Positions 1 through 41,405 of a stretch of 41,405 nucleotides of DNA are shown one piece after another. Numbering within the stretch: the stretch's first letter is position 1; each line of letters starts with the position of its first letter. The position numbers were made by a program, and so were the translations under genes. The DNA comes from a virus: the IMG/VR virus record IMGVR_UViG_3300009034_000098, positions 1-41,405 of that record; one strand, written 5' to 3'. The notes under the pieces are model-generated. The model ran no database searches and was not told the DNA's origin. It worked only from the letters and a program-made list of their open reading frames with translations.

Positions 1-119
1 CTCCTCGTCGAGACGTATGAAGTAGTCGCGGCCCTGCGCGTTCCTGCCGCAGAACACCGGGACGCCCCCGAACATCGCCGCCAGCGCGCGCATCCGCCTT
101 ATGAGCTTCGGGTGCTGGA
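1..119. repeat. terminal direct repeat, left copy (circular overlap)
   Basis: Bases 1-119 are identical to 41287-41405. The nuclease reading frame that enters base 1 on the minus strand continues in frame from 41286 to a stop at 41257, so the molecule is best read as a circle of 41,286 bp. An exact 119-base overlap is what a de Bruijn assembler with k=119 leaves on a closed circle, so it is probably an assembly overlap and not a biological terminal repeat. Confidence 0.93.
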
Positions 120-408
120 AGGGCGTGGTGACCTTGCGCCTGGACGTCTTGCACGTTATGAAGGCGCCGACCCCGTTGCGGAACGCGAACACGTCCTCGC
201 CGTACGTCTTCCCGCGTATCTTCATCGGGCGGCTCATGCGCCTCCGCTGCGCGTACCAGCCGTGCCGCTTCAGGCGGGCGACCACGCGCTGCTCCTGCCT
301 CAGGCCGAGCCGGTAGTTCTCGTTCGTGTGGCTCAGGGCCCTGCGGACGTACTCGTACTCCCTCGGGAACATCTCGCGCAGCTTCATCGCTATCGGGTTA
401 TCCCTCAC
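1..408 (-). CDS. Holliday-junction-resolvase-like PD-(D/E)XK nuclease (5' part, crosses the contig ends)
   Basis: Starts at GTG 408 behind a GGGGGAGGG ribosome site. It reads off base 1 and, after circular joining, continues from 41286 to TGA at 41257, giving 145 residues. The layout matches archaeal Hjc-type resolvases: an early Glu (E39) ahead of a helix ending RHGW, then GEDVFAF with D72, then ITCK with K87, then a helix and a strand reading VPVFCGR. The acidic residue normally two places before the catalytic Lys is Thr (T85), which is atypical. An Hjc-like enzyme would cut branched replication or recombination intermediates before packaging. It overlaps the preceding gene by 11 bases and the next gene (41260) by ATGA. 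Family assignment is by motif only; another PD-(D/E)XK nuclease is possible. Confidence 0.65.
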   Translation of the reverse strand, partial: MRDNPIAMKLREMFPREYEYVRRALSHTNENYRLGLRQEQRVVARLKRHGWYAQRRRMSRPMKIRGKTYGEDVFAFRNGVGAFITCKTSRRKVTTPFQHPKLIRRMRALAAMFGGVPVFCGRNAQGRDYFIRLDEE

Positions 409-586
409 GGTTCCCTCCCCCGAACAATTTCACTATGTTTATGACCGGCAGACCGCGCCTCCGCATCTCGGCCACGATCCTCGCGACAGCCACAAAGTCG
501 TGCGTCCCGTCCCTGTAGCCCTCGACGTACCCCTCCTCGTGCGCGATCCACTCACGCTCCTCGTCGCTTATATTATCTTTCACCAT
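398..586 (-). CDS. small helical protein of unknown function
   Basis: A 62-residue protein if started at ATG 586, which has GGTGA just upstream; in-frame ATGs at 610 and 643 would give 70 or 81 residues but overlap the helicase gene more deeply. The sequence is charged and helical (EEGYVEGYRDG, then AEMRRRGLPV, then NIVKLFG). It resembles the short helix-turn tail often seen at the C-terminus of Rpn/PDDEXK transposase-like proteins, but there is no catalytic domain. It sits between the primase-helicase and the resolvase-like nuclease, overlapping both, so it is co-translated with replication genes. Function not recognised. Confidence 0.6.
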   Translation of the reverse strand: MVKDNISDEEREWIAHEEGYVEGYRDGTHDFVAVARIVAEMRRRGLPVINIVKLFGGGNREG

Positions 587-2957
587 TTTCACCAACTTCA
601 GATCTGTCATTATCCAACCAGGTATCTTTTTCCTTGCGTGCATTTAGTGCGTTTCGGGGCCCCTTTCGCACTTCTTTTTTAACCTTGATACTCTCATTTT
701 TTCGGGTTGTAAAAGGCCCCAGATTTGCACTATTTGCATGCGGCGCGAGCTTGATGTCCCCCCAGCACCGCGCGGACTTGCCGGATATTGTCGCCTGTAT
801 CGACACGGCGTTGGGCATGTGCTGGACAAGCTCCCTGCCGAACTTGTACTTCCCCATGGACGGAAGATTGAGCCGCTTGCAGTATTTGATGAAGTCCCTG
901 TAGAGATCACTCTTTGTTATCACCTCTCCAGGCGCGTTAACAAGCATGTCCATGGCGAAGGCCTTGACTGGCGCGCTGGCCCGTAGGTACTGCTTGCGCG
1001 ACTCATCAATGCCTTCTGTTGAGGAGAACGCCCGGTTCTTCATCAATCGCTCAAGACCGTCTAGCGCCCAGTTCAGGATACCAGACAGATTCTCTGGCGT
1101 TGTAAGTTTCTCAAAGATGTTTATGTCGGTCTTCGGGTCTCCCTCAAGGAACTGGTTTGGGAACGTTATTATGCACCATCTCGCGAAGAACGCGTCAGTA
1201 TCGTCGCCCTTATTCTCAGGGACCTTGTTGCAGGCGAATACGAGTTTCGCCGTGTTGTAGAAAGTAAATTGCCCTTTGAATTTGATATTCGCCGTTATAG
1301 GATCGCCTCCGCAGAGCTGCTTGAACATCCCCGTAAACTTCAGAGCCCTATCCGGCAGATCAGCGCATATGTTCGCGGCCTTGCCGTAAAGATTTCCTCG
1401 CGAGAAGCGGTAACCCTCAAGCTCGTGCAACGGTATTGATATCGCGTTCTCTCGGCCTATCAATTCGATTATAACCTTGAGTATCGTGCTTTTGCCGTTT
1501 CTGCCGATTCCCACGAGCATGAAAGCCTTGTGTATCGGATAACCTCGCCATAGACAGTACCCAGCAAGCTCCTGCAATGTCAATCTATGTTTTCCATCTA
1601 CAATCTCACTGACAAATTTCAATATCGAATTCTGACTTGCGCCCGGTTTGTATTCAGCGCTCGATCCGTACAGTATGAAGTACTTCGGACTGAATGGTAT
1701 AAGTTTCCGCGTCTTGATATCGAGCAGACCGTTCTTCACAGCGATAATGTGCGGCGGCGTTTCCTTGACCTTCTGTATGGTCTTGCAATAAATGTAGTAA
1801 ATGACCTCTATTGCGCGATGCTTCCTGAAGGATTTTCCCAACGCCAAAACGCACTGCCGTTGTATATGAGCCTCGCCCGTCGGTGAATATGTTCCAGTCT
1901 CTGAGTTATAGACAAAAATAACCTTGCTGTCTTCACGCGTGACATAATGGAATTTCCGCATCAGCTCTACCGCAAGCTTCGGCGGAATGAAGTGCGGTCT
2001 TCCCGCCTTGTCGTTTTCAAAATATTTGCTGACGTCCTTGTTAAGTTCTTCGTCACTGGATATGTTGATCTCGTACCCGGCTTTTTTCGCCAGCGCTATA
2101 GTGTCCCAGAACAGCGGTCCCTTAAGTATCCCGCTGATTGCCTCATCGCACCGGATAAGTCCGCCCTTCACGGCAAGCCAACTCAAAGGTCCGCCGCCGC
2201 TGTTACAACGGAAGCAATGCCAGCAATTCATGTCAATATTGACGTTGAAGTTTATACCCGTTGATGAGCCATGCACCGGATGCTGCCCCTGATATTCCCC
2301 GGAATTAATCTCCTTGAGCTCATCGAAATTGTCGATTAACTCTTTGATTGGTATCTCCGAGCCAATGATATCATTCTCTTTCTTTGCAAATTCCGCCGCG
2401 GTTTTCCTACTTGCGTGCGCCCATTTCAGTTCATCGCCGAATATCTCTTCGAGTTCCTCCTTCTCGACCCACGCGATTTCGACGTCCCGGATTATCTCGT
2501 AGACACCGCCAGTGTAATGGACCGAATTTGGACCAACAACGTGCTTGTTCTTGTACTGTATGTTTCCGAGATTTTTCAATTTACCGTTTTTGAGAATCCT
2601 GTTTATCGCGCCATTATCATGTATATTTGTGTTTATGTAATAATGCCGCCCATGACCACTGCCCGATTTCACTGTAAATGTTTTGATGCGTTCTTCGAAT
2701 TTTTTTATCGTCGCTGGGTCGTCCAGATCAACTTCATAGATGCCCTTCCCGCAAAGAACCCCATAATTGCCACCTTGTGCGAGCCATTCTTGCAATTCCG
2801 GATCGTCAGCTTTGTATGGGTTTTCAGTCCAACCGTGTTCAAGAGCTCCCTTTCCCGACTTCTTGACTCCGGGAATCGGCTTGACGACTTTGACGAATAC
2901 GGCCTTATTGCCGAGTCTATCTATTAATGTTTGCGGTATCTTGACCGGCTTCTTCAT
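573..2957 (-). CDS. primase-polymerase / SF3 (D5-like) helicase fusion
   Basis: A 794-residue replication protein. Residues 40-180 look like a PrimPol domain: VDLDDP at 76-81 supplies the metal-binding acidic pair and SGSGHGRHYY at 98-107 supplies the motif II His. Residues 225-265 hold a primase-type zinc motif (QHPVHGSS, then CWHC..C and SGGG). After a D5_N-like linker, residues 483-600 form the superfamily 3 helicase: Walker A GIGRNGKST (485-493), Walker B ANICADLPD (530-538) and sensor FACNKVPE (576-583). This architecture primes and unwinds DNA in many viruses and plasmids and would work with the PolB at 8981. ATG 2957 overlaps the previous stop by ATGA. It is a full-length and apparently intact gene. 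Confidence 0.93.
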   Translation of the reverse strand: MKKPVKIPQTLIDRLGNKAVFVKVVKPIPGVKKSGKGALEHGWTENPYKADDPELQEWLAQGGNYGVLCGKGIYEVDLDDPATIKKFEERIKTFTVKSGSGHGRHYYINTNIHDNGAINRILKNGKLKNLGNIQYKNKHVVGPNSVHYTGGVYEIIRDVEIAWVEKEELEEIFGDELKWAHASRKTAAEFAKKENDIIGSEIPIKELIDNFDELKEINSGEYQGQHPVHGSSTGINFNVNIDMNCWHCFRCNSGGGPLSWLAVKGGLIRCDEAISGILKGPLFWDTIALAKKAGYEINISSDEELNKDVSKYFENDKAGRPHFIPPKLAVELMRKFHYVTREDSKVIFVYNSETGTYSPTGEAHIQRQCVLALGKSFRKHRAIEVIYYIYCKTIQKVKETPPHIIAVKNGLLDIKTRKLIPFSPKYFILYGSSAEYKPGASQNSILKFVSEIVDGKHRLTLQELAGYCLWRGYPIHKAFMLVGIGRNGKSTILKVIIELIGRENAISIPLHELEGYRFSRGNLYGKAANICADLPDRALKFTGMFKQLCGGDPITANIKFKGQFTFYNTAKLVFACNKVPENKGDDTDAFFARWCIITFPNQFLEGDPKTDINIFEKLTTPENLSGILNWALDGLERLMKNRAFSSTEGIDESRKQYLRASAPVKAFAMDMLVNAPGEVITKSDLYRDFIKYCKRLNLPSMGKYKFGRELVQHMPNAVSIQATISGKSARCWGDIKLAPHANSANLGPFTTRKNESIKVKKEVRKGPRNALNARKEKDTWLDNDRSEVGENGER

Positions 2958-3160
2958 ATCACTCCCGCCTGCACCATTGCCGCAATTATCGTGCCCAATG
3001 TTATAACCAAGGCGGCGATTATCCCGCCCATGACCTTGATGACCTTCCCGTTATGCCGCTTCATCTCGTCTAGCTCACCGCGCATGTAAGCAACGTTCTT
3101 CTCAATTGCGTGAATCTTCTCGGTGAGGTCCTTGTACCATGGTTTCCTCTCTTCGTTCAT
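2954..3160 (-). CDS. small coiled-coil protein with C-terminal membrane segment (XhlA/holin-like)
   Basis: 68 residues: a charged helical N-terminal half with heptad-like spacing (EKIHAIEKNVAYMRGELDEM) followed by a single hydrophobic segment at about residues 43-66. This is the layout of XhlA-type holin accessory proteins of phages, and the size fits. Placement is odd for lysis, because it lies between an unknown zinc protein and the primase-helicase. Both ends overlap neighbours by ATGA. A holin role is inference from layout only. Confidence 0.65.
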   Translation of the reverse strand: MNEERKPWYKDLTEKIHAIEKNVAYMRGELDEMKRHNGKVIKVMGGIIAALVITLGTIIAAMVQAGVI

Positions 3161-3510
3161 TTTGGTACCTCCAGAATGGCCATGACAAGAACGTATATGC
3201 CTAGTGAATCGACATTTTTTGGTTCGTCTGGGTCCGCAAGTTCATTGACATAACTGCATATCAGTTGACTGAGCTCGGATTTTGAATTGTCGATTGGGAT
3301 GATTTCGCGATTGTCAAAGGCCTTTTCTATCACATCCTGGGCCCATGTTAAACGATCTGCAAGTCCATATTCAAAGAAGCCGTGATCGTCCTTTCTGTTT
3401 ATTTCCTTGACAATTTTAATGTACAATTCATCATGATCTCCCGATATATAGCATTCTACGCACTCTATTCGCTTGTGTTTAATGCAGAATTGCGTTTGCT
3501 TCTTTCTCAT
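3157..3510 (-). CDS. protein of unknown function with N-terminal Cys/His cluster
   Basis: 117 residues. The first 25 carry CIKHKRIECVEC, a possible zinc site, and the rest is an acidic helical domain ending in a hydrophobic helix (LGIYVLVMAILEV). I do not recognise the family. ATG 3510 overlaps the stop of the DUF6899-like gene by ATGA, and its own stop overlaps the next start the same way, so it belongs to the terminase-to-helicase operon. Confidence 0.7.
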   Translation of the reverse strand: MRKKQTQFCIKHKRIECVECYISGDHDELYIKIVKEINRKDDHGFFEYGLADRLTWAQDVIEKAFDNREIIPIDNSKSELSQLICSYVNELADPDEPKNVDSLGIYVLVMAILEVPK

Positions 3511-3881
3511 TTTTCCACCTTCAATGGTAGAATTGTTCCGTTTTCTTTTTCTTTCTTATCTTCGTACCTGCGCATGTGCTTCTTGCGGAACTCTGCCTCG
3601 ACGTCCCTTGGTATCCCGACTATCGCGGACAATACGGTATAACTCTCGCCATACTTCTCTTTTAGCGTCACAAGCAGCTTCGTCATACAGTAATTGACGT
3701 CGCCTTTGATCTGGTCGAGCGTCTTCTTCGGCAAATCGCCAGATAGTTTGTACAATTCGACTATGCGCAGCTCGTGAGTGTCGAAACCGACCTCCACGCA
3801 GATTTCGTCCATGAGTATCCCCCAAAGCTGCTGCAATGTCGGATTCAGTTCAGTACGTCTTTCCGGTTTTATGTATGGCAA
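3507..3881 (-). CDS. DUF6899-like conserved phage protein
   Basis: 124 residues starting at TTG 3881, directly after the kinase stop. It follows the pattern of a small conserved phage family (DUF6899): the opening MPYIKPERR, a central GDVNYCMTKLL, then a segment with SYTVLSAIVGIPRDVEAEF, and the closing RRYEDKKEKENG. The family has no established function but is common among tailed viruses and often lies near nucleotide-metabolism genes, as here next to a P-loop kinase. The match is by recalled pattern and should be confirmed by profile search. Confidence 0.72.
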   Translation of the reverse strand: MPYIKPERRTELNPTLQQLWGILMDEICVEVGFDTHELRIVELYKLSGDLPKKTLDQIKGDVNYCMTKLLVTLKEKYGESYTVLSAIVGIPRDVEAEFRKKHMRRYEDKKEKENGTILPLKVEK

Positions 3882-4478
3882 CTATCTCGCCCTCCCCATG
3901 ACTGAGCCCGGCGGGTTCCTTATCTTCGCCATGACGTCCATAGCGACGATCTTCTTTCTCGCTTCGATTTCCGGGTGTCGTATCTTTATGTATCCCCATT
4001 CGCCCAACAATTTCGGTGTCCATATCTTGAAGAGCATGTCGATTTCCTCCTGCCAACTGATATCGAATGGTCGCATACTGTCAGCATAAAGCTTGACTGG
4101 TTCCAGGAGATACGTTACATCGTACGGTCGGACCTTGAGCCACTGTTTTGCCAGACTGTAAATCAAACCGAATTCTTTGAGGCTTATCCTTTTATCTTTT
4201 AAAGCGTCCTGCGCATAGACGACTTGATCAACAGCGGTTCTATCGCAAAGCAAATGCTCGCACCTCTTCTCGAGCTCGAGCTCCTGACGGAAGGCTTCAG
4301 TCGTTATCCAGAACTGCGTCTTGAGGCCGTATACCTTGTTTATCTCGTACGGGCAGCGCCTCGCGGCCTCGCTCCTTATCATGACATCAACTATCCCGTT
4401 GCACTTGAGGTGCTGGAACGTGTTGCTGACGACAGTGGATTTGCCGGAGCATTGTGCTCCTATGAATCCAAATTTCAC
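3882..4478 (-). CDS. P-loop nucleotide/nucleoside kinase-like ATPase (AAA_28/NadR-like)
   Basis: 198 residues from GTG 4478 (GTGA overlap with the previous stop). Walker A is GAQCSGKST at residues 7-15, and LLCDRTAVDQVVYAQ supplies the DR motif typical of the thymidylate-kinase/AAA_28 group. A C-terminal basic segment could form a lid. With ThyX and a deoxyribosyltransferase-like protein in the same transcription unit, a role in phosphorylating deoxynucleotides is likely, but substrate cannot be read from the sequence. Other AAA_28 members act on NAD precursors or lipids. Confidence 0.72.
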   Translation of the reverse strand: MKFGFIGAQCSGKSTVVSNTFQHLKCNGIVDVMIRSEAARRCPYEINKVYGLKTQFWITTEAFRQELELEKRCEHLLCDRTAVDQVVYAQDALKDKRISLKEFGLIYSLAKQWLKVRPYDVTYLLEPVKLYADSMRPFDISWQEEIDMLFKIWTPKLLGEWGYIKIRHPEIEARKKIVAMDVMAKIRNPPGSVMGRAR

Positions 4479-4876
4479 TTTGAACTAGCCCTCCTGTCGA
4501 TCCACCTGAATAAGGCCGCACATGCAGCACCCAATGGTGGAACCAATATTCCCTGCATTGATATCCAAGCGACATATTGCGGCAAGTTTATTTGAACGAC
4601 GAACAGCATATATGGCGTTAATGTCCCAGTCCAGAATGCGAACGAGACAATGGCGTCTCTAACAAAGCGCTTCACCTTCATCAATTTCAGATTTTCTGTT
4701 TTTTTCACTGTTTTTTCCAAATCTCGTCTTCCCTCCATCCATGCATATTTTATGTTTCCGTAATTATGATGGAATCCTAGCGGCAGGCATTTCCTGTGAG
4801 CCCAGTACACGCCATCTAATGATTTGATCTTTCTCTGCCACCACTTGACTTCCTCCTCGCACACTTGGCATAGCAC
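4475..4876 (-). CDS. membrane protein with N-terminal zinc-binding motif
   Basis: 133 residues from GTG 4876, one base after the terminase stop. The N-terminus has CQVCEEE and, about 22 residues on, HRKC, a likely zinc finger. Residues about 75-95 and 100-122 are hydrophobic and probably membrane segments, followed by a basic tail. The combination of a cytosolic zinc knuckle and a membrane hairpin is unusual. The family is not recognised; a lysis or membrane-anchoring role is speculation. Confidence 0.7.
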   Translation of the reverse strand: MLCQVCEEEVKWWQRKIKSLDGVYWAHRKCLPLGFHHNYGNIKYAWMEGRRDLEKTVKKTENLKLMKVKRFVRDAIVSFAFWTGTLTPYMLFVVQINLPQYVAWISMQGILVPPLGAACAALFRWIDRRASSK

Positions 4877-6313
4877 CTATAGAAGCCTCCCCTTTATCGT
4901 GTCCTTCGTCATCATGTAGAGGATGTTCGCGACGCAATCCGCGGCGTCGTCCGTGTAGCCTCGTGGCGCCCCGACGGCGAATCTGTGCCCGGAATACCGT
5001 ATCTGGAGCATCTTGAGCTCCTTAATTAATATCGCGTATGGCGGGAGAACTGCCTTGGTTTTCCCGTGTATGAATCTCCGCAGTCTCTCGTAGATCGCCA
5101 TTATGTATTGTGCTGAGAAGAATGTCTCCTCGATCGGAAGACCCTCCTTTTGCAGGTTCTGCACTGTCGATGCGCTTTGGTGTTGGTCTATGCCGATTTT
5201 CACCACCGGGTAAATCTCGCAGACTTTATACACGAAATTTTCAACGTCGGATATCTGCACAGGTTCACCTTTCTGACTCTCGAATTTCGTCACAAAGTCT
5301 ATAACAGGCTTTTTGCCTTCCATGTGGGCGAGAGCGAAAGAGTACGTGTCGTGCTTCAATCCGGGATCTAGCGTTATGAAGTAATCCCAAGGTCCGGCTA
5401 ACCATGTCAGCTCGTTCATTTGCCCTGTCACACACATATCAATTTTTCGCGGATCGAGGAATGCGTCAATCGTTTCATAAAATTCTGCTCCGTATTCGCA
5501 ATCGTAGGTATATGGATTTTTCTCTTTCTCGCGCGCAAGAAATTCTTTGCTGATAAGCGGGTTCATTTCCCATGTGGGTTTCTTTATAACCAATGTTCCG
5601 GGAAGACCACCTTGTTGTTTTTGCGTGTACAGTTCGAACGTTATCCCGCTTTTAGCTCCTGGGGTCGTCAGTCCGATTATTCTGCCTTGGTCGCCGAAAA
5701 TCGCTATATTCGGCACCATTGCGTTGTATACTGCGGTGCTGCTCGCATTTCCTTTAGTATCAACAAAGTGGCCGATCTCGTCGAATATCACGACAAGGCA
5801 CGGATATCCCCTCATAGCCCGGCTCGAGCTACCCTGAGCCTTAACTACTATATTGCCGTCGAAAATCATCGTGTCTTTTTTCGGTCTTCGACTCGAGATG
5901 AAATGCCTGAGGTACCAGCTCCTTTTCGCAAAGCTCTTAACGTACTCCATTATTATGTTTTCCGCTTGATCCTTAGTCACAGAAACAACTAAAATGTATA
6001 CAGGCTGATCTGGTACTAAGCGAAATAATTTCTTAAATTCATCGTCAGCTATCATCTTGTAAACGAAAAACAAGGCGATTTTCGCTGCGCGGACCGATTT
6101 CCCGCCCTTCCTTCCGATTATCATCAGCAATTCGTAGTATTTGTTTTTTGGATCGAAGAATTCCCGCAGAACGACTTTCCAAGGTTCCGGATCCTCGTCT
6201 TCAAGTATGTACTTGTTGAACAGCACGATATCGTGCCGAGTTCTCTCGAGAATGTCCTTAAGCTTATCGCTGATAGCGACACGCATGTAGATCTCTACAA
6301 CGCGCCGCTTCAT
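4877..6313 (-). CDS. terL: terminase large subunit
   Basis: 478 residues if started at ATG 6313, just after the preceding stop; the open frame extends to 6367 but that would overlap the small-subunit gene by 53 bases. The packaging ATPase is clear: Walker A GRKGGKS near residues 67-73 and Walker B LVVIFDE near 173-179. The C-terminal RNase H-like nuclease shows ITLDPGLKHDTYSFAL, IGIDQHQ and DDAADC, the three acidic clusters expected for cutting concatemeric DNA. It docks on the portal (encoded far away at 27185 on the other strand) and pumps DNA into the prohead. Length and motif order are normal for the family. Confidence 0.95.
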   Translation of the reverse strand: MKRRVVEIYMRVAISDKLKDILERTRHDIVLFNKYILEDEDPEPWKVVLREFFDPKNKYYELLMIIGRKGGKSVRAAKIALFFVYKMIADDEFKKLFRLVPDQPVYILVVSVTKDQAENIIMEYVKSFAKRSWYLRHFISSRRPKKDTMIFDGNIVVKAQGSSSRAMRGYPCLVVIFDEIGHFVDTKGNASSTAVYNAMVPNIAIFGDQGRIIGLTTPGAKSGITFELYTQKQQGGLPGTLVIKKPTWEMNPLISKEFLAREKEKNPYTYDCEYGAEFYETIDAFLDPRKIDMCVTGQMNELTWLAGPWDYFITLDPGLKHDTYSFALAHMEGKKPVIDFVTKFESQKGEPVQISDVENFVYKVCEIYPVVKIGIDQHQSASTVQNLQKEGLPIEETFFSAQYIMAIYERLRRFIHGKTKAVLPPYAILIKELKMLQIRYSGHRFAVGAPRGYTDDAADCVANILYMMTKDTIKGRLL

Positions 6314-6314
6314 T

Positions 6315-6716
6315 CTAACTTGGAAGCTTCTCTCCCTTTGCATCGTTCTCAAGTTTAGTTTCAGCATCTTTCAAGAAATCCTCCGGTTTTTTGCCCTTGC
6401 GTTCTGACGATTTTATGTACTGTTGGGCTGTGTGCGTGACGCCCATCGAGGACATCATCATCTTCAGCCTAGTGAGCAGTTTGTCGTACAGGAATACGGC
6501 GCTCTCACGATAGTCGGCGTTCGCGGAATCGTCCATCCAGATCTCGAGATTGTCGATGCGCTTTTTCAGGCGGAGTGTCCGCTTGAGCATGGCCTTCATC
6601 GCCGGTTTTTTCAACCACGGGTATTCCTTGAGCCATTCAGCGATCTCCTCCTTGATCTCTTCATGGTCTTCCTTCGTCAGTATTACGCCAGCGCAGTCCC
6701 CGAGCTTCACTCGCAT
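6315..6716 (-). CDS. terS: probable terminase small subunit
   Basis: 133 residues, almost all charged helix, directly upstream of the large terminase gene. The central region (WLKEYPWLKKPAMKAML, then RLKKRIDNLEIW) could be the DNA-recognition and coiled-coil part seen in small terminases. There is no unmistakable helix-turn-helix, so the call rests mainly on position, size and helical content. ATG 6716 overlaps the previous gene by 10 bases. Confidence 0.6.
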   Translation of the reverse strand: MRVKLGDCAGVILTKEDHEEIKEEIAEWLKEYPWLKKPAMKAMLKRTLRLKKRIDNLEIWMDDSANADYRESAVFLYDKLLTRLKMMMSSMGVTHTAQQYIKSSERKGKKPEDFLKDAETKLENDAKGEKLPS

Positions 6717-7126
6717 TTCTCGATCACCTTGAGCTTCTCGAGCTTTTTGGTCTCTGATAACCGTTTCGATAGGAGCGTCGTCAATGCTTTGACTATCTTC
6801 TCCTGTTTGAAGTACGCGACGTCGGCGTACGTCTGCGAGAGCATCTGCGACAGCACGATGAACGGCTTCGAGAACTCCTCCTTGATTATGTGCTCTATGT
6901 ACTCGTGTAGCAGGACGTCCGTCGCTTGCTGAATGTTCATGACGTAGATGAGTATGCGGTGGCTCTTCACCTCGCCATTGAGCTTGTACGGCGTGCCGTT
7001 TATCTCGCGTATCATCTCGGTCCCTGGCGCCCAGACGACTATCAGCTCGCCTCCGGCGCCCTCGAACATCCTCTTGAGCTCGACGAGCTTCTCTTCCAGG
7101 AGCTTCTGTCCCTTTTCAAGTTCCAT
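6707..7126 (-). CDS. zincin-like protein of unknown function (HE..EH motif)
   Basis: 139 residues. The core is a strand (HRILIYVMN) followed by a helix carrying LLHEYIEHII at residues 72-81. This resembles the active-site helix of small zinc peptidases but the spacing is HExxEH, not HExxH, so catalysis is uncertain. A second conserved-looking stretch, SQTYADVAYFKQEKIVKAL, follows. It lies between ThyX and the small terminase gene with overlaps at both ends. Two other genes in the genome (34293 and 40683) carry true HExxH motifs. Function not known. Confidence 0.7.
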   Translation of the reverse strand: MELEKGQKLLEEKLVELKRMFEGAGGELIVVWAPGTEMIREINGTPYKLNGEVKSHRILIYVMNIQQATDVLLHEYIEHIIKEEFSKPFIVLSQMLSQTYADVAYFKQEKIVKALTTLLSKRLSETKKLEKLKVIEKCE

Positions 7127-7896
7127 CAGCGTTCACCTACTAGCTTTTTGCCGAACGGCTTCCTCGGTACGCGCTTGTACACCGGGCAAGTGTTTGCGCC
7201 CTCCGGGCAGAATCCCAGCTGGACGCATCTCGGGCCCGCGATTGAGAAGAGCGTCGGCGCGGCAGTGCGGCACAGCGCGAGCATCCTCCAGGCGAGCTCC
7301 TTGATCTCCCAGGTGTTCCTCTCGCAGCAGCGCAGCCCGAAGAAGTTGTAGAGGCTCCTCGCGTTCAGCGATGCGACAAGCCTGGACGCGACGGCGTTCG
7401 GCAGGACGGCCCTCGCCTCGTGGTGCGGAAGGCCGAAATCTATGAGCTGCCGGTACTTCTCGAAGGCGTGCTTGCATGCGTACATGAACACCCTCTTCCC
7501 CGCTGGCGTCAGCTTCTTCGGCATGACGACCATGAGCTTCCCGTAGTTTATGTAGTGCTGCGACTCCTGCGTATAGCTGGCGATCCTGTGCCTGACGAAC
7601 TGATGCGTGAGCGCGCGCGAGATGTTGCGAATGTCGAACGTGAACACCCCGTGCTCAATGACGGATCCGTGACCGCACGATAGCACAGTCTTCAGCATTT
7701 TCTTCGCCCACTTCGGATCGATATCGCTTGGCGACCCGGCCTTGTGCCCCTTATACGTCGTCCTGGCAGCGAAGGCTATGAACTTCTCGACATCTTTCGG
7801 GTACGCGATGAGACTGACGGACATGTCATTCGCCGGGTACACTTCAATCTTACCATCTGGCTGCGCGGCAAACCAAACATTATTTTTTAGCTTCAA
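7126..7896 (-). CDS. thyX: flavin-dependent thymidylate synthase
   Basis: 256 residues from TTG 7896, with GGAGGTGA eight bases upstream. The signature RHRx7S is present as RHRIASYTQES (residues 102-112), and HGSVIEH (76-82) and the C-terminal region match ThyX. The usual Arg after the motif is replaced by His (SQHY). The enzyme makes dTMP from dUMP using methylene-tetrahydrofolate, with FAD and NADPH. With the adjacent deoxyribosyltransferase-like gene and the P-loop kinase it forms a virus-encoded thymidylate supply. GC-rich relative to the neighbouring deoxyribosyltransferase-like gene. Confidence 0.95.
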   Translation of the reverse strand: MKLKNNVWFAAQPDGKIEVYPANDMSVSLIAYPKDVEKFIAFAARTTYKGHKAGSPSDIDPKWAKKMLKTVLSCGHGSVIEHGVFTFDIRNISRALTHQFVRHRIASYTQESQHYINYGKLMVVMPKKLTPAGKRVFMYACKHAFEKYRQLIDFGLPHHEARAVLPNAVASRLVASLNARSLYNFFGLRCCERNTWEIKELAWRMLALCRTAAPTLFSIAGPRCVQLGFCPEGANTCPVYKRVPRKPFGKKLVGER

Positions 7897-8311
7897 TAAG
7901 TTTCATCACCTCCGTCACAAGCGTTTCTAAACTTGTAACTCTGCAAGCGCCCAATGACACAAGCCACGGATGCGCTTCCTGAATAAGAATAATCACTGGT
8001 ACTTTGAGATGATATCTGGCGAAGAATATCTCCATTGACGTGCCAATGCTCTCTTTTCCAGGAACAAAAGTTAAAACCAGATCTGAATCGCGTATAAGTT
8101 CAAGATCCTTGTGCATTATCTGATCGGCAATATCCTTTGAATGGTTTCCTTTGAGCCAGGCTTCTCTGATATCTCCCTGGTATTTAAACGGATTGAAAAT
8201 CTCAATGTTATCTTCGCCAAGCATATAATTCAGATAATACTCTAAGAAATTACCCTCGCGACGTCTCTCAATGGCATGCGACAAGTATATCTTAAACCTT
8301 TCTTTTGGCAT
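7880..8311 (-). CDS. nucleoside 2-deoxyribosyltransferase-like protein
   Basis: 143 residues from ATG 8311 (GGAGG four bases before it); the longer frame to 8353 lies inside the upstream gene. The fold pattern fits the family: opening strand KIYLSHAIE, FNPFKYQ, a run DLELIRDSDLVLTFVP, then GTSMEIFFARYHLKVPVIIL, where the Glu is the expected nucleophile (GT..E). Family members move or hydrolyse deoxyribose from nucleosides or nucleotides, salvaging or destroying modified bases. Next to thyX a role in the dNTP pool is likely. The exact substrate is not readable. Confidence 0.8.
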   Translation of the reverse strand: MPKERFKIYLSHAIERRREGNFLEYYLNYMLGEDNIEIFNPFKYQGDIREAWLKGNHSKDIADQIMHKDLELIRDSDLVLTFVPGKESIGTSMEIFFARYHLKVPVIILIQEAHPWLVSLGACRVTSLETLVTEVMKLIEAKK

Positions 8312-8831
8312 TGTCCTCCTCCCTAAGCATCTGAACGAACTGCCACAAAACAACAGCAGCCGCCGCTATACCGACGAGCTCAGCTTCAGCAATTGGTGTT
8401 ATCTTCCTGCGGCGCTTTAGCCACTCAAGATACGCGTAAGCTGCGACATCGTAAAGCTCCTGTTCCAGCTCCAAAAGCAGATCGACATGCTTCCATGAAC
8501 TCGCGTATTTCAATGAGCCCATAGTAAGCCGCGTCTGTAGCGTCGAGCAGAATACGCTAAACCCGCCGCAAGTCGCGGTCGTCGGAATTGCCCGGACCTT
8601 GAGCATGAAAATCGGCCAAGCCTTAAGCTTCGTCTCCAAATCGGTTATCTTGTTGGCATCAACGCTATTGTCGATTTCCGCAATCTGGACACCCGGCGGG
8701 ATTTTCACGCCAAGATCTATCGGCGTCTTTAACTTATATTCACCGTCGCGCTTCTCGTACTCTATGCCCATCTGCTCCAGCCACTTCTCGAATTTCTCCT
8801 CGTCAAACACTATGATATTCGTCGGCTTCAA
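8292..8831 (-). CDS. protein of unknown function
   Basis: 179 residues if begun at TTG 8831, which has GGAGG eight bases upstream and follows the previous stop directly. The open frame extends to GTG 8867 or ATG 8861, inside the upstream zinc protein. There is an N-terminal alpha/beta region with a proline/glycine-rich strand (GVKIPPGVQIAEID), a central hydrophobic segment, then helices with a hydrophobic AELVGIAAAAVVLW near the C-terminus. I do not recognise a family. It is linked by overlap to the deoxyribosyltransferase-like gene. Confidence 0.65.
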   Translation of the reverse strand: MKPTNIIVFDEEKFEKWLEQMGIEYEKRDGEYKLKTPIDLGVKIPPGVQIAEIDNSVDANKITDLETKLKAWPIFMLKVRAIPTTATCGGFSVFCSTLQTRLTMGSLKYASSWKHVDLLLELEQELYDVAAYAYLEWLKRRRKITPIAEAELVGIAAAAVVLWQFVQMLREEDNAKRKV

Positions 8832-8832
8832 G

Positions 8833-8979
8833 TCAATCCCTCCAACTATGATCCGGCGCATAGTCACTCATATCGAATTCGATTTCGACCTCGACATTCT
8901 GCGTCTCCTCGAACTCGTGCCCGCATTCCGGGCATTTGCAGGACATTGTGACTTCCGTCTCGCCGCTCGCTGTCGCCAT
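8833..8979 (-). CDS. small zinc-ribbon protein
   Basis: 48 residues from ATG 8979, immediately after the PolB stop and behind an AGGTGA ribosome site. CKCPECGHEFEE gives a one-sided zinc knuckle, and the rest is acidic (VEVEIEFD). It sits directly behind PolB in the operon, so it could be a polymerase accessory, but that is position only. Too short for routine gene callers. Confidence 0.65.
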   Translation of the reverse strand: MATASGETEVTMSCKCPECGHEFEETQNVEVEIEFDMSDYAPDHSWRD

Positions 8980-8980
8980 T

Positions 8981-11062
8981 TCACGAATCACCTCGCGATT
9001 TCATGATTTTCAACAAATCCTTGCTCTTTAAACTTTCAATGGGTTCTAGTGCCCTTGTGATAATATCTGCAATGCGCTTGAGATAGTAATTCTCATCTAT
9101 GTCCTCTCTTCCGGCCAACTCAACAACACTGTATCCAGTTACTGTCTTGACGTATTTTGCGGTGTCACCGACGAATATCTGTATGCCGTGGTTCGCAAGC
9201 TGCTTCTCCAGCTGCGCGTACAGGGAATTGCCCTCGTAGTTCACCTTGTTGAAGCTTGCCTTCATGACGAAATCCTTGAGATCCTCTGGCATCATGACAA
9301 TGTCATCCAATATGGAACGCCAGTTCCCGTCAGCAAAGAGCACGCTTATCAGCCTCTGAAGCGCCCTGTCGCAAACCGCCGGGAGATGCTTCCCCTTCAG
9401 CGAAGCGCCATGGAACAGCAGATCGCCGTTCTCCTTCAATAGCACATAGTTCTTCTCGTTCGTGAACAGCCCGGCCTTGTAGTGGTCAACGTCCAGCTTT
9501 ATGAATTTCTTCATGTAGTCATCTGGGACAAGATCGCAAATCGCCTTTTCATAAGCTTGGATTCGCGCTTGCGACAGCCTCGAATTCGCGTAAACACCGT
9601 CTGTATCGGCCTCGATCCTTGTCGGTTCCATCGCGCAGACGCTCTTCAAGAACCAGCGGCCTATCGCCGTCGTCAGTATTATGACGAGAACGCTACCCCA
9701 TTTCGCGTACCTAAGACCGTGATAGCCCGATGCCGCGTTCATCACAAGCTTAACGACCCAATACTGCGATTTAGCCAACGGATCTGTGCGCGAACGCGGC
9801 TTCAACGCGGCCTTTGTCTTTATGAATCTGCTCAAAAACACCCTTGTTGCCGAATCTTGCGATAAATCTATCCTGCACGTCACATCGCCAATGATGTTGT
9901 CAGACACCGTTATCTTGTCGCCGTCAAACCTCGGCGCTTGATCTGTGAATTCGCTTATATCAACAAGTGTCACGCTGTATGGATCGAAGTTCCCCATGGC
10001 CATTATCGCCGGGTACATATTGACGAAGTCGATCTTGTCGACGGGCCTGAATATCCCAGTTTGGAATATGTCAACATAACCGCCCTGATAGCACTTCCGC
10101 GATCTGGAGCCAAATATGCTCGGGAACCGCGTCTGATTGTCGCCAGAATACGGAATGCCCCTTTTCAAGAAATCTCTGCCGTAAATGTAATTGGGTATGT
10201 GTGACGGCGTCCTGGTAGTTATCAGATTCATCGGGAGCCGCATGTCCTCCGCGAGCTGCTTGAGATTCATCATGTACGTCTTCGCCAGTATGTAAGTGAG
10301 CCGCGCATCAGAGAGATTGTAGTCAAGCAGATCGACGGTGTTAAGCAGATTCACCGCACGCCTGTCGACTTCAACAACGTGCTTTATCTTCAGGAACTTC
10401 GCCACAGCCTTCAAACCGACCCCCTTTATGCCGTTCAGGCTCTGGTCGTACAGCACCTCATCGAATACATCAAAGTGCAACCTGCCGTCAATATCTATCC
10501 TCCGAACCTTGAATCTGTCTCCCGCAGATGCCGCATTGTCAAATTTCCTATATATAACAACAGGCTCTGATCCGTCGCGCCCAATACTTACAGGAATACC
10601 GAACCGTTTCCCTGTGACTAGCGCCATAAGCATATCGTAGCGATTAGCAAAGTATCCGGCAATGATATCAGGATCTCGCTCGTTTATCGTATCAATGAAA
10701 AATGTCAGTACGTCAATAGGATTGTCGCTCTTGTAAACGCTGGCATAACCATCGCCCCAAAAAGCACAAGATAACAATGTGTCGCGATCTGGATTCGGCG
10801 AAATCCCCTTAGATATCGACTCGAAGTCATACGCGAGAATCTTCTCATCTTTGCTTTCGTTCACGAAACCGAAGGCCGCAGCGATCTTCTGTATTAATGG
10901 CATTTCTCTTGGTAGTCGGTTTATGATCTCCCAATCCGGTATGCTGACGGCGAAAGACTCCCCTCCCGGCAAAACAACGTTCACCTTGCTCTTCCCAGCA
11001 TAATTCGCTGAAAGAACGTAGGCTTCCGGTAGCTTCAACGAAATGGGATTCTCACCGCGCAT
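8981..11062 (-). CDS. polB: family B DNA polymerase with 3'-5' exonuclease
   Basis: 693 residues. Exonuclease motifs: YDFES (D79, E81), FANRYD (N140, D143) and YNLSD (Y248, D252). Polymerase motifs: A as DFVNMYP (D345), B as KLVMNAASGYHG (K438, N442), C as ADTDGVY (D486, D488). All catalytic acids are present, so both activities are probably intact. The protein is shorter than cellular archaeal PolB enzymes, as is usual in viruses. It is the first gene after the promoter at 11111-11122 and so can be expressed separately from the tail operon. It would extend primers laid by the primase-helicase at 573. Confidence 0.96.
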   Translation of the reverse strand: MRGENPISLKLPEAYVLSANYAGKSKVNVVLPGGESFAVSIPDWEIINRLPREMPLIQKIAAAFGFVNESKDEKILAYDFESISKGISPNPDRDTLLSCAFWGDGYASVYKSDNPIDVLTFFIDTINERDPDIIAGYFANRYDMLMALVTGKRFGIPVSIGRDGSEPVVIYRKFDNAASAGDRFKVRRIDIDGRLHFDVFDEVLYDQSLNGIKGVGLKAVAKFLKIKHVVEVDRRAVNLLNTVDLLDYNLSDARLTYILAKTYMMNLKQLAEDMRLPMNLITTRTPSHIPNYIYGRDFLKRGIPYSGDNQTRFPSIFGSRSRKCYQGGYVDIFQTGIFRPVDKIDFVNMYPAIMAMGNFDPYSVTLVDISEFTDQAPRFDGDKITVSDNIIGDVTCRIDLSQDSATRVFLSRFIKTKAALKPRSRTDPLAKSQYWVVKLVMNAASGYHGLRYAKWGSVLVIILTTAIGRWFLKSVCAMEPTRIEADTDGVYANSRLSQARIQAYEKAICDLVPDDYMKKFIKLDVDHYKAGLFTNEKNYVLLKENGDLLFHGASLKGKHLPAVCDRALQRLISVLFADGNWRSILDDIVMMPEDLKDFVMKASFNKVNYEGNSLYAQLEKQLANHGIQIFVGDTAKYVKTVTGYSVVELAGREDIDENYYLKRIADIITRALEPIESLKSKDLLKIMKSRGDS

Positions 11063-11110
11063 TCACATTACCAACTAGAACCTTTTCTACAGTAATATTA
11101 TTGAAACACT

Positions 11111-11122
11111 GTATATATAAGC
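11111..11122 (-). promoter_or_regulatory. archaeal TATA promoter for polB
   Basis: On the minus strand GCTTATATATAC lies about 50 bases before the polB start, inside the only gap larger than 100 bases in the leftward arm (11063-11168). The upstream BRE-like bases are weak. A start of transcription near 11088 would leave a leader of about 25 bases. Confidence 0.7.
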
Positions 11123-11133
11123 AGACACTTGCT

Positions 11134-11179
11134 AACTTACTTAGAAATAAAACAACATAGAAAAAAACTTACTTAGAAA
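11134..11179. repeat. direct repeat AACTTACTTAGAAA x2 upstream of polB
   Basis: The 14-base sequence occurs at 11134-11147 and 11166-11179, 32 bases apart, about three helical turns. It flanks the T-tract terminator and lies just upstream of the polB TATA box, so it may be an operator read from the same face of the helix. The second copy includes the stop codon of the Cas4-like gene. Confidence 0.6.
11161..11167 (-). terminator. T-tract terminator after the Cas4-like gene
   Basis: Seven T residues on the minus strand begin two bases after the stop of the Cas4-like gene. Archaeal RNA polymerase stops at such tracts without a hairpin, so the long tail transcript may end here before the polB promoter restarts transcription. 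Confidence 0.6.
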
Positions 11180-11903
11180 AAAGGGGGCAGACGTTTTTGT
11201 AGACCTTGGAGCAATACTTGCACTTCCATTTCGCCGGCGCCTTGATCGTTTCCGGGTGCTTGTAGAAATCGAATATCTCTTCGATCTTTGCTTTGATCTT
11301 CGGCGGATCGTATTCCACGATTCTGTAGCACATCAACGCGAGATCCTTGGATGAGTGTATAACCGCCGCATGGTACTTCCCCAAAGAGTAGCCCAGCGGT
11401 GTTATCGTCGGCGACAGTACGTACGAGTATATCTTCGCCTGGAATTTCGCTATCGGTAGTATGAACCGCTTCACGAGATACAGCGGCATCCTCGTCGTCT
11501 TGTATTCGATTATGCTGACTAAGCCGCCCGGAGTCACCTGGAAGTCGTCCGGGTGCCCAGTTATGTCGACGAAAATCTCCGTGCCCTCGAACCTTCTGAC
11601 GAATCCGCGCTCATCTTGCCGGTACTTATCTATCCGCTCTATGAACTTCCTTTCCCACGGAAACCGCTTGCCCATAGTTTCGAAAAGCTTGTCGTGCAGA
11701 TTTGTTCCGAGATTCATCCATTCTTTCTCCGGCATTCTCAGCCCTAGCATTGATGTCGCATACGACTTCCATCCGCACCACCAGTACGACGCTATCGTGC
11801 TTGCTCTGACGCGCTCGGGGAACTTGTCCTCGGCAATCTCCATGACCGGAAGTCGCAGCCGCAATATCGAAGTATCGTTAGGCAATTCTTCTCCAAGTTT
11901 CAA
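11169..11903 (-). CDS. Cas4-like PD-(D/E)XK exonuclease with Fe-S cysteines
   Basis: 244 residues. The order of motifs is that of Cas4/RecB-family nucleases: Cys in WWCGW (C43), His in GTNLHD (H70), Asp in GHPDD (D119/D120), EYK (E133, K135), Gln in KFQAKIYSY (Q155), then CKYC......C (C228, C231, C239). The four Cys positions suggest a 4Fe-4S cluster. Viral Cas4-like enzymes resect DNA ends for recombination. There is no CRISPR array or other cas gene in the window. ATG 11903 overlaps the previous stop by ATGA. It is the last gene of the transcript that begins at 22857 if the T-tract at 11161 works. Confidence 0.88.
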   Translation of the reverse strand: MKLGEELPNDTSILRLRLPVMEIAEDKFPERVRASTIASYWWCGWKSYATSMLGLRMPEKEWMNLGTNLHDKLFETMGKRFPWERKFIERIDKYRQDERGFVRRFEGTEIFVDITGHPDDFQVTPGGLVSIIEYKTTRMPLYLVKRFILPIAKFQAKIYSYVLSPTITPLGYSLGKYHAAVIHSSKDLALMCYRIVEYDPPKIKAKIEEIFDFYKHPETIKAPAKWKCKYCSKVYKNVCPLFSK

Positions 11904-12421
11904 TCGTTTCCCTCCAATATCTTGAGTCCTTGCTCAGCAGTGCCGATCCAGTAATTCTGATAGTTGAAGCGCTTTCCCTGCTCCTCACCGGTATTGACGA
12001 TACAAAGCTCGACTTCCGCCGGGATCCATCCGTCCGGCCCTCTGAATGGCTCTATCTTCGTCCTGAAAACCTCCTGCGTTACCCACAGAGTCATCCGCGT
12101 CCCCGGCGGATTCTCCTTCATGGTTTTCGGCTCGAGTATCTCCACAGTGACGATCTCGCGTTCGCCGTACTGCGATTTCGTCATCCGGGATTTGCCGACA
12201 GTCTTCAGAAACACCGGAACATGCTTTTCAAATTTCAGTGACGGTAACCCGGTGCTTTCCTTTGCCGCCTTCTCAAACTTCTTTGCGATCGCCTCTTTGT
12301 TGTCAAGCCAATTAACCGGTTTCGCCATAGCAACTCTGCTTATCGGGATTATCAATGACATATCACGTGGATCAGCCTGCCTCAAGTCCTCGATAACTTG
12401 CTCTCCCAATTTCACGTTCAT
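11900..12421 (-). CDS. possible single-stranded-DNA-binding (OB-fold) protein
   Basis: 173 residues. The second half alternates strands in an OB-like order (GEREIVTVEILEPK, RMTLWVTQEVF, AEVELCIVNTGEE, FNYQNYWIG) after a helical N-terminus. The position between the Vsr and Cas4-like genes supports a role in DNA repair or replication, and no other SSB candidate is visible. No motif proves the fold, so the call is tentative. Overlaps the Cas4-like gene by ATGA. Confidence 0.5.
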   Translation of the reverse strand: MNVKLGEQVIEDLRQADPRDMSLIIPISRVAMAKPVNWLDNKEAIAKKFEKAAKESTGLPSLKFEKHVPVFLKTVGKSRMTKSQYGEREIVTVEILEPKTMKENPPGTRMTLWVTQEVFRTKIEPFRGPDGWIPAEVELCIVNTGEEQGKRFNYQNYWIGTAEQGLKILEGND

Positions 12422-12431
12422 TCACCTCCGT

Positions 12432-12863
12432 TCATATTATTATAACACTCCATTCTTTTTCATCAATCAATGATGAAATGCAAGATATTAAAGATTTAAG
12501 AGCTTTTTTCTTAGAAAGACTGTGTTCCCAAACGCGAATGACTCGGATATTGTTTTTTAAAAGTTTCTTTGTTTTTTCAATATCCCGCTCGGCATTCCGC
12601 TTAAGCTTTGGAACCCAATAATCTTTATTGCTTTCTGGCATACTACCATGAATCGGACAGCAATGCCAAAAACAGCCATCAATAAACAAAGCAATTCCCT
12701 TCTCGACATGAACGTAGTCTATTTTCATCCCGAGAAGTTTCTGCTGGTATTTAAAACCGAGCGCTTCCAAATCGGCTTTCGGGCGGAGCTCGCACTTGGT
12801 GTCTTGACTCCGGATTCGCGACATTATTCGAGATCTCGTCGCCGGACTGAATTTGTCTATCAT
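12432..12863 (-). CDS. vsr: very short patch repair (Vsr) endonuclease
   Basis: 143 residues. The family pattern is clear: MSRIRSQDTKCE with catalytic Glu (E25), LGMKIDYVH with Asp (D49), FIDGCFWHCCP with catalytic His (H67) and zinc-site cysteines, then SNKDYWVPKLKRNAERD and the closing VIRVWEH. Vsr nicks DNA 5' to the T of a T:G mismatch, normally repairing deaminated 5-methylcytosine. No cytosine methyltransferase is visible in the window. AT-richer than the flanking genes, with small gaps on both sides, so it may be a later insertion. Confidence 0.95.
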   Translation of the reverse strand: MIDKFSPATRSRIMSRIRSQDTKCELRPKADLEALGFKYQQKLLGMKIDYVHVEKGIALFIDGCFWHCCPIHGSMPESNKDYWVPKLKRNAERDIEKTKKLLKNNIRVIRVWEHSLSKKKALKSLISCISSLIDEKEWSVIII

Positions 12864-12878
12864 CTTCCATCACACTAT

Positions 12879-13142
12879 TTATGATCTCCTACGCTTATAA
12901 ATGTTTCCTCTCTCGCAGATGTCGTTGAAATCCTCCCAGCTCATGTCCTTGACGCGCTCCAGCCCGATCTTGAATATCGCGCTCTTGACAATCGACTTCG
13001 TTAATTTCCTAGATTTCGGTTCCGTGCCAAGTTTCTTCAATTCCAGAAGCTTGCGGTATAACCTGACGAAGCACTCATCCAATTCCTCAATGTCGCTATC
13101 CTTCACCGAAACCATTATGTCCCGCTTCTTGTCGCGATTCAT
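12879..13142 (-). CDS. probable ribbon-helix-helix DNA-binding protein
   Basis: 87 residues from ATG 13142, behind GGAG and directly after the previous stop. The open frame extends to 13274 inside another gene. A short strand (DIMVSVKD) is followed by two helices (SDIEELDECFVRLYRKL and RKLTKSIVKSAIFKIGLERV), a ribbon-helix-helix order, with a basic C-terminus. It could be a transcription regulator of this arm. The first helix is longer than usual, so confidence is limited. Confidence 0.5.
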   Translation of the reverse strand: MNRDKKRDIMVSVKDSDIEELDECFVRLYRKLLELKKLGTEPKSRKLTKSIVKSAIFKIGLERVKDMSWEDFNDICERGNIYKRRRS

Positions 13143-13146
13143 TTTG

Positions 13147-13407
13147 TCATTCTCCGCGTATTCCCATGTCTTTTTTAAATTGCTTCTTAGTTTTTGTTTC
13201 GATTTCAACTTGTCGGTATAAAGGCATGTATTGTTTAATGATGTCCATGGCCGCCATAACTTTGGCTTCGTCATCCGTGTCGAACACGATCTCTCTCACG
13301 CGCCCTCCGTCACGCTCGACCATCGTGAAAACTGGCGCTGGCAAACCAAGGTCTATTAGGTCTTTTGTCGTTTCAATTAGTTTCAGCCTAACGATTTTCA
13401 CAGCCAT
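13147..13407 (-). CDS. small protein of unknown function behind the tail fibre
   Basis: 86 residues, ATG 13407, overlapping the fibre stop by 10 bases and preceded by AGGAGG. The pattern of a strand (KIVRLKLIETT), a turn, a second strand (REIVFDTDDEAKV) and a C-terminal helix suggests a compact alpha/beta fold. It could be a fibre assembly factor by position. Family not recognised. Confidence 0.7.
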   Translation of the reverse strand: MAVKIVRLKLIETTKDLIDLGLPAPVFTMVERDGGRVREIVFDTDDEAKVMAAMDIIKQYMPLYRQVEIETKTKKQFKKDMGIRGE

Positions 13408-15179
13408 TCCTCCTGCGCAATGAAATTGTAAACGTAAAGTTTGTCTGAACCTTGGGCATTAGCTGAAATTTGAAAAACTCCGTCTTGCATGTTAACTGGA
13501 GGGTCTATGACATCATCTGAAAATAGCCAGTTTTCCCCAGCCTCGTCAAAAGACCAGTAGGATTTGCCGTCGTCGTTATTGTATCTGCCTTTGACGACGA
13601 AAGATTCTTCAACACCTAAGTCGCGACATAAATAATAAGCGACTGCTGTGGCACCAGGGGTAATGTAAAACCCAGCATGCGTAAAATTGAGGATTATGCG
13701 CGAGTTATTAACAATAGATATGTTGCTATAACCCCACCAAAATTGACCGACTCCACCAGTTCTTTTCACATATAAATAAATCGTTATTGAGTTCCCAGAT
13801 GGGATAACAAGTTCTTTGACCGGTGATGATATTAAATAGATCGGAAAAGCACTCGGAGCACCATCCAATATGCCTCGCAATTCAACTTCTAGCGCATAAC
13901 CTTCGGCTAATGTTTTTTGGGAACTGAAATTGATGTTCCAGTTCACCATCGTTTTTGATGATTGCGTAACTGTGTAAGTAGCATTAGCTAATGCTGTGCG
14001 CGTTCCATCTGGAGCGATTTTGTTAATAGTACATTTTACAGCATATGATACGGTATAGTTTTCCATCCATGTGCCTTCTGCATAAGTTGCATGATGCAAA
14101 CCAAGTTGATCTTCTGTTTTTGTATTCACTGTCCAATTTCTTGTGGACAAAACAAGTGGTTGATTTAAGTTGAACGCCCAAGGTTGCGATGCTGTTCCGA
14201 GTCCCAAGAGCATGTTAGTATCTAGGGCTAGCGTACCCGAGATTTTGGCTCTAGCTTTAAATTCCGGGCTGAATGCTCTCTCCATTATGAGATATCCATA
14301 GACCATGCTTGTACTGCCTGTTGTGAGCTCCAGTAGCAACTCGTTTTTGTTGAAAGCATAATCGCCGGATTTTAACGAGTATTTGTCGCCTCCGAAAGTA
14401 TGGACGACATTTCGCTGATTCGTGTAAACTTGCCATCGCGTGTAAGTTGAAATTTTCGGAATAGTAACTTGCCCGGAGCCGATATGAACCGTTTGGATTT
14501 GAGCGTCATCTATTTTGGCCGACGTTATTTGCGCTGCGCCTATTTTCGCCGTCGTGACAGCGAGATCGTCTATCTTTGCCGTCGTCACCGCGAGATTGTC
14601 TATCAAAGCTGTTGTTACAGCCAAATTGGCGATGTCCGCTGTTTGGATACAGGCTGTGCCAAAGACGGCATCAGCTGCCGTTATCGACCCGGCGCGAAAT
14701 GTTCCACCCTCCATGTACGTCTCCATGACCGTCTTATAACCAATCCCGCTGAGGTTCATCGCGATTATGCAATCCTCATCAAGCAATGTCGGTCTCGTAT
14801 CTGATGCTGACATCTGATATGGCGCTGTCTTGTCCCACCACAGATATTTCTTATTAGAATTCCCTGTGACAACACCATATTCAGAACCATCGTAATAAAC
14901 TTTGAATGCTGACCATGTAACATAACCACCAGATGGCGTATTATCCGTCAGAGTCAAATCTTCAACGATATGAAAACCCATGATATTCAATCGACTAGGA
15001 TCAAAAATCCCAGCTAAGAATTTGAGATTATCAGTCCAGAAATCTGGTTTGAACGACTCCTCTGTAATAGACCCGCCAGATGCAGTGCTGGTGCTTCTCA
15101 CGCCGCTTACATCCTCAAGCCGCTCGAGCCGCGCTATAATATCAATAATAACTTTGTCGCGAGTTTGTGGTTCTGGCAT
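13398..15179 (-). CDS. tail fibre / distal tail protein
   Basis: 593 residues from ATG 15179 (GGTGAG six bases before it); GTG 15188 is the alternative. The N-terminus has a short coiled coil (DIIARLERLEDV). Residues about 185-240 consist of 10-residue repeats of the type LAVTTAKIDD, a pattern found in trimeric fibre shafts. A large beta-rich C-terminal region with aromatic residues follows and is the likely receptor-binding or attachment part. It follows the baseplate hub, where fibre genes normally lie. A less GC-rich C-terminal half suggests exchange of the tip. Confidence 0.8.
   Translation of the reverse strand: MPEPQTRDKVIIDIIARLERLEDVSGVRSTSTASGGSITEESFKPDFWTDNLKFLAGIFDPSRLNIMGFHIVEDLTLTDNTPSGGYVTWSAFKVYYDGSEYGVVTGNSNKKYLWWDKTAPYQMSASDTRPTLLDEDCIIAMNLSGIGYKTVMETYMEGGTFRAGSITAADAVFGTACIQTADIANLAVTTALIDNLAVTTAKIDDLAVTTAKIGAAQITSAKIDDAQIQTVHIGSGQVTIPKISTYTRWQVYTNQRNVVHTFGGDKYSLKSGDYAFNKNELLLELTTGSTSMVYGYLIMERAFSPEFKARAKISGTLALDTNMLLGLGTASQPWAFNLNQPLVLSTRNWTVNTKTEDQLGLHHATYAEGTWMENYTVSYAVKCTINKIAPDGTRTALANATYTVTQSSKTMVNWNINFSSQKTLAEGYALEVELRGILDGAPSAFPIYLISSPVKELVIPSGNSITIYLYVKRTGGVGQFWWGYSNISIVNNSRIILNFTHAGFYITPGATAVAYYLCRDLGVEESFVVKGRYNNDDGKSYWSFDEAGENWLFSDDVIDPPVNMQDGVFQISANAQGSDKLYVYNFIAQEEWL
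14551..14640. repeat. three 30-bp tandem repeats in the fibre shaft
   Basis: Units at 14551-14580, 14581-14610 and 14611-14640 are imperfect 30-base repeats encoding LAVTTAKIDD-type decapeptides. Divergence between units is mainly at third positions and at the hypervariable third and fourth codons, so the peptide pattern has been kept by selection. Confidence 0.8.
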
Positions 15180-15180
15180 A

Positions 15181-16722
15181 TCACTCACCCATTGTCAGTC
15201 CGCATTCCCATTTCGTTTTCTTCAGCTCATGGGCAATTTCTAATAACCGCAAATTCGAAATCGAGAAATCATCAGTCACAATATTCTGTTTATATCCCGG
15301 AATAAAATAATCCCCCTCGACAGTGAGGCGCTTTAAATTTATGAGTTTGGTTTTGACAAGATTAAGTTTGTACGCGGCAAAATTCAAGCATTCAGCGTCC
15401 GATTTCAGATTGTCGTCGATTATCGGCTTCGCCATCCGTATCCCGTACGGGTGAACCAAATCTTCCTGCACCCCGTAAAATCGCTCCTTGCCGAAATGCG
15501 GAGAATCAACGCGAACATTCCGCGTCCCACCAGAGCTCGTGTAGATCATAAAGTAAAAGCCACTGACTTTGTCCCACTGGAACTGCAACGGATCCTGAAA
15601 GCCGTTGAAGTAGCTTCCCCATTTCTCTGAGTCAGGTCCCATCGACACACTTAGCGGTGTCCACTCTTCCTTTTCGACGCTCATAAGCTGCTTAATTGAC
15701 GGATTAATATTGCCGTCTTGATGCAATGCTATACCGACAACGCCGCTCCATTTGTCGTCGAGCTTAATCCAGCAATCGAAGGCTTTCAAACCGTGCCGCT
15801 TTTTGGCATCGGCATAATTACTGCTTGGACTGAGCATGAACTTGAACCAGTCCCAATCCGGCGTCACGTCTGTTGTGCTCGTAAATTTTATGCTATTGCT
15901 TCCGTAAAGTTTATCTGAGCTGTCTAACGAAACCGACATTGCTCCGCCAGCACAAGACCACGCACCTTCAGTCGGCGTCAGCGATTCGCTCCAGGAATCT
16001 CGAAGCGCCGGATATGTTTTTTCAGCAGCACCGTAAACTTGAAATTTGCTTCTAACTCTATGTATATCGTCGGTTCTTAGATAATTAATAAATCTTCCAG
16101 CAACGTTTATCGAACTCGTATATTTGCCGCGATAAAAAATGTGAAGCTTCTTATCTTTGTCAATATAGGCATCAAATCCAACAGCGCCCCCGCCGGTTTT
16201 CGCCTTGCGGCAAATTTTCGTTATAACATCATAAGGATTCGCATCCTCAAATTCTTCAGTATGCGTACTAGCAATATCTGAACCATCGTCTGTGCTATCC
16301 ATTGTCACATCCGAACACAAAACGAGAGCTTCTTCTATTATCGTTTTGCCGCTCACTGCATCATATGCTTTAGTCAAAAAATCCGGTGGAGCGTGAAACT
16401 CCTGCCCGTAATCTTCAACGTAAATTGGCAAGTTACGGACTCCGCGATTCAAATCAGCATCCCAGCCAAGCTGCACGACTCTCCCAGCAAAAATCACAGT
16501 TTCGCTCTCGCCGATTCGCCAGATAGATACGGTGATTGGATCGTATTCATCAACTTTTGTGTTATAAAAGCCGTCTTTGTTATTGAGTAGAATAAGCCCG
16601 CCGCTGACTCCGAATTCGAGCAATGACAAATTAATTTTCAAATCATCAATGTCCTCTTCCGGAATCGTGTACGGTGTTGCACCAACAACAACCTTGCCGG
16701 TGGCGGCCTTAAATTGACTCAG
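15181..16722 (-). CDS. baseplate hub protein with inserted lectin-like domain, CTG start
   Basis: 513 residues from CTG 16722, which overlaps the tape-measure stop as CTGA and has GGAG nine bases upstream. A TTG start at 16641 would cut off 27 residues that read like protein (ATGKVVVGATPYTIPEEDI). The N-terminal part (WRIGESETVIFAGRV) and the closing part (PGYKQNIVTDD, HELKKTKWECGLTMG) follow the tail hub pattern of XkdQ/gpD-like proteins. Residues about 235-405 form a separate beta-sandwich-like insert (GAMSVSLDSSDKLYGSNSI) resembling carbohydrate-binding modules. It sits at the tail tip between tape measure and fibre. Confidence 0.75.
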   Translation of the reverse strand: MSQFKAATGKVVVGATPYTIPEEDIDDLKINLSLLEFGVSGGLILLNNKDGFYNTKVDEYDPITVSIWRIGESETVIFAGRVVQLGWDADLNRGVRNLPIYVEDYGQEFHAPPDFLTKAYDAVSGKTIIEEALVLCSDVTMDSTDDGSDIASTHTEEFEDANPYDVITKICRKAKTGGGAVGFDAYIDKDKKLHIFYRGKYTSSINVAGRFINYLRTDDIHRVRSKFQVYGAAEKTYPALRDSWSESLTPTEGAWSCAGGAMSVSLDSSDKLYGSNSIKFTSTTDVTPDWDWFKFMLSPSSNYADAKKRHGLKAFDCWIKLDDKWSGVVGIALHQDGNINPSIKQLMSVEKEEWTPLSVSMGPDSEKWGSYFNGFQDPLQFQWDKVSGFYFMIYTSSGGTRNVRVDSPHFGKERFYGVQEDLVHPYGIRMAKPIIDDNLKSDAECLNFAAYKLNLVKTKLINLKRLTVEGDYFIPGYKQNIVTDDFSISNLRLLEIAHELKKTKWECGLTMGE

Positions 16723-17684
16723 ATTGCCCCTCTCCGCCTCAGCCTCTCTATGAACTCATCGTACACTTCCTTGCGCATTCCAGCATCGCCGTAAATCGTC
16801 GGACTGAAATATATGACAGTGCCCCCGCGAGCGCCCGACCGCAACACGGTTTCGCCCTTCTTGAGCAGGTACCAGCTCGTCTCCGGGACGACCCCGCCCT
16901 CGTGCATGGTCTTCTGGGACATCCACCAAGCTAGCGCTCCAATGCCGACAGTTGCCGCTCCGGCAAGAACTGCCCAACCCGCGGGTCCCATTGTCGCTAA
17001 TGCAGCAACTTGGGCCTTGACCTGCGCCCACAAGGCTGTAACCAAACCCCAGCGAGAAGCCGTCTCCGCACCAATTGAGACTCCAGTAGCAGCATGCAGC
17101 GCCTTAATTATCGACATGTGGTACGCCAAATCAATGACATTACCAACCAAACCGGCGACCTGCATCGCCATGCCGGCATAGCCAAAGATATTCTGCTGCT
17201 GCACAGCCGCAAGATCGGCGCCAGCCTTTGACGCGCGATTTTTCGCGTCAGCGAGTCTCGCCAATGTATTTTCGTAATTCTCGCCGCTGGTTACGCCCCT
17301 TTGCGTCAGTGTATTTAAACGATCCTGGTTTACAGCGACCATTGCTTGCGCGGCATCAAGGTCGCGAGCAGCATCAGCAACACGCATCTGAGCTATGGAG
17401 AAAGCCTGCCACATAAAAACAACAGTCTTGCCCATAGTCCCGATCGCCTGTAAGGCGCGCGTAACTTCTATTAGTTCTGCGTGCGCAGTTCTCCACTCAG
17501 TCCTTATCGCTATCAATGCCCGCCTCTGGGCGAATAACGTCCTCGTCCCGCGCTTCATCTCGCGGCTCAACTGTTCGCCGGCTTCCGGGAATTCCTTCAT
17601 TATGGTTAGGGCGTCCTGCGCGCTGACCATTATCTCCTCGAGGCCTTCCTCGCGCCATACTGTAACTATCTCGTCCTCAGGCAT
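16719..17684 (-). CDS. tail tape measure protein (short)
   Basis: 321 residues from ATG 17684 (GAGGTG eight bases upstream). A long helical N-terminal half rich in Ala, Arg and Glu, then hydrophobic segments (GMAMQVAGLVGNVIDLAYHM and GWAVLAGAATVGIGALAWWM), then the C-terminal pattern GGVVPETSWYLLKKGETVL seen in many tape measures. It fixes tail length and is released during DNA entry. At about 0.15 nm per residue this predicts a tail under 50 nm, short for a siphovirus. It lies between the gp10-like gene and the hub. Confidence 0.85.
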   Translation of the reverse strand: MPEDEIVTVWREEGLEEIMVSAQDALTIMKEFPEAGEQLSREMKRGTRTLFAQRRALIAIRTEWRTAHAELIEVTRALQAIGTMGKTVVFMWQAFSIAQMRVADAARDLDAAQAMVAVNQDRLNTLTQRGVTSGENYENTLARLADAKNRASKAGADLAAVQQQNIFGYAGMAMQVAGLVGNVIDLAYHMSIIKALHAATGVSIGAETASRWGLVTALWAQVKAQVAALATMGPAGWAVLAGAATVGIGALAWWMSQKTMHEGGVVPETSWYLLKKGETVLRSGARGGTVIYFSPTIYGDAGMRKEVYDEFIERLRRRGAI

Positions 17685-18045
17685 AGCTAATTTCACCTCT
17701 ATTTATTTTTCCGAAATCATCAAGCATTCTAAAAAAAGCTTCCCAGACAGGTGGACGCCAAAACGGTCTTTCGTGCATAAACCTTGTACCGAATTCAACA
17801 AAAACAGCATACGGGACACCGATGACACCACCGGATATTTCCGGAATACTCGGATCCCAATCTATGATACCAATTTTCGACTGTAGATTTCCAGTGCGCA
17901 CTGAAACAATGATTCTCGAGATCGCCACAGCCTCGCTCATCCTAACAAGCATCACCGCAGCAACAGACTCGACAATGTTCGCGCGATTCTTGAAGCGCGT
18001 CAGTAATCTGTCGCTTACTCTAATCTCCATTGTGAACGGGCACAT
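17677..18045 (-). CDS. HK97 gp10-like head-tail/tail completion protein
   Basis: 122 residues from ATG 18045 (GGAGG nine bases upstream). The family signature is visible: SVRTGNLQSKIGI, then a beta strand with GGVIGVPYAVFVEFGT, then ERPFWRPPVWEAF. Relatives close or connect the head-tail interface. In most siphoviruses this gene lies before the tail tube gene; here it is after the chaperones and before the tape measure, so the order is rearranged. It overlaps the end of the GT frame by 26 bases. Confidence 0.85.
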   Translation of the reverse strand: MCPFTMEIRVSDRLLTRFKNRANIVESVAAVMLVRMSEAVAISRIIVSVRTGNLQSKIGIIDWDPSIPEISGGVIGVPYAVFVEFGTRFMHERPFWRPPVWEAFFRMLDDFGKINRGEISYA

Positions 18046-18558
18046 TTTTCAAATCCTCCGCAAGCAATACCATTTCGCTTGCGATTCTCAGAACGCTCAT
18101 GGCATCAACTTCCATTTGCGTCCAGCCATAATGCCTAGCGAACCTATGGTATATTACTTGTCTCAGGGCTCTATCCCTCTCTACTATCTTCTCGGATTTC
18201 TTCTTATCGGGCAGCAGATCTTTAAGTACCCTGTCAATCCTCTTCTTCGTTACTCGTTTTCTTTTGTAAATGAGGATTGCTGCGGCGATGACTCTAAAGG
18301 GGCTTTCGTCAAACCCAATATCGCATTGTAGAGCTGATTGCCCTCGGCTTCAGGAAGCGCGTTTATCTGCTTTTTGTCAAGTTTCGGCGAAACGACTCCT
18401 CTCTCTATGTACATGATTCTTGCTAGTCCCGGCCTTATCTTGACCTTGCCAGTTTCCGAATCGCCTAGACTGATCTCATCAAGTATCTCATTGCGCTCAC
18501 CGAACGTCAACGCACGGATCTTGTACTTCTTCTTCGTGACTACGCCAGTGATCTCCAT
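18020..18558 (-). CDS. tail assembly chaperone GT fusion (programmed -1 frameshift)
   Basis: The frame from 18310 to TAG 18020 has no usable start of its own but is protein-like for 96 codons (ESPFRVIAAAILIYKRKRV, then ALRQVIYHRFARHYGWTQM). It lies in the -1 frame relative to the G protein, and a perfect slippery heptamer G GGT TTG at 18316-18310 lies where the two frames overlap. A slip there yields a fusion of about 179 residues. This is the lambda G/GT arrangement between tail tube and tape measure genes; the fusion recruits tube subunits to the tape measure. The frameshift is inferred, not measured. Confidence 0.85.
18250..18558 (-). CDS. tail assembly chaperone G
   Basis: 102 residues from ATG 18558, preceded by AGGTGG; GTG 18567 is the alternative. 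The product opens with a strand pair (ITGVVTKKKYKIRALTFGER) like other G-type chaperones, which coat the tape measure during tail assembly. It is the normal termination product; the frameshifted GT form shares its first 83 residues. It follows the tail tube gene, the conserved place for this pair. Confidence 0.82.
   Translation of the reverse strand: MEITGVVTKKKYKIRALTFGERNEILDEISLGDSETGKVKIRPGLARIMYIERGVVSPKLDKKQINALPEAEGNQLYNAILGLTKAPLESSPQQSSFTKENE
18310..18316 (-). promoter_or_regulatory. slippery heptamer GGGTTTG for -1 frameshifting
   Basis: On the minus strand, zero-frame codons GGT TTG preceded by G make the canonical X XXY YYZ form. Both tRNAs can re-pair after a one-base slip to GGG TTT. 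The -1 frame is open from here for 97 codons, while the zero frame ends 20 codons later. Lambda uses GGGAAAG at the same place. Confidence 0.8.
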
Positions 18559-18567
18559 CAGTACCAC

Positions 18568-19503
18568 CTAAGGTATTGTCGTTATCGTCGGGACGCCAAG
18601 GACCTCTGCTGTTATCTTCAGCTCTATCAGATCGACTTCCCTGATTGGCGCCGGGAATTCCTTCCACTGACATGTCGGCAAGTTTATCTGCCTTCCGCCG
18701 GAGCCAGTAGGAACATGTATCTCTATGTCTCGAGTCGTGTCTCCAAGGAAATCCGTCAGCTCGTTTGTACTGTCGAAATCGAGAGTCAATGACACTTCCA
18801 TCGACAATCCGACTTCAGAGAATTTCGCAAACAATGTACCAGCGCCAGTTTTTGATCCACGTTTATTAATCTCCCGCCTCATTGTGAACTCAAGCGCTTG
18901 CAGCCTCTCGATGATGCTTGCTGAGTTATATTCAACATCGCAATCCGCAAGTCTTATGTATGACTCAGTAGGGAATGTCTTTCTGTCGGCCGTTCCTTGG
19001 ACATAATCCACTGTTCCGTGGGTCTTCTTCTGCGAGACCAGAGAGTACAGCAATTTCATCGGATTCTCGAGATCGACCTTCAATGTGATCTCGTTGGGCT
19101 TGCACCCGACAAATGTCAGATACTCGTCTGTCGTCAGATCCAGCTTCGCGCCAACTACCGTCGAAAAGCAGTGCTTCTCGAGATTCACAGTAGCAGCTAC
19201 GGCGTCCGCGCCCCATATAGCCGCGTAAGGATTCAGCCACTCGTACTCCTCGCCAACCGTCACGTCCTTCTTCAGCAGTTCCGCCTCGACAAGAAGCTCG
19301 GCGTATTCCTTCTGGAGGCTGAGCTCCTTCGGGTACTGCCGCCCTATGCCGACCCTCGGCTTGTATACTGGGCGCCGCTTGCCGTCGAACCCGATGACGT
19401 CGCCGAAGAACTGCCATGTCCCGGACTGTGGTATGCCCCCGAATGTCGCTTCCTTTATCCACATCGCCTCAGTTACGTCAAATCCCGCTCGAACGTCTGC
19501 CAT
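18568..19503 (-). CDS. major tail (tube) protein
   Basis: 311 residues from ATG 19503, behind GGAGGAAATG. The pattern fits a tube protein: an N-terminal arm (FDVTEAMWIKEATFGG), a beta-rich middle with paired long strands (NEITLKVDLENPMKLL), and a late beta segment ending ELKITAEVLGVPTITTI. The place directly before the G/GT chaperones is the standard one. The subunits stack into the tail tube around the tape measure. Confidence 0.85.
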   Translation of the reverse strand: MADVRAGFDVTEAMWIKEATFGGIPQSGTWQFFGDVIGFDGKRRPVYKPRVGIGRQYPKELSLQKEYAELLVEAELLKKDVTVGEEYEWLNPYAAIWGADAVAATVNLEKHCFSTVVGAKLDLTTDEYLTFVGCKPNEITLKVDLENPMKLLYSLVSQKKTHGTVDYVQGTADRKTFPTESYIRLADCDVEYNSASIIERLQALEFTMRREINKRGSKTGAGTLFAKFSEVGLSMEVSLTLDFDSTNELTDFLGDTTRDIEIHVPTGSGGRQINLPTCQWKEFPAPIREVDLIELKITAEVLGVPTITTIP

Positions 19504-19557
19504 TTTTCATTTCCTCCGTTTTTACAGCTCTCCTGGAGCGCCGGAATACCGACGGCC

Positions 19558-20013
19558 TCAGGGCTTCTCGTAAACGCAAACTACGTAAAGCACGGACCTC
19601 AGATACGGACCCTCTTCCTCGGAGCTCAGGTTATTCAGCGGCTGCCATGACCGCGGATAAGCCAGCCTTATACCAGTCAGAGTCTTCTGCTTCAGCTTTA
19701 TTATCCTCTCGACCTCGTCCTTTATCAACTGCATATCGTCAAGCAAATCCGCCTTCTTCTTCTCGTCAAGCTCTAGGACTTGCAGCCAAGCATCAACCTG
19801 TATAACATCCTTGTGTACTGATCGCGCCAGCGATTTCTTAATTATCGGATCGACAAGATCTTTGACTTCCATTGACAACTTGTGTTTCGCGAACCGCATT
19901 TCCGGGGAGATTGGCGCCCCGTAGACGAAGTTTATCGATGACTTCTTCAGAGTCCCCCATGCCTGCCAGTTATCGTCCAAAGCTTCCTTGATCGTCTTCG
20001 CCGGGCTTTGCAA
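19558..20013 (-). CDS. probable tail completion / minor tail protein
   Basis: 151 residues from TTG 20013, close behind the stop of the connector gene. Strands at SSINFVYGAP, DVIQVDAWLQVLE and RSVLYVVCVYE with a long helix between them resemble the tail terminator group. The position between head-tail connector and tail tube genes supports a role at the head-proximal end of the tail. Motif evidence is weak. The 54-base gap before the tail tube gene holds only its ribosome site. Confidence 0.6.
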   Translation of the reverse strand: MQSPAKTIKEALDDNWQAWGTLKKSSINFVYGAPISPEMRFAKHKLSMEVKDLVDPIIKKSLARSVHKDVIQVDAWLQVLELDEKKKADLLDDMQLIKDEVERIIKLKQKTLTGIRLAYPRSWQPLNNLSSEEEGPYLRSVLYVVCVYEKP

Positions 20014-20016
20014 CCA

Positions 20017-20334
20017 TCACACCAACGTCTTCGATTTATATCTAGCAAAAATGTATTTTTCGATTCGCATGGCCGCATATTCAAGGTACAATTTCGCGGC
20101 CGCCTGGTTCTTATTCCTGAGAAGGAAATACGTCGCGTAATCAGCAGCGATCTCCTTTATCACGGATGGCGTCGGGGACGGGATACTTTCGTTAACCTCG
20201 TCAAACGCGTCATCGACTTGCACGTCCGCCCAAGCGAGCGCAGCGTCTATCTCGGTGTCGCGCCGCGTTTCCGACGGCGTCATCCCCAGGCGCCACTTCA
20301 CCATCGACTTTGTCGCATGAGTCATTCCTATCAC
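20017..20334 (-). CDS. head-tail connector (adaptor) protein
   Basis: 105 residues from GTG 20334 (GTGA overlap); ATG 20325 is an alternative start. It is all-helical, with TEIDAALAWADVQVDDAF, then SVIKEIAADYATYFLLR, then AAKLYLEYAAMRIEKYI, the pattern of gp6/gp15-type adaptors that ring the portal. Located at the head of the tail-building genes, although capsid and portal genes are on the other arm. Assigned by pattern and place. Confidence 0.7.
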   Translation of the reverse strand: MIGMTHATKSMVKWRLGMTPSETRRDTEIDAALAWADVQVDDAFDEVNESIPSPTPSVIKEIAADYATYFLLRNKNQAAAKLYLEYAAMRIEKYIFARYKSKTLV

Positions 20335-20690
20335 GTCCTCGGGGCCTTCGCGATCGTCGTGACCAGTAGATTTATGAACTCCTCCTCGTAAGAAGGAGGC
20401 CCAGTCTTCGTCGCGACAAGACTCGATTTATAATCATTGCCGGATTCAAGTTTCCCAGTTCCCCAATCCGCGGCAAGAATCGTGTACTTGACCTTGCCGA
20501 CGCTGAGATCAACAGCCACGCAAGTAGCGATCAAGACGCAGCTCGTCGCTCCATCCTTCCAGATATGCCATTTCACAGTGCATCCGGTCAAGGGAACCGG
20601 GTCGCCGTTCTTGTCCAGCGCCTGCAAATTGATGTCCTTGCCGTCCATGCCATCGACCAGCTCTATGCTCCTTTGCGTATAGTTCGCCAT
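20331..20690 (-). CDS. BppU N-terminal-domain-like tail protein
   Basis: 119 residues, ATG 20690. It reads like the beta-sandwich found at the N-terminus of baseplate BppU proteins: DINLQALDKNGDPVPLTG, TVKWHIWKDG, GKVKYTILAADW and SGNDYKSSLVATK. Such domains fix receptor-binding proteins to the baseplate. It lies directly after the beta-helix protein gene, so the two may act together. Tentative. Confidence 0.6.
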   Translation of the reverse strand: MANYTQRSIELVDGMDGKDINLQALDKNGDPVPLTGCTVKWHIWKDGATSCVLIATCVAVDLSVGKVKYTILAADWGTGKLESGNDYKSSLVATKTGPPSYEEEFINLLVTTIAKAPRT

Positions 20691-20692
20691 CC

Positions 20693-21862
20693 CTAAACAC
20701 TCACCTTAACTTTCGCCTCTCCAACTGAATGATCTGAAACAGCGCTGCCCCGTCCAGCGCATTTTGGAATGTAAACGGCCAATGCGACGCGCCAGTCGAT
20801 AGGCTCGTCCAACGTGAATTTAATCTCGTATTGGTCGTAGCCTTCTTTGAAAATTGTTAAGACGTGTGGACTATATTCTTGAAGGGTATCACCGTTTGCT
20901 TGGTCATAATAGCCTCGGCTGACGGTTTGCTCGGTGATGTTTCCTTGAGCGTCCGTTGAAACTGAGAAAATCTCGTTGTCATCTTTGTCTTTCAGCGTGA
21001 CGGTTGCACCGTTTATTGGTGTTTGGTCTATTTTCATAACTTTAAGGTTGAATGTGTATTGACGATAAATTTCTGCTGTGCAAGTTCCGCCCCAAAGGAT
21101 ATTCCAAACGTCAAAGTCTGGATTAACAAAGTAACTGTTCGCACTTATTGAGGATGCTATAATCTGATAGGTATTCTGTCGGAAGTAAGCATTTCTTAAC
21201 GTCACTCCTGCACTAAGCTTTGTATAATAACCGTAATAATAGTCCGTAGCTAAAACTTGTTCCAAGACCCATTCTGTGCCTAAAGGACGCAATGCAATTG
21301 AGACTCCCGGAGTTCCGCCCATCATGGTTACATCAAAGACATCGAAACCGTACCCGTAAAGTTGTATTCCATTAATGAGGCAGTTATATAGCCGAGTGGT
21401 TGAGCCATTATATGCGATAACCTCAGTTGTCGATTTAATTGTTGAGGTCAAATCGCATCCATATAAGTATAGTTTACCTCCATTCTCAACTCTAACTGCT
21501 CGGAAAAAGTATGTGCTTTCCAACCAAATGATTTGAACACCATTTTCTCCAAGTTTTTCAGTAGCGTCAATCAAAGTTCCAAAGGTCACAGTTGCATTAT
21601 TAAAAATCCTAACAATGTCTGTACCAGGTACTGTTGCTATTCCGTCTTTAAAAACGGCTTGTTTACTTTGGTCACTCAGCGTTGTGGATGTTGAGCCGTC
21701 GCCAAGTTTCAGTTTACAGTCGAACTCGAATTGGTGAGTCCCTTGTTTACTTACGACGCCCCAGCCTCCAGCTTGATCGGCGTTCCAGATGTCCGTGAGG
21801 AGGTCGCTGTAATCTGTTGTTACTGTGATTGTGTTGTTTGGCGCGTCATAGGTGATTGCCAT
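20693..21862 (-). CDS. beta-helix receptor-binding protein with Ig-like domain
   Basis: 389 residues from ATG 21862 (TAATG overlap). The middle has short repeated strands with aromatic stacks and Asn turns (ENGGKLYLYGCDLTS, STTRLYNCLINGIQLYG), as in right-handed parallel beta-helices of tail spikes. Near residues 275-320 a carboxypeptidase-regulatory or Ig-like unit appears (TPINGATVTLKDKDDNEIF, STDAQGN). AT-richer than neighbours, common for exchanged receptor-binding genes. It is probably a surface-recognition protein of the virion; no catalytic motif is seen. Confidence 0.7.
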   Translation of the reverse strand: MAITYDAPNNTITVTTDYSDLLTDIWNADQAGGWGVVSKQGTHQFEFDCKLKLGDGSTSTTLSDQSKQAVFKDGIATVPGTDIVRIFNNATVTFGTLIDATEKLGENGVQIIWLESTYFFRAVRVENGGKLYLYGCDLTSTIKSTTEVIAYNGSTTRLYNCLINGIQLYGYGFDVFDVTMMGGTPGVSIALRPLGTEWVLEQVLATDYYYGYYTKLSAGVTLRNAYFRQNTYQIIASSISANSYFVNPDFDVWNILWGGTCTAEIYRQYTFNLKVMKIDQTPINGATVTLKDKDDNEIFSVSTDAQGNITEQTVSRGYYDQANGDTLQEYSPHVLTIFKEGYDQYEIKFTLDEPIDWRVALAVYIPKCAGRGSAVSDHSVGEAKVKVSV

Positions 21863-22146
21863 TAGAACTCAAACCATTCCTCGACTTGTTCCTCGGGCTT
21901 CAACACGATCCGTTTTTCTCGGCGTCTTACTACAGTTCCCTCCAGCGTGATTTCACGGTTCATAATCGCTAAGACTTCATCGCGGATATCCTTCAGTTTT
22001 TGTTTGGATTTAGCGGTCAGTTCAATATGAAGCTCCGTGTCCGGGTTTGGATAGTACACGATTTCGCCTACGTTTTCATTATGGTCGACATTAAAATTTC
22101 GGCTCCAACTGAACAGCCTACCGATTTTAATCGTTTCTGTTACCAT
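21862..22146 (-). CDS. small beta/alpha protein of unknown function
   Basis: 94 residues from ATG 22146. The pattern is strand (TIKIGRLFSWSRN), strand (TELHIELTAKS), a helix (LKDIRDEVLAIMNREI) and strands (TLEGTVVRRREKRIVL) with an acidic aromatic tail. It lies between two receptor-type genes and is probably a tail-tip or assembly partner by position. Family not recognised. Confidence 0.65.
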   Translation of the reverse strand: MVTETIKIGRLFSWSRNFNVDHNENVGEIVYYPNPDTELHIELTAKSKQKLKDIRDEVLAIMNREITLEGTVVRRREKRIVLKPEEQVEEWFEF

Positions 22147-22155
22147 GTCAACAAC

Positions 22156-22857
22156 TCACGATAATGCTTTTACCTTGCCTCTTTTGAAGTTGGATTTTAC
22201 ACGGCCACCACCAGTTAATGACCTCACGACGCCGGCTATCGGAAGCGCCTTTGCGATCCCGGGAACGTGGTCGCTTACGGCTTGCATCTTCCCGGCGTAC
22301 TCCGTCGAGAGGGGCGGGAGCGTCAGCCCGGCGCGGATCTTCACGTAGTCCTCGTGCATCTCAGCGAGGTAGGTCGCGACGTTGGTCAGCACAAGACCGT
22401 CACCGCTAGCACTCTCGACTATGCCAGTGTAATCCGTTATATAGACTTCATCTCTGTAAATAGTTACTTTGCCTATAGAGCTATCTACGACAAAATCCCA
22501 GATGTACCATTGATCCTCGAATGTGTCTACGTATTTTGTGTACCATCCGCCGATTTCTCTAGTGATTGTGATTCTGTCCGAGTAAATTCCTATTGAGAAG
22601 TCATGGATGCCATTTCTAAATTCAAAATCCATGTGCCCGAACGTCGCAACAAGATTGTCGCCGACGATCCTCGTTCTGATGTAGAATTGGTCCGGCAAAC
22701 CACCGGCGAGATACTTGTATCGCCCGTTGCTGACCGGGCTAAACTCGTTGAAATTGTGGAGCTGCCCTGGCGGAGAGATTTCGCTCACGTACGGACCCAG
22801 CTTTGTCCAATCGCCCAGCGAGTTCCAATCTTTCTCAAGCAAGTCCCACGTGGGCAT
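22156..22857 (-). CDS. lectin-like (LamG/ConA-type) virion surface protein
   Basis: 233 residues from ATG 22857, with GGAG 11 bases upstream; the frame opens at TTG 22920, close to the predicted transcription start. Residues 1-150 show the order of a jelly-roll lectin: DWNSLGDWTKLGP, FYIRTRIVGDNL, HDFSIGIYSDRITITREI, WYIWDFVVDSSIGKVTIYRD. The C-terminus is basic, with Gly-rich and Lys/Arg-rich segments. It is the first gene of the leftward arm and is probably involved in binding host surface sugars or in virion decoration. Confidence 0.7.
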   Translation of the reverse strand: MPTWDLLEKDWNSLGDWTKLGPYVSEISPPGQLHNFNEFSPVSNGRYKYLAGGLPDQFYIRTRIVGDNLVATFGHMDFEFRNGIHDFSIGIYSDRITITREIGGWYTKYVDTFEDQWYIWDFVVDSSIGKVTIYRDEVYITDYTGIVESASGDGLVLTNVATYLAEMHEDYVKIRAGLTLPPLSTEYAGKMQAVSDHVPGIAKALPIAGVVRSLTGGGRVKSNFKRGKVKALS

Positions 22858-22940
22858 TAATTCAGCAACTCCGTGACCACAACTCCAACCCTCAAAGCAT
22901 CCATACGATCTAACAAACAATAAATCTATGCAAACAATGC

Positions 22941-22956
22941 CTTATATACGTTTCCC
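22941..22956 (-). promoter_or_regulatory. archaeal promoter for the leftward (tail) arm
   Basis: On the minus strand GGAAACG followed by TATATAAG makes a BRE-TATA pair. Transcription would begin near 22918-22920, about 60 bases before ATG 22857. Confidence 0.75.
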
Positions 22957-22970
22957 GGAAATTATTAGCC

Positions 22971-22986
22971 AGAAATATTTATATAT
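22971..22986 (+). promoter_or_regulatory. archaeal promoter for the rightward (capsid) arm
   Basis: AGAAATA followed by TTTATATAT (22978-22986) is a strong BRE-TATA pair. Transcription would begin near 23010, leaving a leader of about 27 bases before ATG 23037. The two divergent BREs lie back to back within 20 bases, so one bound regulator could control both arms. Confidence 0.8.
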
Positions 22987-23036
22987 CACGGAATAGTTTA
23001 ATAATAGCATATAATTATAGGAGTATAAGTGAAAGC

Positions 23037-24869
23037 ATGGATTGGAAAGAGAACGAAGATCTTATTTTCAGCAACCATCGAGATATCGAGAGCTTTGATA
23101 AAGATTCCATTGAAATCGTATATGTCGATAAGGAACGGGGAATATTCCTTTTCGCAGGAAACTTACCAAAAAGCGAAGAAGGCAGTGATGTTGGCGGAAT
23201 GTACGAGCAATCATTTGCGTTCCTGAAAGAAGACGGCTGGGACCTTGAGAAGGCGAAGAGCTGGTTCTACGCGAACCGGGGCAAAGAGTCGTTCAGCTGG
23301 GTCGGCGATGTTGAAGTCGTCCCCGGCAAGAAGCTGATCCGAGGGAAAGCGATACACCCGGTCAAAACGTACCACCCGAACGAGTGGCCGAAAGTGCGAA
23401 AGTATCTCGAGAGCGAACTCAAAGCCAGCGCTGAATCCCTTGTTGGCGTCCCGCTAATACTAGATCATTGGCGGATTCTACCGTATAAAGTTACCGGCGC
23501 CAAGTATGAAGATGGCGCGCTCGAGTTCGTCGCCGAATGCGATGATGAAGTGATACTGCAAAAGATCCGCAATAAGGCAATCGCGCACATGAGCCCGGAA
23601 TTCAAATGGGGAATCCTCGAACACCAGGAAGACGGCTCGATCGCCCCGAAGAACATAAAGTTCAGTGCATTGTCCCTTCTGGAATTCCTTCCACCAGGCG
23701 ATCCGCAGTCGACTGTCGAAGTCTGGGAAGGCGTGATGAACGGTGTTGGAAAACACATAGCCACCATCAGAGAGCTCGGGGAGTTCCTTGCCGGAACGAA
23801 ACGGCCAACCAATATTATAAAGGCGAAACCAGCAGATCCCGCATTGCAGAGCCTAGAAGACCATCTCGAATGGTCCTTGCTCAAGGAAAGAACCATAATA
23901 TTCCACGGATACGTCGGCCAATTCTCGTGCGAGAAGGCCCTAAGGCGACTGGAGTTCCTCGCAAACGAAAGCTCGGAGCCGATACGCGTCATCCTCAACA
24001 GCGTTGGGGGCGGCGTGTATGACGGGCTGCTTGTCTACGACACGATAAGGAAGCTCGCCGAAACCGGCACGAACATAGTTTGCGAGGCCCGAGGCCTTGC
24101 CGCAAGCATGGGCAGCATACTATTGCAGGGCGGGACGGAGCGGGTAGCGACGCCGAACACGAGATTCCTGATACACGAAGTCAGCGATTTCATGTGGGGA
24201 AAGACGAGCGAGATCGAGGACGAGGTCGAGGAGCTAAAAAAGGTCAACGAGATGATGGTCAAAATCCTCGCTGAGAGGACCGGGCGCTCGCCGGAAGAGA
24301 TACACAAGATATGGCACAAGAAGGACGTCTGGATGTCGGCAGAGGAGGCTTTGAGATTCGGCCTGATAGACAAGATCGAAGCCGGCGACCCGAAACTCGC
24401 GAAGGCGATCAACGAATACACGTTCCTCAAAGAGAGCCTCGAGATTTCCGCAGGTCAACCTACTGGATTTTCCCTGACGCCCGAGGAAGTCGACGAGATA
24501 CTCGGCGAGCCATTTGGCGGCTTCAAGAATTGGGAAGCATGCGAGAAGGCGCACGCGGACAAGAAGAACCCCGCAGCGTATTGCGCCGCCATAAAGGCGA
24601 AGACCGAGGAAGCTAAACTCGCCGAAGCCAGGGCTGAGATGTTCCAGGAGATAGCGGACTTGCGCAAGGAACTGAACGAGAGCAAGAAAGCCGCGGATCT
24701 CTCGAAGGAAGAGGCCGCAGTCGACAAGGCAAACATGAAACAGCTGATAGAGGACGTCGAAAGCGCTTTGCCGAGGCCCGAAATACTCAGATTCGCCAAC
24801 GCCACTGGAACCAGAACCGTGCAGTCAGTGAAAACCGTTCTGCTGAAGTACAAGGAGAAATCCAATTGA
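23037..24869 (+). CDS. prohead protease fusion: HK97-like protease + ClpP-like protease + scaffold
   Basis: 610 residues. Residues 85-230 follow the HK97/XkdF-type prohead protease plan: GVPLILDHW with His (H144), then HMSPEF with Ser (S186), then SLLEFLPPGDP. Residues 280-450 are a ClpP domain with its whole triad: GLAASMGS (S357), FLIHEVS (H380) and KKDVWMSAEEA (D430). Residues 490-525 carry FKNWEACEKAHAD and PAAYCAAIKAK, then a coiled-coil tail that could be scaffold. It would shape and process the prohead built from the capsid protein at 25617. A copy of the 13-bp repeat lies in the ClpP-scaffold linker. Two protease folds in one chain is the oddity; the first is less certain. Confidence 0.85.
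   Translation: MDWKENEDLIFSNHRDIESFDKDSIEIVYVDKERGIFLFAGNLPKSEEGSDVGGMYEQSFAFLKEDGWDLEKAKSWFYANRGKESFSWVGDVEVVPGKKLIRGKAIHPVKTYHPNEWPKVRKYLESELKASAESLVGVPLILDHWRILPYKVTGAKYEDGALEFVAECDDEVILQKIRNKAIAHMSPEFKWGILEHQEDGSIAPKNIKFSALSLLEFLPPGDPQSTVEVWEGVMNGVGKHIATIRELGEFLAGTKRPTNIIKAKPADPALQSLEDHLEWSLLKERTIIFHGYVGQFSCEKALRRLEFLANESSEPIRVILNSVGGGVYDGLLVYDTIRKLAETGTNIVCEARGLAASMGSILLQGGTERVATPNTRFLIHEVSDFMWGKTSEIEDEVEELKKVNEMMVKILAERTGRSPEEIHKIWHKKDVWMSAEEALRFGLIDKIEAGDPKLAKAINEYTFLKESLEISAGQPTGFSLTPEEVDEILGEPFGGFKNWEACEKAHADKKNPAAYCAAIKAKTEEAKLAEARAEMFQEIADLRKELNESKKAADLSKEEAAVDKANMKQLIEDVESALPRPEILRFANATGTRTVQSVKTVLLKYKEKSN
24454..24466 (+). repeat. dispersed repeat copy R1 (GTCAACCTACTGG), inside the protease gene
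   Basis: First of five same-strand copies. Here the sequence is coding (GQPTGF) in the linker between the ClpP domain and the scaffold-like tail. Its 20-base context 24452-24471 is identical to 29179-29198 near the recombinase gene. Confidence 0.85.
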
Positions 24870-25111
24870 ACGTAGCACGGGTGAAACAGGCGCTCGCCGG
24901 TTTTTCACCGCCGCTGTCGCCTAATGATATTGATACAATAGCACAACGGATTGTTGAAATATCGACATTAGAATTAGCAACTAAGGATAGAATCATCAAA
25001 GGCTTAAGAACTCGGATAAGAAATCTGAAAGAGAAAACCAAGAAAACAACGAAAACTGAGAAACCGAAAAACCCAGAAAAATCCCGCGTAAAAAGGATGC
25101 TGAAACTTTAA
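24866..25111 (+). CDS. small basic helical protein
   Basis: 81 residues from TTG 24866, overlapping the protease stop as TTGA and preceded by AAGGAG. A helical N-terminal half (SPNDIDTIAQRIVEISTLEL) is followed by a strongly basic tail of Lys-Thr repeats ending SRVKRMLKL. Place between protease/scaffold and cement genes suggests a head morphogenesis role, but the family is not recognised. The gap to 25187 holds only the ribosome site of the next gene. Confidence 0.65.
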   Translation: MNVARVKQALAGFSPPLSPNDIDTIAQRIVEISTLELATKDRIIKGLRTRIRNLKEKTKKTTKTEKPKNPEKSRVKRMLKL

Positions 25112-25186
25112 ACTAACCCATAACACGGTTGGAGGTTGTAGCCTAACTAGACGGCGAAGCCTAAACGAAAATTGGAGAAAAGCAAA

Positions 25187-25603
25187 ATGGCAAGCGTAGA
25201 TAATTTTCCGGCATTAGCCTTAGGAGATTGCCTCGACGAGAAGCAGGCAAGCATACACCCATTCAAGTGCGAGTCTGGCGTGACGAAAGGCCAGATAGTC
25301 ATTTTCGACACGAACACAGTTGCTGAGCTGCCTAGCGTGTCCACCGCTGGCGCTGCCGCTGCTAACTGTCTTGGTATGGCGCTCAAAACCGGCGCTGCTG
25401 GCGAAGTCATACCGATCATGACGCGAGGGATCGGGAAGGTCACCGCCTCAGGCGGGATAACCGGCGGAGTGCACATCGTCTCTGGAGCGTCCGGGGTCGT
25501 TGTGACAGTCGGCGCAAACACGTTCGAGAAAGTCATAGGCAGGGCAATACAGACGTTCCTAACGACAGACACCGGCCTTGCGTTCATAAATTGCGAAAAT
25601 TAA
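25187..25603 (+). CDS. capsid cement/decoration protein (DUF2190-like)
   Basis: 138 residues from ATG 25187 (GGAG upstream); TTG 25172 in frame is less likely. The pattern matches DUF2190-type cement proteins: HPFKCESGVTKGQIVIFD, then ANCLGMALKTGAAGEVIPIM, then GIGKVTASGGITGGVHIV. Trimers of such proteins bind capsid three-fold sites and stabilise the shell. Found directly before the capsid protein gene, as usual. Confidence 0.8.
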   Translation: MASVDNFPALALGDCLDEKQASIHPFKCESGVTKGQIVIFDTNTVAELPSVSTAGAAAANCLGMALKTGAAGEVIPIMTRGIGKVTASGGITGGVHIVSGASGVVVTVGANTFEKVIGRAIQTFLTTDTGLAFINCEN

Positions 25604-25616
25604 TCTGGTGATCTTC

Positions 25617-26540
25617 ATGGAAGACAACAAGTTAATGGAAGCAATCGTCAACGATCCAGAGCTCGGCGAAGCGTCATGGAACGAGCTGATGGCGAAAGCA
25701 CAGAACCACCCCTTCTACGCAAAGATACTCAAAGAAGGCCTTTACAGGGACGTTGCCGGTGCCTTGGGCGCCGTGCAGGCAACTGTATGGCCGATCGCCT
25801 GGGAGAACGCAATAGGCAGGGAGCTAATCAAGGTCATGCGGACGACGAACGCGCTTGAGAGGTTCCCGAAGGAGATCAAGGCTGTCGCGTACGAGAGCGG
25901 AGAAGCCCCCCCGATGGGCACAGGCGGCAGAGTTGAATTCACCAACGTGGAAGCGAACATCGAGATATCCGCGAAGAAGGAGTGGACGCAGGGCTACATT
26001 GAAGACGCCGCATGGAACGTTCTGCAATACCAGTTAGGAGCCATCGGCAGGGCACTGGCGAAGAAGGAGTCGCAGAAGATCATTTCCATATATAATGCAA
26101 TTGCCGCTGGGAACTTGGCGACTGGGGCCGAGATCACGATCACGGATAACGCGCCGACTTGGGCGCAGGTCGTCGATCTGGTCAGCGCCGTTGCCGAGGC
26201 TGACTATGTTCCCGAGGTCGTCGCCATGAACGCGCCCGAGTTCGGGTACTTGTTCAACCACGACCAGTTCATAAGTTCTCTGTACCTTCCGCACGGACAG
26301 GCGGACATCAGGAAGGGCGTCGTATACCACAGCGGGCTTGGCGTCAAATTCGTCAGGAGCACTCTCATCTCGAAGTCCCTCTGCATCGACACCAACGCGT
26401 CCGGGGTATTCCTGCTCCGCAGGGAAGTGAACACGAAGCCGTACGAGGACCCCGCGAACGTCAAGTTCGGCGTCCAAGGGAACGAGAGATACGGGTGCGG
26501 AATGCTAAGGAACGATGCCGTAGCTAGAGGAACCAACTAG
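25617..26540 (+). CDS. major capsid protein (HK97 fold)
   Basis: 307 residues from ATG 25617, with GGTGA upstream; GTG 25608 is the alternative. The N-terminal helical part is followed by WPIAWENAIGRELIKVM, a long spine-like helix region (ALAKKESQKIISIYNAIAAG), the A-domain segment EVVAMNAPEFGYLFNHDQF, and late strands (GVFLLRREVNTKPYED, KFGVQGNERYGCGML), which is the HK97-type order. It lies behind protease and cement genes. The gene is followed by a T-tract terminator, so it ends the first capsid transcript or is strongly expressed. Confidence 0.92.
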   Translation: MEDNKLMEAIVNDPELGEASWNELMAKAQNHPFYAKILKEGLYRDVAGALGAVQATVWPIAWENAIGRELIKVMRTTNALERFPKEIKAVAYESGEAPPMGTGGRVEFTNVEANIEISAKKEWTQGYIEDAAWNVLQYQLGAIGRALAKKESQKIISIYNAIAAGNLATGAEITITDNAPTWAQVVDLVSAVAEADYVPEVVAMNAPEFGYLFNHDQFISSLYLPHGQADIRKGVVYHSGLGVKFVRSTLISKSLCIDTNASGVFLLRREVNTKPYEDPANVKFGVQGNERYGCGMLRNDAVARGTN

Positions 26541-26565
26541 GACTGAAACAAGAACATGCACAAAT

Positions 26566-26580
26566 CCCCCCCATTTTTTT
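26566..26580 (+). terminator. T-tract terminator after the capsid gene
   Basis: CCCCCCC-CA followed by seven T residues, 25 bases after the capsid stop. The same C-run plus T-tract form occurs at 34214 and, shorter, at 36915. Confidence 0.75.
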
Positions 26581-26602
26581 ATTCAAAATCAAGGTGATTT
26601 AA

Positions 26603-26893
26603 ATGTATCCGAAAGTCGGCCACGCCTGCGGAACCTGCCCGGTCTGCGGAAAAGAGCATTGCAGACCGAGGCCGCAAGAGTACGTGTACTGCGACTGCTG
26701 GAAGTTCTGCCCGGACGACCACGGCACCGGCCCGTACACCACGCCGATGAAGGACTTCACTCCGGACGCATCCATGGGCGCAGCGTACGATACTGAGAAG
26801 GGCATCCTTGTCGTCAAGTATTGCGACCATGCGGACCATAGCGAAGGTTATTATTACAGTAAGCAATTGCCTGTGGAGGTAGAGCTCGAATGA
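26603..26893 (+). CDS. Cys-rich zinc-binding protein
   Basis: 96 residues from ATG 26603 (AAGGTGATTTAA upstream). CGTCPVCGKEHC and CDCWKFCPDD make two likely zinc sites, and a C-terminal strand pair (GILVVKYCDHAD, YYYSKQLPVEVE) follows. It lies between capsid protein and portal genes, behind a terminator, so it may be an inserted accessory gene or a head protein. Family not recognised. Confidence 0.75.
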   Translation: MYPKVGHACGTCPVCGKEHCRPRPQEYVYCDCWKFCPDDHGTGPYTTPMKDFTPDASMGAAYDTEKGILVVKYCDHADHSEGYYYSKQLPVEVELE

Positions 26894-27159
26894 ACAACCG
26901 GCGAAAGGGAACGACAATGCTCTCCAGACAGATGAAGCTCATCAAGGTATTGCTTAAAATATTGGGAAGGAAACCGCCAACTGAAAAGCTGTGGCGGTGG
27001 ACACCCCTGCAAACGAAATTCATGATAGAGACGGAGGCTTCGCCGGCAGAATTCTACCAGACCGTCAGGTACTGCATGAAGCGCGGCTGGATAGAAAAGC
27101 CGAAGCGCGGAACGTATATCCGAACAAAGAAGGGAGAGGCGCTCCTTGAAGCGCTTTAA
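26890..27159 (+). CDS. winged-helix DNA-binding protein
   Basis: 89 residues, ATG 26890 overlapping the previous stop as ATGA. After a basic N-terminus, TPLQTKFMIETEASPAEFYQ and TVRYCMKRGWIEKPKRG are the helices and wing of a winged helix-turn-helix, ending KKGEALLEAL. It could repress one of the TATA promoters. A regulator between capsid and portal genes is unusual. Confidence 0.75.
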   Translation: MNNRRKGTTMLSRQMKLIKVLLKILGRKPPTEKLWRWTPLQTKFMIETEASPAEFYQTVRYCMKRGWIEKPKRGTYIRTKKGEALLEAL

Positions 27160-27184
27160 ACACAATGTGAGGAAGAAGTAAAAC

Positions 27185-28579
27185 ATGTCAGTAGTCAGAA
27201 AATATCTGAAAAGAATAAAACCCGCAATGCACGAGTCGATAATAAAAAGAGACAGACCCAAGGTCACAGATTTTGAGGTCCCCGAAGTCGACAAAAGCAT
27301 GGGAGAAAGACCGATAATAGATTTCAACACAATGACGAGCGTCTACCGAGCCGACATTGTCGCTGGAGCTTCCGTCGATTTCCTCTGGCAGCAAACTGCC
27401 GGCGCAGGGTTCCATACAACAATGAACAAAAAGGAAGAAGAGAATCGCGTCAAAGTCGAACTCGTAGACAATAGCACTATTGAAGTCAACGCAAAAGAAC
27501 TCATCGACATATACAACAGAGGAATAAATGCTTTTGGAAAATTACAGTATAGCGCTAGGGATCTTTGGGCCACGGGGAACGCGTTCATTTACATCCCGCA
27601 AGGCGATATCTTTTTCCCGAGATATCTGCCTCTTGAATCTATCGAAATGATCTTGCGCGGTGAGAAACGCGATTGGATTCCAACAGGAAATTATAAAGTC
27701 GGTTACAAACTGCTTTCAAAGTATGGCGGGAAACTAATACAACCAAGTCATATGAAACACCTCATGTGGAACGTCATAAATGATGAGGCTTTCGGCACCG
27801 GCATAATCCAGCGGCTTTGCCTGAAGCTGCCGTTGGGCTCTGGCGACTCAAGGATAGAACCGTACAAGATCGCCGGAAGACTTCAACAAGCAATGATAGA
27901 CCAATTCGAGTTGTTCAGCGGGCCAAACGAGCTGTGGAATTTCCCCGGAATAGACAGCAAGACGCTGAAGAAATTTGATGCGAAAGTTAAAGCCCTACCA
28001 AGAAAGGGCAAAAGACTAACATCAAACGTTAAGGACGCAAGAGCAACGCCAGTAGTTGCCGAGAGATCGAGGGGTTTCGACAAATACGTCGACTACCTAG
28101 ACACTATATACGTTATCGGAACGCAGACACCAGCCGCAAGATTCTTCTCAGCCGCAGGATTCAGCGAAGCATCGATACGGGAAATACGCAGGATACTCCA
28201 GCCGCAAATAGTCGGCATGCAGAAGTTTTTGAAATATTCCATGGAAGAGCTCTTCTGGAAGCCAGTCCTTGAAGGATACGGATTTGACATAAACAAGGCG
28301 CAAGTTCGTCTCATATGGGAAACAGCGAAAGTGTTCGAACCGGAAATGATGCTGAGAATGCTACCGTTCCTAGTCAGAATGGCGGAGAACCGCTCGATCA
28401 AAGTTGAGGAATTCCGGAGAATACTCAGAGACATGCTCGGGTTGCCGCTAGACAAAGACGACAACGTTAAAATGGTAACAGCCGAACAGAAGAAGACGCC
28501 GTCGCCAAAAGCGCCCTCGCCAAGATCCGGAGAAGTTGAATTAACACAAGAGCAAAGGGGGCCGCAAGTAAACCCATGA
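27185..28579 (+). CDS. portal protein
   Basis: 464 residues, ATG 27185. Pattern of phage portals: the N-terminal ASVDFLWQQTAGAGFHTTM, a stem region with DLWATGNAFIYIP, a helical region with TPAARFFSAAGFSEASIREI, and the late KVFEPEMMLRMLPFLVRMA. Twelve copies form the DNA gate of one capsid vertex and bind the terminase encoded at 4877. Portal downstream of the capsid gene, and separated from terminase on the other strand, is unusual for tailed viruses. It tends to ATA and AGA codons like other right-arm structural genes. Confidence 0.9.
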   Translation: MSVVRKYLKRIKPAMHESIIKRDRPKVTDFEVPEVDKSMGERPIIDFNTMTSVYRADIVAGASVDFLWQQTAGAGFHTTMNKKEEENRVKVELVDNSTIEVNAKELIDIYNRGINAFGKLQYSARDLWATGNAFIYIPQGDIFFPRYLPLESIEMILRGEKRDWIPTGNYKVGYKLLSKYGGKLIQPSHMKHLMWNVINDEAFGTGIIQRLCLKLPLGSGDSRIEPYKIAGRLQQAMIDQFELFSGPNELWNFPGIDSKTLKKFDAKVKALPRKGKRLTSNVKDARATPVVAERSRGFDKYVDYLDTIYVIGTQTPAARFFSAAGFSEASIREIRRILQPQIVGMQKFLKYSMEELFWKPVLEGYGFDINKAQVRLIWETAKVFEPEMMLRMLPFLVRMAENRSIKVEEFRRILRDMLGLPLDKDDNVKMVTAEQKKTPSPKAPSPRSGEVELTQEQRGPQVNP

Positions 28580-28725
28580 CCCAGAAAGCCGCGATTGCTA
28601 TGAGGTTTCCTTTCTTGGCGGGGGCGGGTTCGCAGGTGTCCGTCCGCGCCTCTTCTCCCTCTTTGCGTCCGGCCTGGTCAGTCGCAGTCGCTCGAGTCAC
28701 AGGAGGAACCGGCGATGGGAGGTGA
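28576..28725 (+). CDS. possible small protein between portal and membrane protein
   Basis: 49 codons starting at ATG 28576, which overlaps the portal stop as ATGA, and ending TGA 28723. The product is rich in Ala, Ser and Val with no recognisable motif. The only support is the ATGA coupling and the need to fill 150 bases. The opposite strand holds a longer frame with a hydrophobic segment, so the region is ambiguous. Confidence 0.3.
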   Translation: MTQKAAIAMRFPFLAGAGSQVSVRASSPSLRPAWSVAVARVTGGTGDGR

Positions 28726-28731
28726 GAAAAG

Positions 28732-29136
28732 CTGACGCGTAAGTCAATGCTGCCCGCAATGGCGCTTATCGTCATGACGCTATTGGCATTCACAATTCCG
28801 GCGGTTTTCGCTCAGGGAATCGGGGAATCGCCAATCGATGAAGTGCTCGGTAACGTCGCCCCAGCAGTCTCCTCGGCATTCGTCATCGCCTTCCTGACAT
28901 CAATGCTCGGCTACCTACGGAATACGCCGCCAGAAGATTTCGATCTCGTCAAGTTCCTATCCACTTTAGTGCTAAGCATCTTAATTGGAGCCCTGACAAT
29001 AGCTACCGGGTGGGACTACAACACAATAGTTGCATGGTGCGCGAATGCAGGTCTGACTATATGGATATATTGGTCCGTCAAGGCTATCGCTGTGAAGCTG
29101 AAGTGGGCGGCGCGAGAAGAGGAAAAGCCGGGATAG
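28732..29136 (+). CDS. membrane protein with signal-like N-terminus (possible holin), CTG start
   Basis: 134 residues if started at CTG 28732, nine bases behind GGAGG; ATG 28747 gives 129. The CTG start supplies a basic n-region (TRKS) before a hydrophobic core ending VFAQ, a good signal peptide. Three more hydrophobic segments follow at about residues 45-64, 76-95 and 99-120, with a charged C-terminus. Size and layout would fit a holin or a small membrane channel, but no family is recognised. Follows the portal gene. Confidence 0.7.
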   Translation: MTRKSMLPAMALIVMTLLAFTIPAVFAQGIGESPIDEVLGNVAPAVSSAFVIAFLTSMLGYLRNTPPEDFDLVKFLSTLVLSILIGALTIATGWDYNTIVAWCANAGLTIWIYWSVKAIAVKLKWAAREEEKPG

Positions 29137-29162
29137 CGCGATGAGTATTCGACTCCGCGCAA

Positions 29163-29177
29163 CCCCCAATATTTTTC
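29163..29177 (+). terminator. T-tract terminator before repeat R2
   Basis: CCCCC-AATA followed by five T residues, 26 bases after the membrane protein stop and directly before repeat R2. Confidence 0.6.
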
Positions 29178-29180
29178 TAG

Positions 29181-29193
29181 GTCAACCTACTGG
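29181..29193 (+). repeat. dispersed repeat copy R2 (GTCAACCTACTGG)
   Basis: Intergenic copy close upstream of the recombinase unit. Shares AGGTCAACCTACTGGATTTT (29179-29198) with R1. It could also be read as GQPTGF in a 21-codon frame from ATG 29141, but that frame has no other support. Confidence 0.85.
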
Positions 29194-29217
29194 ATTTTTG
29201 TCGTAGGAAGCGATCTA

Positions 29218-29370
29218 ATGGAAAGACAAACATTACAGCGCATTAAATACAATAAGATGTGGGTAAGTCCCCATTGCGGGAAGTGCGGCTTCCGCCACAG
29301 GTCTAGGTATAAAATCATTGCGTGGCTAAAATGGAAATTGTGTCAAGGTGAATATGCGTTATGGTATTAA
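29218..29370 (+). CDS. small basic zinc-knuckle protein
   Basis: 50 residues from ATG 29218, with AGGAAG upstream. HCGKCGFRH gives a compact Cys/His site, and the product is very basic and Trp-rich at the end. It has no obvious partner and is the first gene after repeat R2. Base 29371-29524 after it holds only the recombinase promoter and ribosome site. Confidence 0.5.
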   Translation: MERQTLQRIKYNKMWVSPHCGKCGFRHRSRYKIIAWLKWKLCQGEYALWY

Positions 29371-29471
29371 TCGGCGCAATATTCAGTACCATTATTATTA
29401 TCGCAAAATTGAGCCATAATTTTCACCGTATTTTTCCCGATAATAAACCTGAGTGTCCAGCCAGCAATAAT

Positions 29472-29486
29472 GAAAACGTTTATATA
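29472..29486 (+). promoter_or_regulatory. archaeal promoter for the recombinase unit
   Basis: GAAAACG followed by TTTATATA (29479-29486). Transcription near 29508 would place GGAGG (29509-29513) almost at the 5' end. Confidence 0.8.
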
Positions 29487-29524
29487 GCTTCGCAATCCTT
29501 TATAATCTGGAGGAAAACTGTAGT

Positions 29525-30733
29525 TTGGAAATTTTGAAGAGCCAAGAAGTCGAGGACTGGATAATCGAGGTCATGACCGACAACACAGGGTCCGAGAGCA
29601 CAAAGGAAATGTACCTCAGGTATTTCAACGAATTCAATGAATGGCTCAAAAGCAAATACGGATACAATGCGATCGAACTGATCGCCAAGACGATAAAGGA
29701 ATTCCAATTCGGGAAGAAGATATTCGCAGAGACAATTGTCGGCCGGTACTTCCAATATCTAATAAGCGATGAACGCGGCTTAGAGCGAAACACCGCGAAA
29801 ACGCACTATGGCGTTCTGCGGTCGTTCTTCAGATCCAACAGCATACCATTCACGAGAAAAACGCCAAACGCGTCAGCGACGACCAGATACGTCATACCTG
29901 AACCGGAAGAGCTCATGAAAGCCTACAGATACGCTGACTTTGACGAAAAACTCCGGATGGGAATACTGAACGACACTGGCGCACGACCCGGCGATGTCGT
30001 TGAACTCGTGTTCGTAGATATAAAAAGAGACTATAGAAAACGAGCACGGCGCGCGTACATCAGGAAACTATCAAACAAGGAAGACCTGGAATTCGCGGTA
30101 TGTCTATCACTAGCAACGACTGAATTGCTCTGGAAGTCGTTAGATAGCCGCATTGAATCCGGCGAAACATTAACCGAAAATTCACCGCTGCTCACAAGGA
30201 AAAATGAGCCTGGACAGCCGATAGGCGAGAATCAATTGTACCGCAACATTGTTGCAATCGGCCAACGCGTCGGCATCGCCATAACGCCGAAGACCTTCAG
30301 GAAGAAGTTCAGAACCGACGGAACACCAATCATAAAGCGCGACCATATCATGAAAATGGCCGCATGGAAAATCCCCGGAGCCGGAAAGCACTATGTCCTG
30401 CCGTCAGAGAAAAAGACGCGGGAACTGTACAGGAGAATCGAGCCGGTAATAACACTGGAGCCACTCAATATCGAAACAAGCAAAATCGCGCAAAGGCAGA
30501 CGATCGCAGAAATGATAAAGGCGCTGGGACAAGATCCAGATGAGTGGCTGCGGAAAGCGAATATCAGTGGGTCTATTGAGACGGAGACAAGTTTCCTGAC
30601 GAAAACGTTTGTCGGGTTCCTGCAAGAATCGCAGATAACGGATCCCGCAATGCGGGTAGCAAAAGTATTCGAAGAAGCTCTCGCACACGTAAAAGGTGGG
30701 AAGCCCAATGCACCAAAGAACGTCATTACCTAA
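29525..30733 (+). CDS. int: tyrosine recombinase / integrase
   Basis: 402 residues from TTG 29525. The N-terminal 120 residues are a SAM-like core-binding domain. Catalytic residues in order: Arg in DTGARPGD (R154), Lys in IRKLSNKED (K181 or K185), KTFRKKF where Lys replaces the usual His and Arg is R259, Trp in AAWKIPG (W281) and Tyr in KHYVLPS (Y290), nine residues on as expected. It should integrate or excise the circle at an att site, or resolve repeats in the genome. The 100-residue C-terminal extension is unusual. Repeat R2, 340 bases upstream, is a candidate att core. Confidence 0.92.
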   Translation: MEILKSQEVEDWIIEVMTDNTGSESTKEMYLRYFNEFNEWLKSKYGYNAIELIAKTIKEFQFGKKIFAETIVGRYFQYLISDERGLERNTAKTHYGVLRSFFRSNSIPFTRKTPNASATTRYVIPEPEELMKAYRYADFDEKLRMGILNDTGARPGDVVELVFVDIKRDYRKRARRAYIRKLSNKEDLEFAVCLSLATTELLWKSLDSRIESGETLTENSPLLTRKNEPGQPIGENQLYRNIVAIGQRVGIAITPKTFRKKFRTDGTPIIKRDHIMKMAAWKIPGAGKHYVLPSEKKTRELYRRIEPVITLEPLNIETSKIAQRQTIAEMIKALGQDPDEWLRKANISGSIETETSFLTKTFVGFLQESQITDPAMRVAKVFEEALAHVKGGKPNAPKNVIT

Positions 30734-30950
30734 TCTGACGATGAGCGGGCTGCCCGAGCCGCTGTGCCCGTGGTTCGTCAAATGCCCGAAGAGGATATCA
30801 GTGCAGCACTATAAGGAGTATTGCGCCAAGAAAGTCGAGCGGGACTGCCTATTCGGCTATACGCAATGCAAGCAGTTCCCGAAGAACAAGCGGAAGAAGC
30901 CGCAAGAGTGGGCAGAGCTCGCGAGGAAGGGGGGTGTCGAAGACGGCTAA
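30708..30950 (+). CDS. small Cys-rich protein
   Basis: 80 residues from ATG 30708 (GGTGG upstream), overlapping the recombinase end by 26 bases. LCPWFVKCPKR, HYKEYC, DCLF and TQCKQF spread five cysteines over 35 residues, a likely metal site. The C-terminus is basic. Possibly a partner of the recombinase by overlap; function not known. Confidence 0.7.
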   Translation: MHQRTSLPNLTMSGLPEPLCPWFVKCPKRISVQHYKEYCAKKVERDCLFGYTQCKQFPKNKRKKPQEWAELARKGGVEDG

Positions 30951-31236
30951 GGAAGAGACACTGAAACTCGGGAAATACGATAAACCGATTAATCTGACAA
31001 AACTTAAAGAAGTGCTAAAAAAGGCACGGTTCATAACAATGGCCATAATAACAGAAGAAAACGGCAGTGTTGATCCTAGCATCATTCTATATTCACACGG
31101 CAAATGGACTGACAGAGACGGCATAGAAATTATTGAGGCACTTGGCGAAAAATTCGGATTGGTTATACCAGTCATTGCGATAAATGCCATGAAGCCCGAC
31201 CTGCTGAAGAAGCCGAACGTGAGGTACATAGCTTGA
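30934..31236 (+). CDS. protein of unknown function
   Basis: 100 residues from GTG 30934, inside a GGGGGGTG run that also supplies the ribosome site, overlapping the previous gene by 17 bases. It is alpha/beta: LKKARFITMAIITEENG, then PSIILYSHGKW, then IEIIEALGEKFGLVIPVIAINA. This could be a small Rossmann-like or thioredoxin-size fold. No motif recognised. Confidence 0.65.
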   Translation: MSKTAKEETLKLGKYDKPINLTKLKEVLKKARFITMAIITEENGSVDPSIILYSHGKWTDRDGIEIIEALGEKFGLVIPVIAINAMKPDLLKKPNVRYIA

Positions 31237-31436
31237 CTGAAATATACTACGTCCCGCAAGTCGGCGAAGACGAATCCATCCTAGAACGCATCAAAGGAAT
31301 GCTTGAAGACGATGGCTGCGCTGATTTCGGAATCCGCAAAGGCGGGAAGAAATGCCGCAAATGCGACCAAGACCTGCGCCGCGCCTGCAACCAAACCTAT
31401 GCGCACAAGCTACTCAGGAAGCGTGGCAGCGTATGA
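31233..31436 (+). CDS. small zinc-binding protein
   Basis: 67 residues from TTG 31233 (TTGA overlap). An acidic N-terminal helix region is followed by KKCRKCDQDLRRACNQ, a Cys cluster with basic surroundings. One of a series of such proteins in this arm. Function not known. Confidence 0.65.
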   Translation: MTEIYYVPQVGEDESILERIKGMLEDDGCADFGIRKGGKKCRKCDQDLRRACNQTYAHKLLRKRGSV

Positions 31437-31585
31437 CAGACATCGATCCGAAAATCATAAAGGAGCTGATCGCGAGCGGCGTAATAGCCGAGTACGACGT
31501 TAGCCCAGAGGCACGCGAGAAGCATGACAAGGAAATGCGAGAATGGAGAAGAAAGAATCATGACAAGGCCAAACTTATTCGATGA
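31433..31585 (+). CDS. small charged helical protein
   Basis: 50 residues from ATG 31433 (ATGA overlap). DPKIIKELIASGVIAEYDV resembles a short helix-turn motif and the rest is charged helix. It overlaps the next gene by 26 bases. Function not known. Confidence 0.6.
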   Translation: MTDIDPKIIKELIASGVIAEYDVSPEAREKHDKEMREWRRKNHDKAKLIR

Positions 31586-31748
31586 CAATTACTATTGCGG
31601 CGAGTGCGGAAAGGCCGTACCGAAGGACAAGGCAAAGCGCGACAAGAACGGCGCGCCGATATGCCCAAAAGGCCACAAGGGCCAAGGCGCACGGCTGCGG
31701 ACAAGACCGAGAAACGCGCGCTTCCGAAAGAAATACATAGGAACGTGA
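31560..31748 (+). CDS. small zinc-ribbon protein
   Basis: 62 residues from ATG 31560, behind GGAGAAG. YYCGECGKAV and APICPKGHKG make a four-ligand zinc ribbon (three Cys and one Cys/His), followed by a very basic tail (RTRPRNARFRKK) fit to bind nucleic acid. Function not known beyond this. Confidence 0.65.
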   Translation: MTRPNLFDDNYYCGECGKAVPKDKAKRDKNGAPICPKGHKGQGARLRTRPRNARFRKKYIGT

Positions 31749-31752
31749 AGAG

Positions 31753-31821
31753 ATGAAAGAAGAGGACTTTGACCTAGAAGATGACGATGACGAGCTGTTC
31801 GAGGAGGACGGCGAGGAGTGA
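31753..31821 (+). CDS. tiny acidic peptide
   Basis: 22 residues, ATG 31753 to TGA 31819. Seventeen are Asp or Glu, and there are no basic residues except one Lys. Its stop overlaps the next start as GTGA and its last codons form the ribosome site (GAGGAGG) of that gene. It may be a translated coupling leader, or a DNA-mimic peptide; the sequence cannot separate these. Confidence 0.45.
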   Translation: MKEEDFDLEDDDDELFEEDGEE

Positions 31822-32096
31822 AGCGCCACAGAGGTAACTACGAGCGGGCGCCGAGGAGGGACGCCTGGGAGCTCGCGCACGTCACGCGAGTCGCATGCAT
31901 TGGATCCATGCCGTTGGAGCTCTTCATGCAGAAAAAAATTGTCGTCATGGACGCAAGCACCGGCAAAGTTAGCAAAGTCGAGCCCGACGAGTTCCTGCGG
32001 CATTTGGAGAAGTACGGCATGCCCATCGGCATCGCGATGGAGGACAGCAAGCTGACGCTGCTGAGGAAGCACACGAAGAGGAAAGCGAAACCATGA
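31818..32096 (+). CDS. small basic protein of unknown function
   Basis: 92 residues from GTG 31818. The N-terminus (RHRGNYERAPRRDAW) and C-terminus (KHTKRKAKP) are basic; a hydrophobic middle carries MQKKIVVMDASTGKVSKV and a helix FLRHLEKYGM. Possibly nucleic-acid binding. Function not known. Confidence 0.65.
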   Translation: MKRHRGNYERAPRRDAWELAHVTRVACIGSMPLELFMQKKIVVMDASTGKVSKVEPDEFLRHLEKYGMPIGIAMEDSKLTLLRKHTKRKAKP

Positions 32097-32257
32097 CATT
32101 CCCGTGCCCATATTGCCCGAAAGAATACAAACACAAGTCAAGCCGCAACCGTCATATCTTGAAAGAACATAAAGATTTGTTACCAAAAGACAAAGAAACA
32201 GAAATAGAGAAACACGAAGAAAAACCATCAAAACCTGATTGGAGATTCTATAGATGA
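32093..32257 (+). CDS. C2H2 zinc-finger protein
   Basis: 54 residues from ATG 32093 (ATGA overlap). CPYCPKEYKHKSSRNRHILK followed by EH gives the classical order Cys-X2-Cys, helix, His-X4-His. A charged linker and a basic aromatic end follow. Single C2H2 fingers are well known in archaeal viruses and usually bind DNA. Too short for most gene callers but clearly structured. Confidence 0.75.
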   Translation: MTFPCPYCPKEYKHKSSRNRHILKEHKDLLPKDKETEIEKHEEKPSKPDWRFYR

Positions 32258-32481
32258 CGATATGCGAGTTCTGCGGCAAGGAGAACGCGGACTGCTACTG
32301 CCAGCAGTGCTTCATGGAGATAGACGCGGCGCTTGCCGACCTGGCCTCGCTCAAGTACAAGATAGAGTGGGGAGTCCGCACGGGGACCGACAGGGAGCTC
32401 GCCGAGTCGATAAGGCGCGCCGCCAATAGGCTGCAAGACGCGATAACGGAACTCATAGGGGAACCGAAAGATGAAATATAA
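32254..32481 (+). CDS. small zinc-binding protein
   Basis: 75 residues from ATG 32254 (ATGA overlap). CEFCGKENADCYCQQC gives a four- or five-Cys zinc site, followed by a long helix (DRELAESIRRAANRLQDAI) fit for dimerisation. Function not known. Confidence 0.7.
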   Translation: MTICEFCGKENADCYCQQCFMEIDAALADLASLKYKIEWGVRTGTDRELAESIRRAANRLQDAITELIGEPKDEI

Positions 32482-32641
32482 ATTCGCGCCAATCTTCATA
32501 ATATCACCATTTGTTGCATTGCTCATAATCATAATCTATTTTATTTATGTTGCTATAGCAGCTGAGCAGTATGTTGCTGTAATCGCCCTCTTCGCCCTCT
32601 ATATGCTTACAGTCATAACGGCATTAACTATGTTTAGGTGA
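32471..32641 (+). CDS. small two-segment membrane protein
   Basis: 56 residues from ATG 32471. Two hydrophobic segments (about residues 7-29 and 34-53) with short loops and few charges. Overlaps the previous gene by 11 bases. It could form a membrane hairpin such as a small holin. Function not known. Confidence 0.55.
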   Translation: MKYKFAPIFIISPFVALLIIIIYFIYVAIAAEQYVAVIALFALYMLTVITALTMFR

Positions 32642-32646
32642 TAAAT

Positions 32647-32754
32647 ATGGAAGTAACAAGGGAACAAATTGCGGAAATCTCGGAAGAGACTGGAATATCA
32701 GAGGAAAAGGTTAGCCAAGTGCTTAGCTATTTCTTCGCTATTGAGAAGCCTTGA
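32647..32754 (+). CDS. tiny helix-turn-helix-like peptide
   Basis: 35 residues, ATG 32647. REQIAEISEETGISEEKVSQ has the spacing of a helix-turn-helix, followed by VLSYFFAIEKP. Too small to bind DNA firmly alone. It follows the membrane protein by five bases, so it is probably co-transcribed. Confidence 0.45.
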   Translation: MEVTREQIAEISEETGISEEKVSQVLSYFFAIEKP

Positions 32755-32779
32755 CACACTAAAATGGAGGTGAGATGCC

Positions 32780-33088
32780 ATGTCGAAAACTGCAGCGCTC
32801 GCATGTATACTAGTCATTGCTGTAATATTCGCCGCCGTCGTATCTTTGGCAATGCATATTCCGGGTCCTAAGATACTCGAGAAGACTGGGAAAATTGCTG
32901 ACATTGATTATTCCGCTGGCGGATTCGGGACGAGCGACATAACTATTGTGAAATTCGAGGACGGCGAAGTGCTTGTTTTCCGCAACTATATAACAAAGTT
33001 TGTAATCGGAAAATCCTACAAGATCCGATACAAAAGCAGCGGAATTAGGACCGGGTACTATACATTCATTGGCGCTGAAGAAGTCTAA
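32780..33088 (+). CDS. membrane-anchored protein with extracellular beta domain
   Basis: 102 residues from ATG 32780, behind a perfect GGAGGTGA. An N-terminal hydrophobic segment (residues 4-25) is followed by a beta-rich part (KIADIDYSAGGFGTSDITIV, GEVLVFRNYITKFVI, YKIRYKSS). The plan resembles small single-pass proteins with an OB-like outer domain. It is the last gene of the recombinase cassette. Function not known. Confidence 0.7.
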   Translation: MSKTAALACILVIAVIFAAVVSLAMHIPGPKILEKTGKIADIDYSAGGFGTSDITIVKFEDGEVLVFRNYITKFVIGKSYKIRYKSSGIRTGYYTFIGAEEV

Positions 33089-33194
33089 GAATCAACCAAA
33101 CGGAACCCATTTCGAGTCCCTTTCTTTCATTATTATTGAGTATTTAATCAGCTATAACATATTATTGATGAGCATTCGATCAGCAATAATAAAC

Positions 33195-33221
33195 AGTCTA
33201 TACATAGTCTATGAATAGACT
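33195..33221 (+). repeat. dyad AGTCTAT/ATAGACT before repeat R3
   Basis: Arms 33195-33201 and 33215-33221 flank a 13-base loop. It follows the end of the previous cassette and precedes R3. It could act in RNA as a terminator hairpin or in DNA as a protein site. The whole gap 33089-33344 is otherwise AT-rich and gene-free. Confidence 0.5.
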
Positions 33222-33225
33222 TTAC

Positions 33226-33238
33226 GTCAACCTACTAG
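33226..33238 (+). repeat. dispersed repeat copy R3 (GTCAACCTACTAG)
   Basis: Intergenic copy. Together with upstream bases it reads TTTACGTCAACCTACTAG, close to R4 and R5. Followed by TCTTTTT. Confidence 0.85.
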
Positions 33239-33301
33239 TCTTTTTGCCTTGACAAGATATGGACAAAGCATATTTCAAATACGTATTCTAAATCAATAAC
33301 G

Positions 33302-33310
33302 CTTAAATAC
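33302..33310 (+). promoter_or_regulatory. possible weak archaeal promoter after R3
   Basis: CAATAACG followed by CTTAAATAC about 25-30 bases before the ribosome site GGAGGTGA at 33331. Weaker match than the TTTATATA promoters. Confidence 0.5.
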
Positions 33311-33344
33311 TGGCAAGTTTATATTATAGTGGAGGTGATATACC

Positions 33345-33467
33345 GTGATTGCTGAATTCACATCCGCCGTGAACGAGTTCGCCGGAATCACAGGATACAG
33401 CGTTATCGTCCTGTCTGTGGTGTACCTGGCGGTCAAGATCGGTGCGGCCTTTCTAAAACGCGACTAA
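33345..33467 (+). CDS. small single-pass membrane protein
   Basis: 40 residues from GTG 33345, seven bases behind GGAGGTGA. A single hydrophobic helix (YSVIVLSVVYLAVKIGAAFL) and a KRD end. Function not known. Bases 33468-33535 after it hold a GC-rich dyad (CGCGAAATCGCG) and no convincing gene. Confidence 0.6.
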   Translation: MIAEFTSAVNEFAGITGYSVIVLSVVYLAVKIGAAFLKRD

Positions 33468-33535
33468 TAATAATGGCTCGCGAAATCGCGCCGATACTGA
33501 GCGCGGCCCCGGACCGAGATGAGCACAGCAAAAAA

Positions 33536-33552
33536 CAGAAACGTTTATATAT
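33536..33552 (+). promoter_or_regulatory. archaeal promoter
   Basis: CAGAAACG followed by TTTATATAT (33544-33552). The predicted start near 33575 means ATG 33559 cannot be the start of the next gene, which supports ATG 33610. Confidence 0.8.
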
Positions 33553-33609
33553 GACGGCATGTCATGTAATATTGAAGGAAAACACAAGCACATCAATGGA
33601 GCCAGAAAT

Positions 33610-33798
33610 ATGGTCAGGAAACCCAAAATAATGCTACCAATAAAGCAGAGGAACCCGACGCTCAAGCAGGAATCCGCCGACGTGTTCGTCATCGACATAC
33701 CCGAGGACTTCGCGGACTGGAAGAAGGAGTTCTACGGAGGCATACGCGGCAAGACGCGGGGCTGGAAGCTAACGCTAACAAGGCACAGAAGGAGGTGA
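33610..33798 (+). CDS. small protein of unknown function
   Basis: 62 residues from ATG 33610 (GGAG nine bases upstream). A basic start (VRKPKIMLPIKQR), an acidic middle (SADVFVIDIPEDFADW) and a basic end rich in Arg. Its stop overlaps the AbrB-like gene as GTGA, so the two are co-expressed. A partner role for the regulator is possible. Family not recognised. Confidence 0.65.
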   Translation: MVRKPKIMLPIKQRNPTLKQESADVFVIDIPEDFADWKKEFYGGIRGKTRGWKLTLTRHRRR

Positions 33799-34190
33799 GC
33801 ACGATACCAGAAGGAGAGACAATCGTCAAGACGGGGCGAGACCCGCACTGGAGGCCGGTCATGATGAGCCGCAATACCGCGATGTTCACGATACCGGTGG
33901 ACGTCAGGGACGCGGCAAACCTAGTCGGCATCCACAACGAGGGCAGGGGCGCGATGATAACGTGGGACAAGGACGCCCAAGAGATACGCGTCAGCGTGAT
34001 CGACCCGGCGACAGGCGAGCAAGGGTACGAGAAGCCTAAGCCGCAGGTCGTCGTGAAGAAGCCGAAGACGAAGACAAAGAAGGAAAAGGCCGCGGAGAAG
34101 AAGGCAGCGAAGGAAGCCGCCAAAGCCGAAGCCGCAGAAGCCAGCGAGACCTCGCCCGAGGAACCGGCCGAAGTCCCAACAGAGCCATAG
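33795..34190 (+). CDS. AbrB-like regulator with acidic/basic tail (paralogue 1)
   Basis: 131 residues from GTG 33795, overlapping the previous stop as GTGA. Residues 20-70 have the swapped-hairpin pattern: SRNTAMFTIPVDVRDAANLV, then ITWDKDAQEIRVSVI. A Lys/Ala-rich then Glu/Pro-rich tail follows. The protein at 38975 shares RNTAMFTIP and the Arg-Asp turn, so they are paralogues. AbrB-type proteins bind DNA as dimers and control gene expression. The GTG lies inside GGAGGTGA, which is odd for a ribosome site. Confidence 0.65.
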   Translation: MSTIPEGETIVKTGRDPHWRPVMMSRNTAMFTIPVDVRDAANLVGIHNEGRGAMITWDKDAQEIRVSVIDPATGEQGYEKPKPQVVVKKPKTKTKKEKAAEKKAAKEAAKAEAAEASETSPEEPAEVPTEP

Positions 34191-34213
34191 CGACCCGGAC
34201 GCAGCAATCCAAT

Positions 34214-34229
34214 CCCCCCACCTTTTTTT
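34214..34229 (+). terminator. T-tract terminator
   Basis: CCCCCC-ACC followed by seven T residues (34223-34229), 24 bases after the AbrB-like stop. Confidence 0.75.
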
Positions 34230-34250
34230 GCGAGGATCTTTTCGGAAGCA

Positions 34251-34259
34251 TTTATATAT
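34251..34259 (+). promoter_or_regulatory. archaeal promoter
   Basis: CGGAAGCA followed by TTTATATAT. ATG 34293 lies 34 bases beyond, with GGAGAG as ribosome site. Confidence 0.8.
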
Positions 34260-34292
34260 GGCAGAAATCACTATATATCGGAGAGAAATTGA

Positions 34293-34883
34293 ATGGTAAC
34301 AGCAAAGCCGTTCAGAGCCAGCGACGTACCACAGAGCGCCCTCGCGGAACTGCACAAAGTCTGCGGCGACAACCTGCACAAACCGATATCCGCCGTCGGG
34401 CAGCTCCTGATTGATGCATATAAAATACTCAACGAATTCTACGGCGTAAAAGCACCCGAAATTGTTGTAATACAAAGCGAAGAAGCCTTCAACAAACTGT
34501 GCAAAAGCACGAAGAGAATATACCTCAAAAAGTACCCAGCGTGGTATGACCATGACAAGATAATAGTGAACCTACTGCTGCTCATGAGCAAGACCAGGGT
34601 AATCAGGAACTCCGAATTCTACACAGCATTCCACGAGTACCGGCACCACATGCAGTCGATCTTCCCAGTCATAGGGAAGGGCCGGACGCTGTTCCGCAAT
34701 AACGGCGACGGGACGAGGTCGTTCAACGGGAACGAGACGCGATTCATCGAGGCCGACGCCTACCAGTGGGCGAGGAACCTGCTCAAGCGCGTCAACAGGC
34801 TGCCGAGGCTCAGGAAGCAGAAGCTCGACGCGGACAGGCGGTGCCGAGAGAGGTACCCCGAGCGGTACGGGAAAAAGCAATGA
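34293..34883 (+). CDS. ImmA/IrrE-like zinc metallopeptidase
   Basis: 196 residues from ATG 34293. HEYRH at residues 114-118 gives the two His ligands and catalytic Glu, and E153 in FIEADAYQWARNLL is a fitting third ligand, as in the ImmA/IrrE group. A basic C-terminal tail follows. ImmA-type peptidases cut repressors to switch prophages; two AbrB-like proteins and a winged-helix protein in this arm are possible targets. A minimal peptidase of another group cannot be excluded. It has its own promoter and terminator upstream. Confidence 0.72.
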   Translation: MVTAKPFRASDVPQSALAELHKVCGDNLHKPISAVGQLLIDAYKILNEFYGVKAPEIVVIQSEEAFNKLCKSTKRIYLKKYPAWYDHDKIIVNLLLLMSKTRVIRNSEFYTAFHEYRHHMQSIFPVIGKGRTLFRNNGDGTRSFNGNETRFIEADAYQWARNLLKRVNRLPRLRKQKLDADRRCRERYPERYGKKQ

Positions 34884-35191
34884 AAATCAAAACAAGCAAA
34901 GTCATACATTGCCGACTTTTCAGAATACAGATCCTTGCAAATAACATGGTGACAGATCGAATATTGTGGCCAACAGATGCTGTGCGAATTTATGAAGCGT
35001 CAATCGAAGTAATACAGAAGATCGGCGACAAGCTCTATAGACATTGCATAACCTGCAACATAACGTTCGATCTCTGGAAATATGACTCATTGAAGGCCGC
35101 TGGACACGAAAGGTGCAAAGTGCGGAAACTGACATTCGATGAGACGCTCATGGCGATACAGAAGTGCAAGACGGATGGGTGCTTCAGATGA
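34880..35191 (+). CDS. small Cys-containing protein of unknown function
   Basis: 103 residues from ATG 34880 (ATGA overlap). Strand-rich first half (KVIHCRLFRIQILAN), a central CITCNITFDLW, and later CKVRK and a CKTDGC end. The Cys pairs suggest a zinc site. Function not known. Confidence 0.65.
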   Translation: MKIKTSKVIHCRLFRIQILANNMVTDRILWPTDAVRIYEASIEVIQKIGDKLYRHCITCNITFDLWKYDSLKAAGHERCKVRKLTFDETLMAIQKCKTDGCFR

Positions 35192-35451
35192 CGCCGCACC
35201 CTAAGGAGCTCGCGCACCTCAAGAGCACCCAGCGCGGCGGGCACCACATATGCGCCCTTTGCAAGGGGAACATCAAGAGGCGCAACGACCCCCTCGGAAA
35301 TGCCGTGCGGTGGGAGCTGAAGGAGAGGCGCGTCAGAGTGGCCGGCAAATGGAGGACTGAGAAGTACTGGACGAAGGCTCATCAGAAGTGCGCGGATGCC
35401 GAACGCGGAAATCGGCGCCGACGCGAATTGGAGAAAGAGGCTGTGATATAA
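35188..35451 (+). CDS. small zinc-finger protein (HNH-like Cys/His arrangement)
   Basis: 87 residues from ATG 35188 (ATGA overlap). HHICALCKGNIKRR, then a basic hairpin region (RVRVAGKWRTEKYW), then THAHxxC-like KAHQKCAD make a Cys-X2-Cys and His-X2-Cys zinc site of the kind seen in HNH-like and recombination endonuclease folds. Catalytic His is not obvious, so nuclease activity is doubtful. Confidence 0.6.
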   Translation: MTPHPKELAHLKSTQRGGHHICALCKGNIKRRNDPLGNAVRWELKERRVRVAGKWRTEKYWTKAHQKCADAERGNRRRRELEKEAVI

Positions 35452-35452
35452 C

Positions 35453-35596
35453 ATGGTTGAAATAACATCTCACAATACGAACATAAAAGTCCGCGACATA
35501 AAGAAGATCGCGATCTATGAGGTACTCGGCATACATGTCACAATGAAGAATGGGACAATATACAAGTACAAGTTAAAAGAAGTGCAAGGAGGATAA
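35453..35596 (+). CDS. small beta-strand protein
   Basis: 47 residues from ATG 35453. Three probable strands: VEITSHN, KKIAIYEVLGIHVTMKNG and TIYKYKLKEVQ. Its end contains the ribosome site (AAGGAGG) of the next gene. Function not known. Confidence 0.55.
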   Translation: MVEITSHNTNIKVRDIKKIAIYEVLGIHVTMKNGTIYKYKLKEVQGG

Positions 35597-35598
35597 CA

Positions 35599-35733
35599 AT
35601 GTTCCTATTTAAATGGTTCGTATCCGGGATAATCATCGGCATGGCAAGCAACAACGCCATAATTGGAGTCGTCGGCGGATTCTTTGTCGCGCTTCTAGAC
35701 TCATTCGCGGAATACGTAGGAGAGAACCTTTGA
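35599..35733 (+). CDS. small membrane protein
   Basis: 44 residues from ATG 35599 behind AAGGAGG. Two hydrophobic stretches (WFVSGIIIGMA and AIIGVVGGFFVALL) with an acidic end. Function not known. Confidence 0.6.
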   Translation: MFLFKWFVSGIIIGMASNNAIIGVVGGFFVALLDSFAEYVGENL

Positions 35734-36020
35734 TGGACAAAACGCTGCCCGCGATAAAGCTCGCCGAGGACATACTCGCGCTTATGGTCAAGGCGGACGA
35801 CAAGCAGATCGACGAGGCGCTTGCGGCCATCGCCAAGCTCGAGGGAACGTACGGCATACTGTGGGGGCTCAAGAACATAAGAACGTCCGGACTCGACCTC
35901 GACTACTACATGCTCAAGGGGCGCGTGCTCGAATTCATCAAGGAGGCGAAGAAGGACAAGATCTGGGTGCTCGCTGAAGCCGTTGCGCTGAAGAGAGAGG
36001 CGGAGAGTCACCCAGAATGA
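35733..36020 (+). CDS. helical protein of unknown function
   Basis: 95 residues from ATG 35733, overlapping the previous stop (TGATG). All helix: KLAEDILALMVKADDKQIDE, then AAIAKLEGTYGILWGL, then KGRVLEFIKEAKKD. No motif recognised. Overlaps the next gene by ATGA. Confidence 0.65.
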   Translation: MDKTLPAIKLAEDILALMVKADDKQIDEALAAIAKLEGTYGILWGLKNIRTSGLDLDYYMLKGRVLEFIKEAKKDKIWVLAEAVALKREAESHPE

Positions 36021-36223
36021 ACGTCTACTTGATATGCAAGGATGATGACGGGAACGTGTTCTGCGCCATAGAGACTTTTATAGTCCACGGCGGAGAGAAC
36101 GCTGATAATGCGATGAAGCTCCTGAAATTCTACAAGTACGAAGACATCAAGGCCATCTACTGCCAAGGGTGCGGAAACCCAAGGAAGCCCGGAACGACAT
36201 GCGGATGCGGGTGCGAGACATGA
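36017..36223 (+). CDS. small zinc-ribbon protein
   Basis: 68 residues from ATG 36017 (ATGA overlap). N-terminal strand pair (NVYLICKDDDGNVFCAIETF), then a helix and a C-terminal Cys cluster CQGCGNPRKP and CGCGC. Function not known. Confidence 0.65.
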   Translation: MNVYLICKDDDGNVFCAIETFIVHGGENADNAMKLLKFYKYEDIKAIYCQGCGNPRKPGTTCGCGCET

Positions 36224-36315
36224 CGGAGAACAAGCAATTAATGTGCTCAGAATGTGGATACCCATTAACCGAAATCGTAGAGGAATTCACATGGAAAAAG
36301 GAGATAGAACCGTGA
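36220..36315 (+). CDS. tiny half-zinc-ribbon peptide
   Basis: 31 residues from ATG 36220 (ATGA overlap) to TGA 36313. MCSECGYPL supplies one zinc knuckle. Its end encodes the ribosome site GGAG of the next gene and its stop overlaps the next start as GTGA. It may dimerise to complete a zinc site or only couple translation. Confidence 0.45.
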   Translation: MTENKQLMCSECGYPLTEIVEEFTWKKEIEP

Positions 36316-36515
36316 TAACCGAGTGCCCGGAGTGCGGGTCCGACGAGGTCGAGCAGATGCCGGTCGAACTGCACAATGTGCCAGGGACGCTCGAGGTGAA
36401 CGACTGCTACTGCCAGAACTGCGGGTGCAAGTTCATCGAGAGGTGCCTAAAGAAGGACACCGTATACGAGCACGGGGAGATCTGGAAGGAGAAGCACAAA
36501 AGTGAAAACACTTAG
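36312..36515 (+). CDS. zinc-ribbon protein (paralogue of 37431)
   Basis: 67 residues from GTG 36312, eight bases behind GGAG. CPECGSDEVEQ and CYCQNCGCKFIER make a complete zinc ribbon, followed by YEHGEIWKEKH. The gene at 37431 shares CPECGS, CGCxFIER and the HGxxW end, so the two are paralogues in neighbouring cassettes on either side of repeat R4. Ribbon of the kind used by transcription or nucleic-acid-binding proteins; function not known. Confidence 0.72.
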   Translation: MITECPECGSDEVEQMPVELHNVPGTLEVNDCYCQNCGCKFIERCLKKDTVYEHGEIWKEKHKSENT

Positions 36516-36714
36516 AGCCGTCCGCAAGAACGGCAAAGTACGAGTCAGCCTCATCATGCGCAAGCTTGAGGCTGAGAGGTTCGCCGACCACAAGACCTAC
36601 ATAACCATCGCGGAGCCGCTCGGGTCGGGGCGCGAGCTGAGTGTCAAGATACAGGAGTTCGAACCGGTTGAGGAAGCTGAAAGCGAAGGAGATACACGAG
36701 CTAGCGAGTCGTAA
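36502..36714 (+). CDS. small protein of unknown function
   Basis: 70 residues from GTG 36502 behind GGAGAAG, overlapping the previous gene by 14 bases. Strand (GKVRVSLIMRKL), strand (KTYITIAEPL), strand (RELSVKIQEF) and an acidic tail. Small beta fold. Function not known. Confidence 0.6.
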   Translation: MKTLRAVRKNGKVRVSLIMRKLEAERFADHKTYITIAEPLGSGRELSVKIQEFEPVEEAESEGDTRASES

Positions 36715-36913
36715 ACGAGCGGACAGCAATGCGGTCGAGGGCTTCCTGATGGACATGGGCACCGATCCGGACAGGGCGTTCAACCGGCTCAGGCTCACCG
36801 CGGCCAACTTCAACTGGAGCGGCGACACGATAAGGGCGGCACGAGACGGTGTGCTGTTGGCCATGGGAAAGCGCAAGGGGACGGCGCCGAGGAGCAAGCG
36901 GGCGAGGCGCTGA
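36668..36913 (+). CDS. small basic helical protein
   Basis: 81 residues if started at TTG 36668 (AGGAG ten bases upstream); the frame opens at GTG 36641. It overlaps the previous gene by 47 bases in another frame. Helical, with FLMDMGTDPDRAFNRLRLTA and a very basic end (KRKGTAPRSKRARR) likely to contact nucleic acid. Last gene of the R3-R4 cassette. Confidence 0.55.
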   Translation: MRKLKAKEIHELASRKRADSNAVEGFLMDMGTDPDRAFNRLRLTAANFNWSGDTIRAARDGVLLAMGKRKGTAPRSKRARR

Positions 36914-36914
36914 C

Positions 36915-36927
36915 CCCGAATTTTTTT
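36915..36927 (+). terminator. T-tract terminator before repeat R4
   Basis: CCCCGAA followed by seven T residues (36921-36927), immediately after the stop of the previous gene and directly before R4. Confidence 0.75.
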
Positions 36928-36929
36928 AC

Positions 36930-36942
36930 GCCAACCTACTAG
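36930..36942 (+). repeat. dispersed repeat copy R4 (GCCAACCTACTAG)
   Basis: One base differs from the consensus. The flank CGAATTTTTTT-ACG is shared with R5 almost base for base, so terminator and repeat form one composite element. Confidence 0.85.
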
Positions 36943-36969
36943 CGATTTCTCAGGGACACAATATTTGGA

Positions 36970-37006
36970 CATGATCCATGATCCGGAACCGAGCCCATGA
37001 ATCATG
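36970..37006. promoter_or_regulatory. inverted repeat upstream of a TATA box (operator candidate)
   Basis: CATGATCCATG (36970-36980) and CATGAATCATG (36996-37006) are inverted copies with one mismatch, separated by 15 bases. The second arm ends ten bases before the TATA box at 37016, where an activator or repressor would sit. Confidence 0.55.
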
Positions 37007-37015
37007 ACAGAAACC

Positions 37016-37025
37016 TTTATATATT
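37016..37025 (+). promoter_or_regulatory. archaeal promoter
   Basis: CAGAAACC followed by TTTATATATT. The predicted transcription start near 37045 coincides with ATG 37048. Confidence 0.8.
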
Positions 37026-37047
37026 CTCAGATACATATAAGTCATTG

Positions 37048-37080
37048 ATGAAAAAACAAAAAGGAAGCCACAAAAAATGA
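37048..37080 (+). CDS. 10-codon upstream ORF (possible leader peptide)
   Basis: ATG 37048 to TGA 37078, encoding a basic decapeptide MKKQKGSHKK. It begins at the predicted transcription start, so it could be read from a leaderless message, and its stop overlaps the next start as ATGA. No clear ribosome site precedes ATG 37077, so translation of the next gene may depend on it. Confidence 0.4.
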   Translation: MKKQKGSHKK

Positions 37081-37430
37081 GCGAAAAGGAAAGTATTGAA
37101 GCCAGATACGACGCATATATGCTCGCGCCAAAAGAAGTCCAAATGACGATGCTCGATAACGACCCCGAGCTCTGGTTCGTCGTCAATAAGATAGACAGCG
37201 AGATACAGCGCATCCTCAACAAGTGCTACGTCCTGCTGAACCTATCCGAGAGGGCCAAGGACTCCGTCGTCTGCGTGTACGTCTCGAAATCCGGCAAGGC
37301 ACTGACGGACGAGGAGATACTCGACGCCGAGGAGAAGTTCATGACCGAGGACAAGTTCGACAAGGAGCTGATACAGAGCTTCTTGGACAACGACGCGTAC
37401 GTCGAAGAAGTGAAGCTGGTAGGGATTTAA
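37077..37430 (+). CDS. acidic helical protein of unknown function
   Basis: 117 residues from ATG 37077. Helices EARYDAYMLAPKEVQMTML and NKIDSEIQRILNKC, a central strand (SVVCVYVSKSG), then an acidic helical end (EEILDAEEKFMTEDKFDKEL). First sizeable gene of the R4-R5 cassette. Function not known. Confidence 0.7.
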   Translation: MSEKESIEARYDAYMLAPKEVQMTMLDNDPELWFVVNKIDSEIQRILNKCYVLLNLSERAKDSVVCVYVSKSGKALTDEEILDAEEKFMTEDKFDKELIQSFLDNDAYVEEVKLVGI

Positions 37431-37676
37431 ATGACATACTGCCCGGAGTGCGGATCCAGCAAAATAGACGAAAAGTACGACGACCGGATGAGCGATCCGC
37501 GAGGCGACTGGGAGCACTGGGACTGCGTCTGCACCGAGTGCGGATGCGAATTCATCGAGAGGACCGAGCGCAAGAAGGAAGTGACGAAGCACGGGACCGA
37601 ATGGAGGGAGCACGGCGAAATCGACATTGACGCGACAATCAAAAGCATAGAACAAACAGGAGGAAGCGCGAAATGA
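37431..37676 (+). CDS. zinc-ribbon protein (paralogue of 36312)
   Basis: 81 residues from ATG 37431, directly after the previous stop. CPECGSSKIDEK and CVCTECGCEFIER make a full zinc ribbon, then KHGTEWREHGE. Clearly related to the product of 36312 and in the next cassette. A C-terminal 20-residue acidic/helical extension is extra. Function not known. Confidence 0.75.
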   Translation: MTYCPECGSSKIDEKYDDRMSDPRGDWEHWDCVCTECGCEFIERTERKKEVTKHGTEWREHGEIDIDATIKSIEQTGGSAK

Positions 37677-37855
37677 CAAGAGCTAAAAACCGCGAGGAGT
37701 TCGAGAGCGCGTGGAACGAGCACATATCGCACACGTCGTGTCTCGCCCACAGCCTGCCGAGCAAGGAGGCGCTCAGGCTCCTGAATCTCGTTAAGGCGAC
37801 GAAGCGATATGTGAAAATCGCTGCGGACCATGTCTACAAGGAGGTGAGAACTTGA
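37673..37855 (+). CDS. small helical protein
   Basis: 60 residues from ATG 37673 (ATGA overlap). NREEFESAWNEHISHTSC, then SKEALRLLNLVKATKRYVKI: amphipathic helices. Its end encodes the ribosome site AAGGAGGTGA of the next gene. Function not known. Confidence 0.65.
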   Translation: MTRAKNREEFESAWNEHISHTSCLAHSLPSKEALRLLNLVKATKRYVKIAADHVYKEVRT

Positions 37856-38484
37856 TACCGGACAAAATAGCAAACGAGGCGAAGGAGCGCAACAAGCACA
37901 TCGTCCTCCTCTGCGGGAACCAGTTCCTCTTCAGCATCGAGTCGGACTGCGGGGGCGACTGGTACGTCTTCACGAGCCAGGACCTCGGGATCAGCATCTG
38001 GGCGACGGTCAACTGGGAAGTCGTCGGCGTGCCTGTGTCCATAAGGAACCTGGACGGCGACGTCAATTACGAGGACAAGGTGCATGAGGGCGAGATCGCG
38101 AGCTGGGACCACTACGTGAAGATCGTCGAGGTGCACCTAAGAAGCTTCCTGGCCAAGCGCGAAATGGTTAAGGAGGCGAAGGCGAAAATCGACAAAGAAC
38201 TTCGGGAACTGATGGAGAAAGTCGAGGACGACTTGTCTGAGATCTATATGACATACGCGATGGGGCCCGAGGACGAGGAGATCATAGACTACACATGGAA
38301 CAAGTTCGTTGAGCTCGCGCACGCGCTGGTGTGCAAGCCGAAAAGCACTGACATACTGCAAGCGTTGGAGCTGCTCTCGCCAAAGGCCCAAGCGTACCTA
38401 AGCAAGAAGGAGTACTGGAGCTATGAGCAGGCCGTCAACGTGATAGACGCCACCGTGCGCCTCATCAAGGAGCGGGATCCGTAA
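37852..38484 (+). CDS. protein of unknown function
   Basis: 210 residues from TTG 37852 (TTGA overlap; GGAGGTGA upstream). The first 90 residues are alpha/beta with strands KHIVLLCGNQFLFSIE, DWYVFTSQDLGISIWATV and WEVVGVPVSI; the rest is charged helix (AKIDKELRELMEKVEDDLSE) ending in a compact helical part. It is the largest gene of the R4-R5 cassette. I do not recognise the family. Confidence 0.75.
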   Translation: MIPDKIANEAKERNKHIVLLCGNQFLFSIESDCGGDWYVFTSQDLGISIWATVNWEVVGVPVSIRNLDGDVNYEDKVHEGEIASWDHYVKIVEVHLRSFLAKREMVKEAKAKIDKELRELMEKVEDDLSEIYMTYAMGPEDEEIIDYTWNKFVELAHALVCKPKSTDILQALELLSPKAQAYLSKKEYWSYEQAVNVIDATVRLIKERDP

Positions 38485-38652
38485 ATGATGTGCGACAGCT
38501 GCGGCAACAGAAGCTTCATCGAGGTGGGCACCTACAAGCGGTACGCCAAGTGGACGGGCAAGGAGCTTCAGAAGGACGCGGCGCTCCGGACCGCGCCCCT
38601 CTACTACATCTGCGTCAAGTGCGGGGTCGCGATAGAGGCGAAGCGGCAGTGA
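38485..38652 (+). CDS. small zinc-ribbon protein
   Basis: 55 residues from ATG 38485 (ATG 38488 also possible). CDSCGNRSFIEVG and YYICVKCGVAIEAK form a complete two-knuckle ribbon with a basic hairpin between. Last gene of its cassette. Function not known. Confidence 0.65.
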   Translation: MMCDSCGNRSFIEVGTYKRYAKWTGKELQKDAALRTAPLYYICVKCGVAIEAKRQ

Positions 38653-38660
38653 GCCGGGCG

Positions 38661-38697
38661 ACGGGCGCCGGCATCCGGCGTCCGCGCGAATTTTTTT
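38661..38697 (+). terminator. hairpin plus T-tract terminator before repeat R5
   Basis: A 10-bp stem (arms 38662-38671 and 38675-38684, loop CAT, one G-U pair) is followed by seven T residues (38691-38697). This looks like a bacterial intrinsic terminator, unlike the hairpin-free T-tracts elsewhere here. Confidence 0.8.
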
Positions 38698-38698
38698 C

Positions 38699-38711
38699 GT
38701 CAACCTACTAG
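38699..38711 (+). repeat. dispersed repeat copy R5 (GTCAACCTACTAG)
   Basis: Last of the five same-orientation copies, directly after the T-tract. Confidence 0.85.
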
Positions 38712-38933
38712 CAAATCGCATGGTCTATTGAGTATTGACAGACAATGTATCTCTTCAATGTATGATTTTTTTACAAGGTCAATATATTAAAGATTATAAA
38801 AATCACAATTCTGAATGATTTCTTTGTAGTTTCAAAATTAAACTTTATATTATAATTCAAGGAAACGGTCACAAAAATTGAATATTTTCAGAAACGGAAT
38901 TAATTTTAAGTTCATTCTGAACATTGAAAAAAG
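38712..38933. other. AT-rich intergenic leader
   Basis: No gene is seen. The stretch is far more AT-rich than the preceding genes, with a second TATA-like CTTTATATTATAA near 38844 and two copies of GAAACGG (near 38862 and 38892). It probably holds control sites for the AbrB-like gene at 38975. Confidence 0.6.
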
Positions 38934-38942
38934 TTTATATAA
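38934..38942 (+). promoter_or_regulatory. archaeal promoter for the second AbrB-like gene
   Basis: TTGAAAAAAG followed by TTTATATAA. The predicted start near 38965 falls at an ATG of a 7-codon frame (MKYHGGE) that ends within the next gene. Confidence 0.75.
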
Positions 38943-38974
38943 TTGTAGTTACTATATATTAAATATGAAATATC

Positions 38975-39304
38975 ATGGAGGTGAGTAAAATAAAAAATGA
39001 TAACAAAGAATTGGTCCAAGATGGCAAACGGACACTTGTCAAAGAAAAGACACCCAAAAGTTCAACTATCAAAGATCCTCAGAAGTTAGTCACAAAAGAC
39101 CCAACTTTGTACAGACCAATAATGTTCTCTAGAAATACTGCTATGTTTACAATTCCGAGCACAATCAGAGATGACGCCAAGCTCGTTGAACTCTATAATG
39201 AGTCCCAAGGTGGCATTGTAAGTTATAACAAAGAAAATAACTCTATAGTTATATTTCTCGGTTATAAGAGACCAAGGAAACAGAAAGTGATCACAAAGAA
39301 ATGA
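38975..39304 (+). CDS. AbrB-like regulator (paralogue 2, AT-rich)
   Basis: 109 residues from ATG 38975; GTG 38981 aligns better with the start of the paralogue at 33795. The core FSRNTAMFTIPSTIRDDAKL and then GIVSYNKENNSIVIFLG matches it, and the N- and C-terminal parts are Lys-rich. Codon use is strongly AT-biased while paralogue 1 is GC-rich, so one copy came from another source. It is the last gene of the rightward arm and has its own promoter. Likely DNA-binding regulator, possibly of the nearby AT-rich site. Confidence 0.65.
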   Translation: MEVSKIKNDNKELVQDGKRTLVKEKTPKSSTIKDPQKLVTKDPTLYRPIMFSRNTAMFTIPSTIRDDAKLVELYNESQGGIVSYNKENNSIVIFLGYKRPRKQKVITKK

Positions 39305-39343
39305 ACCAAGAAGACAAACAATGAGATGACTTAAATATCCATA

Positions 39344-39354
39344 TTTTTTTTTTT
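39344..39354 (+). terminator. T11 terminator at the end of the rightward arm
   Basis: Eleven T residues 40 bases after the AbrB-like stop, where the arms converge. Confidence 0.75.
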
Positions 39355-39694
39355 GCACATATCATTGATGGTTGAACTCTATGGCGCATTGACTATTGCA
39401 CTTCACAGAACACTTTGAGTTATAACTATTGACCATTGACATTCACTATAATATGCTCGAGATATGCTTATAAGCATAGTCAATATGTCTTGCAACATAT
39501 TTTTATTTCTTTTTGCATATTAGATATGCTCATAGGCATATTGGATATGCTCAGCAATATAATATTATTTTTGAGCTATTACTCAAGATATAATTACTAT
39601 GTTTTGATTTGTAAACTTTCAAATTTTTTTGAACCTTGTTGGAGTTTATTAGACATGTTGCCTCAGACTACTTGAAGGCTTCTGTCGTAGAGAT
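39355..39694. other. AT-rich convergent intergenic region
   Basis: About 340 bases between the convergent arms with no credible gene. It contains ATTGAC three times (39388, 39428, 39435), the GATATGCT series and a 16-bp palindrome. A weak 79-codon frame on the plus strand is low-complexity Ile/Leu/Tyr and was rejected. Confidence 0.65.
39450..39551. repeat. GATATGCT repeats with 16-bp palindrome (origin or operator candidate)
   Basis: GATATGCT occurs at 39461, 39523 and 39544, with AATATGCT at 39450. The copy at 39461 is part of the perfect palindrome TATGCTTATAAGCATA (39463-39478); the copy at 39523 makes a similar imperfect one (39525-39540). Repeats plus AT-rich DNA are typical of iteron origins, or of a multi-site operator. 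Confidence 0.6.
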
Positions 39695-39700
39695 AAAAAA
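39695..39700 (-). terminator. T-tract terminator at the end of the leftward arm
   Basis: Six T residues on the minus strand, 11 bases after the last leftward stop. Confidence 0.5.
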
Positions 39701-39710
39701 GGATTGGAGA

Positions 39711-40139
39711 TTATGCAGCGTTGGCGCGTATCGTGATGTCAAAGGAAAACTCGGTTATGCCTGTGACGTTGGCGAAGATCTGCAATGTGAGATTTACCGG
39801 GAACCATTGACCCGGATCCAGCGTTTGGTTCGCGTAGTCCCAAGTCAGCCGTGAGTATCCAGACATATTACTAGGAGTATAATTCCCAGTTATAACCGCG
39901 AGAGTCACAGGGACGCTCCCCGCCGGGACGACGCTGATGTTCCTCGTGACACTGTCACCCGGCCACACGGTCCCCCAGTCAACATGATCCGCACTCGCGT
40001 CGAGCCCGATTACGCTAACGGTGCCGGAACTCGAGATCCTGGTGCTCGCCCAGTCGAGGTACGCCACAGCGAACACAGCGACCAGCAGCACGGCGACGGC
40101 GGCAACCAGCAACACCCTCCGCCAATTCAACGATATCAT
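39711..40139 (-). CDS. secreted or membrane-anchored sequon-rich beta protein
   Basis: 142 residues from ATG 40139. A basic start and hydrophobic segment (residues 9-28) form a signal anchor. The rest is a beta-sandwich-like domain with six N-glycosylation sequons (NIS, NYT, NMS, NQT, NLT, NVT) in about 75 residues. It resembles the outer domains of archaeal S-layer or surface proteins. Such density implies exposure outside the cell, either as a virion component or as a host-surface modifier. Last gene of the leftward arm. No family recognised. Confidence 0.75.
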   Translation of the reverse strand: MISLNWRRVLLVAAVAVLLVAVFAVAYLDWASTRISSSGTVSVIGLDASADHVDWGTVWPGDSVTRNISVVPAGSVPVTLAVITGNYTPSNMSGYSRLTWDYANQTLDPGQWFPVNLTLQIFANVTGITEFSFDITIRANAA

Positions 40140-40270
40140 TGCTCCTTGGCGGCGAGCCTCTCCATCGTCTTGACGCGATTGTCTATCGTATCCGCGACGT
40201 CCTCTATGAGGATCCGCCGCAGATGCTCAGGCAATTTCATTATGCGCCAGAACAAATCACTCCTTATCAA
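40136..40270 (-). CDS. small helical protein
   Basis: 44 residues from TTG 40270, overlapping the previous stop as TTGA; its stop overlaps the next start as ATGA. An in-frame ATG lies at 40240. LPEHLRRILIEDVADTIDNR is a clear amphipathic helix, and the rest is charged. Function not known. Stop/start overlaps at both ends support that it is real. Confidence 0.55.
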   Translation of the reverse strand: MIRSDLFWRIMKLPEHLRRILIEDVADTIDNRVKTMERLAAKEQ

Positions 40271-40686
40271 CCCAACACCCCCCTACATTGTTTCGGACGA
40301 ATCCGCTTCCACAGCTTCATCCCCGCGTACAGTATCAGGCTGTGAACGTACTCGGTCAATGCCCATTTCCAGAGCTGCTCCGCGTTGATCCCCCACCAGA
40401 ACAGCGATATCGGGATGGTTAGCGTTATGAGCATCGACGTCGAGACGAAGACCTTCATCAGCTTCCAACTCTGCGCCGCGGCCCTGACCTCCTCGACCCT
40501 CGGCCCGACCATCATCGCCGTCGGCCTCTGCTCCCGCCACCAGGCGAGCTTCTTGCGCTCCAGCTCCAGCGACTCCGCGTCCTGCCGCATCCGCCGCCAC
40601 GCCACCCACGACGTGAACGCAGTCCCGACCACGGAGACGACGAAGGTCGCCATGGACAGACCGAGGACGAGATCGACCGAACTCAT
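40267..40686 (-). CDS. three-segment membrane protein
   Basis: 139 residues from ATG 40686 (ATGA overlap); the longer frame to 40701 is less likely. Hydrophobic segments at about residues 6-30, 78-101 and 108-124, with a charged helical loop (MRQDAESLELERKKLAWWRE) between the first two. Layout could suit a holin or spanin-like protein but no family is recognised. It lies with a secreted protein and a zincin-like protein at the end of the arm. Confidence 0.7.
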   Translation of the reverse strand: MSSVDLVLGLSMATFVVSVVGTAFTSWVAWRRMRQDAESLELERKKLAWWREQRPTAMMVGPRVEEVRAAAQSWKLMKVFVSTSMLITLTIPISLFWWGINAEQLWKWALTEYVHSLILYAGMKLWKRIRPKQCRGVLG

Positions 40687-40979
40687 GAATCCACCATCCA
40701 AGCAAACAAATGCTCGGCTCTTTGCTGCAAATATCCGTCGAAGCCCTTCGGCATCAGTAGATAGTTTAAATCGAACATGTGAAAGATATTGTCAAAGCAT
40801 ATTGAAGCCCTCAAGCTTTCAACCAATTCAATCACCTCATGCAAGATCTCATGTGTCAAGCACATAGGCAGCATGTTTTCATAAACCTTCTGAGGATTGC
40901 CAAGTCTGAGGATGCCGTTGTTATATACGCCAAAATCGCCCGAGCAGCCACAGGGACATTCCTCAATAATGATCCTCAT
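40683..40979 (-). CDS. small zincin-like metallopeptidase
   Basis: 98 residues from ATG 40979 (ATGA overlap); the frame extends to 41078. THEILHEVIE at residues 42-51 gives HExxH with a following Glu, and RAEHLFAW near residue 88 could carry the third ligand. An N-terminal CPCGC may bind a second metal. Such small zincins are found in archaeal viruses and plasmids with unknown targets. Confidence 0.65.
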   Translation of the reverse strand: MRIIIEECPCGCSGDFGVYNNGILRLGNPQKVYENMLPMCLTHEILHEVIELVESLRASICFDNIFHMFDLNYLLMPKGFDGYLQQRAEHLFAWMVDS

Positions 40980-41260
40980 TTGAAGCTCGACTCCCACGGC
41001 GCGCCTTCCGGCCCGTACTTCACTATATGCCGCGTGTACGTAGTATGGATCTCCCATTCGGCACCGCAGTTCTGGCAAGTCTCCTCAGTCCCGTGCTTAC
41101 CGTGCACGAATACCGGACCCTCGCCGCAGACCGGACATGCGTCATCGAGAGCGTCCATGATGAAAATGTAAAAGTCCCCGGTAAACAGCTTCCCTTCTAA
41201 GTCCTTAAGTATGCCGTCGCGAACCTCAGCCTTCCACTCCTCATGAAACTTTGAGTTCAT
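40976..41260 (-). CDS. zinc-ribbon protein
   Basis: 94 residues from ATG 41260, which overlaps the nuclease stop as ATGA; the frame opens at 41272. CPVCGEGPV and TCQNCGAEW form a complete ribbon after a helical N-terminus. The next gene overlaps by ATGA. Possibly a nuclease partner by position. Confidence 0.7.
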   Translation of the reverse strand: MNSKFHEEWKAEVRDGILKDLEGKLFTGDFYIFIMDALDDACPVCGEGPVFVHGKHGTEETCQNCGAEWEIHTTYTRHIVKYGPEGAPWESSFK

Positions 41261-41405
41261 CTGAAGTCCCACTCCTTGCAGAAGTGCTCCTCGTCGAGAC
41301 GTATGAAGTAGTCGCGGCCCTGCGCGTTCCTGCCGCAGAACACCGGGACGCCCCCGAACATCGCCGCCAGCGCGCGCATCCGCCTTATGAGCTTCGGGTG
41401 CTGGA
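41257..41405 (-). CDS. Holliday-junction-resolvase-like nuclease (3' part, crosses the contig ends)
   Basis: The same gene as at 1-408: bases 41287-41405 repeat 1-119, and 41286-41257 carry its last ten codons (HFCKEWDFR and TGA). Joined across the circle it is 145 residues. Confidence 0.65.
   Translation of the reverse strand, partial: QHPKLIRRMRALAAMFGGVPVFCGRNAQGRDYFIRLDEEHFCKEWDFR
41287..41405. repeat. terminal direct repeat, right copy (circular overlap)
   Basis: Exact copy of 1-119. Confidence 0.93.

Follow-up and report, generated by a model that had tools for sequence, protein, structure and literature searches.

The window, by which we mean the whole 41.4-kb stretch of DNA analysed here, is a single metagenome-derived virus record with its tail genes on the minus strand, and the interval 18020-18558 is read as the reverse complement. 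A gene for the tail tube (major tail) protein lies immediately upstream of a short ORF, G, for which two start codons come into question, ATG 18558 with GGTGG upstream or GTG 18567, the former being the more likely (Table 1). The zero-frame stop of G, at 18252-18250, falls inside a second frame, T, which is displaced by -1, open over 18349..18023 (109 codons) and closed by the stop codon 18022-18020. The earliest ATG of the T frame is at 18115, 78 codons in, and a search for an independent start finds neither ATG nor GTG nor TTG before it, leaving T with no plausible start of its own. The two ORFs overlap as in a G/GT pair, the second being a start-less -1 frame, and a shift at the heptamer GGGTTTG would join 83 residues of G to 96 residues of T in a 179-aa G-T fusion. 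An earlier sequence-only reading had described a zero frame and a start-less -1 frame of 96 codons that overlap at GGGTTTG, and frame analysis finds this description to be exact.

Table 1. Coordinates of the G/T overlap, its sequence elements and the adjoining tail genes in the window
Feature	Position	Strand	Basis or description
Tail tube (major tail) protein gene	18568..19503	-	PF18906 Phage_tube_2, E 9.1e-11; phrog_290, E 1.6e-9
G, zero-frame ORF	18250..18558	-	102 aa from ATG 18558; presumed tail-assembly chaperone; ORF list and sequence
T, -1 frame	18020..18349	-	Stop-to-stop, 109 codons
Slippery heptamer G GGT TTG (site 1)	18310..18316	-	X XXY YYZ phase
Second slippery heptamer C CCT TTA (site 2)	18295..18301	-	In phase, inside the overlap
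Possible stimulatory RNA structure	18220..18294	-	8-bp stem CAAUCCUC/GAGGAUUG, 29-nt loop, after CCCTTTA
Neck1/tail-completion-like gene, 122 aa	17677..18045	-	phrog_5, E 1.4e-8
Presumed short tape measure protein, 325 aa	16719..17696	-	Composition, C-terminus, position

On the other side of T, the neck-like gene, with GGAGG before its ATG, shares 26 nt with the end of T and separates T from the presumed tape measure gene; its similarity to TIGR01725 (HK97 gp10) is below the cut-off (E 0.0024). A neck1/tail-completion gene usually stands before the tail-tube gene. The tape measure candidate has no family match in Pfam, PHROGs or NCBIfam. The location first proposed for the pair, between tail tube and tape measure, is only loosely correct: the tube gene is indeed upstream, but the neck-like gene intervenes and the tape measure is presumed.

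We find two independent signs that T is coding-like. On a score built from the codon usage of the window's other genes, the part of T outside G and the next gene reaches a log-odds of 0.181 per codon, above the 99th percentile (0.082) of stop-free out-of-frame segments of the same length (median -0.137), the median of true genes being 0.197; the -1 frame had earlier been called protein-like, and on this score it is. Removing T would open a gap of 204 nt, wider than any other intergenic gap in the minus-strand block (median 0). The openness of the -1 frame is in itself weak evidence for T, with 903 of 7180 out-of-frame segments of 67 codons (about 13%) free of stops, and in the overlap region neither frame's codon score is clearly better. 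A plus-strand ORF of 169 aa that lies over T (17822..18331) was ruled out, all plus-strand frames being negative in codon score there.

Slippery heptamers and downstream RNA

Two heptamers of the X XXY YYZ form lie in phase within the overlap, G GGT TTG and, 15 nt downstream of it, C CCT TTA. The sequence-only reading had reported the first, which is in phase as described but is not unique; the second had gone unreported, and there is more doubt about the precise site of slippage than that reading had allowed. In-phase XXXYYYZ heptamers occur at 0.45% of codon junctions, and the overlap, which is 100 nt long, would contain one by chance with a frequency of 13.5%, or 19% with synonymous recoding of G, and two with a frequency of ~0.9-1.1%; a single heptamer is only mildly significant. 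Folding of several window lengths found no robust stimulatory structure 3' of the heptamers and one marginal window, of 75 nt, in which the stem listed in Table 1 has z about -2.2, a signal that fades at other window lengths. A known frameshift element was sought in Rfam and gave no match.

The shift may occur at C CCU UUA (18301..18295) rather than at GGGUUUG, with function unchanged, a lesser possibility that we nevertheless take seriously. The codons of this site, in phase within the overlap, are rare in this genome (CCT 4.3 and TTA 7.5 per thousand), and the best-folding downstream window begins directly after it. By standard decoding rules, a Pro tRNA with anticodon GGG would re-pair perfectly with CCC at this site, whereas re-pairing on G GGU UUG would, with the usual set of host tRNAs, be imperfect in the third position of each of the two codons; by these rules C CCT TTA is mechanistically at least as good as GGGTTTG. 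Against this, C CCU UUA lies closer than GGGTTTG to no fixed landmark, and GGG-led heptamers are usual in the tail chaperones of the archaeal viruses compared (Hardycor1, HATV-3). G GGU UUG is plausible as the slip site because a similar heptamer, G_GGU_UUU, ranks among the most shift-prone on mammalian ribosomes (review of frameshifting, PMC5009743). On balance the site used is probably GGGTTTG, CCCTTTA or both being less likely, and another route unlikely. That the two form a double shift site, with G GGU UUG and C CCU UUA in tandem both used by an archaeal ribosome and setting the G:GT ratio, strikes us as rather doubtful. The predicted products differ at the junction: a shift at site 1 would give the junction peptide QINALPEAEGNQLYNAILGLDESPFR (fusion ...ILGL-DESPFRVIAAA...), and a shift at site 2 a fusion that reads ...ILGLTKAPL-RVIAAA...

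The virus, its relatives and comparable tail genes

The window carries genes for a terminase large subunit, a ClpP-type head maturation protease and a tail tube, with a weak capsid match in addition, and the virus is a tailed virus of the class Caudoviricetes. The head genes (protease, capsid, presumed portal; 22920..28579) run on the plus strand and the tail genes on the minus strand, diverging at about 22921-23036; the terminase gene lies far from the head genes, on the minus strand. The protease gene (23037..24869, plus strand) encodes a 610-aa protein with the ClpP-type domain at residues 280-447, assigned to head maturation by PHROGs, and about 280 residues ahead of that domain are without a Pfam match. 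Two small plus-strand proteins (33795..34190 and 38975..39304) have the motif FSRNTAMFTIP in common and on this basis look like diverged paralogues; neither has a PHROGs match, and the former has no Pfam match. For a family B DNA polymerase (PolB; 8981..11062, minus strand), the relatives in phage records are limited to those of Salinibacter phages and a single Leptospira phage, with identities of 20-25%.

Close relatives of the virus were found by no route, whether among viral contigs, genome contigs or phages. Scans of viral contigs with one protein at a time (G, tail tube, terminase, capsid) returned no relatives, a PolB scan and a terminase-alignment scan of genome contigs were both empty, and terminase- and PolB-alignment scans of viral contigs returned only distant module relatives. 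None of the 50 records of these distant relatives matches the window's tube protein, and PF18906 is found in only two of them, both times below the cut-off. A scan with the N-terminus of the tail tube returned only HATV-3 (Pyrstoviridae, NC_062757), a haloarchaeal virus whose gp29 is the only informative tail-tube match, and a weak one: it is 34% identical to the tube N-terminus over 56 aa with a pairwise E of 9e-7, and reaches only E 4 in a database search. This similarity, together with the TATA-box-like sequences TTTATATAT and GTATATAAGG in the divergent region 22921-23036, makes an archaeal host likely; the virus had been called archaeal outright, and the two clues agree with that label while falling short of proof.

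The locus shares with lambda G/GT (G GGA AAG) a short zero-frame ORF after the tail tube gene, an in-phase XXXYYYZ heptamer near its end and a start-less -1 extension. The window differs from lambda in its heptamer, G GGT TTG, in having a second, C CCT TTA, and in the neck-like gene between T and the presumed tape measure gene; no sequence similarity to lambda was detected. The same layout of tube, G and -1 T recurs in HATV-3 (gp29-gp30-gp31), where G GGA AAC is in phase at the very end of gp30, overlapping the stop region, and is accompanied by a start-less -1 frame. HATV-3 has one heptamer where the window has two, and its T leads directly on to the tape measure gene, whereas the neck-like gene intervenes in the window. 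Judging by the heptamer in the last part of gp30 and by the open -1 frame, gp31 looks like the T portion of a fusion made by frameshifting; in the deposited annotation, gp31 starts at an internal ATG (NC_062757, L089:7203-7771). Hardycor1, which also has a haloarchaeal host, presents tube, G, -1 T and tape measure in a layout as in the window, with a published -1 site, G GGA AAT, in HrrHc1_110/115 (PMC7911831), and its tube protein is 34% identical to HATV-3 gp29 over the length of the latter. Direct similarity of the Hardycor1 G and T to those of the window was looked for and is nil, and the window's G and T are not alignable to those of HATV-3 either; because of this, the two viruses are no test of the conservation of the window's heptamers, and their likeness supports the gene layout instead.

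Among archaeal tailed viruses with halophilic hosts, -1 frameshifting is reported for HVTV-1 and HCTV-1/2/5 and +1 frameshifting for HSTV-2 (PMC8211752, PMC5009743), and PMC5009743 reports frameshifting in archaeal tailed viruses for the tail G-T protein. Frameshifting shown in Archaea is scarce, one cellular case standing beside viral ones inferred from sequence (2021 review, PMC8211752). The window's GGGTTTG had been singled out as differing from lambda's GGGAAAG, which it does, but such a departure is not new for archaeal viruses, given G GGA AAT in Hardycor1 and G GGA AAC in HATV-3. A literature text search for GGGTTTG/GGGUUUG gave no tail-chaperone paper among the matches listed. Frameshifted tail chaperones are already known across siphoviruses and in archaeal viruses, and the window is another example, from a very divergent virus.

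A probable G/GT-type chaperone pair and its alternatives

We find that the locus is best explained as a G/GT-type (lambda-type) pair of tail-assembly chaperones made by -1 frameshifting, to which we assign a probability of roughly 0.85. The heptamers, the start-less -1 frame, the coding-like T and the upstream tube gene all point this way, as the sequence-only reading had proposed, although it overstated the slip site, the adjacency to the tape measure gene and the novelty of the heptamer. The identity of G rests on position and architecture because it has no family match: neither G nor T matches a chaperone family in Pfam, PHROGs, NCBIfam or PDB sequences, G is unmatched even at permissive E-values, and tblastn of the G-T fusion against phages returns nothing even at E 10. 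Tail chaperones diverge fast, and absent similarity is no strong negative. AlphaFold modelling of G by itself gave no usable structure (pLDDT 42).

In the mechanism that we infer, which extends to slippage, the heptamer used, its efficiency and chaperone function, most ribosomes would translate G only (about 102 aa), while a minority would move back by one base shortly before G ends, either on G GGU UUG or, 15 nt further on, on C CCU UUA, and by reading on into T would produce a fusion protein, G-T, of about 179 aa. If the proteins act as they do in lambda, G would attach along the tape measure protein, and the fusion would use its T portion to recruit tail-tube subunits (PMC5009743). The G:GT ratio would, as in lambda, be important for tail assembly.

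T might instead be translated independently: ribosomes could reinitiate once they have finished G, or they could use a start that is internal or non-canonical, such as ATT 18319 or ATG 18115. The G stop lies inside T, which makes translational coupling conceivable, and ATT 18319 is in the T frame; we consider this route very unlikely, however, as the first 78 codons of T hold no conventional start, a protein begun at ATG 18115 would be no longer than about 31 codons, and no well-spaced ribosome-binding site is seen in the sequence before either candidate. It is highly improbable that G and T are one ordinary gene whose frame was broken within the GGGTTTG or CCCCTTT run, either by recent mutation or by an assembly error of one base, even though the record is a single metagenome-derived one, the fault would fall in short homopolymer runs, and codon scores favour neither frame clearly in the overlap: the break coincides exactly with the place of the programmed shift in siphoviruses and has heptamers in phase there, and the same split, each time with its own heptamer, is present in HATV-3 and Hardycor1. 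The chance that T is no gene at all, its -1 frame being open by accident as in about 13% of out-of-frame segments this long, we regard as slight in the extreme, given that T exceeds the 99th percentile of those segments in codon score and that its absence would leave a 204-nt hole in a block of mostly touching genes.

A frameshifted G/GT-type pair at this locus corrects the annotation, since ordinary gene calling would miss T or reduce it to a fragment. With it, the conserved frameshift of tail chaperones reaches a virus, probably archaeal, that is without a close relative in the collections searched. With its two alternative heptamers, this testable site is a useful if modest addition.
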